From: Yinghuangia soli
GTDB lineage: Bacteria > Actinomycetota > Actinomycetes > Streptomycetales > Streptomycetaceae
Direction of reading: 5' to 3'
NCBI RefSeq assembly: GCF_021502675.1
Contig: NZ_JAKFHA010000003.1
Location: forward strand, 218,103-282,102
DNA length: 64,000 nucleotides
Part shown: one piece after another, positions 1 to 64,000 of the stretch
Layout of the letters: each line of letters begins with the position of its first letter
How positions within the stretch are numbered: position 1 is the stretch's first letter
The notes under the pieces: generated by a model
The model's database searches: none
Told to the model about the DNA's origin: nothing
The model's input: the letters and a program-made list of their open reading frames with translations, nothing else
Position numbers and translations under genes: made by a program

Positions 1-72
<72 letters not shown>

Positions 73-108
73 TCGCCGCCGGCAAGAGGTCCCGGACGTG
101 CCCGTCGG

Positions 109-954
109 TCAGTTGCGGCGCGCTTGGTGGAGGACGGCTGCAAGGTGGTCGGCGACAGCCTGCTGATGGTCGGTCAGATAGAAGTGGCCGCCCGGGAACG
201 TGTGCAGGTCGAAGGGGCCGGTGGTGTGTTCGCGCCAGGCGGCGGCCTCGTGGATGCCGACCTTGGGGTCGTGGTCGCCGACCAGTGCGGTCAAAGGGCA
301 GCCGAGGGGCGGCCCCGGGCTGAAGCGGTACGTCTCCACCGCCCGGTAGTCCGCGCGGATCGCCGGGAGGACCATCCGCAGCACCTCGTCGTCGTCGAGG
401 ATGCCGGCGTCGGTGCCGCGCAGCGCGCGGATCTCGGCGACCAGCGCTGCGTCGTCGTAGGTGTGCACGCGCTCGGCGCGGCTGCGGTCGGGTGCGCGGC
501 GGCCGGACAGCACGAGGGCGGCGGGTGCCGTCGCCGGGTCGGCGGCGGTGAGCCGGCGGGCGACTTCGAACGCGACGACGGCCCCCATGCTGTGGCCGAA
601 CAGGACGAGCGGCCGGTGCCTCGGGTCGCCCGCGATCACGCCGCCGAGGATCCCGGCGACGATGTCGGCCAGCCGGCCGATGTCCTCGACGGGTGCCTCT
701 GCACGCCGGTCCTGACGGCCGGGGTACTGGACGCAGAGGACTTCGGCCTGGTCGCGCAGGGCCACGGACAGCGGCAGCCAGAAGCTGGCCGAGCCGCCCG
801 CATGCGGGAACGCGACCAGGCGCGGCAGGGGTTCGGACGTGGGGTGGTAGGTGCGCATCCACGCGGCGGGGTCGGCCTCGGCAGGGTCGGCCGTCGGCGC
901 GGTGGTGCCGGTGTGTCGCGGGCCTGCGGTCGGCGCCGCGGGGGTAGGGCTCAT
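109..954 (-). CDS. Type II thioesterase of the polyketide cluster
   Basis: This 281-residue alpha/beta hydrolase is a stand-alone (type II) thioesterase, a family that removes stalled or wrongly decarboxylated acyl groups from PKS carrier proteins. The N-terminal 'FPHAGGSASFW' motif is typical of TEII. The nucleophile elbow is GHSMG, the acidic residue lies in 'VGDHDPKVG', and the catalytic His is in 'PGGHFYLTDH' near the C-terminus, so the triad looks complete. The ATG at 954 was chosen because GAGGA lies about 7 nt upstream and the conserved fold starts shortly after it. The frame stays open much further upstream, but those residues are antisense-like Arg/Pro-rich sequence. It is the last gene of the minus-strand PKS series, 155 nt after the second SnoaL-like gene. 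Its role in editing is inferred from family and position. Confidence 0.9.
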   Translation of the reverse strand: MSPTPAAPTAGPRHTGTTAPTADPAEADPAAWMRTYHPTSEPLPRLVAFPHAGGSASFWLPLSVALRDQAEVLCVQYPGRQDRRAEAPVEDIGRLADIVAGILGGVIAGDPRHRPLVLFGHSMGAVVAFEVARRLTAADPATAPAALVLSGRRAPDRSRAERVHTYDDAALVAEIRALRGTDAGILDDDEVLRMVLPAIRADYRAVETYRFSPGPPLGCPLTALVGDHDPKVGIHEAAAWREHTTGPFDLHTFPGGHFYLTDHQQAVADHLAAVLHQARRN

Positions 955-1109
955 GGCGGTGTCCTCGGGTATGGGGGTCGATGGCCGGGCCCGGGCCAGG
1001 GGGGGCCCGGGGCCGGCGGGCTGGAGCGGTCGCGGTGTGCCGGCGGCGGTCGGCGGGGAGCCCCGTGGGCCGTCCCCGGCCACCGGCCCGCGCCGTTCCC
1101 CGCGCCCGT

Positions 1110-1592
1110 TCAGTCGTCGCTGATGCGGGCCAAGTTCTCTGCGGTGGGACGCCACTGCTCGGCGAATTCCGCGGGCAGTTCGGTGGCGGCCAGCACGGGG
1201 TGCCGCGGGACGGACACCCGGTAGCTGATGCGCCAGCCGGCCGAGGTGGGTTCGACGATGTCGTAGTAGTCCCCGCCGTGCACCCGCCCGTCGACCAGCG
1301 TGGCGATGTAGCGGCTGCGGGCGCGGACGATGCCGTCGTCGCCGACCAGCACCACGGTGTCCAGCGTCTGGTGGTCCGGGGTGTCGGGGCGCCGCGCGCG
1401 GGTGAATGCGGCGGCCTGGCCGATCCCCGGGATGGAGTAGCCGAGGCCGATGGTGTTCTCGACTGTCACGTCCTCGGTGAACACCTCGCCCAGCTCGTCG
1501 GCGTCGCCGTTGTCGAAGACGTGCCCGAACTGCGCCAGCGCGAGGTGGATCTCGGCAAGGTCCGCGGCGGTGACGGTGCGTGCGGCGCTCAT
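1110..1592 (-). CDS. SnoaL-like (NTF2-fold) protein, copy 2
   Basis: This 160-residue protein has the SnoaL-like/NTF2 fold pattern: N-terminal helix 'ADLAEIHLALAQFGHVFDNGD', the 'VFTEDVTVENT' strand, 'PDHQTLDTVVL', 'ARSRYIATLVDGR' and C-terminal 'GWRISYRVS'. The family includes polyketide cyclases and hydratases, but many members have no assigned reaction. Its ATG overlaps the stop of the preceding paralogue (ATGA, 1589-1592) and a good AAGGAG sits upstream, so the pair is translationally coupled. The two proteins are clear paralogues over their full length. In this cluster the obvious substrate is the beta,delta-diketo acyl chain released by, or still bound to, the last PKS module, so a role in ring closure is plausible but not shown by sequence. 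It could also be a dehydratase or epoxide-opening enzyme. Confidence 0.8.
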   Translation of the reverse strand: MSAARTVTAADLAEIHLALAQFGHVFDNGDADELGEVFTEDVTVENTIGLGYSIPGIGQAAAFTRARRPDTPDHQTLDTVVLVGDDGIVRARSRYIATLVDGRVHGGDYYDIVEPTSAGWRISYRVSVPRHPVLAATELPAEFAEQWRPTAENLARISDD

Positions 1593-2038
1593 CCGAACTC
1601 CTTGGACAGCGGGAAGGCGGACGTTGCGGCGGCAGTGCCCTCGGGGCGCGGTACGCGGGCGAGGCTGCGGCGGTAGCGGATCCGCCAGCCGTCCGGTGTC
1701 CGCTCCAGGATGTCGAGGAACTCGCCGCTGGTGAGCCGTCCTTCGGGGTTGATGCCGATGTAGCGGCTGCGCGCCTGCACCCGGCCGTGCTCGTCGACGA
1801 CGACCGCGGTGTTGAGCGTGTGGTGGTCGGGCGTGGCGTCGCTCTTGCCGCGGGTGTATTCGGCGAACTCGGCAATGCCGTGGAACGAGCGGTTCGCGCT
1901 GTGCCCGATGTCCACGGTGACGTCGTCGGTGAAGACCAGGCGGAGTCCGTCGATGTCGCGGTTGTCGAAGACGTGCGCGAACAGGGCGAGGGTCCGGTGG
2001 ATCTCGGCGAGGTCGGCCGGGGTGAGCGGGTGGGTCAT
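1589..2038 (-). CDS. SnoaL-like (NTF2-fold) protein, copy 1
   Basis: This 149-residue SnoaL-like protein begins 'MTHPLTPADLAEIHRTLALF'. The ATG at 2038 is preceded by GAAGGAAG at good spacing; a longer in-frame start 13 codons upstream lacks such a site. It shares with its downstream neighbour the blocks 'ADLAEIH', 'HVFDN', 'DVTV', 'PDHxTL', 'ARSRYI', and 'GWRIxYR'. The acidic and His residues lining this fold (for example in 'PDHHTLNT') are kept, so it need not be inactive. It lies 82 nt after the TE-containing PKS gene. Tandem SnoaL-like paralogues at the end of a modular PKS suggest a two-component or two-step cyclisation of the released diketo acid; the exact chemistry cannot be read from sequence. 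Confidence 0.8.
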   Translation of the reverse strand: MTHPLTPADLAEIHRTLALFAHVFDNRDIDGLRLVFTDDVTVDIGHSANRSFHGIAEFAEYTRGKSDATPDHHTLNTAVVVDEHGRVQARSRYIGINPEGRLTSGEFLDILERTPDGWRIRYRRSLARVPRPEGTAAATSAFPLSKEFG

Positions 2039-2120
2039 GGACTTCCTTCGGATTCGGTCGTGCGCCGGTGGAGGCACCGGACGGTGGGAATGCCGTGCGG
2101 GGCAGCGGCTGCGGGGGCGG

Positions 2121-5100
2121 TCAAGGTTGCCGGGCCAGGCCGTCGGCCCATGCGGCGACGGCGCGGGCGGTGTCCCCGGCGTGGTCTTCCAGGACCGTGA
2201 AGTGGTCGCCGTCGACGGGGATCAGGTCGTGCGGGAGCGGCCAGTAGGCGTGCCAGTCGGCGTCGCCGTCGAGGTCGTCGGGGGTTCCGTCGATCGGTTC
2301 GTTCGCCTGGGCGACGAGAGTGGGCGCGGCGATGGGCTGCGGCTTCCAGTCGGCGAAGATGCGCTGGTACAGGCCCATGGTGCTGAGGTTGGTGTCGTCC
2401 AGCCACATGTCGTACTGGGCGATGCGCCCGAGCATGCCGTCGATCATGGCGGGGAGCCACCAGTCCATGCCGGGCTCGAGCGGGGTGTCGATGGGGAAGG
2501 TGTCGACGAGGGCGACGCCGAGCGGGGCGAGGCCCTGGGCCTCGAGTTCGCGGGTGACGGCGTGCGCGATGCATCCGCCCATGGAGCGTCCGACGACGAT
2601 GAACGGCGCGTCGCCGACCGCTTCGCGCACGCTGTCGGCGTGCAGCCGGATGATCGCCTCGGCGTCGCGCGGCAGTGCCTCGCCGACTGCGAACCCGGGA
2701 GTCTGCAGCACGAAGACGTCGCGTTCGCCGTGGAACGCTTGCGCGAACCGGGCGTATTCGTGCGGCCCGGAAATGGCGCTGACGGAGGGGAAGCACACGA
2801 TCGCCGGCCCGCCGTCGCCGGTGGCGAGGCGCAGCACGGGCTTGGCGTGTGCGGCGCGTTCGCCGGTGCCGAAGAAGTCGCGGAGCCCGGCCGCGGCCAT
2901 GATCACCTCGGCGGCGGTGCCGTGCTTGGCCGCCCGGGACAGTTGGACATAGAACTGGGCCAGGGGGCCACGGGCCCGCTCGTCGGCGCTCCGGTCGGCT
3001 TGGCCGGCCGGCGCGTCCGATGTGCCGGGGGCGGCGATGCCGCGTTCCGTCAATGCTTCGTCGAGGGCGGCCGCGACCGCGCGTGGCGTCGGGTGCGCGA
3101 TCGTGACGGTGGCGGGCAGGCGGACGCCGGTCGCCTCGGTGATCCGGTTGCGCAGTTCGACGGCGGTGAGCGAGTCGAGGCCGAGTTCCAGGAAGGCCGT
3201 GTCCGCGGATATGGGCTCGTCGCCATCGGTGTGCCCGAGCACCACCGCGGTCCGGGCGCGCACCAGTTCGACGAGCGCCTCCTCCCGGGCCACGGGGTCG
3301 AGGGCGTCCAGGCGGGCGGCGAAGTCGGTGGCCTCGGGCGCGGGCGCGGTCCGCGCGCGGCGGCGCGCGGCCACCGGGCGGGCGGAGGTGGCGCGTGAGG
3401 CGTCTGCGGAGGCGCTCCGGCGGAGGCGGGCCGCGGCCTCGGCGGGCACGGCCCGTGACACGAGCGAGGCGACCGACAGCACCGGCGCGCCGGTGGCGTC
3501 GGCGGCTTCGAGGGCGATGCTGTCTGTGCCGTTGGGCGTGACGGTGACGCGCAGGGCAACGGCGCCGGAGGCGTGCAGCCGGACATCGTCCCAGGCGTAC
3601 GCGAGACGGCTGCCCGGGTCGGTGCCGCGAGCACGGGCGGTGCGGACAGCGTCGACGACGGCAATGTGCAGAGCGGCGTCGAGCAGCGCCGGGTGGACGC
3701 CGAAGCGGGCCGCGTCGGCGTGCTCGTCGGCGGCGAGTTCCACGTCCGCGTACAGGACGCCGTCGGCGCCGCGCCATGCGGCCTGCAGGCCCTGGAACGC
3801 CGGGCCGTAGTCGAGGCCTGCGGCGGTGAGCAGGCCGTAGGCGTCCGAGACGTCGACGGGCTCGGCGCCGGGCGGCGGCCAGGCCGCAGCGCGGGCGGGG
3901 TCGGGAGCCGGCGGCGGGGCAGAGCCGGTTCCGGGCGCGAGGAAGCCGCCCGCGTGCCGGGTCCAGTCGGCGCCGTCGTCGGCCGCGTCCTCGTCGCGGG
4001 AGAGGATCGCGAACCGGCGCCGCCCGTCCTCGGTCGCCGATCCGACGGCGACTCGGAGGTGCACGCCGCCGCGCTCGGGCACCGCGAACGGCGCTTCGAT
4101 CACGAGTTCCTCCACCACACCGAGGCCGACCTCGTCGGCGGCCCGGACGGCGAGTTCGAGGAACGCGGAGGCGGGCAGCAGCACGGTGCCTTGCACCGCG
4201 TGGTCGGCGAGCCACGGGCTGCCGCGCAGCGAGAGGCGTCCGGTGAGCAGGACGTCGTCGCCGTCGCCGATGTCGACCGACGCACGCACGAGCGGGTGTT
4301 CGATGCCGCGCAGCCCGAGCGCGGACGCGCCGGACGCGGGCGCCTCGACCGTGTCGCGCCAGTAACGACGGTGCTGGAAAGCGTAGGTGGGCAGGTCGGT
4401 GTGCCGCGGAGTGTGCTCCGCGAACACGGCCGCCCAGTCGACGGCTACGCCGCGCACGAAGACTTCGGCGAGTGCGGTGAGCACGCGCGGCAGGCCCCCC
4501 TGGTCGCGGCGCAGGGTGCCGGTGACGATTCCGGCGGGCTGCCCGGGCCGGGCGGCGGGCAGTTCCTCGTGGAGGGTGTCCTCGATCGCGGGGGTCAGCA
4601 CCGGATGAGGGCTGATCTCGATGAAGGTGGTGTGTCCGGCGGCGACGAGGCCCTGGGTGGCTTCGTGGAAGCGGACGGTCTCGCGCAGGTTCGCCGCCCA
4701 GTAGTCGGCGTCCATGCCGGCGGTGTCGATCCAGGTGCCGGTCACGGTGGACCACAGCGGAACGGCGCCGGTGACGGGGGTGATCGGGGCGAGGTCGGCG
4801 CGGATGCGGTCACGGATGGCCTCGACCTGAGGCGAGTGCGAGGCGTAGTCGACGGGGATGAGTCGGGCGCGGCCGCCTTCGCCGGTCACCTGGGCGACCA
4901 GGACTTCGAGGGCGTAGGGGGTCCCGGAGGCGACGACCTGCGCAGGTCCGTTGACGGCGGCGACGGCGATCTTGCCGTCCCAGCGCGCGATGCGCTCGCG
5001 GGCCTGTGCCGCGGGCTCGCCGAGCGAGGCCATGCCGCCGCGGCCGGAGAGCGTGGAGATGGCCTGGCTGCGCAGCGCCACGATGCGGGCGCCGTCCTCG

Positions 5101-7157
5101 AGGCCGAGCCCGCCGGCGACGACGGCCGCGGCGATCTCGCCCTGCGAGTGCCCGACGACCGCGTCGGGGTGGACGCCGTAGGAGCGCCACACTTCGGCGA
5201 GCGAGACCAACACCGCCCACAGCACGGGCTGGACGACGTCGACGCGGTCGAGCCAGCCGCGGTCGGCGCCGGTGACGACGTCGGTGAGCGACCAGTCGAC
5301 GAACGGTTCGAGGGCCTTCTCGCACTCGGCGAAGCGTGCGGCGAACACCGTTGATTCGGCGAGGAGTTCGGCTCCCATGCCGGCCCATTGGGAGCCCTGG
5401 CCGGGGAATACGAACACGGTCTTGCCGGTGGGGCCTGCCGTGCCGGTGACGACCGCGGGGCTGTCCTCGCCGCGCCCGAGGGCGGCAAGCGCGTCGCGCA
5501 GGCCGGTGCGGGCGCCGACGAGCACGGCTCGTTCGTCGAACGCGGTGCGGGCGGTGGCGAGGGTGTGTCCGACGTCCGCGGTGCGGAAGGCCGGGTGGGC
5601 GGCGAGGTGTTCGGTGAGCCGGCCTGCCTGGGCGCGCAGCGCGTCGGCGGACTTCGCCGACAGCACCCACGGGAGCGGCCGGTCGGCGTCGGGAGCGATC
5701 GCCGCCGGCTCTTCGGGATCGGTCGTTGCCTCGGGGAGTTCGAGGATGACGTGCGCGTTCGTCCCGCTCACCCCGAACGCGGAGACCGCGGCGCGGCGCG
5801 GCGCGCCGGTCTCCGGCCACGGCTGCGCCCGGTCCAGCAGCCGCACGGTCCCGGCGGACCAGTCGACGTGCGGCGACGGTTCGTCCGCGTGCAGGGTGCG
5901 AGGCAGTCGGCCGTGGCGCAGTGCCTCGACGGTCTTGATCACGGCCGCGACCCCCGCGGCGGCCTGCGCGTGGCCGATGTTCGACTTGAGCGAGCCGAGC
6001 CACAGCGGCCGCTCCGGGTCGCGGTCCTGGCCGTAGGTGGCGATCAGGGCCTGCGCCTCGATGGGGTCGCCCAGCGTGGTGCCGGTGCCGTGCGCTTCGA
6101 CGGCGTCCACGTCGGACGCGGTGAGCCCGGCGTTCGCGAGGGCCTCGCGGATGACGCGCTGCTGGGCGGGTCCGTTGGGGGCGCTCAGGCCGTTGGACGC
6201 GCCGTCCTGGTTGACGGCGCTGCCGCGGACGACGGCGAGCACCGGGTGTCCGAGGCGTTCGGCGTCCGACAGCCGTTCGAGGACGAGGACGCCCGCTCCC
6301 TCGGCCCAGCCGGTGCCGTCGGCGCCCGCCCCGAAGGCCTTGCAGCGCCCGTCGGGCGAGAGCCCGCGCTGGCGCGAGAACTCGACGTAGCCGGCCGGCG
6401 AGGCCATGACGGTCGCGCCGCCGGCGAGTGCCAGGTCGCTCTCGCCCGAGCGCAGCGACTGCACCGCCAGGTGCAGCGCGACCAGCGAGGACGAGCACGC
6501 GGTGTCGACGGTCACGGCCGGGCCTTCGAGCCCGAACGTGTAGGCGATGCGTCCGGACGCGACGCTGCCGAGGGTTCCGGTGCCGAGGTAGCCCTCGAGT
6601 TCCTCGGGCACCCGGTCGAGGGCGGGCGCGTAGTCGATGCCCGCGATCCCGGCGAAGACCGCTGTGCGGGTGCGCTTGAGGGTGGCGGCGTCGATGCCGG
6701 CGCGTTCGAACGCCTCCCACGCGGTCTCCAGGAGCAGGCGCTGCTGGGGGTCCATGGCGAGCGCCTCGCGCGGCGAGATCCCGAAGAACGCCGCGTCGAA
6801 GTCGGCGGCGTCCGGGAGGAACGAACCGTTGACGGTGTAGGTGGTGCCGGGCCGGTCGGGGTCGGGGTCGTAGATGTCCCGCAGGTCCCAGCCGCGGTCG
6901 GTGGGCGCCTCGCCGACCGCGTCGGTCCCGGAGTCGACGAGCTTCCACAGGTCGTCGGGTCCGCGGACGCCGCCGGGCAGCCGGCATGCGGTGCCGACGA
7001 TGGCGATGGGTTCGCGCCGCGCGGACTCCACCTCGCGCAGGCGCGCGCGGGCGGTCTGGACGTCGGCGAGGGCGCGCTTGAGGTAGGTCCGGAGCTTCGC
7101 TTCGTCGGCGGGCGTCCCGGCCGCGGCGGTCCTCGCCTCGGTGCTGACGTCGGTCAT
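2121..7157 (-). CDS. Type I PKS 4: final module 6, KS-AT-DH-ACP-TE
   Basis: This 1678-residue protein ends the assembly line. Residues 1-48 form an N-terminal coiled-coil docking segment ('[20 protein letters not shown]'). KS is about 49-475 with Cys221 in DTACSS. AT is about 578-880 with GHSQG and YASH, predicting methylmalonyl-CoA. DH is about 945-1225 with both catalytic motifs intact ([10 protein letters not shown] and DAALH). ACP is near 1327 (LGLDSL). TE is about 1440-1678 with Ser1525 in GRSMGG and a C-terminal '[10 protein letters not shown]'. There is no ketoreductase, so the apparently intact DH has no beta-hydroxyl made by its own module; it may be vestigial, act on another intermediate, or depend on a KR in trans. 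The TE should hydrolyse or lactonise a beta,delta-diketo chain. AAAGG lies upstream of the ATG, and the gap to PKS 3 is 42 nt. Confidence 0.95.
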
Positions 7158-7199
7158 GGTGCGTGCCTTTCTCTGCGGGCTTCGGTGCCGCGCGGGGGC

Positions 7200-10100
7200 T
7201 CAGAGGGATTCGAGGTCGCCGTCGAGGAGGCTGAACAGTTCGTCGTCGGTGGCGGTGTCCAGGTCGATCCCGTGGCCGCCGCCGGGGTGTTCCGGCACGA
7301 GGGCCCACTTGTCGGCGAGCAGCCGCAATTGCCGGAGGACGGCAGCGCGAGTGTCCGCGTCGCCGAGGCCGTCGCCGGCCAGGGCCGCGTCGAGTCGGAC
7401 GAGGCCGGCGAGCACGTCCGGCGCGGAGCCGTCGCCGCCGGACGGGTCGCCCGACGCGAGTTCGGCGGCGACGAGAGCCGCCACGTCGGCCGGCGTCGGG
7501 TGGTCGAACACGAGGGTGGCGGGCAGGTTCAGCCCGGTCGCCGCGTTGAGCCGGTTGCGCAGTTCCACGGCGGTGAGCGAGTCGAGGCCCAGTTCGCGGA
7601 AGGCCCGGTCCGCCTCCACGGCGGCCGCGCCGTTGCGCCCGAGCACCGCGGCGGTCTCGGCGCGCACGAACTCACCGATCACCGAAACGCGTTCGTCGCC
7701 GGCGAGGCCTGCGACCCGGGCCGCCAGCACGGGACCCTCGACGGGCGCGGCGGCGAAGGCGATGTCGGCGGCGGCGCCGTTCGCGGTCCGCTCGCCGTCG
7801 AGCCAGTAGCGGGTGTGCTGGAAGGCGTAGGTGGGCAGCGGGACCGTGCGCGGCCGGCGGTCGGCGAGCGCCTCCTGCCAGTCGACGGGCACACCGCGGA
7901 CCCAGGCCTCGGCGAGCGAGATGGTGAACCGCCGCAGGCCGCCTTGCTCGCGGCGCAGCGTCCCGACGACGACCGGGCGGGTGACGCCGGCGGATTCCAG
8001 GGTCTCGGCGACCGCGGTGCCGACGACCGGGTGCGGGGCGATCTCGACGAACACGGTGTGCCCGGTCGCGGCGAGGCCGCGGGTGGCGTCGTCGAAGCGG
8101 ACGGGCTCGCGCAGGTTGGTCACCCAGTAGGCGGCGTCCATCTCCGCGGTGTCGATCCACTCCCCCGTCACGGTGGACCACAGCGGGATCCGGCCCGTGG
8201 CGGGCGTGATCCCCGCCAGGTCGGCGCTGATCCGGTCGCGGATGGCGTCCACGTGTGCGGAGTGCGAGGCGTAGTCGACGGGGATGATGCGGGCGCGCAC
8301 CCCGTCGGCTTCGACCGCGGCCACCAGGGAGTCCAGTGCGGCGGGTTCGCCCGCGACGACGGTCTGGGCGGGGCTGTTGACCGCGGCGACGGAGATCCGC
8401 CCCTCGTAGGCCGCGATGCGCTCGCGGACCTCCGCCTCGGGTTCGGCGACGAAGGCCATACCGCCGGTGCCGGACAGTGCGAGGATGGCTTGGCTCCGCA
8501 GTGCGACGACGCGTGCCCCGTCCTCGAGGGACAGGCCGCCCGCGACGACCGCGGCGGCGATCTCGCCCTGCGAATGGCCGACGACCGCGTCGGGCCGGAC
8601 GCCGTGTGCCTGCCAAAGCTCCGCGAGCGCGACGAGTACGGCCCACAGCAGGGGCTGCACGACGTCGACGCGGTCGAGCCAGTCGGTGTCCTCGCCGGCC
8701 AGCAGATCGGCGGGCGACCAGTCGACCAGCGGTTCGAGTGCCTTGGCGCAGTCCGCGAAGCGTGCGGCGAACACCGGTGACTCGTCGAGGAGTTCCGCAG
8801 CCATGCCGGCCCACTGGGAGCCCTGCCCGGGGAAGACGAACACGGTCTTGCCGACCGGCCCGGCAGTCCCGCGCACCACCGCCGGCGATGATGCGCCGTC
8901 GGCGAGGTCCGCAAGGGCGGCAGGCAGTTCGCCGCCCGTCCCCACGACCACGGCGCGCTCCTCGAACGCGGCCCGGGTCGCGACGAGTGACAGCGCGACA
9001 TCGGCCGGGTCGGTGCCGGGCCGATCGGCGAGGAACGCGTGCAGGCGGCGGGCCTGGGGCGCCAGGGCCGCCGCACGCCGGGCGGTGACGGGCCAGGCGA
9101 CGACCTGCTCCGCGCCGGTGCCGTCCGCGCGCGGCGCCGGCGCGGGCGTCGGTACCAAGCCGTCGGCCCCGTCCGGCTGTTCGAGGATGACGTGGGCGTT
9201 GGTCCCGCTCACCCCGAACGACGAAACGGCGGCGCGGCGCGGCCGTCCGGTGTCGGGCCAGGCCTGGGCCTCGCTCAGCAGCCGGACCGCTCCCGCGGAC
9301 CAGTCGACGTGCGGCGAGGGCTCGTCCACGTGCAGCGTCCTCGGGAGCACGCCGTGGCGCAGGGCCTCGACGGTCTTGATGACGCCCGCGACTCCTGCGG
9401 CGGCCTGGGCGTGGCCGATGTTGGACTTGAGCGAGCCGAGCCACAGCGGGCGCTCCGCCGGGCGGTCCTGGCCGTAGGTGGCGAGCAGCGCCTGCGCTTC
9501 GATCGGGTCGCCGAGCGTCGTGCCGGTGCCGTGCGCCTCGACGGCGTCGACGTCGGCGGCGGTGAGCCCCGCGTTGGCCAGGGCCTGGCGGATGACGCGC
9601 TGCTGGGCGGGCCCGTTCGGGGCGGTGAGCCCGTTGGACGCGCCGTCCTGGTTGACCGCGCTGCCCCGCACCACGGCGAGCACCTGGTGCCCGTTGCGCC
9701 GCGCGTCGGACAGCCGTTCGAGGAGGAGCATGCCGACGCCTTCGGCCCAGCCCACGCCGTCGGCGGCACCGGCGAACGCCTTGCAGCGGCCGTCCGTGGA
9801 CAGACCGCGCTGCCGGGAGAACTCGGTGAACGCACCGGGCGACGCCATCACGGCCACGCCGCCCGCGAGCGCGAGGTCGGTCTCGCCGGTGCGCAGCGAC
9901 TGGGCGGCCAGGTGGAGGGTGACCAGCGACGAGGAGCACGCGGTGTCGATGGTGACCGCGGGGCCTTCGAACCCGAAGGTGTAGGCGATACGTCCGGACG
10001 CGACACTTCCGGCCGTTCCGTTGCCGACGTATCCCTCCAGTGAGGCGGGCACGTGGGCGGGCTGCGGCGCGTAGTCGTGGTACATGACGCCGGCGAAGAC

Positions 10101-13100
10101 GCCGGTGCGGCTGCCGCGCAGCGCGGTGGGGTCGATCCCGGCCTGCTCGAACGCCTCCCAGCTCGTCTCCAGGAGCAACCGCTGCTGCGGGTCGGTGGCC
10201 AGCGCCTCGCGTGGTGAGATCTCGAAGAAGTCGGCGTCGAAGTCCGCTGCGTCGTAGAGGAATCCGCCGTGCCGGGTGTAGGACTTGCCGGGCGCCGTCG
10301 GGTCGGGGTCGAAGAGGTCGTCGACGTCCCAGCCGCGGTCCTCCGGGAACGGGCCGATGGCGTCGGTGCCGGATGCGACCAGGTCCCACAGGTCGTCCGG
10401 AGAGCCGACACCGCCGGGCAGCCGGCATGCCATGCCGACGATGACGACCGGGTCGTCGCCCGTGGCGGCTCCGGGGCGCGGCGCTGCGGCGGCCGGTGCG
10501 GCAGCCGCGGAGCCGAGCAGTTCGCTGCCGAGGTACTCCGCGAGCGCGGCGGGGGTCGGGTGGTCGAACACGAGCGTCGCGGGCAGCCGGGCGCCGACCA
10601 CGGCGGTGAGCCGGTTGCGCAGTTCGACCGCGGTGAGCGAGTCCATGCCGAGGTCGGCGAACGGGCGGCGCGGCCCGACCGCGTCGAGGTCGGCGCCGAG
10701 CACGCCGGCCACCTGGGCGCAGACCAGCCCGACGAGTTCGCGGTCGCGCTCCCCCGGGGTGAGCGCGGCGAGCCGGGCCGCGAAGCCCCCGGTGGGTGTG
10801 CCGGGCTCGCCGGCCGCGGCGGCGGTACGGCGGGGCCCGGGGACCAGGACGCGCAGCAGCGCCGGCACGGGGGTGCCGGATGCGGCGGCGCGGGCCCGGA
10901 GCCCCGCGAGGTCGAGCGGGGCGGGCACCAGCACGGGCGGCGCGGTCGCGGAGCGGACGGCGGCGTCGAAGAGCCGCAGGCCGTCGTCGGTCCCGAGCGG
11001 CCGGATGCCGGCGCGGGCGGCGCGCGCCCGGTCGGTACCGGTCAAGTGGGCGGTCATGCCGCCTGCTTCGGCCCACATGCCCCACGCGAGCGAGAGCGCG
11101 GGGAGTCCCGCGGCGCGCCGGTGTTCGGCGAGGGCGTCGAGGAAGGTGTTCGCCGCGGCGTAGCTGCCCTGCCCCGCGCCGCCGAGGACCGCGGCGACCG
11201 ACGAGAACGACACGAACGCCGACAAGTCGTGCCCGGCGGTCAGTTCGTGCAGATGCCAGGCGGCGTCGGCCTTGGGCCGGAGCACGGCGGCGAGGCGTTC
11301 CGCGTCGAGAGAGCCGAGCACGCCGTCGTCGACGATGCCCGCGGCGTGGACGACCGCAGTCAGCGGGTGGTCGGCCGGAACGCTGTCGAGGAGGCCGGCG
11401 AGGGCGGCACGGTCCGCGACGTCGACGGCCGCGACGGTGACGCGGGCTCCTGCGGCGGCCAGTTCGTCGCGCAGCGCGGCGGCGCCGGGGGTCTCGACGC
11501 CGCGGCGCCCGGTGAGGACGAGATGCCGGACACCATGCTCCGCGACGAGATGCCGGGCGAAGAGCCCGCCGAGAGTGCCGAGGCCTCCGGTGACGAGCAC
11601 CGTGCCGTCGGGGTCGCCGAACGGGCGATCGCCGACGAGGGGCTCGGCCGGTTCGGCGCGGGCAAGGCGCGGCACGTACAGGGCATCCGCGCGCACGGCG
11701 AGCTGCGGCTCCCCCGCGGAGAGCCCGGCGGCACGGACCCGCTCGAGCAGGGCCGCGTCGCCTGCCTGCGCCTCCGAGCCGGGGCCCGCACCGGTCCCCG
11801 CGGCGGGGGCGAAGTCGACGAGCAGGAAACGGCCCGGCTGTTCGGTCTGGGCGCTGCGGACGAGGCCCCAGACCGCGGCGCCGACCGGGTCCGGGTGCTC
11901 GCCGGGAAGCGCGGCGACGGCGCCGCGGGTGATGACGGCGAGCGGCGCGGCGTCGTCCGCGCCCCGTTCGGCGCTTGCCTGGAGCACGGCGAGGACCCGC
12001 GCGGTCTCGTGGTGCACGGCGTCGACGAGTTCGGCGGCGTCACCGGACCACGGGCGCACGTACACGGCTTCCGCGTCCGGGACGGCGCCGGCGTGCACGG
12101 CTGCGGCGACGTCCTGCGCGGCGTCCTCGACCGGGAGCGGCGGGCCCGGCATCCACGTGGGCGCGAACAGCGCGTCGCGGTCGCGGCTGCGCGCGGCGGC
12201 GAGTTGGTCCGCGGTGACGTGCCGGGTCGCGAGGCGGCCGATCGAGACGACGGGCGTCCCGGTGCCGTCGGCGGCGTCCAGGACGACGTCGCCCTCGCCG
12301 TCCGTCCCGATGCGCACGCGCAGCAGGCCGGCGCCAGCGGCGTGCAGCCGGACGCCCTTCCACGCGAACGGCAGCCGGTTGCCCCGCTGGTCGGCGGGGT
12401 CGAGAGCGCGGACGGCGGCGATGTGCAGGGCCGCGTCGAGCAGCGCGGGGTGGAGGCCGAAGCTCGCGGCTTCGGCTCGCTGCGCCTCGGGCAGCACGGC
12501 CTCGGCGTAGACCGCGTCGCCCTGCTGCCAGGCGGCGCGCAGTCCGCGGAAGACGGGGCCGTAGGCGATGCCGGCCGCGTCGAGGGCGTCGTAGGCGCCG
12601 GTGACGTCGAGCGGTGCGGCGCCTGCGGGCGGCCACGGGGCGGCACCGAGTTCGGCCGGGAACGCAGCGGCCGCCGCGGTGCCGAGGACGCCGGAGGCGT
12701 GCCGGGTCCACGGTGTGCCCGGTGCCGCATCGGCGAGCCGGGCGTGCACGGCGACCGGGCGCCGTCCGTCGGGCTCGAGGGTGTCGACGAGGACCTGAAG
12801 GTGGACGGCGCCGTGTTCGTCGAGAACCAGGGGCGCCTCGATGACGAGTTCGTCGACGGCGTCGAGCCCAGTCTCCTCGCCGGCCCGCAGCGCGGCCTCG
12901 ACGAATGCAGTGCCGGGAACGACGACGTTGCCGTGCACGACGTGGTCGGCAAGCCACGGGTGGGTGGCGAGCGAAAGCGATCCGGTGAGCAGGACGGTTC
13001 CGGTGCCGCCGTCCGGGCCGTCGCCGGCGACGTGCACCGCGGCGGCGAGAAGGGGGTGTCCGGCCGCGGCGAGGCCGAGCCCGGCCGGGTCGCCGCCGTC

Positions 13101-15932
13101 GGCGGGCGGCTGGTCGATCCAGAACCGCCGGTGCTGGAAGGCGTACGTGGGCAGGTCGGTGCGGCGCGGCCGGGCGGGTGCGAAGAAGGCGGCCCAGTCG
13201 ATGCGGGCCCCGGCCGCGTGTGCGGTGCCGAGGGCATGCGGGACGGTCTCGGCCTCGGCGCGGTCGCGGCGCAGCGCGGCGGCGAACAGCGGCGGCTCGG
13301 TGCCGGTGTCGGCGCGGTCGGCCAGGGAGTCCTGGGCCATGGCGGTCAGGATGCCGTCGGGGCCGAGTTCGAGATAGGCGCGTACTCCGGCGTCGGCGAG
13401 ATGGGCGACGACGTCGCGGAAGCGCACCGCGCCGCGGACGTGGTCGGCCCAGTGTGCGGGGTCGGCGAGTTCGGCGGCGCTTGCGATGCGGCCGGTGAGG
13501 TTGGAGACGAGAGGGATACGCGGCGGCGCGTACGCGAGGGTTCCGGCGATGCGGCGGAACTCGTCGAGCATGCCGTCCATATGCGGCGAGTGGAAGGCGT
13601 GGCTGACGCGGAGCCGCTTGGCCTTGCGGCCGAGCGCGGCGAAGTGCGCGGCGACGGCTTCCGCGGCGTCGGCGTCGCCGGAGACGACGACGGACGCCGG
13701 CCCGTTGATGGCGGCGATGCCGAGTCGGCCGGCGTGGGCGGCGACTGCCGCGGCGGCCTCGGCTTCGTCGGCCTGGAGGGCGACCATGGCACCAGTGGCG
13801 GGCATCGACTGCATGAGCCGGGCGCGCGCGGCGACCAGGGCGGCGGCGTCGGTGAGGTCGAGAACGCCGGAGACGTGCGCCGCGGTGAGCTCGCCGAGCG
13901 AGTGGCCGGTGACGAAGTCGGGTCGCACGCCCCAGGACTCGTAGAGCCGGAAGAGCGCAGTCTCCAGGGCGAACAGCGCGGGCTGCGCGTAGATGGTGCG
14001 GTCGAGGAGGGCGGCGGCCTCGGTGTCGGCGGGATCGGCGAACACGACATCCCGCAGTCGGCGGGGCACGTGGCCGGTCAGGTGAGTGTCGAGTGCGTCG
14101 GCGGCGGCGTCGAAGGCCGCCGCGAACACGCGGTGCCGGGCGTGGAGTTCACGTCCCATGCCGACGCGTTGGCTGCCTTGCCCGGTGAACAGGAAGGCGA
14201 GCGGGGCGTCGGAGGTGGCAGTCGCGCGGACGACGTCGGGGGCGGCATCGGCGGCGAGGGCTTCGAGGCGGGCGAGCGCGTCCTGCCGGTCGGCGGCGAT
14301 GACGACGGCGCGTTCCGCGAACGCGGCGCGCGTGGTGGCGAGCGAGAACGCGGTGTCGACCGGCCGGGCCTCGTCCTGGTGTGTGCGGAGGTGGTCGGCG
14401 AGCCGGGCGGCCTGGGCCCGCAGTGCGGCGGGCGTCCTGGCGGACAGCACCCACGGCTGCGGGCCGTCCGCCGCTGCCGCGGTGGCCTCGCCGGCCGTCG
14501 TGCCGGCGGCCTCGTCGGCAGGGGTCCGGTCGGCGGCGCCGCCGGTGTCCTGCGGGTATTCGAGGATGACGTGCGCGTTGGTGCCGCTCGCCCCGAACGC
14601 GGACACCCCGACGCGGCGCGGCCGTCCCGTCTCGGGCCACGGCAGTGCCTCGGTCAGGAGCCGCACGTCGCCGGCCGTCCAGTCGACGTGCGGGCTGGGT
14701 TCGTCGACGTGCAGGGTCTTGGGCAGGATCCCGTGGCGCATGGCCTCGGTCATCTTGATGACGCCGACGATTCCCGCGGCGGCCTGCGTGTGGCCGATGT
14801 TCGATTTGGACGAGCCGATCCACAGCGGGCGGCCGTCGGGGCGGTCCTGCCCGTAGGCCGCGATGAGCGCCTGCGCCTCGATCGGGTCGCCGAGCGTGGT
14901 GCCGGTGCCGTGCGCCTCGACGGCGTCGATGTCGGCGGCGGTGAGCCGGGCGTTGCGCAGGGCGTCCCGGATGACGCGCTGCTGGGCAGGTCCGCTGGGG
15001 GCGGTGAGGCCGTTGGAGGCGCCGTCCTGGTTGACCGCGCTGCCGCGCAGGACGGCGAGCACGCGGTGCCCGTTGCGGCGGGCGTCCGCGAGCCGTTCGA
15101 CCAGGACGAGTCCGGCGCCTTCGGCCCAGCCGGTGCCGTCGGCGGCGGCCGCGAAGGCCTTGCACCGGCCGTCCTCGGAGAGCCCTTGGAGCCGGGAGAA
15201 CTCGACGAATCCGATGGGCGAGGCCATCAACGTGATGCCGCCGGCGACCGCGAGGTCGCATTCGCCGGTGCGCAGGGCGTGTGCGGCAAGGTGCAGCGAG
15301 ACCAGTGCCGACGAGCAGGCGGTGTCGACGGTGACCGCGGGGCCTTCGAACCCGAAGGTGTAGGCGATGCGGCCGGAGGCGACGCTGGCCGCGTTGCCGT
15401 TCCCTATGTAGCCGCCGACTTCCGCGGGGATCTCGCGCAGCCGGGCGGCGTAGTCCTGGCCGTTGAGGCCGGCGAACACGCCGGTGCGGCTTCCGGCAAG
15501 GCCGGTGGGGTCGATCCCGGCGCGTTCGAACAGCTCCCACGCGGTCTCCAGGAGGACGCGGTGCTGCGGGTCGGTGGCGAGCGCCTCGCGCGGGGAGATG
15601 CCGAAGAAGTCGTTGTCGAATCCGGCGATGTCGGGAAGGAACGAGCCGTGCCGGGTGGTGGACGTGCCCGGGTGGTCGGGGTCGGGGTCGTAGAGGCGCT
15701 CGACGTCCCAGCCGCGGTCCTCGGGGAAGGGGCCGACGGTGTCCGCTCCGTCGGCGATGATCTTCCAGAGGGCTTCGGGCGAGGTGGCACCGCCGGGCAG
15801 GCGGCAGGCGGCGGCGACGATGGCGACCGGTTCGGGCAGGGGATTCTCGGCGTGCGCCAGCCGTTCGCGGGTTTCGTGGAGTTCGAGGGTGAGGCGCTTG
15901 AGCAGGTGGCGGATCTGGTCGTCGTCGCTCAT
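7200..15932 (-). CDS. Type I PKS 3: modules 4 (KS-AT-DH-KR-ACP) and 5 (KS-AT-ACP)
   Basis: This is a 2910-residue bimodular PKS. An N-terminal coiled-coil docking segment ('[20 protein letters not shown]') precedes module 4: KS Cys206; AT with GHSLGE (Ser678) and HAFH, predicting malonyl-CoA; DH near 995 with [10 protein letters not shown] and DAALH; KR with TGGLGTLGG near 1448, a VDD motif in the B-type position and the catalytic Tyr near 1590 (SYAAAN); ACP near 1763 (LGMDSL). Module 4 should therefore leave a double bond, probably trans. Module 5 starts near 1830: KS Cys1999, AT with GHSQG/YASH (methylmalonyl) and ACP near 2784 (LGLDSL), with no reductive domain, so it leaves a ketone. The C-terminus ends in a helical acidic docking tail ('[15 protein letters not shown]'). 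GGAAAGA lies upstream of the ATG; the gap to PKS 2 is 71 nt. Confidence 0.95.
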
Positions 15933-16003
15933 GTCGTGTCCGTCTTTCCGGAGGTTGCCGGGTCGGTTCGGCGGGGCGCGGTGTCGGGTCGGGCCGGGCG
16001 GGG

Positions 16004-19000
16004 TCAGGCGATCCCGAACTGCTTGCCGATGAGGGCGATGAGTTCGTCGTCGCTTGCGGCCTCGATCGCGTCGGCGAGGCCGCCGTCGGCGGTGTCGGGG
16101 CGGGGTGGTTCCGGGTGGGCCCCGCGGTCGCTCAAGCGGTCGGCGAGAGCCGCGAGCCGAGCGGCGACACGGGTGTAGTCGGCTGCCGCGGTGGCGGCTG
16201 TCGGGTCACCGTCGGCGTGCCCGGCGACTTCGGAGAACAGGTGTTCCAGCCGGTCGAGTTCGTCCTCCAGATCGGCGGGCGTGGCGGCGATGCGCGGCAC
16301 GAGGGTGTCGCGCAGGTAGTCGGCCAGCGCGTTCGGGCTGGGGTGGTCGAAGACGAGCGTGGCGGGCAGCCGCAGCCCGGTCTCGGCCGCGAGGCGGTTG
16401 CGCAGTTCGACGGCGGTGAGGGAGTCGAACCCTTGGTCCCGGAAGGACTTTCCGGGGTCGACGGCGTCCGCGGACGGGTGTCCTTGGACGGTGGCGGCGA
16501 GCCCGCGGACGAGCTTGGCCAGGTGCCGGGTGCGCGCCGTCCCGTCGAGGCCGGAGAGCACCTCGGCGAGGCGGGCCGGCGCGGTCGGGGCGGCGGCTGC
16601 GTCGTCGGCGTCGCCCGGCGTCGCCGCGGCGCGGTTGCGCAGCACCTCGGCGACCAGGGGGTGCCGGCGTCCGCGGAAGAGGACGTCCCAGTCGATGTCG
16701 CAGACGGTCAGGTGGCTTTCCCCGTGGTCGAGGATGCGCCCGAGGGCGGTGACGGCGAGCGCCGGGTCGAGCATCGTGAGGCCTTGCCGGCCGAGGCGTT
16801 CCTCGATCTCGGGGGCGGCGATGCCGCCGCCCGCCCAGTGGCCCCAGGACACGGAGGTGGCCGGGAGGCCGGCGGCGCGGCGTTGCTCGGCGAGGGCGTC
16901 CAGGTAGGCGTTGCCCGGCGCGTAGTTGCCTTGTCCGGGGACGCCGCAGATGCCGGCGACGGACGAGAACAGCACGAATGCGGTCAGGTCGAGGCCGCGG
17001 GTGAGCTCGTCGAGGTTGCGGGCGCCGATGGCTTTGACGCGCAGCGCGCGCTGCATCTGGGCCGGGGTCAGGTCCGCGATCACCGCGTCGTCGAGGATGG
17101 CGGCGGTGTGGAAGACGGCGGTGAGCGGCCGATCGGCAGGGATGCCGTCCAGTACGGTCGCCAGCTCGGCGCGGTTGCCGATGTCGGCCGCGGCATAGGT
17201 GACGCGGGTACCGTGCGTGGCGAGTTCGTCCGCGAAGTGTGCCGCGTCGGGGGCGGTTCCCGCCGATCGGCTGAGCAGCACGAGGTGTTCGGCGCCGCGG
17301 GCGGCAAGCCAGCGCGCGATGTGGGTGCCGAGCGCTCCGGTGCCGCCGGTGACCAGGATGGTCCCGGTGGGCGTCCACGGTTCGCCGGCGCCTTGCGGGC
17401 GCGCGGCGCGGACGAGGCGCCGTGCGAGGAGGCCGGATGCGCGTACCGCGACCTCCTTCTCTCCTGTCCCGGCGAGCACGGCGGCGATGCGGTCGCCGGA
17501 CGCCGCATCCCCGGGCGACGCGGGCAGGTCGATCAGTCCGCCGAACGTGTCGGGGAACTCGGCGGCGGCCACGCCGCCGAAGCCCCAGGTCTGGGCTTGG
17601 TCGGCGGCCCGGACCACGTCGTCGGGCGCGGCGGCCACCGCTCCGCTCGTGGCCAGCCACAGGCGTCCGGCGACCCCGAGGTCGTCGAGTGCCTGGGTGA
17701 GGTGGAGGTTCGCGGCCGCGCCCCACGGCACGGCGTCGAAGTCGGCGGCGGTGCCGTCGGCGAGCGCCAGCAGGGACAGGATGCCTGCGGTGTCTTCGCT
17801 CAGCCGGGACTGCAACTGCGCCCGCAGCGTGGCCCGGTCGGTGCCGTCCGGTACGGGAACCTCGGCCACCTCGGCGCCCGCGGCGGTGAGCACGGCGGCC
17901 AGGTGGTCCGTCCACGCGCTACCGGTGCGGTCGGAGCGGACGAGCAGCCAGCGTCCGGTGAGCGACGCCGGCGACTCCGGCGCGGGCAGCGGCCGCCAGG
18001 CGATGCGATGGCGCCAGGCGTCGGTGCGCGCGTCGGCCCGGGACTTGTCCCACCACGACGCGAGCGCCGGAAGGACATCGCCGAGCGATGCGGTGACCCG
18101 GGTGTCGTCGGCGCCGAGTGCGGCGGAGAGCGCTTCGGCATCGCCGCCGCGGACCAGGTTCCAGAACTCGGCGTCGATGCCGGTGCCGGGTGTGGGCGGC
18201 TGTGCGGGGCGCACGGGGTCCAGCCAGTAGCGGGTGCGCTGGAACGCGTACGTGGGCAGGTCGACGCGGCGGGGCCGGTGCCCGGCGAACGCGGCGTGCC
18301 AGTCGACGGGGACGCCGCGTACCCAGGCCTCGGCGAGCGAGGTGGTGAGGCGGCGCAGTCCGCCCTGCTCGCGGCGCAGCGTGCCCAGGACCGCACCGGT
18401 GCGGTCTTCGGCGTCGAGAGTCTCCTCGACGGCGGCGGTCAGTACCGGGTGCGGACTGACCTCGACGAAGATGCCGTGCCCGTCCTCGGCAAGGCCGCGG
18501 ACAGCATCGGCGAAGCGCACCGTCTCCCGCAGATTCGTCGCCCAGTACGCAGCATCCAGCTTCGCGGTGTCGATCCACTCCCCCGTCACCGTCGACCACA
18601 CCGGCACCGCACCCGGCACCGGCGCGATCGGCGCCAACGCCGCGACGATATCGGCACGGATCGCGTCCACCTGCGCCGAATGCGACGCATAGTCGACGGG
18701 GATCACGCGGGCCCGCCCGCCATCGGCAGTCACCTGCGCGACCAGGTCCTCGAGGTCGGCGGGGCTCCCGGAGACCACGGTCTGGGCCGGGCTGTTGACC
18801 GCGGCCACCGACACCCGCCCGGCGAAGGCGGCGATCCGCTCCCGTACGGTCTGCTCGGGCTCGGCGACGGACGCCATGCCGCCGGAACCGGCCAGCTCCA
18901 GGATCACCTTGCTGCGCAGCGCGACCACCCGCGCGCCGTCCTCCAACGACAGGCCGCCCGCGACCACCGCAGCCGCGATCTCACCCTGCGAATGACCCAC

Positions 19001-22000
19001 CACCGCATCCGGCTCGACACCATGCGCCCGCCACACCTCGGCCAACGACACCAGCACCGCCCACAGCAACGGCTGCACGACATCCACCCGATCGAGCCAC
19101 GCCTGATCCCCGGCGGCGAGGACCTCGACGGGCGACCAGTCGACGAACGGCTCCAGCGCCTTCGCGCAGTCCGCGAACCGCTTGGCGAACACCGTTGATT
19201 CTTCGAGGAGTTCCGCAGCCATGCCGGCCCACTGCGAGCCTTGCCCAGGGAAGACGAACACGGTCTTGCCGGACGCGTCCGCCCGCCCGCGCACGACTGC
19301 GGGCGACGCCTCGCCGGCGGCCAGTGCGGCCAGCCCCGCGGGCAGTTCGGTGCCTTGGCCGATCACGACGGCGCGTTCGCCGAACGCCGTCCGGGTGGTG
19401 GCGAGCGACCAGCCGACGTCGACCGGATCGGCGGAGCCGAGCGCGCTCAGGCGTTCGGCCTGGGCCCGCAGTGCCGCTTCGGTCGTTCCGGTGACGGCCC
19501 AGGGCACGAGCGCGTCGGCGGTACCGGTGTCGTCCCGGTCGGCTCGTTCCTCGCCTGCGGCGTCCGGAAGTTCGAGGATGACATGGGCGTTGGTGCCGCT
19601 CACCCCGAACGCGGACACCGCGGCGCGGCGCGGCCGCCCGGTCTCGGGCCAGTCGCGGGCCTCGGTGAGCAGGCGCACGGCGCCCGCCGACCAGTCGACG
19701 TGTGGGCTGGGTTCGTCGGCGTGCAGCGTCTTGGGCAGCACGCCGTGCCGCAGCGCCTCGACGGTCTTGATGACTCCGGCGACACCGGCGGCCGCTTGGG
19801 CGTGGCCGATGTTGGACTTCAGCGAACCGAGCCACAGCGGTCGGTCCTCGGGCCGGTCCTGCCCGTACGTGGCGATGAGCGCCTGCGCCTCGATCGGGTC
19901 GCCCAGCGTCGTGCCGGTGCCGTGCGCCTCGACCGCGTCGACGTCCGCAGGCGAAAGGCCCGCATTCGCGAGCGCCTGGCGGATCACCCGCTGCTGAGAA
20001 GGACCGTTCGGTGCGGTCAGCCCGTTGGACGCACCGTCCTGGTTGACGGCGGAGCCGCGCACGACGGCGAGCACCCGGTGCCCGTTGCGCCGCGCGTCGG
20101 AGAGCCGTTCGAGGACGAGGAGCCCGGCCCCCTCGGCCCACCCGGTGCCGTCGGCGCCCGCCCCGAACGCCTTGCAGCGTCCGTCTGCGGACAGCCCCCG
20201 CTGCCGGGAGAACTCGACGAACATCCCGGGCGTGGCCATCACGGCCACCCCGCCCGCGAGGGCGAGATCGGACTCGCCGCCGCGCAGCGACTGCACGGCC
20301 AGGTGCAGGGCCACCAACGCCGACGAGCACGCGGTGTCCACCGTGACCGCGGGTCCTTCGAGCCCGAGGCTGTACGCGATACGCCCGGACAGCACGCTGC
20401 CCGCTCCGCCGGTGCCGAGGTACCCCTCGAGCCCGGCCGGGACGTCGTCGAGGCCGACCGCGTAGTCGTGTCCTGCGGCTCCGGCGAACACACCGGTGCG
20501 GGTGCCGGCCAGCGTGTCGGCGGCGATCCCGGCTCCTTCGAGCGCTTCCCACGCGGTTTCCAGGAGCACGCGCTGCTGCGGGTCCATCGCGAGCGCCTCG
20601 CGCGGCGAGATCCCGAAGAACGCGCTGTCGAAGAGGGGTGCGCCGGCGAGGAAGGCGCCGTTGCGCGTGTACGAAGTGCCGGGGTGGTCGGGGTCGGGGT
20701 GGTAGAGCGCGTCCAGGTCCCAGCCGCGGTCGGCCGGGAAGCCGCCGACCACGTCGGCGCCCTCCGCCACGGTCCGCCACAGATCGGCGGGCGACGCGAT
20801 CCCGCCGGGCAGCCGGCACGCCATGCCCACGATGGCGATCGGGTCGTCAGTGGAGTCGACCCGCCCCGCGGACGGGGCGGCGGTGTCCGCGGCGGCGTCG
20901 CCGAGCAGTTCGCCGCGCAGGAACTCGGCGAGCGCTGCCGGGTTCGGTTGGTCGAAGACCAGCGTGGCGGGCAGCCTCAGGCCGGTCTCCGCGCTCAGCC
21001 GGTTGCGCAGTTCGACGGAGGTCAGCGAGTCGAAGCCCTGGTCGCGGAACGGCCTGGCGGGCTCGACGGCGTCGCCCGAGGCGTGGCCTTGGACGAGGGC
21101 GGCCTGGGTGCGGACGAGGTCGACGAGGAGCCTGCGGCGGTCGGTGTCGCCGAGCGCGGCCAGGCGCTCGGCGAGCGGCGCGGTCAGGGTGTCCGCGCGG
21201 CGGTCGGCGGACTGCCGTGCGCCGGACACGAGTTCGGCGACCAGCCGGTGGTCGCGGCCGCGGAACAGCCGCTCCCAGTCGATCGAGCAGACGACCAGGT
21301 GCGGCTCGTCGTGGTCGAGGACGCGCCCGAGAGCGTCCACCGCGAGGGCGGGGTCGAGCATGGCCAGGCCCTGCCGGGCGAGGCGCTCCTCGACGTCGGG
21401 GGCGGCGATGCCGCCGCCCGCCCAGTGGCCCCACGCGACGGCGGTTCCGGGCAGGCCGCGGCCGCGGCGCCGGGCGGCGAGCGCGTCCAGGTAGGCGTTC
21501 CCGGGGGCGTAGTTGCCCTGTCCGGGGACGCCGCAGATGCCGGCGACGGACGAGAACAGCACGAACGCCGAGAGGTCGTGTCCGGCGGTGAGTTCATCGA
21601 GGTTGCGGGCTCCGGCCGCCTTGACACGGGCAACGCGGTCCAGTTGCTCGGGGGTCAGGTCGCCGATGAGCGCGTCGTCGAGGATGGCGGCGGTGTGGAA
21701 GACGGCGGTGAGCGGCAGGTCGGTGGGGATGCCGTCGAGCGCGGCGGCGAGTGCGTCCCGGTCGCCGACGTCCGCGGCCGCGTAGGTGACGCGGGTGCCC
21801 TTTTCCGCGAGTTCGGCGGCGAACTGCACGGCCCCGTCCGCCCGGTCGCCCGAGCGGCTGAGCAGGACCAGGTGCTCGGCTCCGCGTCCGGCCAGCCAGC
21901 GCGCGAGGTGCCGGCCGAGTGCGCCGGTGCCGCCGGTGACCAGCACCGTGCCGGTCGGCGTCCACGGCTTGGCGGGCGCGGCGGTGCCGGGGGCACGGAC

Positions 22001-25000
22001 CAGGCGGCGCACCCACAGGCCGGACGGACGCAGGGCGATTTCGCGCTCGCCGGAGGCACCGCCGAGCACCGTGGCCAGTGCGGCGGGGGCCACCGGTTCG
22101 CGGGCGGCGTCCGCGCCGGGCGCCGGAAGATCGAGCAATCCGCCCCAGACCTCGGCGAGTTCGGCCGCGGCGATGACCCCGAAGCCCCACGTCTGGGCCT
22201 GCTCGGGGGCGACGAGGATGTCGGTGGGCGAGGTCGCGACAGCGCCGCTGGTGGCGAGCCACAGGCGGGCGTCCGTCCGGGCCTCGGCGCCGAGGTCCGC
22301 GAGTGCCTGGGTCAAGGCGACGTTGGCGGCCAGGCCCCAGGGGGCGGCAGGCCGGTCGGCAAGGGTGCCGGAGGCAGGAGTGCCGGAGGTGAGGGCGAGC
22401 AGCGAGAGGACACCTGCGACCGGTTCCGCGGCGGCCGTGTACGCCCGGTCGAGTGCGGCGCGCAGCGTGGCGCGGTCGGCGCCCGCGTGGTCGACCGCGA
22501 AGGGGGTGACGGTTGCACCGGCTCCGGTGAGGGCGCGCGTCAGGTCGGCGGTCCACCCGTCGGCGTCGGGGCCGTGCGGGTGGGCGATGAGCCAGGTGCC
22601 GGTCAGCCGGCCCGCCGTCGTGGCGAGCGGGCGCCAGACGACGCGGTGCCGCCATGCGTCGGCGGTCGCTCCGGCCTGCTCGCGGTCGTGCCACGCGGTG
22701 AGCGCGGGCAGCACCGCATCGAACTGCCCGGCCAGTTCGGGTGCCGCCCCCAGGGCCTCGGCGAATCCGGCGGAGTCGTTGTCGGCGACGAGGCGCCAGA
22801 ACGCGCTGTCGGCTTCGGTCGGGGGCGGCGTGTACTCGCCGGTGTCGAGCCAGAAGCGCTCGCGTTGGAAGGCGTAGGTCGGCAGAGCGGTGCGGCGTGC
22901 GCCGGTCCCGGCGAAAGCAGGCCGCCAGTCGACGGCGACACCGCGCACGAACACGTCCGCGAGGGACGTGTACAGGCGGCGCAGTCCGCCTTGGCCGCGG
23001 CGCAACGTGCCGGTCACGACGGCCGCGCCCCGGTCCGACTCCTCCAGGGTCTCCTCGACCGCGGCGGTCAGTACCGGGTGGGGGCTGACCTCGACGAAGA
23101 CGCCGTGCCCGTCCTCGGCAAGGCCGCGGACGGCGTCGGCGAAGCGCACGGTTTCCCGCAGATTCGTCGCCCAATAGGCGGCGTCCAGCTTGGCGGTGTC
23201 GATCCACTCGCCCGTCACCGTCGACCACACCGGCACCGAGCCCGGCACCGGCGCGATCGGCGCCAACGCCGCGACGATCTCGGCGCGGATCGCGTCCACC
23301 TGCGCCGAGTGCGATGCATAATCGACCGCGATCAGGCGGGCCCGCCCGCCGTCCTTCTCGACGGCGGCGACGAGTTCGGCGAGGGCGTCGGATTCCCCGG
23401 ACACCACGGTCTGGCCGGGTCCGTTGACCGCCGCGACGGACACCCGTCCGGCGTAGGCCGCGATGCGTCCGCGTACCACCGCCTCGGGCTCCGCGACGGA
23501 CGCCATGCCGCCGGAACCGGCCAGCACCAGGATCGCCTTGCTGCGCAGCGCGACCACCCGCGCGCCGTCCTCCAACGACAGGCCGCCCGCGACCACCGCG
23601 GCCGCGATCTCGCCCTGCGAATGACCCACCACCGCATCCGGCTCGACACCATGCGCCCGCCACACCTCGGCCAACGACACCAACACCGCCCACAACAACG
23701 GCTGCACGACGTCTACCCGATCGAGCCACGACGCGTCGTCGCCGGTGAGGACGTCGCGGGGCGACCAGTCGACGAACGGGGCGAGCGCGCCCGCGGCGGC
23801 GTCGAACCGTGCGGCGAAGACCGGGGATTCGGCGTACAGCTCGGCTCCCATGCCGGCCCACTGCGAGCCCTGCCCGGGGAAGACGAACACGGTCCTGCCC
23901 GACGCGGGGGCCTCGTCGGGGACCGAGACGACTGCGTGCGGAGACGCCTCGCCGCGCGCCACATCGGCTGCGGCACGGGCGAGTTCGCCGGGCGTGCCGA
24001 CGGCCACGGCGCGCTGCTCGAAGACGGCGCGCGTGGTGGCGAGCGAGAAGCCGATGTCCGCGGCGGCGGTGTCCGCCGCGGCCGCGCCCAGCCGCTCGGC
24101 CTGGCCGCGCAGGGCCCGCGCCGACTTCGCGGAGAGCACCCAGGGAAGGACGTCAGGAGTGCGGGGTGTCGCCTCCGCGGCGGTGGCCGACGGGTCGTCG
24201 GACCGGGCCGGGCCGGCAGGGTCCGCGTCGTCCGGCAGCTCGAGCACTACGTGCGCGTTGGTGCCGCTCACTCCGAAGGAGGAGACGGCCGCGCGGCGGG
24301 GACGCCCGGTCTCCGGCCACGGACGGGCCTCGGTGAGCAGGCGTACTGCGCCCGCCGACCAGTCCACGTGCGGGGAGGGCTCCTCGGCGTGGAGTGTCCG
24401 GGGCAGGGTGCCGTGGCGCATCGCCTGGATCATCTTCACGACCCCGGCGACGCCTGCCGCGGCTTGGGCGTGGCCGATGTTGGACTTGAGCGAGCCGAGC
24501 CACAGCGGCCGGTCCGCCGGCCGGTTCCTGCCGTAGGTGGCGATGAGCGCCTGCGCCTCGATCGGGTCGCCCAGCGTCGTGCCGGTGCCGTGCGCCTCGA
24601 CCGCGTCGACGTCCCCGGGCGCGAGGCCCGCATTCGCGAGCGCCTGCCGGATCACCCGCTGCTGCGAGGGCCCGTTCGGTGCGGTGAGCTGGCTGCTGGC
24701 CCCGTCCTGGTTGACGGCGCTGCCGCGGATGACCGCGAGCACGTCGTGGCCGTTCCGCCGGGCGTCGGAAAGGCGTTCCAGGACGAGGACGCCGACGCCT
24801 TCGGCCCAGCCGGTCCCGTCGGCGCCCGCCCCGAATGCTTTGCAGCGGCCGTCCGCGGACAGCCCGCGCTGCCGGGCGAATTCGACGAACATGCCGGGCG
24901 AGGCCATGACGGTCGCGCCGCCGGCGAGCGCCAGGTCGCATTCGCCGCCGCGCAGGGCCTGCGCCGCCAGGTGCAGGGCGACCAGCGACGACGAGCACGC

Positions 25001-25618
25001 CGTGTCGACGGTGACGGCGGGGCCTTCGAAGCCGAACGTGTAGGACAGCCGCCCCGAGGCGACGCTTGTGGTGCTGCCGGTGAGCACGTAGCCGTCGACG
25101 CGCTCGGGCAGGGTCTTGTAGAGCCGCGGGGTGTACTCCTGGGCGATGACGCCCGCGAACACCCCGGTGGCGGATCCGCGCAGGGTGCCCGGGTCGATGC
25201 CGGCGTCCTCCAGCGCTTCCCAGGCGGTCTCCAGGAGAAGGCGCTGCTGCGGGTCGGCGGCCAGCGCTTCGCGGGGCGAGATCCCGAAGAAGCGGGCGTC
25301 GAAGTCCGCGGCGTCGTAGAGGAACCCGCCGTGCCGGGTGTAGGACGTGCCGGGCCGGTCGGGGTCGGAGTCGTAGAGCGCGTCCAGGTCCCAGCCCCGG
25401 TCGGCGGGGAAGCCGCCGATGGCGTCGCGCCCGTCGGCGACCAGGCGCCACAGGTCGTCGGCGGTCGCGACGCCGCCGGGCAGGCGCAGGCCGATGCCGA
25501 CGACCGCGATGGGCTCGGTGCGGGCGTCCTCGGCGTCGCGCAGGCGGCTGCGGGCCTGGGCGAGCTCGGCGGTGACGCGGGTGAGGTAGTCGCGGAGCTT
25601 GTTCTCGTTGGTCGTCAT
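16004..25618 (-). CDS. Type I PKS 2: modules 2 and 3, each KS-AT-KR-ACP
   Basis: This is a 3204-residue bimodular PKS. The ATG at 25618 was chosen because the docking helix '[20 protein letters not shown]' follows at once; the frame is open 74 codons further upstream but overlaps the end of PKS 1. Module 2: KS Cys208, AT Ser667 (GHSQG) with YASH near 770 (methylmalonyl), KR with TGGTGALG near 1230, LDD motif (B-type) and Tyr near 1368 (NYAPGN), ACP near 1529 (QGFDSL). Module 3 repeats this: KS Cys1764, AT near 2210, KR near 2763, ACP near 3065. Both post-AT linkers carry the 'FWxLV...D...L' element common in KR-only modules. Each module should leave a beta-hydroxyl next to an alpha-methyl. 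The two modules are very alike, with nearly identical DNA blocks in their ATs. The C-terminal docking tail ends '[15 protein letters not shown]'. Confidence 0.95.
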
Positions 25619-25691
25619 GCGGGTCTTCTGCCTTTGCGTGCGGCGGCTCGGCGCCTGGTGGTCGGGCGGGCGGGGGTCCGGGGGCGGCCGG

Positions 25692-28600
25692 TCAGGCAAT
25701 ACCGAGTTCGTTGTCGATGAAGTCGAAGAGTTCGTCGTCGCCGACGGCGCCGAGGCGGACGGCGACGTCCGCGGAAGTGGCGGCCGGCACTCCTGCTGCC
25801 GGGGCGACGCGGTCGAGCAGGGAGCGCAGCCGGTCGGCAAGGGCGGTGCCGCTGCCCGGGTCCAGGTCGAGGCCGGACAGCAGGCCGTCCCAGCGGTCCA
25901 GGTCGGCGATCAGCCGCTCGGTCTCGGACACGGGGGCGGCCGGTGCGAAGCGCTCGGCCAGATAGTCCGCGAGGGCCGCGGGGGTGGGGTGGTCGAAGAC
26001 GAGGGTGGACGGCAGGTCGAGCCCGGTCTCGGCGCTAAGCCGGTTGCGCAGTTCGATGGCGCCGAGCGAGTCGAACTCGGCGTCCATGAAGCCGCGCTCG
26101 GGCCGGATCAGGTCGGCGGCGCCGGGTCCGTCGTGGCCGAGCACGGCTGCCGCGGTGCTGCGGACGTGGCCGAGCAGGTCCCGGCGCCGCTCCTCGGGGC
26201 TGCGGGCGGCCAGGCGGGCGGCCAGACCGGCAGGTTCCGGTGCCGCGGAGGGAGTCGTGGCCGGTCGGTGGCGGCGGCGTGCGGCCGCGAGTCCGGCGAG
26301 CAGGTCGTGTGCGGCGCCCTCGCGCAGCGTGCGGGTGTCGAAGCGGGCGGGCAGGGCGTGCGGGAGAGCGGTGTCCAGGACGCGGTCGAACAGCTCCAGG
26401 CCGACCTCGGTGGGCAGCGGTGCGATGCCCGCGCCCGCAAGGCGGGCGAGGTCGGTGCGCGTCAGGTCCGCAGCCAGGCCGCCGGCGTCGGCCCACAGTC
26501 CCCAGCCCGCGGAGGTAGCGGGCAGTCCCGTGTTGCGGCGGTGGTGGGCGAGGGCGTCGAGGAACGCGTTGGCGGAGGCGTAGGCGCTCTGCCCGGGGTT
26601 GCCCGCGGTGGCGACCGCGGAGGAGTAGAGGACGAACGCGGACAGGTCCAGGTGCCGGGTGAGGTCGTGCAGGTGCCAGGCGCCGTCGGCCTTGCCGTCG
26701 AACGTGCGGGCGAGATGGTCGGCGGTGACTGCGGCGAGCGGCGCGTCGGCGGTCGTCCCGGCGGTGTGCACGACGGCGGTCAGCGGGTGCTCTGCGGGAA
26801 TGGCGTCGAGGAGCGCGGCGGCCTGGTCGCGGTCTCCGATGTCGCAGGCGGCGATGCGGACGGATGCTGCCCCGAGGGCGAGGAGTTCGTCCCGCAGGCC
26901 GGCGGCGCCGGGCCCGGTGCCGCCGCTGCGGGCGGCGAGGAGCAGGTGCCGGATGCCGTGCCGCTCGACCAGGCGCCGCGCGGCGAGGGCGCCGAGGGTT
27001 CCGGTGCCGCCGGTGACGAGCACCGTGCCGTCGGGGTCGCGCGGGGTCGGGAAGGTCAGCACGAGTTTGCCGGTGTGCCGGGCCTGGCCGAGGTGGCGCA
27101 CGGCGCGCACCGCGTGCCGGGCGTCCCACGCGGTGGCGGGGAGCGGAGAGAGCGTTCCGTCGGCGAACAGCGGGGCCAGGGCGGCGAGCATGCGGCGGAC
27201 CGCGTCGGGTTCGAGCGTCAGCAGGTCGAATGCGGTGTAGCGGACGCCGGGGTGGTCGGCGGCGACCCGGTCGGGGTCGCGCTGGTCGGTCTTGCCCATT
27301 TCCACGAACCGCCCGCCGGTTGCCAGGAGTCCGAGGGAGGCGTCGGTGAACTCGTGGGCGAGGGCGTTGAGGACGACGTCGACCCCGCGGTCGTCGGTGG
27401 CGGCGCGGAACCGCGGCGCGAAGTCCAGGCTGCGGGACGACGCGATCCGGTCGTCGGCGAGGCCCGCGGTGCGCAGCGCCGTCCACTTGGCGGGGCTCGC
27501 GGTGCCGAACACGTCGGCGCCGAGGTGCCGGGCGAGTTGTACGGCGGCGCTGCCGACGCCTCCGGTGGCGGCGTGGATCAGCACCGCCTCGCCCGCTGCC
27601 AGCCCGGCCAGGTCGACCAGGCCGTGGTAGGCGGTGAGGAACGCGACCGGAACGGTGGCGGCCTCGGCGTAGGTCCAGTGCTCGGGGATGCGGGCCAGCA
27701 GCCGCGCGTCGACGGTGGCGACCGGCCCCAGGTGGCCGGGGACCAGGCCCATGACCCGGTCGCCGACGCCGAACCGGGTGACGTCCGGTCCGACTTCCGC
27801 GACGACGCCGGCGGCTTCCGCGCCGATGCGTGCGGTGCCCGGGTAGACGCCGAGCGCGATGAGCACGTCGCGGAAGTTGAGGCCCGCGGCGCGGACCGCG
27901 ATGCGCACCTCGCCCGCGCCGAGCGGTGCTTCGGCCTCGGGAGCGGGCACGGCGCCGACGCTGTCGAGGCTGCCGGGGGCGAGTGTGTCGATGCGCCAGG
28001 CGTGTTCCGCCGTTCCGGCAGGCGGCGCGATGTCGTCCGCCGACGCATCGGCGATGCGGGCGACGAGGAGTTCTCCCGCGCGGATCGCGGTCTGTGCCTC
28101 GCCCGCACCCAGTGCCGCGGGTATCGCGGCGGGCGAGTCGGGGTGGGTGTCGAGGTCGAGGAGGGCGAATCGGCCGGGGTGTTCGGTGCGGGCGGCGCGG
28201 ACCAGGCCCCACACCGCGGCGGCGGCCAGGTCGGCGATTCCTTCGCCGGTGTGGGTGGCGACCGCCTGGCGGGTCGTCAGGACCAAGGTGGCGCCTTCGG
28301 TTTCCGGGGCGGCGGCCCATCCCTGAAGGAGGGCCAAGGCCTGTGCCACGGCCGTCCGGGCAGCCGTCGCATCCTGCTCGGAGCCGGTCCCGACGACCGC
28401 GAGGACGTGGCCCGGCCGGGCGTCGGCCGGGGTCTCGCCGAGCACCTTGCGCAGACCGTCGAGATCGGCGTGGACGGCGACGGCAGGCGGCGCCGCGGGG
28501 GATGCGAGACCGAGGGCGTCGGTCTCGGGGGCGCCGATCACCCACCAGGTGTGCTGCGCGGTCGCAGGTGTGTCGGGCCGGATCCAGGCGACTTCGTGCC

Positions 28601-31600
28601 AGGCGTCGGCCGGGCCCGTCGCCGCCGCGAAGGCTCCGGCGGGCAGAGCGCGCAGCGCGAGCGCGCGGGTGTCGAACAGCGGGGTGCCCTCGCCGTCGGC
28701 GAAGGAAAGTGCGACGGTGCCGGTGGCTGTCGGGGCGATCCGCACGCGCAGCGCGGTCGGCGCCGCGGCCGGCTGCGTCACGCCGGTCCAGGTGAACGGG
28801 AGAAGGGTGGCACCGTCGCCGGGCAGCAGCCCGACCACGGCGTGCAGTGCCGCATCCAGCAGCGCCGGGTGCATGCGGTGCGCTCCGGGGCGCGTTCCCG
28901 CGGCGTCGGCCGCGGCGGGCAACGCGACCTCGGCGTAGACGGTCCCGCCGTCGCGCCAGGCCGCGCGCAGGCCCTGGAACGCCGGGCCGTAGTCGTAGCC
29001 GAGGGCGGCCAGTTCCTCGTACAGGCCGGTTGTGTCGACCGGCACCGCGCCCGGCGGCGGCCAGGCCGAGGCGTCGAACGGGTCCGCCGTCGGGCCCGGC
29101 GTTCCGAGGCGTCCGGAGGCGTGCCGGGTCCAGGCGGGTCCGTCGGCCGGGTCCGCGGGCGTGGTGTGGGGGCGGGAGTGGACGGTGACGGTTCGGGCGC
29201 CGTCCGCGTCGGCCGGGCCGACCGCGAGCTCGATGCGCACGGCACCGTCGTCGGGAAGGACCAGCGGCGCTTCCAGGACGAGTTCGTCGATCCCGGCGGC
29301 GCCACTGCGGTCGGCGGCGTGCAGGGCGAGGTCGACGAACGCGGTGCCGGGCAGCAGCACGGTGCCGTGCACCGCATGGTCGGCGAGCCACGGGTGGGTG
29401 CGCAGGTCGAGGACGCCGGTCCACACGCGCCCGGTGCCGTCCGCGCGTTCGACCGATGCGCCGAGCAGCGGGTGTCGGGCCTCGTCGATGCCCGCGGCGG
29501 TGACGCCGGGGACGGGTGTGGCGGCGTCCAGCCAGTGGCGGCGGCGCTGGAACGGGTAGGTGGGGAGGGCGACCTTGCTGCCGCGGACGTCGCGGCCCTC
29601 GAAGGCGGCGTCCCATGCGACGTGTGTCCCGGTGGTGTGCAGTGCGGCGAGCGCGTGCGCGAACGTGCGGGCTTCGCTCTGCCCGGCGCGCAGTACGGGG
29701 GTGGCGGTGCGGGCGTCGACCGCGGCGGTGTGCACGAGCGCGGTCAGCACGGCGTCGGGGCCGAGTTCGAGGTAGCTGCCGGTGCCTGCGGCGGCGAGTG
29801 CACGGACACCGTCGTGGAAGCGCACGGCGCCGCGGATGTGCCGGACCCAGTACTCGGGGTCGGTGAGCTCGCCCGGTCGGGCGAGGCGCCCGGTGAGGTT
29901 GGAGACGACCGGGGTGTGCGGTTCGGTGTAGCGCAGCCCGGCGGCCACGGTGCGGAACTCGTCGAGCACGGCGTCCATGTGGGGCGAGTGGAAGGCGTGG
30001 CTGACCTGGAGGCGCTTGGTCTTGCGTCCGGTGGCGGCCCAGGCGGCCGCGATGTCGTCGATGACATGCGCGGTCCCGGACACGACGACCGAGTCGGGCC
30101 CGTTCACGGCGGCGACGCCGGCGTCCGCCTCGTGGCCGGCGAGCAGCGGCCGGATCTCGGCTTCGGTCCCCTGCAGTGCGGCCATCGCGCCGACGTCGGG
30201 CGGCAGCGCGCCCATGAGCCGGCCGCGGGCTGCGACGAGCGCGGCCGCGTCGGCGAGGTCGAGGACGCCGGCGGCGTGCGCGGCGGCGAGTTCGCCGATG
30301 GAGTGGCCGATGAGGAGATCGCCGTGCAGCCCGTAGGACGAGGCGAGCCGGTGCAGCGCCGTCTCCAAGGCGAACAGCGCGGGCTGGGTGTAGGCGGTGG
30401 CGTGCAGGAGGGCTGCGTCCTCGGTGCCGGGTTCGGCGAACATCACCTCGAGCAGCGGACGGTCGAGGAGGACGTCGAAATGGCCGCAGATCTCGTCGAG
30501 CGCACGGGCGAAAAGCGGTTCTGCCGCGTACAGTTCACGGCCCGCGCCGGGGCGCTGGCTGCCTTGGCCGGTGAACATCACGGCAAGCGGACCGGCCGGT
30601 TGGACGCTGCCGACGACGAGGCCGGCCGCGGTCTCCCCCGCCGCCAGCGCGTCGAGGCCGCGCCGGAGGTCGGCGTCGCCGCGCCCCGTCACGACCGCCC
30701 GGTGCGGCAGGACCGCTCGGGTAGTCGCGAGGGCGTGGGCGAGGTCGCCGAGCGCGGTGCCGGGTCGGGCGTCCAGGTGGGCGCGGAGCCGGTCGGCCTG
30801 CGCGCGCAGCGCTCCGGGGTCGGCGGCCGACAGCAGCCACGGGCCGGCGTCGTCGGCGTCCGCGGGCAGGGTCGCGGGCGCGGTGCCGCGGTCGTCGTGC
30901 GGTGCCTGTTCGAGGATGACGTGGGCATTGGTGCCGCTGATGCCGAACGAGGAGACGGCGGCGCGCCGCGGCCTGCCGGTCTCGGGCCATGCGCGGGACC
31001 GGTCGGCGACGGCGACGGTGCCCGCGCTCCAGTCGACGTGCCGGCTGGGTGCGTCGAAGTGCAGGGTGCCGGGCACCCGGCCGCGGCGCAGCGCCTCGAC
31101 GATCGCGATCACGCCGGTGGCGCCCGCGGCCGCCTGCGTGTGGCCGAGCTGCGACTTGGCGGAGCCGACCAGCAGCGGGCGTTCGGGGGTATGGCCCGGA
31201 CCGTAGGCGGCGATGAGCGCCTGCGCCTCGATCGGGTCGCCGAGTGCGGTGCCGGTGCCATGCGCCTCGACGACGTCGATGTCGGCGGGGCCGAGTCCGG
31301 CGTCGGCGAGGGCCTGGCGGATGACGCGCTGCTGGGCGGGGCCGTTGGGGGCGGTCAGACCGTTGCTGGCGCCGTCCTGGTTGACGGCGCTGCCACGTAC
31401 GACGGCGAGCACGGTGCGGCCCGCGCGCCGTGCGTCGGAGAGGCGTTCGAGCAGGAGCAGGGCGACGCCTTCGGACCACGCGGTGCCGTCGGCGGCGTCC
31501 GCGAACGGCTTGCAGCGCCCGTCGCGGGCGAGGCCGTGCTGGCGGCTGAACTCGGTGAACATGCCCGGCGTGGACATGACGGTCACGCCTCCCGCCAGCG

Positions 31601-34600
31601 CGAGCGTGCACTCCCCCGCGCGCAGCGCGCGGGCGGCCAGGTGCAGGGCGACCAGCGACGACGAGCAGGCCGTGTCGACGGTGACGGCCGGACCTTCGAG
31701 GCCGAGCGTGTAGGCGAGGCGGCCCGACGCGACGCTGCCGAGCGCACCGGTGAGCAGGTGCCCTCCGTAGCCTTCCGGGGCTTCGTGCAGACGCGGCCCG
31801 TAGTCCTGCTGCATGGCGCCGACGAAGACGCCTGCGCGGGTGCCGCGCAGGTCGGCCGGGTCGATGCCGGCGCGCTCGACGACCTCCCACGCGGTCTCCA
31901 GGAGCAGCCGCTGCTGCGGATCGGTCGCCGCGGCCTCGCGGGGGCTGATGCCGAAGAACCCGGCGTCGAACTCGTCCGCGTCGTAGAGGAATCCGCCGGT
32001 GCGCACGTAGGAGGTGCCGGTGGCGGTGAGGTCCGGGTCGTAGAGCGCGTCGAGGTCCCAGCCGCGGTTGGCGGGGAACGGGCCGATGGCGTCGGTGCCG
32101 GCGTCGAGCAGCGCCCACAGGGCTTCGGGGCCGGTCGCGCCGCCGGGCCACCGGCCTCCGGCCGCGACGATGACGACCGGGTCGTCGTCCGGGTCGGCCG
32201 GAGCCGTCCCGGGCCCTGCCGAGTCCGCTCCGCCGAGCGGCTCGGTGCCGGCCGTGTCGGCGGCGAGGAGATGGGCCACGGCGCGAGGTGTCGGGTGGTC
32301 GTACGTCAGCGATGCGGGCAGCCGGGCGGCGCCCGCGGCGGCGAGCCGGTCGCGGAACTCGACGGCGCCGACCGAGTCGAAGCCGAGGTCCTTGAAGGTG
32401 GCGTCGGGATCGACGGCCGCCGCCGACGCGTGGCCGAGGACGGCGGCAGCTGCGGCGCGCACGAGCGCGAGGTGGTCGTGCCGGGCCCGGTCGGGCTCGG
32501 CAGGGGTGGCGCCGGCGGCTCGGTCCGACCCGACCGGGTCGGACGGGGCGGTGGCATGGCCGGTGTCCGCAGGGCCGGCCACGTGGCCCCCGACGGCGGC
32601 CGGCAGCCAGTGGCGGCGGCGCTCGAACGGGTACGTGGGCAGGTCGGTGCGCCGCGCATCGGCGGGCACGGCGGCGCTCCAGTCGACGGGCGCCCCGGCG
32701 GCGAACGCCTCCGCTGCCGAGGCCAGCAGGCGCACGGGTCCGCCCTCGCCGCGGCGCAGCGTGCCGACCGCGGCCGCGTCCTCTGCTCCGGCGGCGTCGA
32801 AGACCTGGCGCAGCCCGTACGCGAGCACCGGGTGCGCACTGGCCTCGACGAAGACGCGGTGGCCGTCGGCGAGCGCGGCGCGTATCGCGTCCTCGAAGCG
32901 GACGGTGCCGCGCAGGTTGCGGAACCAGTAGTCGGCGTCCAGGGCGCCGGGCTCGGCGCGCGCGCCGGTGACCGTCGAGTAGAACGGCACGCCGCCGGCG
33001 CCGGGCGCGATGCCGCGCAGCTCGGCTCCGAGTGCGTCGCGGAGGGTGTCGACCTGCGGTGAGTGCGAGGCGTAGTCGACGGGGATCGACCGCACGTCGA
33101 CGCCTTCGGCCCGGTAGGCGTCGAGGAGTTCGGCAAGTGCCTCGGACTCGCCGGAGACCACGGTCACACCGGGGCCGTTGACCGCGGCCACGGCGAGGCG
33201 GTCCGGGAAGCGCTCGATGCGTTCGGCGACCTCGGCGGCCGGGCGCGGGATCGACGCCATGCCGCCGAGCCCGGCGAGGTGCTCGCGGATCAGGCGGCTG
33301 CGCTTGGCGACGATCGCGGCGGCGTCCTGCAGCGACAGCGCGCCCGCGATGTGCGCTGCGGCGATCTCGCCCTGGGAGTGGCCGATGACCGCGGCGGGCC
33401 GGACGCCGAACGCCTCCCAGGTCCGGGCCAGGGCGACCATGACGGCGAACAGTGCGGGCTGGACGACGTCGACGCGCTCCAGGTCGGCGGCCCCGTCGCG
33501 GCCGCGCAGCACGGCCTCCGGATCCCAGTCGACGTGTGGCGCGAGGGCGTCTGCGCAAGCACGTACGTGCTCGGCGAAGACGGGTGAGGCATCGAGGAGT
33601 TCGGCGGCCATGCCGGGCCACTGCGAGCCCTGGCCGGGGAAGACCAGGACGGCCGGCCGGTCGGCGCGGGCGGTACCGAGGGCGACGCTGCGCGCGGGGA
33701 CGCCGCCGGCGATGCTGCCGAGCCCGGTGAGCAGGTCGTCCCGCGAGTCGGCGGCGACGACGGCGCGGTGCGGGAGGCGGGCGCGGGCGACGGCGAGCGT
33801 GTACGCCACGTCCGCCGGCTCGCGGTCGACGGCCGCGGCCCGGAGCCGGCCGGCCTGCGCCGCGGCCGCGCTCGGCGAACGCGCCGACACCGGCCAGGCG
33901 TACGCCCGCACGCCGGGCGCGAACAGGCGCGGGCCCGCCGCTCCGGAGGTCGGGCGGCGCCTGCGCGGTGCCCGGCCCGGTTCGGCGAGGATGACATGGC
34001 AGTTCGTGCCGCCGATGCCGAACGCGCTGACCCCGGCGACCAGGGGCCGGTCGGGATGCGGCCACGCACCGGGGTCGGTGCGGACCCGCAGCCGGTCGGC
34101 GGCGAAGTCGATCGCGGGGTTGGGCGCGGCGTAGTTGAGGCTCGCGGGCAGCTCGCGGTGGTGGACGGCGAGGACGGCCTTCAGCAGCCCGGCGATGCCC
34201 GCGGCGCCCTCCAGGTGGCCGATGTTGGTCTTGGCCGAGCCGACCTCGAGAGGGTCGTGCGGGTCGCGGCCCGTTCCGTAGACCGTGCCGAGCGCGCGGG
34301 CTTCGATCGGGTCGCCGACCTTGGTGCCGGTGCCGTGCAGTTCAACGTACTGCACCGTGCCCGGGTCGGTCCCGGCCCGGGCCAGGGCCCGGCGCAGCGC
34401 GTCGGCCTGCGCATCGGGGCTCGGCACGGTGAGTCCGTCGGTCGCGCCGTCGCTGCTCACCGCGCTGCCGCGGATCACCGCGTAGATGCGGTCGCGGTCG
34501 GCCTGTGCGGCCCGCAGGGGCTTGAGGACGACCAGCGCGCCGCCTTCGCCGCGCACGAATCCGTTGGCGCGGGCGTCGAAGGTGTGGCACCGGTGGTCGG

Positions 34601-35264
34601 GCGACAGCGCCCCGAACAGGTCGGCGCCGAGGGTGCTTTCCTGCGCGAGGTTCAGGTGCACACCGCCGGCGAGCGCCACGGTGGACTCCCCGGCGCGCAG
34701 GCTTTCGACGGCCTGGTGCACGGCGACCAGCGCGGAGGACTGCGCGGTGTCGACGGTGACGCTCGGCCCGGTCAGCCCGAGTGCCCACGAGACCCGGTTG
34801 GCCACCAGTCCGCGGGCGGTGCCGGTGAAGGTGTGCCGGGTGACGGCACCGGAGCCGCCGCGGTGCACGAGGGTGGCCCAGTCGGAGGACGTCGCGCCGA
34901 CGAACACCCCGGCGCGGCCCGCCCCGAGGACGGCGGGGGTCAGGCCGGCGTCTTCGGCGGCCTCCCAGCCGAGTTCGAGGGCGAGCCGCTGGTGCGGGTC
35001 GAGCCCGTCGGCCTCGTTCGGCGCGATGCCGAAGAAGGCGGCGTCGAACGCGTCGACGCGGTCCAGGTACCCGCCCGGCGGCAGCGGAGCCGCCCCGGGC
35101 ACCGCGCTGTCCGCATTCCTGCTCGCGGACGGCGCGGCGATCGCGGCGCGGCCGTCGTGCAGCAGCCGCCAGTACGCCTGCGGGTCGGCCGCGCCGGGCA
35201 GCCGGCAGGCGATGCCGATCACGGCGATGGGCTCTGCGTGCGGGAGTCGTTGCTGGGTCGTCAC
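25692..35264 (-). CDS. Type I PKS 1: loading module KSQ-AT-ACP and module 1 KS-AT-DH-ER-KR-ACP
   Basis: This 3190-residue PKS starts the chain. The GTG at 35264 was chosen: GAGGGG lies about 12 nt upstream and KS homology begins within 11 residues, while the 135 upstream codons are Pro/Arg-rich and cross the poly-G tract. The first KS has Gln175 in place of the active Cys (DTAQSS), the KSQ decarboxylase hallmark. Its AT (Ser630, GHSQG, YASH) predicts methylmalonyl, hence a propionyl starter; its ACP is near 963. Module 1 has KS Cys1200, AT Ser1655 (GHSIGE) with HAFH (malonyl), DH near 1965 ([15 protein letters not shown]), ER with NADPH loop 'AATGGVGS' near 2568, KR with TGGTGTLG near 2752 and Tyr near 2897 (AYASAN), and ACP near 3063 (AEFDSL). 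The unit should be fully reduced. The tail ends '[15 protein letters not shown]', similar to the PKS 2 and 3 docking tails. Confidence 0.95.
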
Positions 35265-35372
35265 GGTTGTTGCCGCCCCTCGTGCGGGATGCCGGTGGAT
35301 CGCACCCGGCGCGGCGGCCGGGGCCGTCGCCGGGCCCCGGGCGCTTCCCCGAGCACCACCAACCCTCGTCGC

Positions 35373-35397
35373 GCAGGGGCTCCCGGTTAACCCCTGC
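35373..35397. promoter_or_regulatory. Inverted repeat upstream of PKS 1, candidate LAL site
   Basis: GCAGGGG and CCCCTGC (7-bp arms) flank an 11-nt centre containing GGTTAA. It lies 109-133 nt upstream of the PKS 1 GTG, in the only sizeable gap of the PKS series. LAL regulators such as PimM bind G-rich/C-rich inverted repeats, so this is a reasonable operator candidate, but the match is by general form only. Confidence 0.35.
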
Positions 35398-35423
35398 CGA
35401 TCCCCTACTGCCCCCTGATCGGC
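35396..35423. promoter_or_regulatory. Second inverted repeat upstream of PKS 1
   Basis: GCCGATC and GATCGGC (7-bp arms) are separated by 14 nt, adjoining the previous repeat and 132-159 nt upstream of the PKS 1 start. It could be a regulator site or part of the promoter architecture. No clear -35/-10 pair was identified beside it. Confidence 0.25.
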
Positions 35424-35500
35424 GGGCGTTCGCCCAGGTGGGGACGGGTGCGGGGAGGGACGCGGGGAAGGCAGGGGGCGCGGCGTGGGAACGCCGAAGC

Positions 35501-35563
35501 GGGGGGGGGGGGGGGGGGGGGCGGCCGCGGGGGTAGGGCGGGGGGCGGGGGGGGGCCCCCCCC
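35501..35563. repeat. Poly-G tract and G9C8 run
   Basis: There are 21 consecutive G residues (35501-35521), then G-rich sequence ending in nine G followed by eight C (35547-35563). It lies between the PKS 1 start and the strong hairpin after the LAL gene. Like the block at 1-72, it sits beside a predicted terminator and may be a sequencing or assembly artefact; a real G-quadruplex-forming tract cannot be excluded. Confidence 0.6.
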
Positions 35564-35565
35564 AC

Positions 35566-35595
35566 GCGGCCGGGCCCCTTCGGGGACCCGGCCGC
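35566..35595 (-). terminator. Strong GC hairpin after the LAL regulator gene
   Basis: The arms GCGGCCGGGCCCC and GGGGACCCGGCCGC pair over 13 bp with a single bulged A and a 3-nt loop. It begins about 20 nt past the stop of the LAL gene, in the direction of transcription. There is no U-tract on the minus strand, as is common for actinobacterial terminators. It would separate LAL transcripts from the PKS series. Confidence 0.7.
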
Positions 35596-35613
35596 TTTCC
35601 CGCCCGCCTCCGC

Positions 35614-38472
35614 CTATCCGGCGATGTCCGCTTCGAGCCACGGCGGCAGGTCGAGGCGTCGGGCGACACCGAGCTTGCGGTAGGCGCGGGTGAGGTGCTG
35701 TTCGACCGTGCTCACGGTCACGAACAGCCGACGGGAGATCTCCCGGTTCGTGTAGCCCTTCGCGGCGAGCGCCGCGACCCGGCGTTCAGCGACGCTGAGG
35801 TCCGCCGCCTCGGACTCTTCTGCCGGGCGCGGCGGCTCGGGCTCGCGCGGGGTGCGGGCGCGCGGCACGGGTATCGGCGCGGGCAGTTCCGCGTCCGCTG
35901 GGTCGTTCCGGTCCGGGACGGCCGCGAGGCGGTCGGACACCAGCAGAGTATGGGCGGGCTGTTCCGCCTGGCAGGCCGCGGCGAGGTTGGCTGCGCGGTC
36001 GGCGGCCCTGCGGGCGCGGCCGAACTCGTCGAGGTCCCGGTAGGCCAGGCTCAGCGCGCCGTACGCCTGCGACAGCTCGAACAGGTCGCCGGCCGCCTGG
36101 AGTTCGCGTACCGCTTGCCACAGCAGCGGCGGGCGGCGGCGCAGTTCGACGGTCCCCGCCTGTACGGCCAGCGCGAGTCCGCGGGTGCGCGACGGCCCCG
36201 CGGGCAGGACGGCGAGCTGGTCGTCGAGCAGCGCCGCCGCGGCGTCCTCGTCACCGAGCGCCAGGTGGGCGCGGGCGGCCTCGACCCGCCAGGGCACGAG
36301 GCCGGGCAGGTCGACGCCCCACTCCGCCATGAGGCGTCCGCAGGTGGTGAAGTCGTGCAGGGCCGCTTCGAGGCGTCCGGTGGCCAGGTTGTAGCGGCCG
36401 CAGGCGTGCAGGTAGTGCAGTCCGGCCGGGGTGCGGAACATTAATCCGGGGACCGGGAGTTCGAGGTGGCGGGCGGCGGCTTCGCGGTCGCCGCGCGCGA
36501 CTGCGGACACGATGCGGGCGGCGAGCGGGACCCCGACGGCCACGCCCCAGCCCTCCGGCCGGACCCGGGCGAGTGCGGTGCGCCCGTACTCCTCGGCCGC
36601 GGGCAGGTCGCCCTGGCGTACCGCGATCTCGGCGAGGACGGCGGCGAACAGGCCGTGCGCGATGGGGCTGTGCCGGGCGGCCGCCTGGCCGACGAGGCCG
36701 GCGCACCATTCCTTGGCGACCGCGGTGCGGTCGGCGTACACGAGGGCGGTCAGGGCGGAGGTGAGCGATTCCAGGGTGCTGTCGTCGAGGATCGCCCCTT
36801 GCAGGATCCGGGCGGCGCGCGTCTCGGCCTCGTCGCCCTGGACGTCGCCGGACAGCACCGCGGTGAGCAGGTCCAGGCCTTCGATCCGGGTGATGGTGGC
36901 GGGCAGGGCGGCGAGCGGTCCGGCGTCCGGTTCCGGATCGGGTTCGGGGTACCAGTACTTGAGCCAGGTGCGTGCGGTGCGGGTCTCGGCCGCGAACTGC
37001 CAGTCGGCGTCCGGCCCGCACTGCCGGAGGCCGGCGTCGACGGCGGCCCTGGCCTCGTCGAGGCAGCCGTACCAGGCGAGGTAGCGCACGCACAGGAGCG
37101 CGTCGCGGCCGGTGAGCCGGTTCTCCCGGACCGCTTTGCGCACCCAGGGGACGTGCCGCCCGGCGCGGGCCGGGTCGACCAGCCATTCCAGACCGACGAG
37201 GCAGGCCTTCACCGAGACGCGCTCGCACTCGGTGGCCGCGATGCGTTCGGCGAGCTTGAGGTACTCGACGGCGGTGCCGAGGCCGCCTTCCCCGACGGAC
37301 GCCTCGGCGGCGGCGCGCAGGGTCCGCACCGCCCACGGGGTGTCGCTGCCGCCTGCGGCGGCCAGGTGCCGGGCGACGAGCGGGTCCGGGATGCCCTCGA
37401 TGTGCAGCAGGCGTGCGGCGGTGGCGTGCGCGGCCTCGCGTTCGGCGCGGGTCATGGTGTCGAGGACGGCGGCGCGGGCGCGCGGATCGTGGAACCGGCC
37501 GCTCGCCACCAGCCCCGCGTTGTGCAGGGCCTGCTCGGCCGCTGCCGCGGTGCCGGGCTCCAGGCCGACGAGTTCGGCGAGGTTCCCGGTCTCGCCGGTC
37601 TCGCCGAGGATCGCGAGGCCTTGCGCGACGCGAAGGGCGACGGGGTCGAGGCGGTAGAGGCAGCCGACGAGTGCGCGCCCGTAGGCGGCGTCGGCGCTGA
37701 GCGGCGCGGTGCGCCGGAACCGGTCGTCACGGGCGCCGAGGTCCTCGAGGAGGGCGTGCACCAAGAGCGGGCTTCCGCCGCTGAGTTGGTGGGCGTCGGC
37801 GGCCAGTCGGGCCCCGGCGGCGGCGCCGAGCCGGTCGGCGACCACGTCGGCGACGGCGGCGCGGGGCAGCAAGCCGAGCCGGATGCGCTCGTGGCCGGGT
37901 TCGCGGTCGAGTTCGGCGGCGAACGCCGGGTAGCCGGAGGCCGAGCAGGAGCCGTGCTCGCGCTCGGCCAGGACCACGAGGACGCGGGCGCGGCGGACCC
38001 GGCGGATGAGCTGCACCAGCAGGTCGAGAGAGAACGGGTCGGCGTGCTGCACGTCGTCGATGCACAGCGCGAGCGGTTCGGCGTCGGCCAACGCGGCAAT
38101 CGCGTCGGCCAGTTCGCGCAGGGTTCGGAGCATGGCGCTGTTGGGGGCCTCGCCGTCGGCGAACGATGCGGTGTACGCGGCGTCCTCGAGGAGCTTGGCG
38201 GCGCTCGCGCCGGGCCCTTCGCGGGTGTCCACGCCTTGCAGCAACTGCCGTGCCACGTCCAGGGGGAGGTCGCGTTCGAGCGGGCCGCACACGGCGTGCA
38301 GAACGCGCACGTTCCCGTCGTCGGCGACACGCTCGGAAAAGGCGTGCAGCAGAGCGCTCTTGCCGATCGCCACCGGCCCCGAGACGGTGACCACCCTTCC
38401 GGTGCCGCGTACGCTGCGCTCGAGCGCCGTTTCGAGCCTTGCCAGTACATCCGCGCGTCCAGCCAGGAACAC
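35614..38472 (-). CDS. LAL-family (LuxR-type) pathway activator
   Basis: This 952-residue regulator has an N-terminal STAND/AAA ATPase region with Walker A '[10 protein letters not shown]' near residue 32 and a Walker B-like '[12 protein letters not shown]', a long TPR-like middle, and a C-terminal LuxR helix-turn-helix ('[20 protein letters not shown]', then '[17 protein letters not shown]'). Size and layout match LAL activators of macrolide clusters such as PikD. GTG at 38472 follows GGGGGAGG. Codon 677 is TTA (36442-36444, within 'PGLMF'), so translation should need the rare Leu tRNA of bldA; it was the only in-frame TTA I noticed in the cluster. It is the first large gene downstream of a sigma70-like promoter and a 31-codon leader peptide on the same strand, and lies 349 nt before PKS 1. 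It is the likely activator of the PKS genes. Confidence 0.93.
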
Positions 38473-38676
38473 GGCTGCCTCCCCCGAGAAGTGGCACGGC
38501 GTGCGCCGGGAGTCGGCGCGCGGTGCCGGACAACATGTGCATCGGTCTTCTTGGGTCCGGACATTCCTGAGCGCCTGGCCCGCCCACGACCCCCGACGGA
38601 TATTCCCGGGGTCGTTTCGGAATGCGGATCCGCGGATTTTCCGGGTCTTTTACTACCCGGCAATCCGACGGAAACG

Positions 38677-38695
38677 AAAAAGGGGCGGCCGCTCC
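38677..38695 (-). terminator. Candidate attenuator hairpin with U-tract after leader peptide
   Basis: On the minus strand a GC-rich near-palindrome (GGAGCGGCCGCCCC) is followed directly by TTTTT. It starts 14 nt after the leader-peptide stop codon and precedes the LAL gene by about 200 nt. A U-tract is unusual in such GC-rich DNA, and the position fits an attenuator. The stem is short with one mismatch, so its strength is uncertain. Confidence 0.4.
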
Positions 38696-38708
38696 GGTGA
38701 TGTCCCGG

Positions 38709-38804
38709 TCAGCGACACAGCCCGCTGGACTTGCGGGCGAGGTCCACGTCCAGCCGAGCCACCAGAGCAAGGCGCGGGGCGCCTCCGCCCGGGGTCTCCG
38801 ACAT
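38709..38804 (-). CDS. Leader peptide upstream of the LAL gene (sulfur-attenuator type)
   Basis: This is a 31-codon ORF starting ATG at 38804, with GGAG upstream, and ending 'VARLDVDLARKSSGLCR'. It matches the general pattern of actinobacterial putative leader peptides that precede sulfur-assimilation genes (LLVARLHVDLCRxxSAIC-like), except that the usual His is Asp and the first Cys is Ala, leaving one Cys near the end. It sits about 68 nt after a predicted transcription start and is followed by a GC hairpin with a U-tract. In known cases ribosome progress through Cys codons sets read-through into the downstream operon. Here the downstream gene on the same strand is the polyketide LAL activator, not a sulfur gene. 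It may be a working attenuator or a relic of a lost sulfur operon. Confidence 0.65.
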   Translation of the reverse strand: MSETPGGGAPRLALVARLDVDLARKSSGLCR

Positions 38805-38878
38805 GGCTCGCTCCGACGAAATCGGGGGTCCGGAAGCGGACCCGCTGCGTGTTTCACTCCACCCAAAGGATGTGCAGC

Positions 38879-38908
38879 AGTCTAAAAAGCCGCGGCTGCG
38901 CACGTCAA
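38879..38908 (-). promoter_or_regulatory. Sigma70-like promoter for leader peptide and LAL gene
   Basis: On the minus strand, -35 TTGACG (38903-38908) is followed after 18 nt by -10 TAGACT (38879-38884). The start would be near 38872, giving a roughly 68-nt leader before the leader-peptide ATG. The -35 and -10 boxes are close to the HrdB consensus. The divergent ABC-transporter gene begins at 39104. Confidence 0.55.
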
Positions 38909-39103
38909 ATGCCCTACCCGGGAAGGACATTCGAGGCGGTGCCGGACCCTGGGGCCGGTAGGGGTGGCTTAGGGGTGTCCCGGAAATTCCGCGCGCGGCT
39001 AGTTTTCGATCCGCCGGAAGACTCCGAGCGCCGGGCGATGCCGCGGCGCCGGGCGGCGCTCCGCCGCTCCGGCACACCCCTGCGAACGACTTGGACATGT
39101 GTG

Positions 39104-40777
39104 ATGCCCGCTTTCCGCGACCGCCCTGGCAGATCCCTCGGCGCGGCCCTGATGGCCGCCGCGTTCCTCACGGTGTCCTGTGCCGCCGACGACAAGGGCG
39201 GCAGTGCGGCAGGGTCGGGCCCGACGGGCGCGCCGACCCGGGGCGGGTCGGCCACGATCGCGGTCAATGCGGAGCCGTCGTGCTTCGACATCCACGTCAG
39301 CCCGCAGGACATCACCGCGTCCATCGAGCGGAACGTCTTCGACTCGCTGGTCTCCCAGGACGCGCAGGGCGGCTTCCACCCCTGGCTGGCCGCCTCGTGG
39401 GAGGTGGCACCGGACCTGACGAGCTACACCTTCAAGCTGCGCACGGACGTGACGTTCACCGACGGCGCGCCGTTCGACGCGGCGGCGGTGAAGGCGAACT
39501 TCGAGCACATCGCGGCCAAGACCACCAAGTCCCAGTACGCGGCGAGCCTTCTGGGCGGCGGCGCGTACGCGGGCACCGACGTGCTCGACCCGTCGACCGT
39601 GCGCGTGCGCTTCAACAAGCCGTTCGCGCCGTTCCTCCAGGCGGCGAGCACCGCCTACCTCGGCTTCTACTCGCCGCGCACGCTCACCGACAGCGCCGAC
39701 AAGCTGTGCGCCGGCGGTACCCACCTGGTGGGCACCGGGCCGTTCAAGGTCGCCGGCTACACCAAGGGCCAGAGCCTGGTCCTGGAGAACAACCCCGCCT
39801 ACCGGTGGGCGCCGGCCACGGCCAAGCACCAGGGCGCCGCCTACCTCGACAAGCTCACGTACCGGTTCCTGCAGGAAGACGCGGTCCGGGTGGGAGCGCT
39901 GACCTCCGGGCAGGTGGACGCCGCGGCCGCGATCCCGCCCGTGAACGCCAAGTCCGTGGAGGGATCTTCGGGCACCCGCATCCTGCGCCGCGACTTCGCC
40001 GGCGCGGTCTACAGCCTCTTCCTCAACACCACGCGCGCGCCGTTCGACGACGAGCGGGTGCGCAAGGCGGTGCAGCGCGGCATCGACGTCGGCAAGAACG
40101 TCGAGGCGGTGTACTTCGGCCAGTACAAGCGCGCATGGAGCCCGCTCGGCCCTGCGACGCCGGGATTCTCCGCGGCCTTGGACAACACGTGGCCGTACGA
40201 CCCGGCACTCGCCGGGAAGCTGCTGGACGAGGCCGGTTGGAGCGCCCGCGACGGCGACGGATTCCGCACCAAGGACGGCAAGCGGCTGACGGTGAGCTGG
40301 CCGGCCGCCCCGGGCCAGGTCCGCGAACAGCGCGACATCCTCGCCCAGGCGATCCAGGCCGACCTGAAGAAGATCGGCGTCGACGTCCAGCGCCCGGCCC
40401 TGGACCTGGGCAGTTTCACCACCAACGCCTACAAGGGCAACTACGACCTCCTCGACATGAGCTGGGCGCGCTTCGAACCCGACCTGCTGCGCCTGTACTT
40501 CAGCTCGACGAGCCTGCCGAGCTCGGGCGGGCAGAACGCGGCGTGGCTGAGCAACCCGGAGATCGACCAGTGGACGGCCGCGGGCGCGGCAACGCTCGAC
40601 AAGGCGACGCGCGCCGACGTGTACGGCAAGACCCAGGCCTGGGTCGTCGACCACGCGGCCGTCGTGCCGCTCTACTCGGCGACGACGCTGCTGGGGGTCG
40701 CCAAGCACCTGGCAGGCGTGGAGTTCGACCCGAACGCGTGGCCGCTGTTCTACGACGTGTGGACCACCCGCCCATGA
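39104..40777 (+). CDS. ABC transporter substrate-binding lipoprotein, dipeptide/oligopeptide type
   Basis: This is a 557-residue extracellular binding protein of the DppA/OppA/NikA family (SBP family 5). The N-terminus has basic residues, a hydrophobic stretch and 'FLTVSCAADDK', an acceptable lipobox with Cys near residue 26, so it should be a membrane-anchored lipoprotein. Family features include 'GGSATIAVNAEPSCFDIH', 'LAASWEVAPDLTSYTFKLR' and 'NNPAYRW'. The ATG at 39104 gives a compact signal peptide; an ATG about 22 codons upstream is possible, and neither has a strong ribosome site. It heads a four-gene operon and its stop overlaps the permease start (ATGA). The ligand is unknown: peptides, nickel or opine-like compounds are all possible. 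It is divergent from the LAL leader peptide, so it may not belong to the polyketide cluster. Confidence 0.88.
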   Translation: MPAFRDRPGRSLGAALMAAAFLTVSCAADDKGGSAAGSGPTGAPTRGGSATIAVNAEPSCFDIHVSPQDITASIERNVFDSLVSQDAQGGFHPWLAASWEVAPDLTSYTFKLRTDVTFTDGAPFDAAAVKANFEHIAAKTTKSQYAASLLGGGAYAGTDVLDPSTVRVRFNKPFAPFLQAASTAYLGFYSPRTLTDSADKLCAGGTHLVGTGPFKVAGYTKGQSLVLENNPAYRWAPATAKHQGAAYLDKLTYRFLQEDAVRVGALTSGQVDAAAAIPPVNAKSVEGSSGTRILRRDFAGAVYSLFLNTTRAPFDDERVRKAVQRGIDVGKNVEAVYFGQYKRAWSPLGPATPGFSAALDNTWPYDPALAGKLLDEAGWSARDGDGFRTKDGKRLTVSWPAAPGQVREQRDILAQAIQADLKKIGVDVQRPALDLGSFTTNAYKGNYDLLDMSWARFEPDLLRLYFSSTSLPSSGGQNAAWLSNPEIDQWTAAGAATLDKATRADVYGKTQAWVVDHAAVVPLYSATTLLGVAKHLAGVEFDPNAWPLFYDVWTTRP

Positions 40778-41826
40778 CGAGCGAGACGACCGCCGTTCCC
40801 CCGGCGGGGTCCACCGCCGCACCGGCCGCAGCTCCCGCTGCCGGTGCGGCGACCGCGGCCGGCGACCAGGCGGGGAGGATTGCCCGCCGGGGCGCGGCAC
40901 GACTGGCCCGTGCCGTGGCGGCGCGGGTCGCCGCGGTCGCCGTCGTGCTGTTCGGCGCGGCCACGGTCGCGTTCGCGGGCCTGCAGGCGCTGCCGGGCGA
41001 CCCCGTGGCGACGCTGCTCGGGCCGCAGACCACCGCGTCCCCCGCGGTGCGCGAGCAGATCCGCGACGAGTACGGCTTCGACAGGCCGGTGGTCGTGCAG
41101 TACGTGGACTATCTCGACGACCTCGTGCACCTGCGGCTGGGCGAGTCGTACCAGCTGCGCCGCCCGGTATGGGACCTCATCGCCGACCAGTTCGGCCCGA
41201 CCGCGCAGCTGGCGTTCGCCGCCCTGGGGCTCGCCCTGGTGCTCTCGGTGACTGCCGCAGTGCTGACCGCGGGTCGCCGCGGGGTGCTGCGTTCGGCGGC
41301 GCGGGCCTGGGAGTTGGCGGCGGTGTCCGTGCCGGGATTCTGGCTGGGCATCGCGCTGCTCACGGTGTTCTCGTTCCATCTGCGGTGGTTCCCGGTCGCC
41401 GGATCGGGCGGCGCCGGGACACTCGTGCTCCCGGCCGTCACGCTGGCCCTGCCGGTGTCCGCGGTACTGGCGCAGGTGCTGCGCGAAAGCATGGAGGCCG
41501 CGCTGGACGAGCCGTTCGCGCTGAGCGCGCGGGCCCGCGGGCTCAGCCGGACCGCCGTGCGCATACGGCATGTGCTGCGGCACGCCGCGCTGCCGCTGGC
41601 CACCTTGTCGGGCTGGCTGACCGGCACGCTGCTCGGCGGCACGGTGCTGGTGGAGAAGGTGTTCGCCAGGCCGGGAGTGGGCGCACTGACGTTGCAGGCC
41701 GTCGAGACCAAGGACATGCCGGTGGTGATGGGTGTCGTGCTGCTGGCGGCGCTGTGCTTCGCGGTGATCTCGCAGCTGGTCGATGTGCTCTACCGGGTGG
41801 CCGATCCGCGGCTGAGGAAGGGGTGA
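40774..41826 (+). CDS. ABC transporter permease, DppB type
   Basis: This 350-residue inner-membrane permease has an Ala-rich cytoplasmic N-terminal extension of about 45 residues, then a first TM helix ('AAVAVVLFGAATVAFAGLQ') and the DppB signature 'LPGDPV' in the external loop. The C-terminal half has further TM helices and the coupling-loop region 'ARARGLSRTAVRIRHVLRHA', the EAA-like motif that meets the ATPase. The end 'LVDVLYRVADPRLRKG' is typical of the subfamily ('YxxxDPRxR'). Its ATG overlaps the preceding stop by ATGA. It forms the translocation pore with the next gene product. Confidence 0.9.
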   Translation: MTSETTAVPPAGSTAAPAAAPAAGAATAAGDQAGRIARRGAARLARAVAARVAAVAVVLFGAATVAFAGLQALPGDPVATLLGPQTTASPAVREQIRDEYGFDRPVVVQYVDYLDDLVHLRLGESYQLRRPVWDLIADQFGPTAQLAFAALGLALVLSVTAAVLTAGRRGVLRSAARAWELAAVSVPGFWLGIALLTVFSFHLRWFPVAGSGGAGTLVLPAVTLALPVSAVLAQVLRESMEAALDEPFALSARARGLSRTAVRIRHVLRHAALPLATLSGWLTGTLLGGTVLVEKVFARPGVGALTLQAVETKDMPVVMGVVLLAALCFAVISQLVDVLYRVADPRLRKG

Positions 41827-41830
41827 CGGG

Positions 41831-42679
41831 ATGGCCGTGACGGCACTTCGCGTCCCGGGCCGGTCATGGCGCCTGCCGCGTCCGAGCACCGCCCTGGCCG
41901 CCGTCCTGCTTGTCCTGCTGCTGGCTTGCGTGCTGTTCCCCGGTGCTGTGGCGGGCGCGTCGCCGACCGAGACCGATCCGGTGAACGCGCTGCAGGGGCC
42001 GAGCGCAGCACACTGGTTCGGCACCGACCAGCTCGGCCGGGACACGTTCGCCCGCGTCGTGCACGGGGCGCGCCCGTCGCTGCTCATAGGTCTCGGCGCG
42101 ACCGCGATCGCCGTGGCGGCGGGCGCTGTCGTCGGGCTGGCGGCGGCGCTCGGCGGCCGCGTCGTGGACGCCGTCCTGATGCGGACCGCCGACGTGCTGA
42201 TGTCGCTGCCCGAGCTGCTGCTCGCGTTGTTCATCGTGACGGTGGCGGGCCAGGGGACGGTGAACGTGATGGTCGCCGTCGCGATCGCCGCCGTGCCGGC
42301 GTACGCCCGGCTGGTGCGCGCCGAGACCATGGTGGTGCGCGGCTCCGGCTACGTGGAGGCCGCCACGGTCCTCGGCCTGCCGCGCTTCACGGTGGTCCTG
42401 CGGCACGTGCTGCCGAATGCGGTCGGCCCGCTGCTGGTGCTCGGCACGGTCGGATTCGGCACCGCGCTCATCAATGCGTCCGGGCTGAGCTTCCTCGGGC
42501 TCGGCGCACAACCGCCTTCCCCCGAATGGGGGGCGATGCTCTCCGAGGGCCGCAACTTCCTCGACACGGCATGGTGGATCGCGGTGTTCCCGGGTGCCGC
42601 GTTGACCCTCGCCGTGGTCACCGTCAACATCCTGGGCAGCCGTGCCCGGCACCGACTCTCCGGAAGGACGGCGCGATGA
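41831..42679 (+). CDS. ABC transporter permease, DppC type
   Basis: This is a 282-residue permease starting 4 nt after the previous stop. One N-terminal TM helix is followed by the DppC marker 'HWFGTDQLGRDTFARVVHGAR' region, then TM helices and the EAA coupling loop 'EAATVLGLPRFTVVLRHVLPN'. 'GLSFLGLGAQPPSPEWGAML' is the conserved periplasmic segment of this subfamily. It pairs with the upstream DppB-type permease. The stop overlaps the start of the ATPase gene (ATGA at 42676-42679), consistent with one operon. Confidence 0.9.
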   Translation: MAVTALRVPGRSWRLPRPSTALAAVLLVLLLACVLFPGAVAGASPTETDPVNALQGPSAAHWFGTDQLGRDTFARVVHGARPSLLIGLGATAIAVAAGAVVGLAAALGGRVVDAVLMRTADVLMSLPELLLALFIVTVAGQGTVNVMVAVAIAAVPAYARLVRAETMVVRGSGYVEAATVLGLPRFTVVLRHVLPNAVGPLLVLGTVGFGTALINASGLSFLGLGAQPPSPEWGAMLSEGRNFLDTAWWIAVFPGAALTLAVVTVNILGSRARHRLSGRTAR

Positions 42680-44442
42680 CGTCGGACAGCCCCGCCGCCG
42701 CCCCGGCGCTTCCTGCCGAGGCCGCGGCCGCACGCGGGGCGGGTACTGCCGATGCGGAGCGTGCGGTGCTCGTACGTGTGGAGGACCTGCACGTCACCTT
42801 TCCGGGACGACGGGGGTCCGTCGATGCGGTCCGCGGGGTCTCCTTGACCGTCCGCCGCGGCGAATGCCTGGCGATCGTGGGCGAATCCGGTTCGGGCAAG
42901 AGCGTCACGGCCAGGTCGCTGGTGGGCCTGGCCGGGGACCGTGCTTCGGTGCGGGCCCGGACGCTGGAGTTCGGCGGCACCGACCTCGCCGGCCTCTCCG
43001 AGTCGCGATGGCGCAGGCTGCGCGGCCGGCGGATCGGCCTCGTGCTCCAGGACGCCCTGGTCTCGCTCGACCCGCTGCGCACGGTCGGCGCCGAGGTCGC
43101 CGAGCCGCTGCGCGTCCACGGCCTCGTACCGCGCAGCGGCACGCGCGGCCGCGTGCTGGAACTGCTCGGCGACGCCGGCATACCGGATCCGGCACGGCGG
43201 GCCCGGCAGCACCCGCATGAACTGTCCGGCGGCCTGCGGCAGCGCGCGTTGATCGCCTCGGCGCTCGCGGGCGGGCCCGAGCTGCTCATCGCCGACGAGC
43301 CGACCACTGCGCTCGACGTCACGGTGGAGGCCAGGATCCTGGGCCTGCTGGGCCGGTTGCGGGACGAGGGCACGGGGCTGCTGCTGATCAGCCACGACCT
43401 GTCAGTGGTGGCGCGGCTGGCGGACCGGATCGCGGTGATGAAGGACGGCGTGTTCGTCGAGTCCGGCGATGCGGCTCAGGTGTTGGCCGATCCCGGGCAT
43501 CCGTACACCCGGGCACTCCTGGCGGCGGTCCCGGCGCTGCATGCCAAAGGCACGCGCCTGTCCGGGACTTCCGCGGGATCGGCCAAGGCCTTGCGGGCGT
43601 ATGCGGCCGCCCGCGGCGACGCGCGCGCGGCGGCCGAGGCGTCCGGGGCGCCGCTGCTGTCGGTGGAGGCCGTCGCGAAGCGCTTCCGGTCGCCGGACGG
43701 CGGATGGCACCAGGCGGTCGACGAGGTGTCGTTCACCCTCGCGGAGGGCGAAGCGCTCGGTGTGGTGGGCGAGTCCGGATCGGGCAAGACGACGATGGCG
43801 CGCATGGTGCTCGGGTTGACCGAACCGGATGCGGGACGCGTGGTGTTCGGGGGCCGGCCGTGGAGCGGGGTGGGCGAGCGCGAACGGCGTCCGCTGCGCC
43901 GGCGGATCCAGGCGGTGCAGCAGGATCCGCTGGGGTCGTTCGATCCGCGCCATCCGGTGCGGCGGATCGTCGGCGAGGCGTTGGGGCGGGGGTCCGACGG
44001 CGAGCGGGTGGGCCTGGCCGGCCGCCGGTCCCGGGATGCCCGGGTGGCCGAACTGCTGGACCTGGTGGGGCTTCCGAAGGCGCTGCTGACCCGCCGTCCC
44101 CGGGAGCTGTCCGGTGGGCAGCGGCAGCGCGTGGCGATCGCCCGGGCATTGGCGACGGGCCCCGACCTCATCGTGTGCGACGAGCCGGTGTCGGCGCTCG
44201 ACGTGTCCGTGCAGGCGCAGGTGCTCGACCTGCTCGCCGACGTGCGGGCAGAGCTGGGGGTCGCCCTGCTGTTCATCTCCCACGACCTCGGCGTCATCCG
44301 GCACGTGAGCGACCGGGTGGCGGTGATGAAGGACGGCAGGATCGTGGAGACCGGCGACGGGGAGGCGGTGTTCACCGCACCGCGCGCGGCGTACACGCGC
44401 GAGCTGCTCGCGGCGATCCCGCAGCCGGTCAGCGCGGTGTGA
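42676..44442 (+). CDS. Fused dipeptide-type ABC ATPase (DppD-DppF in one chain)
   Basis: This 588-residue protein contains two complete ATPase domains in tandem. Domain 1 (about 35-290) has Walker A GESGSGKS, signature LSGGLRQR and Walker B 'ELLIADEPTTALD'. Domain 2 (about 330-588) has GESGSGKT, LSGGQRQR and 'DLIVCDEPVSALD'. 'HPYTRALLAAVP' after domain 1 and 'AAYTRELLAAIP' after domain 2 are the oligopeptide-ABC C-terminal marks. Usually these are two separate subunits; here the fusion fixes a 1:1 heterodimer. Its 3' end overlaps the convergent TetR gene tail-to-tail by 14 nt. Confidence 0.93.
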   Translation: MTSDSPAAAPALPAEAAAARGAGTADAERAVLVRVEDLHVTFPGRRGSVDAVRGVSLTVRRGECLAIVGESGSGKSVTARSLVGLAGDRASVRARTLEFGGTDLAGLSESRWRRLRGRRIGLVLQDALVSLDPLRTVGAEVAEPLRVHGLVPRSGTRGRVLELLGDAGIPDPARRARQHPHELSGGLRQRALIASALAGGPELLIADEPTTALDVTVEARILGLLGRLRDEGTGLLLISHDLSVVARLADRIAVMKDGVFVESGDAAQVLADPGHPYTRALLAAVPALHAKGTRLSGTSAGSAKALRAYAAARGDARAAAEASGAPLLSVEAVAKRFRSPDGGWHQAVDEVSFTLAEGEALGVVGESGSGKTTMARMVLGLTEPDAGRVVFGGRPWSGVGERERRPLRRRIQAVQQDPLGSFDPRHPVRRIVGEALGRGSDGERVGLAGRRSRDARVAELLDLVGLPKALLTRRPRELSGGQRQRVAIARALATGPDLIVCDEPVSALDVSVQAQVLDLLADVRAELGVALLFISHDLGVIRHVSDRVAVMKDGRIVETGDGEAVFTAPRAAYTRELLAAIPQPVSAV

Positions 44443-45163
44443 ACGCGCGCAGGAACGTGGTGACCCCGGCGGCGACGGCCCGGTCGAGGGCGTCGGGGTC
44501 CACGGGCCGGGTGCCGAGCGCGGTCAGCGTCGGCAGGTCGCCGGCGACCAGGGCGAGGAACTGGCCGGCGGCGGTGACCGGGTCGTCGAGGTCCAGGTGG
44601 CCGCTGTGGGCGAGCCGGGCCAGGCGTCCGGCGAGCGCCTCGACGATCTGCACGGTACCGCCGACGCGGATGGTGTCGTACAGGTCGGGGAACCGGGCGG
44701 CCTCCGCGTAGACCAAGCGCTGCAAAGCCCACCCCTTGGCACCGGCCTGGCATTCGACGACGCGGTGCGCGATGGCCGTGAGGCGGCCGGGCAGTTCGGC
44801 GCCGTCGGCCGGGAAGTCCTCGAGCGCCGAGAGGATCCGCTCGCGCGACTCGCCGGCGGCCTCGGCGATCACCGTCCGGAAGAGGTTCTCCTTGCCGCCG
44901 AAGTGGTTGTAGATCGTCGGCTTGGAGACTCCGGCCTCGACCGCGATCGTGTCCAGGCTGGCGAGCGTGTAGCCCTCGCGGGTGAAGGCGTCCTCGGCCG
45001 CGGCCAGGATGGCGCGGCGCTTGTCGATCCGCCCGCGGGGCGTGCCTGCCTCCGAACCGGCCTTGCCCGACGTCGACTTCGCGGGCTTCCCGGACTCGTC
45101 CGCCGCTGTGCCGCGCGCCGGACGCGCCGCCGCCATGTTCGTCGTATCCGCCGCCCGAGCCAT
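44429..45163 (-). CDS. TetR-family repressor, divergent from MFS exporter
   Basis: This 244-residue TetR-family regulator has an unusually long charged N-terminal tail (about 45 residues, Lys/Ala-rich), then the TetR N-terminal helix-turn-helix: 'KRRAILAAAEDAFTREGYT', 'LASLDTIAVEAGVSKPTIY' and 'NHFGGKENLF'. The C-terminal ligand domain resembles the AefR-like group. It is divergent from the MFS gene, with an 81-nt gap containing a 17-bp imperfect palindrome, the usual layout for a drug-responsive repressor of an exporter. Whether it senses the local polyketide is not known. Confidence 0.9.
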   Translation of the reverse strand: MARAADTTNMAAARPARGTAADESGKPAKSTSGKAGSEAGTPRGRIDKRRAILAAAEDAFTREGYTLASLDTIAVEAGVSKPTIYNHFGGKENLFRTVIAEAAGESRERILSALEDFPADGAELPGRLTAIAHRVVECQAGAKGWALQRLVYAEAARFPDLYDTIRVGGTVQIVEALAGRLARLAHSGHLDLDDPVTAAGQFLALVAGDLPTLTALGTRPVDPDALDRAVAAGVTTFLRAFTPR

Positions 45164-45173
45164 GTTGCGACCC

Positions 45174-45190
45174 TACCAGACCGACTGATA
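45174..45190. promoter_or_regulatory. Candidate TetR operator
   Basis: TACCAGACCGACTGATA is a 17-bp imperfect palindrome (6 of 8 half-site positions match about a central C). It begins 11 nt upstream of the tetR-type start and about 55 nt upstream of the MFS start, so one bound repressor could control both genes. Confidence 0.45.
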
Positions 45191-45244
45191 ATTTGAACTT
45201 GTGAGTAAAGAACATTGAATCTTCCAGTTAACTCGGAGGCGCTT

Positions 45245-46723
45245 GTGAACGCCGCACCACCGGAAGAATCGGACACCCGGATCGACGGGCCGCTGCTCCG
45301 CCTCATGCTCGTGATGCTGCTCGGGGGCGTCATGGGCATCCTCGACACCACGATCGTCAACGTCGGAATCGACACCCTCGGCGAGCACTTCGACACCTCG
45401 CTGGGCACCATCGAGTGGGTGGCCACCGGCTACCTGCTCGCCCTCGCCGCGACCGTTCCGGTGAGCGGCTGGGCGGCCGAGCGGTTCGGCGGCAAGACCG
45501 TGTGGCTCTTCGGCCTCACCGTCTTCCTGCTCGGCTCCGCGCTCTCGGCGATCGCCTGGAGCCCCGGCAGCCTCATCGCCTTCCGCATCGTGCAGGGCAT
45601 CGGCGTCGGGGCACTCGAACCGACGCTCCTCACCATGCTGGCGCGCGCGGCCGGGCCCGCCCGCGCCGGGAAAATGATCGGCATCGTCGGCGCCGTCGTC
45701 ACCCTCGGCCCCATCCTCGGCCCGGTACTCGGCGGCGTACTGCTCGAACACGCTTCGTGGCGCTGGATGTTCATCATCAATCTGCCCATCGGCGTGATCG
45801 CACTCGCGCTCGCCTACAAGCAGATCCCGGCCGACCCGCCGCGAGAAGGCGACCCGCCGCCCCTCGACACCCGCGGCATCGCCCTGCTCTGCCCCGGCTT
45901 CGCCGCCGTCGTCTACGGCCTCTCGCAGGCCGCCGGCGACTCCGGATTCGGCTCGCCGCACGTGATCGCCGCCCTCGCGGCCGGCGCCGCACTCCTCACC
46001 GGGTACACCCTGCACGCCCTGCGCGCCACGGCGCCCGTCCTCGACGTCCGGCTGTTCCGCTCCCGCGGGTTCGCCGGCGGCATCGGCGCCGTCTTCCTCA
46101 CCGGCATCCTGCTGTTCTCGCTCCTGTTCCTGCTCCCGCTCTATTACCAACTCGCCCGCGACCGCGGCGTGATGGCGGCCGGGCTGCTACTCGTCCCGCA
46201 GGGTGTCGGCGTGTGGATCGGCATGCCGATCGCCGGCCAGCTGTACGACAAGGTCGGTGCCCGCGTGCTCATCCCCTTCGGCGGAGCGCTCGCCGCGCTC
46301 GGCATCCTGGGCTTCGCGACCGCGGGCAGCGGGGCGTCGACCTGGCTGCTGGTGGCCTACTCCGTGGTGACCGGCGCGGGCCTCGGCTTCGTCGGAGCCC
46401 CCGCGATGTCGGCGGCATTCGCCTCCGTCCCACCGGAGTCGGTGCCGAGCGCGACCGCAGCGGTCTACCTGAGCAACCAGGTCGGCGGCTCCCTCGGCAT
46501 CGCCATCGCCGCCCTGGTCCTGCAGAACCGCAGCGAATCCCACACCGTGGTCCCGGCGTTCCAAGGCACCTTCGCCTACCTGATCGCGATCGCCGCCCTG
46601 GTCGCCTTCGCCGGCCTCGCCATCCGCAAGACGGCGGCCCCGCCCCCGACCCCCGAGAAGCACTCCACCGCCACGGAACCGGCGGATCCGGCGGACGAAC
46701 CGGTCGCAGCAGCACAGGGCTGA
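45245..46723 (+). CDS. MFS drug exporter, 14-TM DHA2 (EmrB/QacA) family
   Basis: This 492-residue proton-linked exporter belongs to the DHA2 family. Family marks are 'MGILDTTIVNVGIDTLGEHF' in TM1, 'GTIEWVATGYLLALAATVPVSGW' across TM2, motif C-like 'GPILGPVLGGVLLEHASWRW', and 'FIINLPIGVIALALA' in TM6. The GTG at 45245 was chosen because GGAGG lies 5 nt upstream; an in-frame TTG ten codons earlier has no such site. The C-terminus is a Pro/Ala/Glu-rich cytoplasmic tail. Divergence from the TetR gene suggests induction by a toxic compound. It could export the polyketide or an unrelated drug. Confidence 0.92.
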   Translation: MNAAPPEESDTRIDGPLLRLMLVMLLGGVMGILDTTIVNVGIDTLGEHFDTSLGTIEWVATGYLLALAATVPVSGWAAERFGGKTVWLFGLTVFLLGSALSAIAWSPGSLIAFRIVQGIGVGALEPTLLTMLARAAGPARAGKMIGIVGAVVTLGPILGPVLGGVLLEHASWRWMFIINLPIGVIALALAYKQIPADPPREGDPPPLDTRGIALLCPGFAAVVYGLSQAAGDSGFGSPHVIAALAAGAALLTGYTLHALRATAPVLDVRLFRSRGFAGGIGAVFLTGILLFSLLFLLPLYYQLARDRGVMAAGLLLVPQGVGVWIGMPIAGQLYDKVGARVLIPFGGALAALGILGFATAGSGASTWLLVAYSVVTGAGLGFVGAPAMSAAFASVPPESVPSATAAVYLSNQVGGSLGIAIAALVLQNRSESHTVVPAFQGTFAYLIAIAALVAFAGLAIRKTAAPPPTPEKHSTATEPADPADEPVAAAQG

Positions 46724-46756
46724 GCCCCGCACCGCCCCGACCTGCCACCGCGCAAC

Positions 46757-46812
46757 GCGGGCTTCCGGCGCCCCGGCCCATCCCGGCCAGGCACCGGAAG
46801 CCCGCTGTTTTT
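46757..46812 (+). terminator. Rho-independent terminator of the MFS gene
   Basis: A perfect 12-bp stem (GCGGGCTTCCGG at 46757-46768, CCGGAAGCCCGC at 46794-46805) is followed by TGTTTTTT. It begins 33 nt after the MFS stop. This is a textbook intrinsic terminator, rare in such GC-rich DNA. Confidence 0.88.
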
Positions 46813-47038
46813 TCCGATGAGGTACCCCGCACAAGAGATCGACCACGATCGACCCCACCGATGACCCCGGCAACGTCGGTGGCCACCGCAACCCCCTCGG
46901 CCTGGGATCCCTTTCGCGGACAACCTCCGGACAAGTTCAAAGGGACGTGTTCTGCACCGTCCGAAAGTCGGAGTGCTAACCCGGCATTGCCTGATTGTTA
47001 CCGGATTCCCCGATGGCCATGCGGAGCCTCGGATTCCG

Positions 47039-47068
47039 TTGTGGCCGTCGATCGAATCTGGGTATGTT
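47039..47068 (+). promoter_or_regulatory. Promoter of the organosulfur operon
   Basis: -35 TTGTGG (47039-47044) and -10 TATGTT (47063-47068) are 18 nt apart. Transcription should start near 47075, the first base of the leader-peptide GTG, implying a leaderless mRNA. The stretch 46813-47038 before it shows no gene. Confidence 0.6.
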
Positions 47069-47074
47069 CAGCGC

Positions 47075-47149
47075 GTGCCGAAGACTTTGCTGACCAACCG
47101 GACCCACGTGGACCTGTGTCGGGTCGGCAGCGCGCTCTGTCTGCGCTGA
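47075..47149 (+). CDS. Leader peptide of the organosulfur operon
   Basis: This is a 24-codon ORF (GTG start, TGA stop) encoding a peptide ending 'THVDLCRVGSALCLR'. The HVDLCRV-SALC core is the hallmark of the short leader peptides found upstream of actinobacterial sulfur-uptake and assimilation operons. The predicted transcription start coincides with the GTG, so it is probably translated as a leaderless ORF, as described for Cys-responsive mycobacterial attenuators. Two Cys codons (TGT) near the end would stall ribosomes when cysteine is scarce. The main operon begins 198 nt downstream. The role proposed is cis-acting attenuation rather than a functional peptide. Confidence 0.8.
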   Translation: MPKTLLTNRTHVDLCRVGSALCLR

Positions 47150-47254
47150 GCCTGTCTGCGCGGAGCGCACGGGCGGCTGCCGTCCGTCCGTCCGTCTGCC
47201 CGCCGCCCGCTGTCCGAAGCGGGCCGTCCAGCCGCTGAACTCCCCTTCCCTTTG

Positions 47255-47272
47255 CCCGCCGTGCCCGGCGGG
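47255..47272 (+). terminator. Candidate attenuator hairpin before the organosulfur operon
   Basis: CCCGCCG and CGGCGGG pair perfectly around a TGCC loop. A second small hairpin (GCCCGC/GCGGGC, 47205-47224) lies upstream. Both sit between the leader peptide and the first operon gene, where an attenuator is expected; neither has a U-tract, so Rho-dependent control is equally possible. Confidence 0.35.
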
Positions 47273-47347
47273 GTCACCCACGCGCGCCCTGACACGGGGC
47301 CGCTTTGCCGCGCCCGCGGCCCTTCCGTCCCCCGAGGAGATACCGCC

Positions 47348-48376
47348 ATGCCCACGACCACGCTGCGCCGGTTCCGACGCGCCGGAGCCGCCCTTGCCGC
47401 GGCCGCTCTCGCCTTCACCGCGGCTGCCTGCGGCGGGGACTCCGAGGCGGCGGACGGCAAGGGCGGCCGGACCGTCCTGAAGATCATCGACCCGGGGAAC
47501 GCCGGCGTGCTGGCCTATGCCAAGAAGACCGGCATCCTCGACAAGGAACTGGCCAAGGTCGACGCCCGCGTCGAATGGGGCGGCCACTACGCGTCGTTCA
47601 CCGCGGCGACCGACGCCATCCGGGCCGGGGCCATCAACGTGCAGAGCGGCGCCATCTCTCCGGCGCTGGGGTACTTGTCGTCCACTCCGGACATCAAGAT
47701 CTTCTCGTTCTCCGACCCGGTGACCGACCAGCGCGCGGGCGCGGGCGACGGACTGGTCGTCAAGCCGGACAGCCCGATCAAGTCCGTACAGGACTTGGTC
47801 GGCAAGAAGGTCGCGGTCAACCGGGCCGGGCACGGCGAGTACCTGTTGCTGCTGGCCCTCGAACAGGCCGGCGTCCCGGTCGACCGGGTCGAACGCGTGT
47901 ACATGCAGCCCGACCAGGCCGCCGGTGCCTTCGCGGCGGGCAAGGTGGACGCCTGGGTCGCCATCGTGGACGCCTTCCCCGAGGCGGTCGCGCAGGGCGC
48001 ACGCGTCGTCTTCCGCGGCCGGGACCTGCCGTCCGACGATCTCGGCATCACCGTCGCGTCGAACAAGCTCCTCGCCGAGAACCCCAAGGCCGTGCAGACC
48101 TATCTGAAGGTCGTCCAGGACCTCGTTGCCGAACAGCGGGCCAACCCCGAGAAGTTCCAGAACATCTTCGAGGACAAGGGCCCGCGCGCGGCGTCCGGTG
48201 AGCGGCTGAAGAACAACGTCGAGACCGCCCGCTACACCAACCCGCCGCGGCTCCCCAAGGCCGAGGACACCGCGAGCATCGAGAAGGTCGCCGCACTGTT
48301 CAAGAAGTACGGCGTGCTCCCCAACCCGGTGGATCCGGCCGCGGTGGTCTTCGACTGGACGAAGGTTCCGTCGTGA
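47348..48376 (+). CDS. Sulfonate-type ABC substrate-binding lipoprotein (SsuA/TauA-like)
   Basis: This 342-residue protein has a Sec signal ending in lipobox 'FTAAACGG' (Cys near residue 28), so it should be anchored outside the membrane. The body is the SsuA/TauA/ThiY-type binding fold: 'AYAKKTGILDKELAKVDARVEWG', 'SVQDLVGKKVAVNRAGHGEY', and 'GKVDAWVAIVDAFPEAVAQG'. GAGGAG lies 8 nt before the ATG. It is the first gene after the leader peptide and its stop overlaps the permease start. The cargo is probably an organosulfur compound, judged from the desulfinase and monooxygenases downstream; the exact ligand cannot be read from sequence. Confidence 0.88.
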   Translation: MPTTTLRRFRRAGAALAAAALAFTAAACGGDSEAADGKGGRTVLKIIDPGNAGVLAYAKKTGILDKELAKVDARVEWGGHYASFTAATDAIRAGAINVQSGAISPALGYLSSTPDIKIFSFSDPVTDQRAGAGDGLVVKPDSPIKSVQDLVGKKVAVNRAGHGEYLLLLALEQAGVPVDRVERVYMQPDQAAGAFAAGKVDAWVAIVDAFPEAVAQGARVVFRGRDLPSDDLGITVASNKLLAENPKAVQTYLKVVQDLVAEQRANPEKFQNIFEDKGPRAASGERLKNNVETARYTNPPRLPKAEDTASIEKVAALFKKYGVLPNPVDPAAVVFDWTKVPS

Positions 48377-49260
48377 GCGCGGTCGCCCCCGAGAAGGCCG
48401 TCGCGGCCCACGAACTCGAAGCTGCAGTAAGGGGTCCGGCCGATCAGGAGACGCATGGCCTGGTCACGCCCCAGTTCCTCGGATCCCGGCCGCGGAGCCG
48501 TGCCCTGTCGCTCGCGCTGCGCGCTGTCGTCCCGGCCGGGTTGCTGCTGCTGTGGTGGTGGCTGTCCGCATCGGGCCGCGTGGACCAAGCGGTGCTGGCC
48601 TCCCCCGGCTCCGTGCTCACCGCATTCCGCGAGCTGTGGGAGACCGGCCAACTCGCCGACTACACCGCGGCGTCCGCCAAGCGCGCCGGCCTGGGCGTGT
48701 TGTTCGGCGCCGGGGCCGGACTCGCCCTGGGGCTGCTGAGCGGGTTCTCCCGGCTCGGCGAGGAACTCATCGACACCACCATGCAGATGAAGCGCGTCGT
48801 GCCGTTCCTTGCGCTCGTTCCGTTGTTCATCTCGTGGTTCGGCGTCGACGAGACCTTCAAGGTCGTGCTGATCGCGGTGTCCGCGTCCGCGCCCATGTAC
48901 GCGTACACCTACCTGGGTGTGCGCGGCGTGGACCGCAAAGTCGTGGAAGCCGCACGGGGGTTCGGTCTCACCGGGCCGCGGCTCGCGCTCACCGTCGTGC
49001 TCCCCGGTGCGCTTCCGAACATCCTCATGGGGCTGCGGATCTCCCTCGGCATCAGCCTCACCGCGCTCATCGCCGCCGAGCAGGTCAGCACCACCGAGGG
49101 CATCGGGTACCTCGTCTCGTTGGCCCAGCAGTACTACCGGCCCGACTACATGGTGCTGTGCATCGTCTTGTACGCGCTGCTCGGCCTGGCCGTCGACTCC
49201 CTGATCCGCCTGGTGGAAAGGAAGGCCATGCCGTGGCGCAAGCACCTGACGCTCCGTTGA
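48373..49260 (+). CDS. Sulfonate-type ABC permease (SsuC-like)
   Basis: This is a 295-residue permease of the SsuC/TauC family. A cytoplasmic N-terminal segment precedes about six TM helices ('AVVPAGLLLLWWWLSASGRV', 'ALVPLFISWFG', 'IVLYALLGLAVDSLI'). The coupling loop is 'VVEAARGFGLTGPRLALTVVLP'. The GTG start overlaps the preceding stop (GTGA). The final 28 nt overlap the start of the ATPase gene, whose ribosome-binding site lies inside this gene. Confidence 0.9.
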   Translation: MSAVAPEKAVAAHELEAAVRGPADQETHGLVTPQFLGSRPRSRALSLALRAVVPAGLLLLWWWLSASGRVDQAVLASPGSVLTAFRELWETGQLADYTAASAKRAGLGVLFGAGAGLALGLLSGFSRLGEELIDTTMQMKRVVPFLALVPLFISWFGVDETFKVVLIAVSASAPMYAYTYLGVRGVDRKVVEAARGFGLTGPRLALTVVLPGALPNILMGLRISLGISLTALIAAEQVSTTEGIGYLVSLAQQYYRPDYMVLCIVLYALLGLAVDSLIRLVERKAMPWRKHLTLR

Positions 49261-50054
49261 CGGCGTCCGCCGCGTCCACGCCGGGGCGCCTCGCCGTGCG
49301 GCTGCGCGGCATCGGGAAGGCCTACCGCGTCAAGGACGGCGAGAAGCGGGTGCTCGACGGTGTCGATCTCGACATCCGGCCCGGCGAGTTCGTCGCGCTC
49401 CTCGGTCCCAGCGGCACCGGCAAGACCACTCTGCTGCGGCTGCTCGCCGGTTTGGAGAGCGCGGACACAGGCACGGTCCTCGTGCCCTCGCGCCGCACCA
49501 TCGTCTACCAGGAGCCGCGCCTGGTGCCGACGATGCGCGTGCTGCCCAACGTCACCCTCGGGCAGCGCCGCGGCGCCGCCACCCGCGAGGCCGGGCGTAC
49601 CGCGCTCGCCGAGGTAGGCCTCGCCGAGCATGAGCGGAGCTGGCCGGCCACGCTCTCCGGCGGCGAGGCCCAGCGCACCGCGCTCGCCCGAGCGCTCGTC
49701 CGCCAGCCCGAACTCCTGCTTCTCGACGAGCCGTTCGCGGCACTCGACGCGCTGACGCGGCTGCACATGCAGGACCTGGTGGGCGACCTGTACGCGCGGC
49801 ACCGGCCCGCGGTGCTGCTCGTCACCCATGACGTCGACGAAGCCGTCCGGCTCGCCGACCGGGTGGCGGTGCTCCGCGACGGCGTGTTCGCCGTCGACGT
49901 CCGCGTCGACCTGCCGCGGCCGCGCCGTACCGACGCTCCCGCGTTCATCGCGCTGCGCCGCGCGCTGCTGGCCGAGCTCGGCGTGCACGCCGACGAGCCG
50001 GCCGCTCCTCCTGCCGCCCCTGCTCCGTCCCGACCTGCCGAGGAGGCTTCATGA
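49233..50054 (+). CDS. Sulfonate-type ABC ATPase (SsuB-like)
   Basis: This 273-residue ATPase has Walker A GPSGTGKTT, signature LSGGEAQR, Walker B 'LLLLDEPFAALD' and the H-loop 'VLLVTHDVDEAVRLADRV', all intact. The GTG at 49233 was chosen: GGAAAGGAAGG lies about 8 nt upstream. This creates a 28-nt overlap with the permease gene, suggesting translational coupling. The C-terminal Pro/Ala tail is variable. It powers uptake through the upstream permease. Confidence 0.9.
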   Translation: MAQAPDAPLTASAASTPGRLAVRLRGIGKAYRVKDGEKRVLDGVDLDIRPGEFVALLGPSGTGKTTLLRLLAGLESADTGTVLVPSRRTIVYQEPRLVPTMRVLPNVTLGQRRGAATREAGRTALAEVGLAEHERSWPATLSGGEAQRTALARALVRQPELLLLDEPFAALDALTRLHMQDLVGDLYARHRPAVLLVTHDVDEAVRLADRVAVLRDGVFAVDVRVDLPRPRRTDAPAFIALRRALLAELGVHADEPAAPPAAPAPSRPAEEAS

Positions 50055-51118
50055 CTCCCCCTGCCGCACCCGACACGATCTGGTACACCCGCTGCCCGGT
50101 TCCCACCGCCAGCGGCCTCGCCCTGCACCGCGGCACGCTTGCCGCCGAGTTCGCCCGGCACGGACTCGGGTTCGGGGTCCTCCAGGACGGCCCGCCGGAG
50201 CTCGCCCGGCACCACTTCGACCACGGACTCGTCGGCCTGTTCCGCGAAGGCGGCAACGTCCCCGCGCTCGCCGCCCGCTCCGAAGGCGCCCGGACCCGCC
50301 TGATCGGACTCACCTGGATCGACGAATGGCAGTCGATCCTGGTCCACCCCGACTCCGGCATCACCAGTGCCGCCGATCTCGCGGGCGCCCGCATCGCCCT
50401 CCCCGCCTGGGCGGACTCGCGCGCCGGGAGCTTCCCGCGTGCCATGGCCCTGCATGGCTTCGCGGGGGCGCTGGCCACCGCCGGACTCGGCCTCGCCGAC
50501 GTACGGTTCGTCGAGGTCGCCGGCGGCGGCCAGAGCGGCCCCGCGGAGCGGCGGTGGCCCGCCCGTACCGGCATCGACGCCGCCTGGCCCGGCCTCGACG
50601 CGCTCGCCGCGGGCGAGGTCGACGCCGTCTACGTGAAGGGCGCCCGGTCCGCCGAGGACGCTGCCCGCATCGGTGCGGTCGTCGCCGTCGACCTCGACGC
50701 GGGCGCCGACCGCCGCTTCCGGGTCAACAACGGCACGCCGCGCCCGATCACCGTGCACGAGGACCTGCTCACCGAACACGAGGACCTCGTCGTACGGTTC
50801 CTGGTGCAGACGCTGCGCGCCGCGGACTGGGCGGCCGGGAATCCGGACGAAGTCCGCGCGATCCTGGCCGCCGAGACCCGCTCCGGCAGCGCCGGAGTCG
50901 ACCGTGCCTATCGCGAGGGGTTCCACACCGCGCTGCATCCGGACCTTTCCGACGAGCGCCGCGAACTCCTGGGCATCCAGAAGGACTTCCTGCTCGTCCA
51001 CGGATTCCTCGCGGCCGACATCGATCTCGGCGCCTGGACGGCGGACGAACCGCTCGCCCGCGCGCAGGAGATCGTCGCCGCGGAGCAGGCCGAGGACAGC
51101 GCGGGGGTGCCGGCGTGA
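50051..51118 (+). CDS. DszB-like sulfinate desulfinase
   Basis: This 355-residue protein has the periplasmic-binding-like fold but no signal peptide, so it is cytoplasmic. It resembles 2'-hydroxybiphenyl-2-sulfinate desulfinase DszB: the start 'IWYTRCPVPTASG' matches the DszB segment carrying the nucleophilic Cys27 (NCPVPN), 'RHHFDHGLVGLFREGGNVPAL' matches the region of His60 and Arg70 (RxGGxxP), and 'DSGITSAADLAGARIAL' matches 'DSPITAAADLAGRRI'. All three catalytic positions seem kept. Length fits DszB (about 365). The reaction would be hydrolysis of a C-SO2H compound to sulfite and a desulfurised product. ATGA overlap with the ATPase gene and GTGA overlap with the monooxygenase gene place it in one operon. 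A binding-protein role cannot be excluded, but the conserved Cys argues for an enzyme. Confidence 0.75.
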   Translation: MTPPAAPDTIWYTRCPVPTASGLALHRGTLAAEFARHGLGFGVLQDGPPELARHHFDHGLVGLFREGGNVPALAARSEGARTRLIGLTWIDEWQSILVHPDSGITSAADLAGARIALPAWADSRAGSFPRAMALHGFAGALATAGLGLADVRFVEVAGGGQSGPAERRWPARTGIDAAWPGLDALAAGEVDAVYVKGARSAEDAARIGAVVAVDLDAGADRRFRVNNGTPRPITVHEDLLTEHEDLVVRFLVQTLRAADWAAGNPDEVRAILAAETRSGSAGVDRAYREGFHTALHPDLSDERRELLGIQKDFLLVHGFLAADIDLGAWTADEPLARAQEIVAAEQAEDSAGVPA

Positions 51119-52143
51119 GCCGACTGCCTGCCGCCTTCCACTGGACCGTGCCGGTGCGCGGCGACGGCCGCGAGGCGGACCCGGGGCGCCGGCCGCGCGG
51201 CGGCTGGAATCCCGGCGCGCGACGCGAATTCCGGCCGGTGTTCACCGACCCGCGCCCGGGGAACGTCGGTCCGTTCGACCACCTTTCCGCGATCGGCAGG
51301 GCCGCCGACGTCGCCGGGTTCGACGGCGTCACTGTGCCGTTCGACCCGGATGGCGAGGACTCGTGGATCACCGCGGGCACACTGCTGCGCGAAACCCTGT
51401 GGCTGCGCGTCGGGGTCGAGTTCCCTCCGGCGTTCGCCACTCCGGTCTACGCCGCCAAGCTGTCGGTGTCGCTTCAGCGCTTCACCGGCGCGCGCCTCGA
51501 CTGGCACCTCGCCGTGGACATCGACCCGGCCCGCCGGCGCGCCCTCGGCGACCATGTCGACGGCGACGACCGCTACGCCCGCGCCGACGAGTTCCTCACC
51601 GTGGCCCGCGGCGTCTGGCACGAGAAGGAGTTCACCTACGAAGGACGCTTCCACCACGTGCTGGAGGGCGGGTTCTTCGGCCCGCTGTCCGGCGTCCCGT
51701 TCCCGCGCGTCCACCTGACGGGCACCGGCGACGCCGCCCTCGCACTGTCCGCCCGGCATGCCGACGTGCACGTCTTCGGGCTGGACGACGACCTGGCCGA
51801 GCACACCGACCGCCTGCGCCAGGCCGGCCGCGAGCGCGGCACCGACATCGCCCTCGGCCTGCGCGTACCCGTCCTGGCCCGCGCCGACGCCGCCGAGGCG
51901 GCCGACGACCTGGCGCGCCACCAAGCCGAAGCAGGCCGCGCGGCCGGCCCCGGGGCCGAACCGACCGGGCTCGTCGGCTCCTACGACGACATCGCCGCGC
52001 GCCTCGCCGAGTACCGCGACGCGTACGGCATCACGCAGTTCTTCCTCGCCGCTCACCCCGCCGTCGAAGAGGCATACCGCATCGGCGAACACCTCCTGCC
52101 GCGCCTGCACGCGGCCCGCACACCCGCGGAGGCGTCCCTGTGA
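51115..52143 (+). CDS. LLM-class FMN-dependent monooxygenase 1
   Basis: This 342-residue enzyme is of the bacterial luciferase-like family that includes SsuD, DszA and NtaA. It has 'HLSAIGRAADVAGFDGVTVPFD', 'LDWHLAVDIDP', and 'HVDGDDRYARADEFLTVARGVW', which matches the 'RYxRxxEF' phosphate/substrate region of SsuD-like proteins. It is shorter than SsuD (about 380). Such enzymes use FMNH2 and O2 from a separate reductase, and no flavin reductase is present in this operon. Start GTG overlaps the preceding stop (GTGA). It may oxidise a sulfone or sulfonate to feed the DszB-like desulfinase; the substrate is unknown. Confidence 0.85.
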   Translation: MSRLPAAFHWTVPVRGDGREADPGRRPRGGWNPGARREFRPVFTDPRPGNVGPFDHLSAIGRAADVAGFDGVTVPFDPDGEDSWITAGTLLRETLWLRVGVEFPPAFATPVYAAKLSVSLQRFTGARLDWHLAVDIDPARRRALGDHVDGDDRYARADEFLTVARGVWHEKEFTYEGRFHHVLEGGFFGPLSGVPFPRVHLTGTGDAALALSARHADVHVFGLDDDLAEHTDRLRQAGRERGTDIALGLRVPVLARADAAEAADDLARHQAEAGRAAGPGAEPTGLVGSYDDIAARLAEYRDAYGITQFFLAAHPAVEEAYRIGEHLLPRLHAARTPAEASL

Positions 52144-53318
52144 CCATCGACATCTACTGGCGCATCGGCATGGGCGGCGACAAGGAGTCGCTGCGGCATC
52201 CCGACAAGACCCGCGGCGACTGGGACCGGGTACGGCCCGGCAGCATCGCGCCGGGCCTGCGCCGCGGCTCACCGGACGGGTTCACCTACCTCGACCACAT
52301 GGCCGACGTGGCCCGTGCCGCCGAGCAGGCGGGCTTCTACGGCGGCCTGCTGCCGTCCTTCCCGATGACCGACGACCCGTGGGCCGCAGCTGCGGCGCTG
52401 GCGCGCGAGACCCGCACCTGGCGGTTCATGATCGCGTTCCAGCCCGGTTTCCTGAATCCCGTGCACGCCGCCCGGATGTCGGCCTCGCTGCAACGCGCCA
52501 CCGGCGGCCGCACCGTCTTCAACGTCATCACCGGCGGCGGTGGGCCCGCGCAATTGTGGTGGGGCGACAAGGTCGCGCACGACGACCGCTACGCCCGCAC
52601 GTCCGAATTCCTCGACGTGCTGCGCGGCGTATGGAACGGCGGCCCGTTCGACTTCGACGGACGCTTCTACCGCGTCGAAGGCGGCGGCCTGCCTGCCGCG
52701 CTCGCCGCCGAGCCCTTCCCCGAGATCTACTTCTCCGGCTCGTCCCCCGCCGCCATCGACGCCGCCGGACGGCATGCCGACTACTACCTGTCCTGGCTGG
52801 AGCCCTTCGACCAGCTCAAGCAGAAGTTCGATGCGGTACGCGAGCACAGCGCCCGCACCGGCACACCCCCGCCCAAGTTCGCGGTACGCGTCGACGTCCT
52901 CGCCCGCGAGACCGAGGAAGCCGCCTGGCGCGAGATCCGCCGCGGCTGGGACCACGTCGACCCCGCCGCCGCGGACGGATTCCTCCGCCGCCAAGGCGAC
53001 TCGGTCGGCGCCCAGCGCACCGGCGACTTCCTCTCCGGCGCCACCCTCCACGACCCGGCGGGACTCACCGTCTCCCCCGGCGTGTGGGGCGGTTTCAGCC
53101 TGCTGCGCCCGGGGCCGGCATTCGGCCTGGTCGGCAGCTACCAGCATGTCGCCGAACGGCTCGACGAACTGATCGGCCTGGGCGTCGACGCGTTCATCCT
53201 CGCAGCCACCCCGCACCTCGAAGAGGCGTACCGGGTCGGCGAAGAAGTCCTGCCGCTGCTGCGCGGCCCGCACGAACTCACCGCACCGGAAAGCCCGGCG
53301 GAACTGTCCGCGGTCTGA
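52140..53318 (+). CDS. LLM-class FMN-dependent monooxygenase 2 (SsuD-like)
   Basis: This is a 392-residue luciferase-like monooxygenase, close to SsuD in length and motifs: 'YLDHMADVARAAEQAGFYGGLLP', 'FMIAFQPGFLNPVHAARMSASL', 'FNVITGGG', 'DRYARTSEFLDVLRGVWNG', and 'PEIYFSGSSPAAIDAAGRHADYYLSW'. SsuD-type enzymes convert sulfonates to aldehyde plus sulfite with FMNH2. The GTG start overlaps the preceding stop (52140-52143). Having two divergent LLM enzymes side by side suggests two successive oxidations or two substrate classes. Confidence 0.87.
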   Translation: MTIDIYWRIGMGGDKESLRHPDKTRGDWDRVRPGSIAPGLRRGSPDGFTYLDHMADVARAAEQAGFYGGLLPSFPMTDDPWAAAAALARETRTWRFMIAFQPGFLNPVHAARMSASLQRATGGRTVFNVITGGGGPAQLWWGDKVAHDDRYARTSEFLDVLRGVWNGGPFDFDGRFYRVEGGGLPAALAAEPFPEIYFSGSSPAAIDAAGRHADYYLSWLEPFDQLKQKFDAVREHSARTGTPPPKFAVRVDVLARETEEAAWREIRRGWDHVDPAAADGFLRRQGDSVGAQRTGDFLSGATLHDPAGLTVSPGVWGGFSLLRPGPAFGLVGSYQHVAERLDELIGLGVDAFILAATPHLEEAYRVGEEVLPLLRGPHELTAPESPAELSAV

Positions 53319-53362
53319 CCGCCGGCAGCCGACCACTCGTCCCGTACCAGAAAGGCACCGAC

Positions 53363-54127
53363 ATGACCACCAGCCTGGACACCGCCCCCACCTCCGACGC
53401 TCCCGCCCCCATCGCCGGAGAACTCTCGGCCGACGTCCTGGAATTCGTCGCCACCGCGAAGGAACAGGCCGAACACGCCTTCCGTGTGCTCCGCCAGATC
53501 GGCAGCATCACCGCCAACGGCACCGTGAGCGGCGTCGAACGCGTGCCCGGCCACGACCTCTACCTGACACTCACGTACCCGGGCCCGTTCGCGGTCGACC
53601 AGACCGTCACCCCGTCCGTCGTCGGCCTCGACGGCACCGTCCACCTCGGGGACGCCAATGCCGCACGCGGCTTCGGCTTCCACCGGGTGCTGTCCGCCCA
53701 CCCGGACATCACCACCGTCATCCACGTGCACTCCCCGTACCTGGGAGCCTGGTCGCAGACCCACCGGCCGCTGCCCATCCGGTACGTTCCCGTGCAGCGC
53801 GACACCCTCGCGCGCGAGATCCCCGTCTACATCGACCGGCGCGGCTCGCAGGTCGACTTCATCCTCGACCGCCTCGCCGAGGAGATCCCCCCGCCCGCGA
53901 TCCTCGAGGCCAACGGCGGCGCCACCGTCTGGGGCAGCGGCGGCTTCCTGGCCACTGTCGAGTACATCGTCCTGCTCGAAGAGGGCGCCCAGCTCCAACT
54001 GCTCGCGGAATCCCTGGGCGGCTCGCAAGAGTACGGCCCCGGCGTGCTGCGCGAGCAGTGGACGCGGTTCAACGGCGGCGCCCTCGGCAAGCGCGCCGAA
54101 GCACTGGGCCTGCTGCCGACCGAGTAG
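53363..54127 (+). CDS. Class II aldolase/adducin-family protein
   Basis: This 254-residue protein has the class II aldolase/adducin fold, with the metal-binding 'VIHVHSPYLGAW' (HxH), and 'ILEANGGATVWGSGG' in the position of the usual 'xxxxHG' segment. The ATG at 53363 follows AAAGG by 8 nt. The gap of 44 nt to the monooxygenase is the only break in the operon, which otherwise has overlaps. Family members cleave or rearrange phosphorylated sugars or hydroxy-carbonyls with a divalent metal. Here it may act on the carbonyl product left after C-S cleavage. A terminator follows at once, so it is the last gene. Confidence 0.8.
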   Translation: MTTSLDTAPTSDAPAPIAGELSADVLEFVATAKEQAEHAFRVLRQIGSITANGTVSGVERVPGHDLYLTLTYPGPFAVDQTVTPSVVGLDGTVHLGDANAARGFGFHRVLSAHPDITTVIHVHSPYLGAWSQTHRPLPIRYVPVQRDTLAREIPVYIDRRGSQVDFILDRLAEEIPPPAILEANGGATVWGSGGFLATVEYIVLLEEGAQLQLLAESLGGSQEYGPGVLREQWTRFNGGALGKRAEALGLLPTE

Positions 54128-54134
54128 CCAAATC

Positions 54135-54169
54135 GCCTGTGCCCGGACGCCGGCCGCCCGGGCACAGGC
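54135..54169 (+). terminator. Hairpin terminator of the organosulfur operon
   Basis: A perfect 12-bp stem, GCCTGTGCCCGG / CCGGGCACAGGC, has an 11-nt loop and starts 8 nt after the last stop codon. It lacks a U-tract, as is common in streptomycetes. Confidence 0.75.
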
Positions 54170-54563
54170 CACCCGGCAGCGGGAGCCTCCGCGAGCGTCG
54201 CCGCCGGCACGCATGCCGCGGAGCCGGCCCCGACCATCACCACGTCGACCGAAGCAGCCGTACCGCGCGCCCCTCCTTCGCCGTCACCGGCATCCCTGCG
54301 CACGCCATCCACGTCCTCCAGGTCTGCGGCGTCCACGACCTCCTCGCCGGTACCGGGTCCGCCGCGCGGCGGCGGGGGCGGGCCGGGTCCGACGGGATGC
54401 ACCCCGGCCGCGCGGTGACCTCACGGTGATCCACTCGGGCATGCGGGGCCGGCCCGCGCGCCGGTCTTCCCCCGCCGGGCATCGAAGCGGAGCGTGCGGG
54501 TAGCTGCGGTCACGAAGCGGCCAGGGTCCGCCCGGCCGGACAGTCGGCCACGGAGAGGCACGC
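54170..54563. other. Intergenic stretch without recognised gene
   Basis: About 394 nt between the operon terminator and the next gene. I see no conserved ORF, tRNA or clear promoter, only GC-rich sequence; the ribosome site GAGAGG of the next gene is at its end. Confidence 0.5.
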
Positions 54564-54947
54564 ATGAGCTACGACGCGCGTGACAACACTTGGGAAGCGG
54601 CTCACGACAAGACCGTCCAGCGAGGCCGGGACAAGGTGGGACGCGGCGACGTCCGCACCGGCAACGCCGGCCACACCCCGGCCGCATGGATCGGCGTGGC
54701 GGTCATCCTCACCGGCTGCGTCGTTGCCGCAGTGGCGCTGCCGATGGCCCAGGCCTGGCTGTTCTGGTTGGGCGTCGGCATCGCCGCGCTCGGCGCGGTC
54801 CTGGGAAAAATCCTCTCCCTGATGGGACTCGGCATACCGCCCGGCTACCACCAGGAAGGCGACGTGGAACTGCGCGACCAGATGCTCGGCGAGGACGGCA
54901 GCGGGCAGTGGAGCGGCCACCAGAGCAGCCCACGAGCCCGGACGTGA
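54564..54947 (+). CDS. HGxxPAAW-type small membrane protein
   Basis: This is a 127-residue protein with 'GHTPAAWIGVAVILTGCVVA', the HGxxPAAW motif of a family of small actinobacterial membrane proteins. Two TM helices (about 43-65 and 67-90) are separated by a short 'MAQAWLFW' turn. The N-terminus is charged and the C-terminal tail hydrophilic. GAGAGG precedes the ATG. In other streptomycetes such genes often lie near trp or other housekeeping loci; function is unknown. It appears monocistronic. Confidence 0.75.
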   Translation: MSYDARDNTWEAAHDKTVQRGRDKVGRGDVRTGNAGHTPAAWIGVAVILTGCVVAAVALPMAQAWLFWLGVGIAALGAVLGKILSLMGLGIPPGYHQEGDVELRDQMLGEDGSGQWSGHQSSPRART

Positions 54948-54948
54948 T

Positions 54949-54965
54949 CCCGGAGCGCATCCGGG
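54949..54965 (+). terminator. Short hairpin after HGxxPAAW gene
   Basis: CCCGGA/TCCGGG with a 5-nt loop lies 2 nt beyond the stop codon. It is a weak candidate terminator. Confidence 0.35.
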
Positions 54966-55221
54966 CAGCAGATCTCAGCCGGCCTGCAGCGGCAGCCAGG
55001 AGTGGGCCACAGCCCCCAACCCGCCTCCCACCGCAGCGAATTCCCGCGGCCCGGCCGGCCTCCCGCGCGTCCGCTGTCGATACGGGGCAGGCGTCGATAG
55101 GGCGCCGATTGCCATGGCGTAGCCGTTCGGGCCGTCGACGACGACATCGGCACCCCCCAGGGCTCCGAAACCGAGCGTTCCTGAGCGGCATTCGGTCGTG
55201 ACACCGATGCTACTCTGAACA

Positions 55222-55243
55222 TATGCACATTAATACGTGCATA
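55222..55243. promoter_or_regulatory. AT-rich palindrome upstream of STAS gene
   Basis: TATGCAC and GTGCATA (perfect 7-bp arms) flank 8 nt (ATTAATAC) in an AT-rich island that stands out from the GC-rich surroundings. It is about 97 nt upstream of the STAS start. Size and symmetry suit a dimeric repressor operator. The rest of 54966-55339 shows no gene. Confidence 0.5.
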
Positions 55244-55339
55244 AATCTTCCCTATTTGGAATCGACCCGCGGGTCAGGGATATCCAGGGTGGGAAGGCGA
55301 GGGGGCCGCAGAGCCCCGACCGTCTGAGGGTGCGTCCCA

Positions 55340-55789
55340 GTGGCCAGGAAATCGACCAGGAAGTCGAGTACCCGGCCCCGTTCTGCGCCCGATGCCACCT
55401 CGGGGCGCACCGCGAACCGTCGGCACCCGGGGCAGGCGCCCGTTCCTGTCGACCTGGACATCGACGTGCGCAACGACGGCGGCCGTCCGTGTGTCCGCGT
55501 GGCGGGTGAGATCGACCAGGACAGCGTCCCTGCGCTGCGCGACGTTCTGGAGGCAGTACTGGACACCGGCTGCCTCGGCCTGCACGTGGACCTGACCGCG
55601 GTGCGGTTCATCGACAGCTCGGGCCTGCACGTGCTGCTCGCGAGCCGAGACCGGCTGCACGAGCGCGGGGGCGTGCTGACCGTGGCCCCCAGCCCGCAGA
55701 CGGTGAGCCTGCTGGAGGTCACCCAGACCCGCGGCCTGTTCCCGCCCGCCCCGTCGCCCTCCTCTGACCAGCCGAACGAGGCGTCGTGA
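55340..55789 (+). CDS. STAS-domain anti-sigma factor antagonist
   Basis: This is a 149-residue protein. A basic, probably disordered N-terminus of about 35 residues precedes a STAS domain with 'VRVAGEIDQDSVPALRDVLE' and the phosphorylation motif 'FIDSSGLHVLLASRD', in which the Ser pair is the target of anti-sigma kinases. Family role: binds and neutralises an anti-sigma factor in its unphosphorylated form. The GTG at 55340 has GAGGG about 10 nt upstream. It is convergent with the P450 gene (55-nt gap). No partner kinase or sigma gene lies in the window. Confidence 0.87.
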   Translation: MARKSTRKSSTRPRSAPDATSGRTANRRHPGQAPVPVDLDIDVRNDGGRPCVRVAGEIDQDSVPALRDVLEAVLDTGCLGLHVDLTAVRFIDSSGLHVLLASRDRLHERGGVLTVAPSPQTVSLLEVTQTRGLFPPAPSPSSDQPNEAS

Positions 55790-55844
55790 CGCCCCATCCG
55801 GCCCCGGCCCCACCGCAGCGGCCGTGGTGGTCCGTCCGTGCACG

Positions 55845-57185
55845 CTACGCAGCGCCGAACTGCAGGCGCAGCGCGGTGTGGTCGAGGGTGTGCGGGAGCG
55901 GTGCGCCGTCGTCGCGCAGGCGGCCTTGGACCAGGCGCAGGCCGTCGCGTTCGCGCAGCAGGGTGGCCAGCAGGGCGGTGACGGTGAACAGCACCAGGTT
56001 CCGCCCGGGGCAGGCCACCGGGCCGGCGCTGAACGGGACGATGCCGCGGGCCGGGCCGGCGTCCCCTGTCGACCACGCCAATGGGTCGAAACGGTCGGCG
56101 AAGGGGAGCGTCTCCGCGTCCCGGTGGAAGAACGAGCTGACGATCGCGGTGGTGCCCGATCCCCGGCCCGGGTCGGTGTCTTCGCGCAGGATGACCAATG
56201 TGGTCGGCCATAGGCGCAGTGCTTCCAGCACACAGGACCGCAGGTAGGCCAAGGTCGCCGTCGCGTAGGGGTCTTCGGGGTCGGCGTCGTTCGCCTCCGC
56301 GCGTACGCAGTCGGCGTGCTCGCGGTGGGTGGCCAGGAGCGCCAGGGTGTTGTACGCCGCGATCGCCGCGGCGTCGTAGGCGAACAGCCAGTGCGGCACC
56401 TGTCCGTATGCCGCGTTCTCGGCGGTGTGCGGCTGTTCGGCCAGGAGGCCCGCGAGGCTGTCCGGGTCGGCGCGCTGCAGATGTCCGGCGAGCCGGTGCG
56501 CGAACAGTTCCTGCACGCGGCGGCGGCGCGGGTGCGCGTAGGCCCAGTTGCCGTCCGAGCGCAGGCCGTTCAGCAGCCGGGTCAGCGGCACGTCGTCGAC
56601 CGCGGCCGCCCCGAGGACGATGCGGCGGATGACCCGGTCGAACGTGATGTGGAAGGTCTCCCAACCCAGTTCGCCGGTCGGCCCGACGCGCAGCAGCAGC
56701 CGCCGGGCCTCCTCGCAGACGGCGTGGTGGAACGCGCCGGAGAGCCGATGGACCGCGTAGCCGCTGTCCAGCACCGCCTCGTTCAGGGCACGCCGGGGAG
56801 CGCGGTCGGCCGGGTCGGTGACGAGGACCGCCTCCGGTTCGAAGTGGCCGAGCGCGGCGCGTTTCTCCCTGGTGGCCGGACTGAGGCGGGTGGGGTCGGC
56901 GTCCAGGATCTCCCGTACGTCCTCTGCTGCCAGCGGGATCGTGACCCGGCGGCCCAGGATGTTCGCCTCGACCGGACCGGGGCCGTGGCGCTGCCGCAGA
57001 TCCGCCAGCACGCCGTTGGCCCGGCGCGCCGCATCCACGCGTTCCGCGAGCGCGAGCACCCGCGGGCGGCGGACGACGGCCCCCTGGGCGACCAGCGGCA
57101 CCAGGACCTGCGTCGCCACCCGGGCGGTGTCGGCCAGGCCGAGCCGATGCGCCACAGGCGGCGCCTCGGTGCGGGACGGGCTCAT
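55845..57185 (-). CDS. Cytochrome P450 with atypical I-helix
   Basis: This 446-residue P450 has heme ligand Cys near residue 390 in 'PFSAGPVACPGRN', ExxR as 'CVLEALRLW', and 'FADRFDP' in the meander. The I-helix reads 'WLFAYDAAAIAAYNTL', so the usual AG-x-(D/E)-T oxygen-activation residues are absent; the Thr is replaced by Ala. This occurs in some P450s using peroxide or an internal substrate hydroxyl. A perfect AGGAGGT lies before the ATG. It is monocistronic, about 20 kb from the PKS, so a role in polyketide tailoring is possible but unsupported. No ferredoxin gene is adjacent. Confidence 0.9.
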   Translation of the reverse strand: MSPSRTEAPPVAHRLGLADTARVATQVLVPLVAQGAVVRRPRVLALAERVDAARRANGVLADLRQRHGPGPVEANILGRRVTIPLAAEDVREILDADPTRLSPATREKRAALGHFEPEAVLVTDPADRAPRRALNEAVLDSGYAVHRLSGAFHHAVCEEARRLLLRVGPTGELGWETFHITFDRVIRRIVLGAAAVDDVPLTRLLNGLRSDGNWAYAHPRRRRVQELFAHRLAGHLQRADPDSLAGLLAEQPHTAENAAYGQVPHWLFAYDAAAIAAYNTLALLATHREHADCVRAEANDADPEDPYATATLAYLRSCVLEALRLWPTTLVILREDTDPGRGSGTTAIVSSFFHRDAETLPFADRFDPLAWSTGDAGPARGIVPFSAGPVACPGRNLVLFTVTALLATLLRERDGLRLVQGRLRDDGAPLPHTLDHTALRLQFGAA

Positions 57186-57311
57186 GCGTACCTCCTGCGG
57201 TCGTACACGTCGGCAGCGCCGCCGGCGGCCGCCGGACCCCTACTGCCCAGGGCCGCCACGACCATGCGGGATCCCCGCGGCCTCCGTTCGGTCCGGGCAA
57301 GCAGCCAGGGG

Positions 57312-57938
57312 TCAGGCCGGGGACCTGACCTGCCGCGGCGGCGCGTTGCTCATCTCGACCACACACGCAGCGAACCTGGCGAACTCGCGGCCGGCGGGGT
57401 CCGACGTGTCCATCTGGCGCATCAACTGCCCGGCAAGGTGCCGCAGCTCGTCGTCATCCAAAGCCCCGCGGGCCGACCGGCCCCACACCCTGGCCCGCGC
57501 CATGCCCGGGTCCTCGGCCCTGCACAGTTCCAGGGTGCTGTTCCTCGCGGCCACCTCCGTCCAGGCAGCCGCTACCCACCGCCACCGCAATCCACCGGCA
57601 AAGGTGCGCTTCTTCTCCCGGGACGCTGCTCCTGCTCGGCCGACGGTGGCCGGCCGGCGAACGCTTGCGCCCCTCGGTGCGGCAGGTGCTGCCTCGGGAG
57701 GACGGGACCGCCGCCCGGCAGCCCGAGCACGGCGGTCGCAGTCGCCGTGCCTGGGCCGTCTGGTGGCCGGGACCTCACCTGGCGGCTGCCCCGGCCCCTG
57801 CACGGCGAACCCGTCCTGGAGGGCCTGGCGGAACCGAGCCGCAGCGGTGGCGTCGCCTTGCCGCTCCGCCAGGGAAGTGCAGCCGGACGTACCCAGAACC
57901 GCGCAAACTGCCACCATCGCCCACGCATGGACGGACAC
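57312..57938 (-). pseudogene. Frameshifted lipoprotein remnant
   Basis: From a GTG at 57938 the frame gives a lipoprotein start ('MVAVCAVLGTSGCTSLAERQ', then 'GDATAAARFRQALQDG') like small actinobacterial lipoproteins with an NTF2-like body. Expected follow-up residues ('LGLPGGG', 'LPRQ') then appear in a different frame, and 'FAGGLRWRWVAAAW', like the usual 'GGWRVVAAGC' end, returns to the first frame. The last part ('DDELRHLAGQLMRQMDTSDP') looks like the end of a different protein. I read this as one or two decayed genes. Sequencing errors could also cause the shifts. Confidence 0.4.
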
Positions 57939-58051
57939 CCAAACGTACTCGGTCGCTGCGGCGTCGATCGCGCTCAAGCGAGGCTGCTCGCTTCGGGTGA
58001 AAGGCTTGTCGCGGGCGTGCCGGGCGGGGGAACGCACGCGTTGGACGTGCC

Positions 58052-58348
58052 ATGAGTGCGCTTCGTTTGCTGGCCGCCGCATTGAGTGCTGCGATTGTCG
58101 CTACTGCGGGGGCGGGGACTGCGTCGGCCGCGAGCGGCGGCGAATCGCGGTCCGAGACCCGGCTTCAGGAGCACGAGAACCAGCTCTTCCCCCAGTTCGA
58201 CTACACCTCGATCATGATGTACGGCTCGTACGCCTTCTCGGGCAACGGACAGCCCACCATGGTGCCTCGGGGTACCGAGGGTGCGGATGCGGCCGAGGCA
58301 CGTGGCCTCCAAGCAATCGTCAACTACAGCAGGGCGGCCACCCTCTGA
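58052..58348 (+). pseudogene. Astacin-like metalloprotease remnant (internal deletion)
   Basis: This 98-codon ORF has a good Sec signal peptide (cut after 'GTASA', near residue 27) followed almost directly by 'FDYTSIMMYGSYAFSGNGQP', which matches the Met-turn region of astacin (M12A) peptidases (DYxSIMHYGxxAFS). The zinc site HExxHxxGxxH and the whole prodomain/N-terminal lobe are absent, and the His of SIMHY is Met. It is best seen as a gene with a large in-frame deletion; a secreted short peptide with a new role is a remote option. Confidence 0.6.
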
Positions 58349-58524
58349 GCAGCAATCGGACCTCCGTGGTCGCATAGCCGCGACCGCGCCGCCGAGCAAG
58401 CCGAGCCCGCCCGGGAGTTGCCGCCTGAATTCACGACGCTCGGCTCGGGTTCCGCGTCGACTGCCACGCCGTTCACTTGGTGGCGGTGCACGTGGAGTCG
58501 CGGTGTGCTTGCTAGGTTCGCCAG

Positions 58525-59358
58525 ATGACAGTGGCTTTGATCGACTCAGGGATCGGCTTGCTCCCTACGGCCGGTTGGCTTCGCTGGTTGGCCCCGAGTG
58601 TCGACCTGCTTCTGTTGCTTGATCCGGACGGCATGCCGTGGGGCTCGAAGTCGGCGCAATTCATTACTGAGCGGCTGCTTGCCGCCGGCGAGATCGCCGT
58701 CGAGCGCGGAGCGCAGGCCCTCGTCGTGCCGTGCAACACCGCGACGGTCACCGCGATCGACGCACTTCGCGAGAGCTTTGAGCCAGGGATCCCCGTCATC
58801 GGCACGGTTCCTGCCATCAAACCGGCCGCAAGCGCGGGAGCGCCCATTGCCGTCTGGGCGACCGTGAGGACCACCGAAAGCGAGTACCAGCAGCGCTTGG
58901 TCGCGGAACACGCCGACGGCGTCCCGGTGTTCCCTGTCGCGTGCCCCGGGCTCGCCGAGGCTGTCGACTGCGGGGACAGGGTTGCGATCGTTCGTGCCGT
59001 CGCCGCAGCCGTCGAGCAGACGCCGCGCGCGTGCAGCTCGGTTGTCCTCGGCTGTACCCACTACCCGCTGGTTGCCGACCAGATCATGCTCAGTCTCCCC
59101 GATGCGACCACCTTGTACGACAGCGCCGAAGCCGTAGCCCGTCAGACCCTCCGCCGGCTCGACGTCCCGCCCGGACCGTCTCAGGGGCCAGGCCGCGTAA
59201 ACGTGGTCGTCAGCGGCCGGGCAGGTGTCCTGCCGCCCGCCGCGCAGTGCTTTCCCGTGGGCCGCGCCCTGATGACGGCGGCAGCGATGCCGCTCGAGTT
59301 CCTCACGCCTGCGACGTCAGTCCGACGCCTCACAAGGGAGACTCTTCTGCAGGAGTGA
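58525..59358 (+). CDS. Glutamate/aspartate racemase family protein (MurI-like)
   Basis: This 277-residue protein has the MurI layout: 'LIDSGIGLL' at the N-terminus, 'PWGSKSAQFITERLL', the first catalytic Cys in 'VVPCNTAT', and the second in 'VLGCTHYPLVADQI'. Both Cys and the His of CTHYP are present, so it may be active. Family role: racemisation of L-glutamate to D-glutamate for peptidoglycan. It diverges from standard MurI in the N-terminal Gly motif (GIGLL instead of GxGG), so another substrate or a secondary-metabolite role is possible. The start ATG has no strong ribosome site; transcription may be leaderless or begin just upstream. Confidence 0.75.
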   Translation: MTVALIDSGIGLLPTAGWLRWLAPSVDLLLLLDPDGMPWGSKSAQFITERLLAAGEIAVERGAQALVVPCNTATVTAIDALRESFEPGIPVIGTVPAIKPAASAGAPIAVWATVRTTESEYQQRLVAEHADGVPVFPVACPGLAEAVDCGDRVAIVRAVAAAVEQTPRACSSVVLGCTHYPLVADQIMLSLPDATTLYDSAEAVARQTLRRLDVPPGPSQGPGRVNVVVSGRAGVLPPAAQCFPVGRALMTAAAMPLEFLTPATSVRRLTRETLLQE

Positions 59359-59496
59359 CGAACGAGTCGCCGACCACAGAAGCGATGCTGTTGTCGATCT
59401 TTGTGGCGTCAGTCCGGGTTCATGGCGGTCCCGCGGTCGGCGGCCCAGGCGTGGCAGTTGGCCATACCGGGGCCGCCGGCTGCTGTGGGGGCGCAG

Positions 59497-59700
59497 TCAG
59501 ATCGTGCGGACCTGCTGCGCCTGGGGGCCCTTCTGCCCCTGGCCGACCTCGAACTCCACGCGCTGGCCCTCGTCCAAGGACTTGTATCCGTTGCCGGTGA
59601 TCTCGGAGTAGTGCACGAACAAGTCCGGACCACCCCCGTCCTGCTCGATGAACCCGAAGCCCTTCTCCCCGTTGAACCACTTCACACTGCCCTGAGCCAC
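59497..59700 (-). CDS. Cold-shock protein, CspA family
   Basis: This 67-residue single-stranded nucleic acid-binding protein carries RNP1 'KGFGFIEQ' and RNP2 'DLFVHYSEI', full length for the family. It acts as an RNA chaperone in cold or other stress. The GTG start follows GGAGGA. It is monocistronic, on the minus strand, with a 418-nt upstream region that may hold a long 5' leader typical of csp genes. Confidence 0.95.
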
Positions 59701-60117
59701 GCTGCTGTCCTCCGCTTCGACCCGATACCGCTCCTGGCCCCTGACCGTCGATCGCCCAGGGCCCGGCTACCACGGCACGCACCAGGGTCGGGCTGCCGTC
59801 GCTGTCGCCATTGCATCCGTTCGCAGGGCGAAGCGTCGACACCGGAACGGCACATCCACCCGAACGGACGCATGAGCTGTGGCTCTCGGCAGCGCTGTGC
59901 CGACACCTGGGCCGGCTTCCTGCGCGGCCGTCCCCCAGGCACCGCTGCAACGATCTTCGCAGGACGCTGTCCGCGTGGACGTCGATCTCGCCGTGCACAG
60001 CAAGAAGCGCGCCGGTCTCGCGGTTTGCCGGACTTCCTCATCGAAGCGTGCGATGCGTAGCGAGAATCCGATCCCGTATTCCTGATCGTCCATCGGCGCG
60101 GACGCCGTGTGGGCGGC
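59701..60117. other. Non-coding stretch between csp and SDR remnant
   Basis: About 417 nt upstream of the cold-shock gene. I see no convincing ORF. It may contain the csp promoter and a structured 5' leader, and the lost 5' part of the SDR remnant once lay next to it. Confidence 0.4.
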
Positions 60118-60140
60118 ACGGCGGACCGCCGTCCGCGGTC

Positions 60141-60680
60141 GTGCTCAACGCGGGCGTCGGCCAAGGCGGCGCCTTCGTCGACAACGACCTACGTGACGAG
60201 TTGGACATCATCGCCCTCAACTGCACCTCCACGATCCACCTCGCCAAAAGAGCCCTGGCCGACTTGCGGTCGCGGGGCACCGGCCGACTGCTGGTCACCT
60301 CCTCGATCGCCGCCACGATGCCCGGCTCCTTCCAGGCCGTCTACAACGCCTCCAAGTCCTTCGTGCAGTCCTTCGCCCTGGCCGTCCGCAACGAACTCAA
60401 GGACACCGGGATCACGGTCACCACGCTCATGCCGGGACCGACCGACACCGAATTCTTCGAACGCGCCGACATGCTCGACACACCCGTCGGCCAAGGCGAC
60501 AAGGACGACCCCGCCGACGTCGCCCGCGAGGGATACGAAGCGCTCATGGCCGGCAAGGCCAAGGTCGTCGCAGGCTCCCTGAAGACGAAGGCCCAGGCCG
60601 CGGCAGCAGCCGTCCTCCCGGACAGCACCAAAGCGCAGATGCACCGCAAGATGGCCGAGCCCGGCTCCGCCGACGACTGA
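60141..60680 (+). pseudogene. 5'-truncated short-chain dehydrogenase (SDR)
   Basis: From 'VLNAGVGQGGAFVDNDLRDE' to the stop this is the C-terminal two thirds of a classical SDR: NAG motif, catalytic Ser in 'LLVTSSIAATMPG', YxxxK as 'VYNASKSF', then 'TTLMPGPTDTEFF'. The N-terminal Rossmann strand with the TGxxxGIG cofactor loop is missing; upstream sequence in this frame is unrelated. A GTG at 60141 could start translation, but the product could not bind NAD(P) normally. It is probably a pseudogene by deletion. Confidence 0.7.
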
Positions 60681-60918
60681 TCAAGCTGCCGCGCCCCGGC
60701 CGACCGCGATGCCGCGCAGCAGGGCCGGCCTGCGGAGTTCCGGATACTGAGACGAACAGCCCTTTGCGACGCGGCCGGGCACCCAACGTGCCGCCGGGTG
60801 CAGGGGGCGCCCCCGCGGTTGGAGGTCGCGTGTCACAGGTCCCGTTCGACCGCAGACACCAATTCCCATCCCGCAGAAAGCCGGTCTGCCCGGGGTAGTT
60901 GGCGCGGCTACAGCGCTG

Positions 60919-61188
60919 TCAGGGTGCCCGGCGGACCGCAACCCGCGCCGACCGCGCACGTTCGCGCTCGCGGGTGGTCATGCCGCCCCAGACTCCTTGC
61001 GGCTGCCGGGTATCCATCGACCAGTCACGGCAGACGGCCAGCACCGGGCAGCCGCGGCACACCTTGAGCGCTGCCTTGACCGACGCCGCGGCCCGCGTAT
61101 CGGGCTCGGTGTCCTCGAACGCCCTGGGGTCCGTGCCTCGGCACGCTGCCCGACCCATCCAGCCCATCACCGGGATCTCCCCCGCCAT
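60919..61188 (-). CDS. WhiB-like (Wbl) iron-sulfur protein
   Basis: This 89-residue Wbl protein has four Cys in the expected pattern ('GRAACRG', 'KVCRGCPVLAVCRDW') to bind a 4Fe-4S cluster, followed by the G[VI]WGG turn ('GVWGGMTTRERE') and a basic tail. The ATG at 61188 was chosen: GGAGGTG lies just upstream; a longer start 18 codons earlier is less likely. Family members work with sigma-factor region 4 in developmental, antibiotic and redox control. It stands alone. Confidence 0.93.
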   Translation of the reverse strand: MAGEIPVMGWMGRAACRGTDPRAFEDTEPDTRAAASVKAALKVCRGCPVLAVCRDWSMDTRQPQGVWGGMTTRERERARSARVAVRRAP

Positions 61189-61519
61189 GTTGCACCTCCG
61201 CGCGTCCTGCTGCCCCGATGTGCTGCGGACATGCCCTGACATGCGAACTCACCGGCGGGGGCGGTTGGTGAAGGCGCTCGCGGCCGGCCGTTCTCCATGG
61301 ACCTCACGAGCGCCGTCGGTGTCGACGAGTCCGCCGACCACCGCGCCACCGAGTGGCAGGCCACCACCGCCGCTGAACGCCGACACGGCGCCGACCGGGT
61401 CCAAGGCGGCCCCGGACCCCGCCGCTGAGGCCGGGGACGAGACCCCGCGTGGAATCGGCACCCAGGGGTAGCGCCGCGGTTCGAGGCACTTCGCCTCGCC
61501 CTATCGAGGAGCCGACCGC
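61189..61519. other. Intergenic region, WhiB-like promoter side
   Basis: About 331 nt between the divergent WhiB-like and SRPBCC genes. Apart from ribosome sites I see no gene or clear repeat; promoters for both genes should lie here. Confidence 0.4.
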
Positions 61520-61969
61520 ATGACGCAGATCCAGGAATCCGTCGAAGTTGCCGTCCCCGTACGCGCCGCCTACGACCAGTGGACGCAGTTCGCGGACTTC
61601 CCGCGTTTCATGGACGGCGTCGAACGCGTCGACCAGATCGATGCCACCCACACCCACTGGGTCACGAACATCGCCGGCGTCACACGCGAGTTCGACGCGG
61701 AGATCACCGAGCAGATCCCTGACAATCGCATCGCCTGGCGCAGCCGCACCGGCCCCGACCAAGGCGGCGTCGTCACCTTCCACCAACTCGACGACGCCCG
61801 CACCAAGGTCATGCTGCAACTCGACCACGACCCCGAAGGCATCGTGGAGACCGTCGGCGAGAAGCTCGGCTTCGTCACCCGAAAGGCCCGCGGCGACCTC
61901 GACCGCTTCAAGACCTTCATCGAGAACCGCGACGGCAACACCACCGGATCCTGGCGCGGCGAAGTCTGA
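61520..61969 (+). CDS. SRPBCC-family protein (polyketide cyclase/dehydrase-like fold)
   Basis: This 149-residue protein has the START-like helix-grip fold: 'VEVAVPVRAAYDQWTQFADF', 'PRFMDGVERVDQID', 'THTHWVTNIAGVTREFDAEI', and 'VTFHQLDDARTKVMLQLDHD'. Such proteins are common in streptomycetes as possible lipid or hydrophobic-ligand binders; the cyclase label comes from distant relatives. It is not near the PKS genes and no link is implied. Single gene. Confidence 0.85.
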   Translation: MTQIQESVEVAVPVRAAYDQWTQFADFPRFMDGVERVDQIDATHTHWVTNIAGVTREFDAEITEQIPDNRIAWRSRTGPDQGGVVTFHQLDDARTKVMLQLDHDPEGIVETVGEKLGFVTRKARGDLDRFKTFIENRDGNTTGSWRGEV

Positions 61970-62387
61970 GCGCCGCGCCAGGGCGACCGCTGCGGAGCCC
62001 GGCCCCCCGCGGCCGGGCTCCGCGGCCGGTCCGCCAAGCGGGGATTGCGGCCAGGGACCGACGGGTGCAGGTCGCCACCACCGACGCAGTGCTCGCCGCC
62101 CTGCTCGTCCACCGCGCCACGGCCCACCGGTAGACCGATGGGAACGCCGGCCCGGCAGCGCCGCAATCCGCTCCCCTGGTCGTGATCCGCGGTTTCGCGA
62201 TCCGCGCCATCCGACGGCGGCGCGGTGCACACACGGTCCGCCCCCGTTCAGGCGTCGTCCGGCCGCAACAGCACGAGCTGAGTGCCTGGCGAATGTTTTC
62301 GCCGCCTCAGGGCAGCGTCGTGACGCCCGGACGCGTCGAAGCGGCCGGGACGGCACCATGCCGGGTGGAACAGCAAGGAGCGAACGC
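61970..62387. other. Intergenic stretch without recognised gene
   Basis: About 418 nt between the SRPBCC and YbdK-type genes. No convincing ORF was seen; AAGGAG of the next gene lies at 62375-62380. Confidence 0.4.
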
Positions 62388-63530
62388 GTGCACGTCAGGA
62401 TGGGCGTCGAGGAAGAATTCCATGTGATCGACGCGAGCAGCGGGCTCCTGGTACCGGAAGCCCCGGCGTTGTCGGCGGACTTGCCGGCCGAGACCTTCAC
62501 CGGCGAGTTCCAGCTCTCCGTGATCGAATCGCGCAGCGGCGTGCACAGCACCCTCGGCGCGCTGCGCGAGGACCTCGCAGCCATCCGCGGCACGCTCGTC
62601 GAGGCCGCGTCCGAGCACGGGCTCGCCGTGGTGGCGGCCGGCACAGTGCCGCTCGTCCGCGGCGATTCGCTGGGATTCGCCGCTGACGAGCGCTCCGCCA
62701 AGATGGCCGACGAATACCAGGCGGTCGCCGAAGAACAACTCATCTGCGGCGCCCAGGTGCACATCGACATCCCGGACCGGGACACCGCGGTACGGGCGAT
62801 GCCGGTGGTCTCGCCATGGCTTTCCGTGCTGCTCGCGCTGTCCGCGAGCTCCCCGTTCTGGCAGGGTGCCGACACCGGGTACGCCAGCTGGCGCACGATG
62901 CTGTGGCAGCGCTGGCCCACCGCCGGCCCCGCCGGGGTGTACCGCTCGGCCGCCGAGTACGACGCGGCCGTCCGCGCGCTGGTGCGCACCAGGGTGATAT
63001 CCGACCCCGGCATGGTCTATTCCGACGTCCGCCCCTCCGACCATGTGAAGACGCTGGAACTGCGCATCTGCGACGCCTGCCCCGACATCGGCACGGTCGT
63101 CCTGATCGCAGGCCTGTTCCGGGCCCTGGTGGTCGACGCTTGCCGCGCGGTGGACAGCGGCGACCCGCCGGCTCCCGCGCCGGACGGATGGCTGCGCGCC
63201 GCTTCCTGGCGCGCCGCCCGCTCCGGCCTGGAGGGGGACCTCCTCGACCCGTCCACCGGTGCGCCCGCGCCGGCCGGGCAGGTGGTCCGCAGCCTGCTGG
63301 CCCGTCTGCGGCCCACGCTGGAGGCCTTCGGGGACTGGGAAGCGGTCACCGCGGCCGCCGAGGCGATGCTCACCGAAGGCAGCGTCGCGCGCCGCCTCCG
63401 GAACCGGGCCGCCGGGGCCTCGTGGCGCGAAGTCGCCCTGGCACTGGCCGACTCGACCCGCGGCGGTGCCTCCGCACCGGCCACGCGGGCTACCTCCTCG
63501 ACGTCGGAGGCGCGTCCATCTGCGGCATAA
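62388..63530 (+). CDS. YbdK-type carboxylate-amine ligase (glutamate-cysteine ligase 2 family)
   Basis: This 380-residue protein begins 'MHVRMGVEEEFHVID', the GVEEE(F/Y) start of the family, with 'FTGEFQLSVIESRSGV' (E and R of the active site), 'CGAQVHIDIPD' (GxQVH), and 'RPSDHVKTLELRICDACPD' (TxExRxxD). The GTG at 62388 follows AAGGAG by 7 nt. It is predicted to join an amino acid to a carboxylate with ATP, with weak glutamate-cysteine ligase activity known for the E. coli member. The C-terminal ~25 residues are low complexity. Single gene. Confidence 0.88.
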   Translation: MHVRMGVEEEFHVIDASSGLLVPEAPALSADLPAETFTGEFQLSVIESRSGVHSTLGALREDLAAIRGTLVEAASEHGLAVVAAGTVPLVRGDSLGFAADERSAKMADEYQAVAEEQLICGAQVHIDIPDRDTAVRAMPVVSPWLSVLLALSASSPFWQGADTGYASWRTMLWQRWPTAGPAGVYRSAAEYDAAVRALVRTRVISDPGMVYSDVRPSDHVKTLELRICDACPDIGTVVLIAGLFRALVVDACRAVDSGDPPAPAPDGWLRAASWRAARSGLEGDLLDPSTGAPAPAGQVVRSLLARLRPTLEAFGDWEAVTAAAEAMLTEGSVARRLRNRAAGASWREVALALADSTRGGASAPATRATSSTSEARPSAA

Positions 63531-63614
63531 GCGGCGAGGGCAGGCCCGACGTGGCGGACGTCGAGGCGACCGCTGTACCAGGAGCCGATGGACCGGGTCC
63601 TCGACAGGAAGCGG

Positions 63615-63998
63615 TCAGTCCCAGGTGTGATCGGGGTGGCCATGGGTGCGCAGGCGCTGCTTCATCTCCGCCTCGTACAAATGCCGACGGCCGCCTACGA
63701 GTTCGTCACGCAGACGCTGCTCGGCTTCGGCGAACGGCCCGTAGTACGTGCGGTCGTACGCCTCGACGATCTGGAACGTCCAGTGCCCCGGGATGACGTT
63801 GCGGCCGGCGATCTCCCGGGCCAGAAGCTCCGCGGCATCCTCGTGCCCGGCCTGCCGCAGCAACTCCACGGCGTCGTGCAGGATCCGGTCCGCGCTGCCG
63901 GTGAGCTGATGAAACGTGTACAAGTGGCCCCGGGCGCGGGCGGTGTACTCCCAAGCCTCCGACACCCTGGCGAGTGCGGCGACGGTGGCGTCCGCCAC
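63615..63998 (-). CDS. Hypothetical helical protein at window edge
   Basis: This is a 127-residue protein with 'SEAWEYTARARGHLYTFHQL', 'ILHDAVELLRQAGHEDAAEL' and 'HWTFQIVEAYDRTYY'. It looks like an all-helical soluble protein; His and Asp residues recur, but I do not recognise the family with certainty. A GTG at 63998 could be the start, but the window ends 2 nt later, so the true N-terminus may lie outside. Confidence 0.6.
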   Translation of the reverse strand: MADATVAALARVSEAWEYTARARGHLYTFHQLTGSADRILHDAVELLRQAGHEDAAELLAREIAGRNVIPGHWTFQIVEAYDRTYYGPFAEAEQRLRDELVGGRRHLYEAEMKQRLRTHGHPDHTWD

Positions 63999-64000
63999 CC

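Follow-up and report, generated by a model that had tools for sequence, protein, structure and literature searches.

The 24-codon reading frame at 47075-47149, on the plus strand of the window (the whole 64,000-nucleotide stretch of Yinghuangia soli DNA that was analysed), is probably, if with only modest assurance, a cis-acting and leaderless member of the actinomycete NF042934 leader-peptide family that sets the expression of a sulfonate operon according to cysteine supply, perhaps via Rho. This reading is built on the anatomy of the leader, its family membership, its leaderless spacing, a codon lock and the C-rich spacers that follow such leaders, all of which are documented here. The leader-peptide system is already known; the codon lock, by which the cysteine nine residues past a conserved aspartate (position D+9) is written as UGU, may be new.

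The frame opens with GTG at 47075-47077, closes with TGA at 47147-47149 and encodes the 24-residue peptide VPKTLLTNRTHVDLCRVGSALCLR, with the core HVDLCRVGSALC. The -10 hexamer TATGTT (47063-47068), a TAnnnT at a spacing that recurs across the family, is separated from the GTG by the six nucleotides CAGCGC (47069-47074), exactly as an earlier note on this DNA had counted them. A weak candidate -35 hexamer, TTGTGG, lies at 47039-47044 with an 18-nt spacer to TATGTT. No AGGAG-like Shine-Dalgarno (SD) sequence was found upstream of the GTG, and the 5' end of the mRNA is predicted to lie at 47075 itself. The note had also pointed to two TGT cysteine codons. Both are present, at 47117-47119 (Cys15, position D+2) and 47138-47140 (Cys22, position D+9), but only the second, the proposed sensor codon, is conserved.

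An orthologous leader is found in a sister genome (G002), whose substrate-binding protein (SBP), the product of the first operon gene, is 84% identical to that of the window. The two leader frames align without gaps over 24 codons and the stop, yet are identical at only 44 of 75 nucleotides. The G002 leader starts with ATG, 6 nt past TATGGT, with TTGTCG as the counterpart of the candidate -35 a further 17 nt upstream of that hexamer. It keeps L6, T7, D13, L14, R16, G18, A20, Cys22 (again TGT) and R24, while Cys15 is replaced by Gly (GGC). By blastn, extended similarity between the window and G002 begins only at the SBP start, with none found upstream of the gene, and the leader-to-gene spacer is 68 nt in G002 against 198 nt in the window. 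A third genome of the genus gave no match to the SBP.

Leaderless translation, which the note had suggested for this leader, has strong indirect support from a comparison of RTG and TAnnnT spacing across leaders, and on the same evidence the architecture appears to be a trait of the leader family. An in-frame RTG stands 5-8 nt past TAnnnT in 69 of 120 leaders from the window's taxonomic family and in 61 of 103 leaders from other families; the out-of-frame figures are 5/288 and 4/185, respectively. Among the 120, the in-frame distance is 6 nt in 48 cases and 7 nt in 20, no other distance in the 2-15 nt range being seen more than twice, and out-of-frame RTGs at 6 and 7 nt number 0 and 2. For the 103, 9 in-frame RTGs lie at 6 nt, 44 at 7 nt and 8 at 8 nt, the out-of-frame counts being 2, 0 and 1. 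In S. lividans the distance from the -10 to the transcription start is given as 6.3 nt on average (range 4-9), and 17% of transcripts were counted as leaderless (PMC8079986). A strict TAnnnT at leaderless spacing is absent from 51 of the 120 leaders; among these are leaders with a variant -10 and others with an SD-like start, so the trait is common rather than universal. Leaders of the sulfite reductase group (L069-L072, L074-L077, L079, L081 and L083) carry an inverted repeat, GTCCA...TGGAC, within the 110 nt before the core, which is likely to be a regulator site.

Against the NCBIfam profile NF042934 ('putative leader peptide', cis_reg_atten), the window peptide scores 33.7 bits (curated cut-off 27). 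The match covers the full model, positions 1-19, with Cys22 at the last model position, and the frame is, like others of the leader family, a short ORF directly upstream of sulfur genes. Its own genome holds at least six sites above the cut-off, the window's included. The profile matches each of the 61 genomes sampled from the window's family at E <= 1e-4 and 199 of 296 genomes of the class at E <= 0.001 (177 above the cut-off), the matching class genomes spanning 80 of 115 genera; in a sparser sample across the phylum, 12 of 198 matched at E <= 1e-4. The family set comprises 138 loci (L001-L012, L020-L034, L036 and L065-L174), all obtained with NF042934 apart from L036, which came from the SBP search; weak matches in the window's own genome (L013-L019, E 0.29 to 9) were excluded. 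A motif expression missed 18 of the 138 (seven have TGT and three TAG at D+9, and eight were unlocated), leaving the 120 leaders used above. The 103 leaders of other families are the 109 loci of the class set less the unlocated L203 and five from the window's family; L178, L179 and L181-L196, as members of the window's family, did not enter the counts.

Several individual loci deserve mention. On contig C20 of the window's own genome, three further leader-like ORFs below the cut-off (L010, L011 and L012, about 60.8-65.0 kb) are clustered in a span of about 4 kb. On a plasmid of Streptomyces sp. SAT1, the annotated 43-residue 'hypothetical protein' at L302:22138-22269 is a leader of the NF042934 type, HIDLARVTSASC, with TGT at D+9, an SD-like start and a similar ABC/LLM operon downstream. 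The leader on L370, a contig filed under Candidatus Melainabacteria, is of the actinomycete type, has TGC at D+9 and closely resembles in sequence L264 from a different genome; the contig is perhaps misbinned.

The organosulfur operon to which the note had attached the leader is indeed there, encoding an SsuA/SsuC/SsuB-like transporter and two SsuD-like flavin monooxygenases. All of its genes lie on the plus strand. Behind a GAGGAG SD sequence (47334-47339) comes the SsuA-like sulfonate ABC transporter SBP (47348-48376; NMT1 domain; TIGR01728 at 144.4 bits, below its cut-off of 163.5). It is followed by an SsuC-like permease (48373-49260), an SsuB-like ATPase with an uncertain start codon (49257-50054), an NMT1/SsuA-like protein (50051-51118), two SsuD-like LLM flavin monooxygenases (51115-52143 and 52140-53318) and a class II aldolase/adducin-family protein (53363-54127). 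For the permease, the ATPase and both monooxygenases the best NCBIfam model falls below its cut-off; the NMT1/SsuA-like product we take to resemble a desulfinase (DszB). A search with the SBP for named relatives of the operon found none. Across the window's family, 61 of the 297 genomes hold relatives of the SBP itself at E <= 1e-30. A motif search limited to the 1500 nt upstream, which would miss more distant leaders, located a leader at 8 of 30 such loci, the window's and that of G002 included. Elsewhere in the window, five matches to the Rfam family ASpks (RF01782; 5985-6059, 9426-9500, 14805-14879, 19817-19891 and 24485-24559) are probably conserved polyketide synthase coding sequence rather than RNA genes.

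The first genes behind the family leaders mostly belong to protein groups with a part in sulfur metabolism and can be read, from their sequence assignments, as a sulfur regulon. A first downstream gene was picked mechanically by codon bias, so that some picks may be second genes, for 118 of the 120 leaders, the other two showing no downstream gene with clear codon bias: ThiS in 26 cases, sulfite reductase in 20, LLM in 20, PALP in 15 and rhodanese in 11, with smaller groups making up the rest.

The unexpected feature of these leaders is the codon used at D+9. Among the matches listed, 281 distinct leaders have TGT as the Cys codon at this position and four have TGC, out of 285; the 285 come from pooling the family, class and named-genome sets and removing duplicates over a 57-base stretch, and they do not include the three leaders with TAG or those that were unlocated. 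The leaders sampled span 24 families, as counted from their labels. TGT is found at D+9 in all 110 distinct leaders of the window's family, in 102 of 103 from other families and, where the locus has at least 65% GC (n=86 in the class set), in 85 cases against one of TGC. A pattern allowing either codon found at least 119 stretches in named genomes, with 116 TGT and 3 TGC among the matches listed. The background frequency of TGT is low, 32 of 347 Cys codons (9%) in the annotated genes of one Streptomyces plasmid. Within single frames the two Cys positions differ: the 126 leaders with Cys at both D+2 and D+9 all have TGT at D+9, whereas D+2 is TGC in 115 and TGT in 11, and the reverse arrangement to those 115 does not occur. 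The NF042934 profile reads residues only and is blind to synonymous codons, so the lock, being invisible to it, cannot be an artefact of the search.

Neighbouring Cys codons follow the rule less closely. TGC and TGT number 38 and 11 at D+7, 12 and 1 at D+8, 4 and 12 at D+10, and 8 and 10 at D+11 in the class set, and 11 and 1 at D+7 and 8 and 2 at D+10 in the family set. The class-set counts at D+10 and D+11 indicate that TGT is favoured just past D+9 in poly-Cys tracts too. Thus D+9 is the strongest but not the sole TGT-biased position, and it alone is nearly fixed. The base after the D+9 TGT is C in 198, T in 50, A in 26 and G in 7 of the 281 distinct leaders among the matches listed. No mention of a UGU bias in NF042934-type leaders was found in the literature searched, and an earlier report is possible.

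UGU is the codon that tRNA-Cys(GCA) reads by G-U wobble. One tRNA-Cys gene, with anticodon GCA, was found in the window's own genome (contig C88; the four Cys rows there are overlapping loci), and no second tRNA-Cys reading UGU was found among 54 tRNA matches (49 loci or stretches) in this draft assembly, which is 96% complete. In three of the 138 family loci (L011, L030 and L141) the D+9 codon is TAG, although the peptide ahead of it is intact; L011 and L030 are from two species of the window's genus, each with the TAG near position 1546 on the reverse strand, and in L141 it lies near 385. If these variants are functional, what the site requires would be slowness in the A site rather than Cys itself; they are the observation least well explained by a Cys-tRNA sensor.

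The 198-nt spacer between the leader and the SBP gene (47150-47347) is C-rich, and from its base composition is a candidate Rho loading region. Over 47150-47340 the fractions of C and G are 0.455 and 0.325; C minus G is 0.141 for the whole spacer and 0.075 for its first 80 nt, which are strongly folded (-41.3). The bias is stronger in the family: in the 80 nt past the stop of the 120 leaders, C minus G averages 0.193 and C exceeds G in 97.5%, compared with 0.043 and 58.1% in 74 upstream regions and 0.039 and 62.5% in 64 post-stop regions, these controls all being from one Streptomyces plasmid (p 1.6e-15 and 2.5e-16, uncorrected for kinship among the leaders). The corresponding fractions past the leader stops in the class set are 0.415 for C and 0.281 for G. 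The spacers are no less folded than 5' controls (mean MFE -28.4 vs -29.1). No intrinsic terminator was found between the leader and the first gene, there being no terminator-like site in 46900-47400.

A conserved RNA structure as a common device was considered and rejected. In RNAalifold alignments of the sulfite reductase (n=21), rhodanese (n=11) and ThiS (n=22) subfamilies, with spacers of 84 to 313 nt and pair types counted as a check on covariation, the stems within the leader-coding part differ by subfamily, and those of the spacer are short and weak (4 pairs for sulfite reductase, 5 and 4 for rhodanese, none for ThiS).

In the mechanism that we favour, transcription would begin at or beside the GTG at 47075 and a 70S ribosome would initiate on the bare 5' end. 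With codon 22 (UGU) in the A site, the conserved segment LLTNRTHVDLCRVGSAL would lie inside the exit tunnel, and decoding would be slow because tRNA-Cys(GCA) reads UGU only via wobble. When Cys-tRNA is scarce, the ribosome would park at UGU22 and cover the start of the C-rich spacer, so that RNA polymerase proceeds into the operon. When Cys-tRNA is plentiful, the ribosome would finish at the UGA at 47147, and the naked spacer would let Rho stop transcription. Stalling, the Cys-tRNA signal and the Rho step are what we infer, and the Rho step is the weakest link.

The main alternative for the read-out is translational attenuation, in which the stalled ribosome prevents an mRNA structure from hiding the SD of the first gene. 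The related mycobacterial leaders speak for it: a study of the poly-Cys ORFs of M. smegmatis reportedly found an unmasked ribosome binding site and not Rho, a precedent that, together with the kinship of the leaders and the indirectness of C-richness as evidence, weighs against a Rho-linked model. The window leader shares a profile family with Ms5788A-type leaders, and cysteine genes of M. smegmatis are described as being under translation attenuation (PMC13236596). The SD is moreover mostly base-paired when the mRNA is free (mean unpaired 0.213), as judged on the 89 of the 120 family leaders that offer a usable gene start, an SD and a spacer of 40-320 nt; in at least 21 of the 22 ThiS sequences, the SD region pairs with the start of the gene. 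However, that ThiS stem is confined to the gene start, with the leader taking no part in it, and masking the footprint of a stalled ribosome barely alters SD pairing: the unpaired value rises from 0.213 to 0.237, against 0.232 with a mid-spacer control mask, and a gain above 0.2 is seen in 8 of 89 leaders with the stall mask and 4 of 89 with the control. For the window the change is from 0.173 to 0.215 with the automatically chosen SD and from 0.286 to 0.290 with CGAGGA (47333-47338). The folding thus gives barely more release than a control mask, and we regard SD unmasking as unlikely, ranking it behind Rho as the read-out without strong confidence.

Other readings concern what the leader senses, or whether it is translated at all. 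TnaC of the E. coli tna operon stalls at its stop codon with tryptophan, and a similar arrest peptide, in which the nascent chain and a sulfur metabolite rather than Cys-tRNA charging stall the ribosome at D+9, would account for the conservation across operons of some 16 residues before the Cys, which exceeds the need of hungry codons; the three TAG leaders recall stop-codon arrest. But profile- and motif-based sampling is biased toward conserved residues, and the Cys at D+9 in almost every leader sampled and the poly-Cys extensions of some leaders point to Cys-tRNA, making this explanation improbable. Slightly less credit still is given to the idea that the TGT lock is an RNA-level element, UGUH, serving as a binding, pairing or cleavage site and not in decoding. 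The rarity of a following G, and a predicted intra-leader stem of the rhodanese subfamily that includes the last two UGU bases, are consistent with such an element, but the consensus structures for sulfite reductase and ThiS leave the UGU unpaired, the flanking bases are variable except for the missing G, and TAG can substitute. That the frame is a chance ORF, untranslated and lying behind a promoter for a leadered operon mRNA, is very improbable: a strict sigma-70 scan of 46900-47400 did return no promoters, but the NF042934 match, the in-frame ortholog in diverged DNA and the RTG spacing statistics all argue against it.

Returning to a Cys-tRNA sensor, the codon lock may extend the proposal to a class-wide device, which we put forward tentatively, at somewhat short of even chances. 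Across the Actinomycetes, one Cys codon fixed as UGU and followed by a non-G base would be the sensor by virtue of wobble decoding by the only tRNA-Cys, its position would be set by the nascent chain, and a UGC there would sense next to nothing; on this view the poly-Cys ORFs of mycobacteria would be lengthened forms of one ancestral single-codon sensor. With at least six leaders above the cut-off in one genome, ribosomes may read cysteine supply at several operons, possibly without a regulator protein. The single synonymous change from UGU to UGC offers a probe of codon identity versus amino acid in the sensitivity of an attenuator, and the lock can serve as a codon-level filter by which genuine leaders in GC-rich genomes are set apart from chance ORFs.

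The window leader belongs to a known kind, that of the mycobacterial Cys-rich leaderless ORFs. Canestrari et al. (2020) reportedly found that mycobacterial poly-cysteine leaderless ORFs respond to cysteine. Those described by the Ms5788A (NF042933) and Ms4527A (NF042936) models have an RRAVDLCRV-type core in common with the window leader. Three poly-Cys leaders of one genus, with the core LTKRRAVDLCR[VI]AG, exceed the cut-offs of both the Ms5788A model (47.3, 58.9 and 54.9; cut-off 45) and NF042934, so that a single profile takes in both the mycobacterial type and that of the window; like the window leader, these three carry TGT at D+9. To this extent the mycobacterial link drawn in the earlier note stands. 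It does not extend to the window peptide as a poly-Cys ORF: its two cysteines are separated, no run of adjacent Cys codons is present, and its scores against NF042933 and NF042936 (24.9 and 18.9) are both below the cut-off of 45. Small leaderless Cys-rich ORFs have been described in mycobacteria ahead of cysA2 and other genes (PMC4633059).

Cys leader peptides were predicted in Actinobacteria by Seliverstov in 2005, with Rho suggested as the effector (PMC1262725). Like the window's, they lie ahead of cys genes with no obvious terminator as there described; they differ in having runs of Cys codons near the stop and in coming from Mycobacterium, Propionibacterium acnes and Bifidobacterium longum (PMC1262725). 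The candidate cysS attenuator of Rhodobacterales, uORFC-8-2, is also a short ORF with conserved Cys codons before a cysteine gene, but its Cys codons are in tandem, UGC is dominant and an intrinsic terminator stem is present (PMC8632094); its use of mostly UGC indicates that UGU is not generally required by Cys attenuators. A comparison of Cys leaders with tna has already been drawn (PMC1262725). The proposed logic of the window leader resembles that of TnaC, in that a stalled ribosome would shield a Rho site past the leader, with the difference that the proposed stall site is a Cys codon and not the stop codon.
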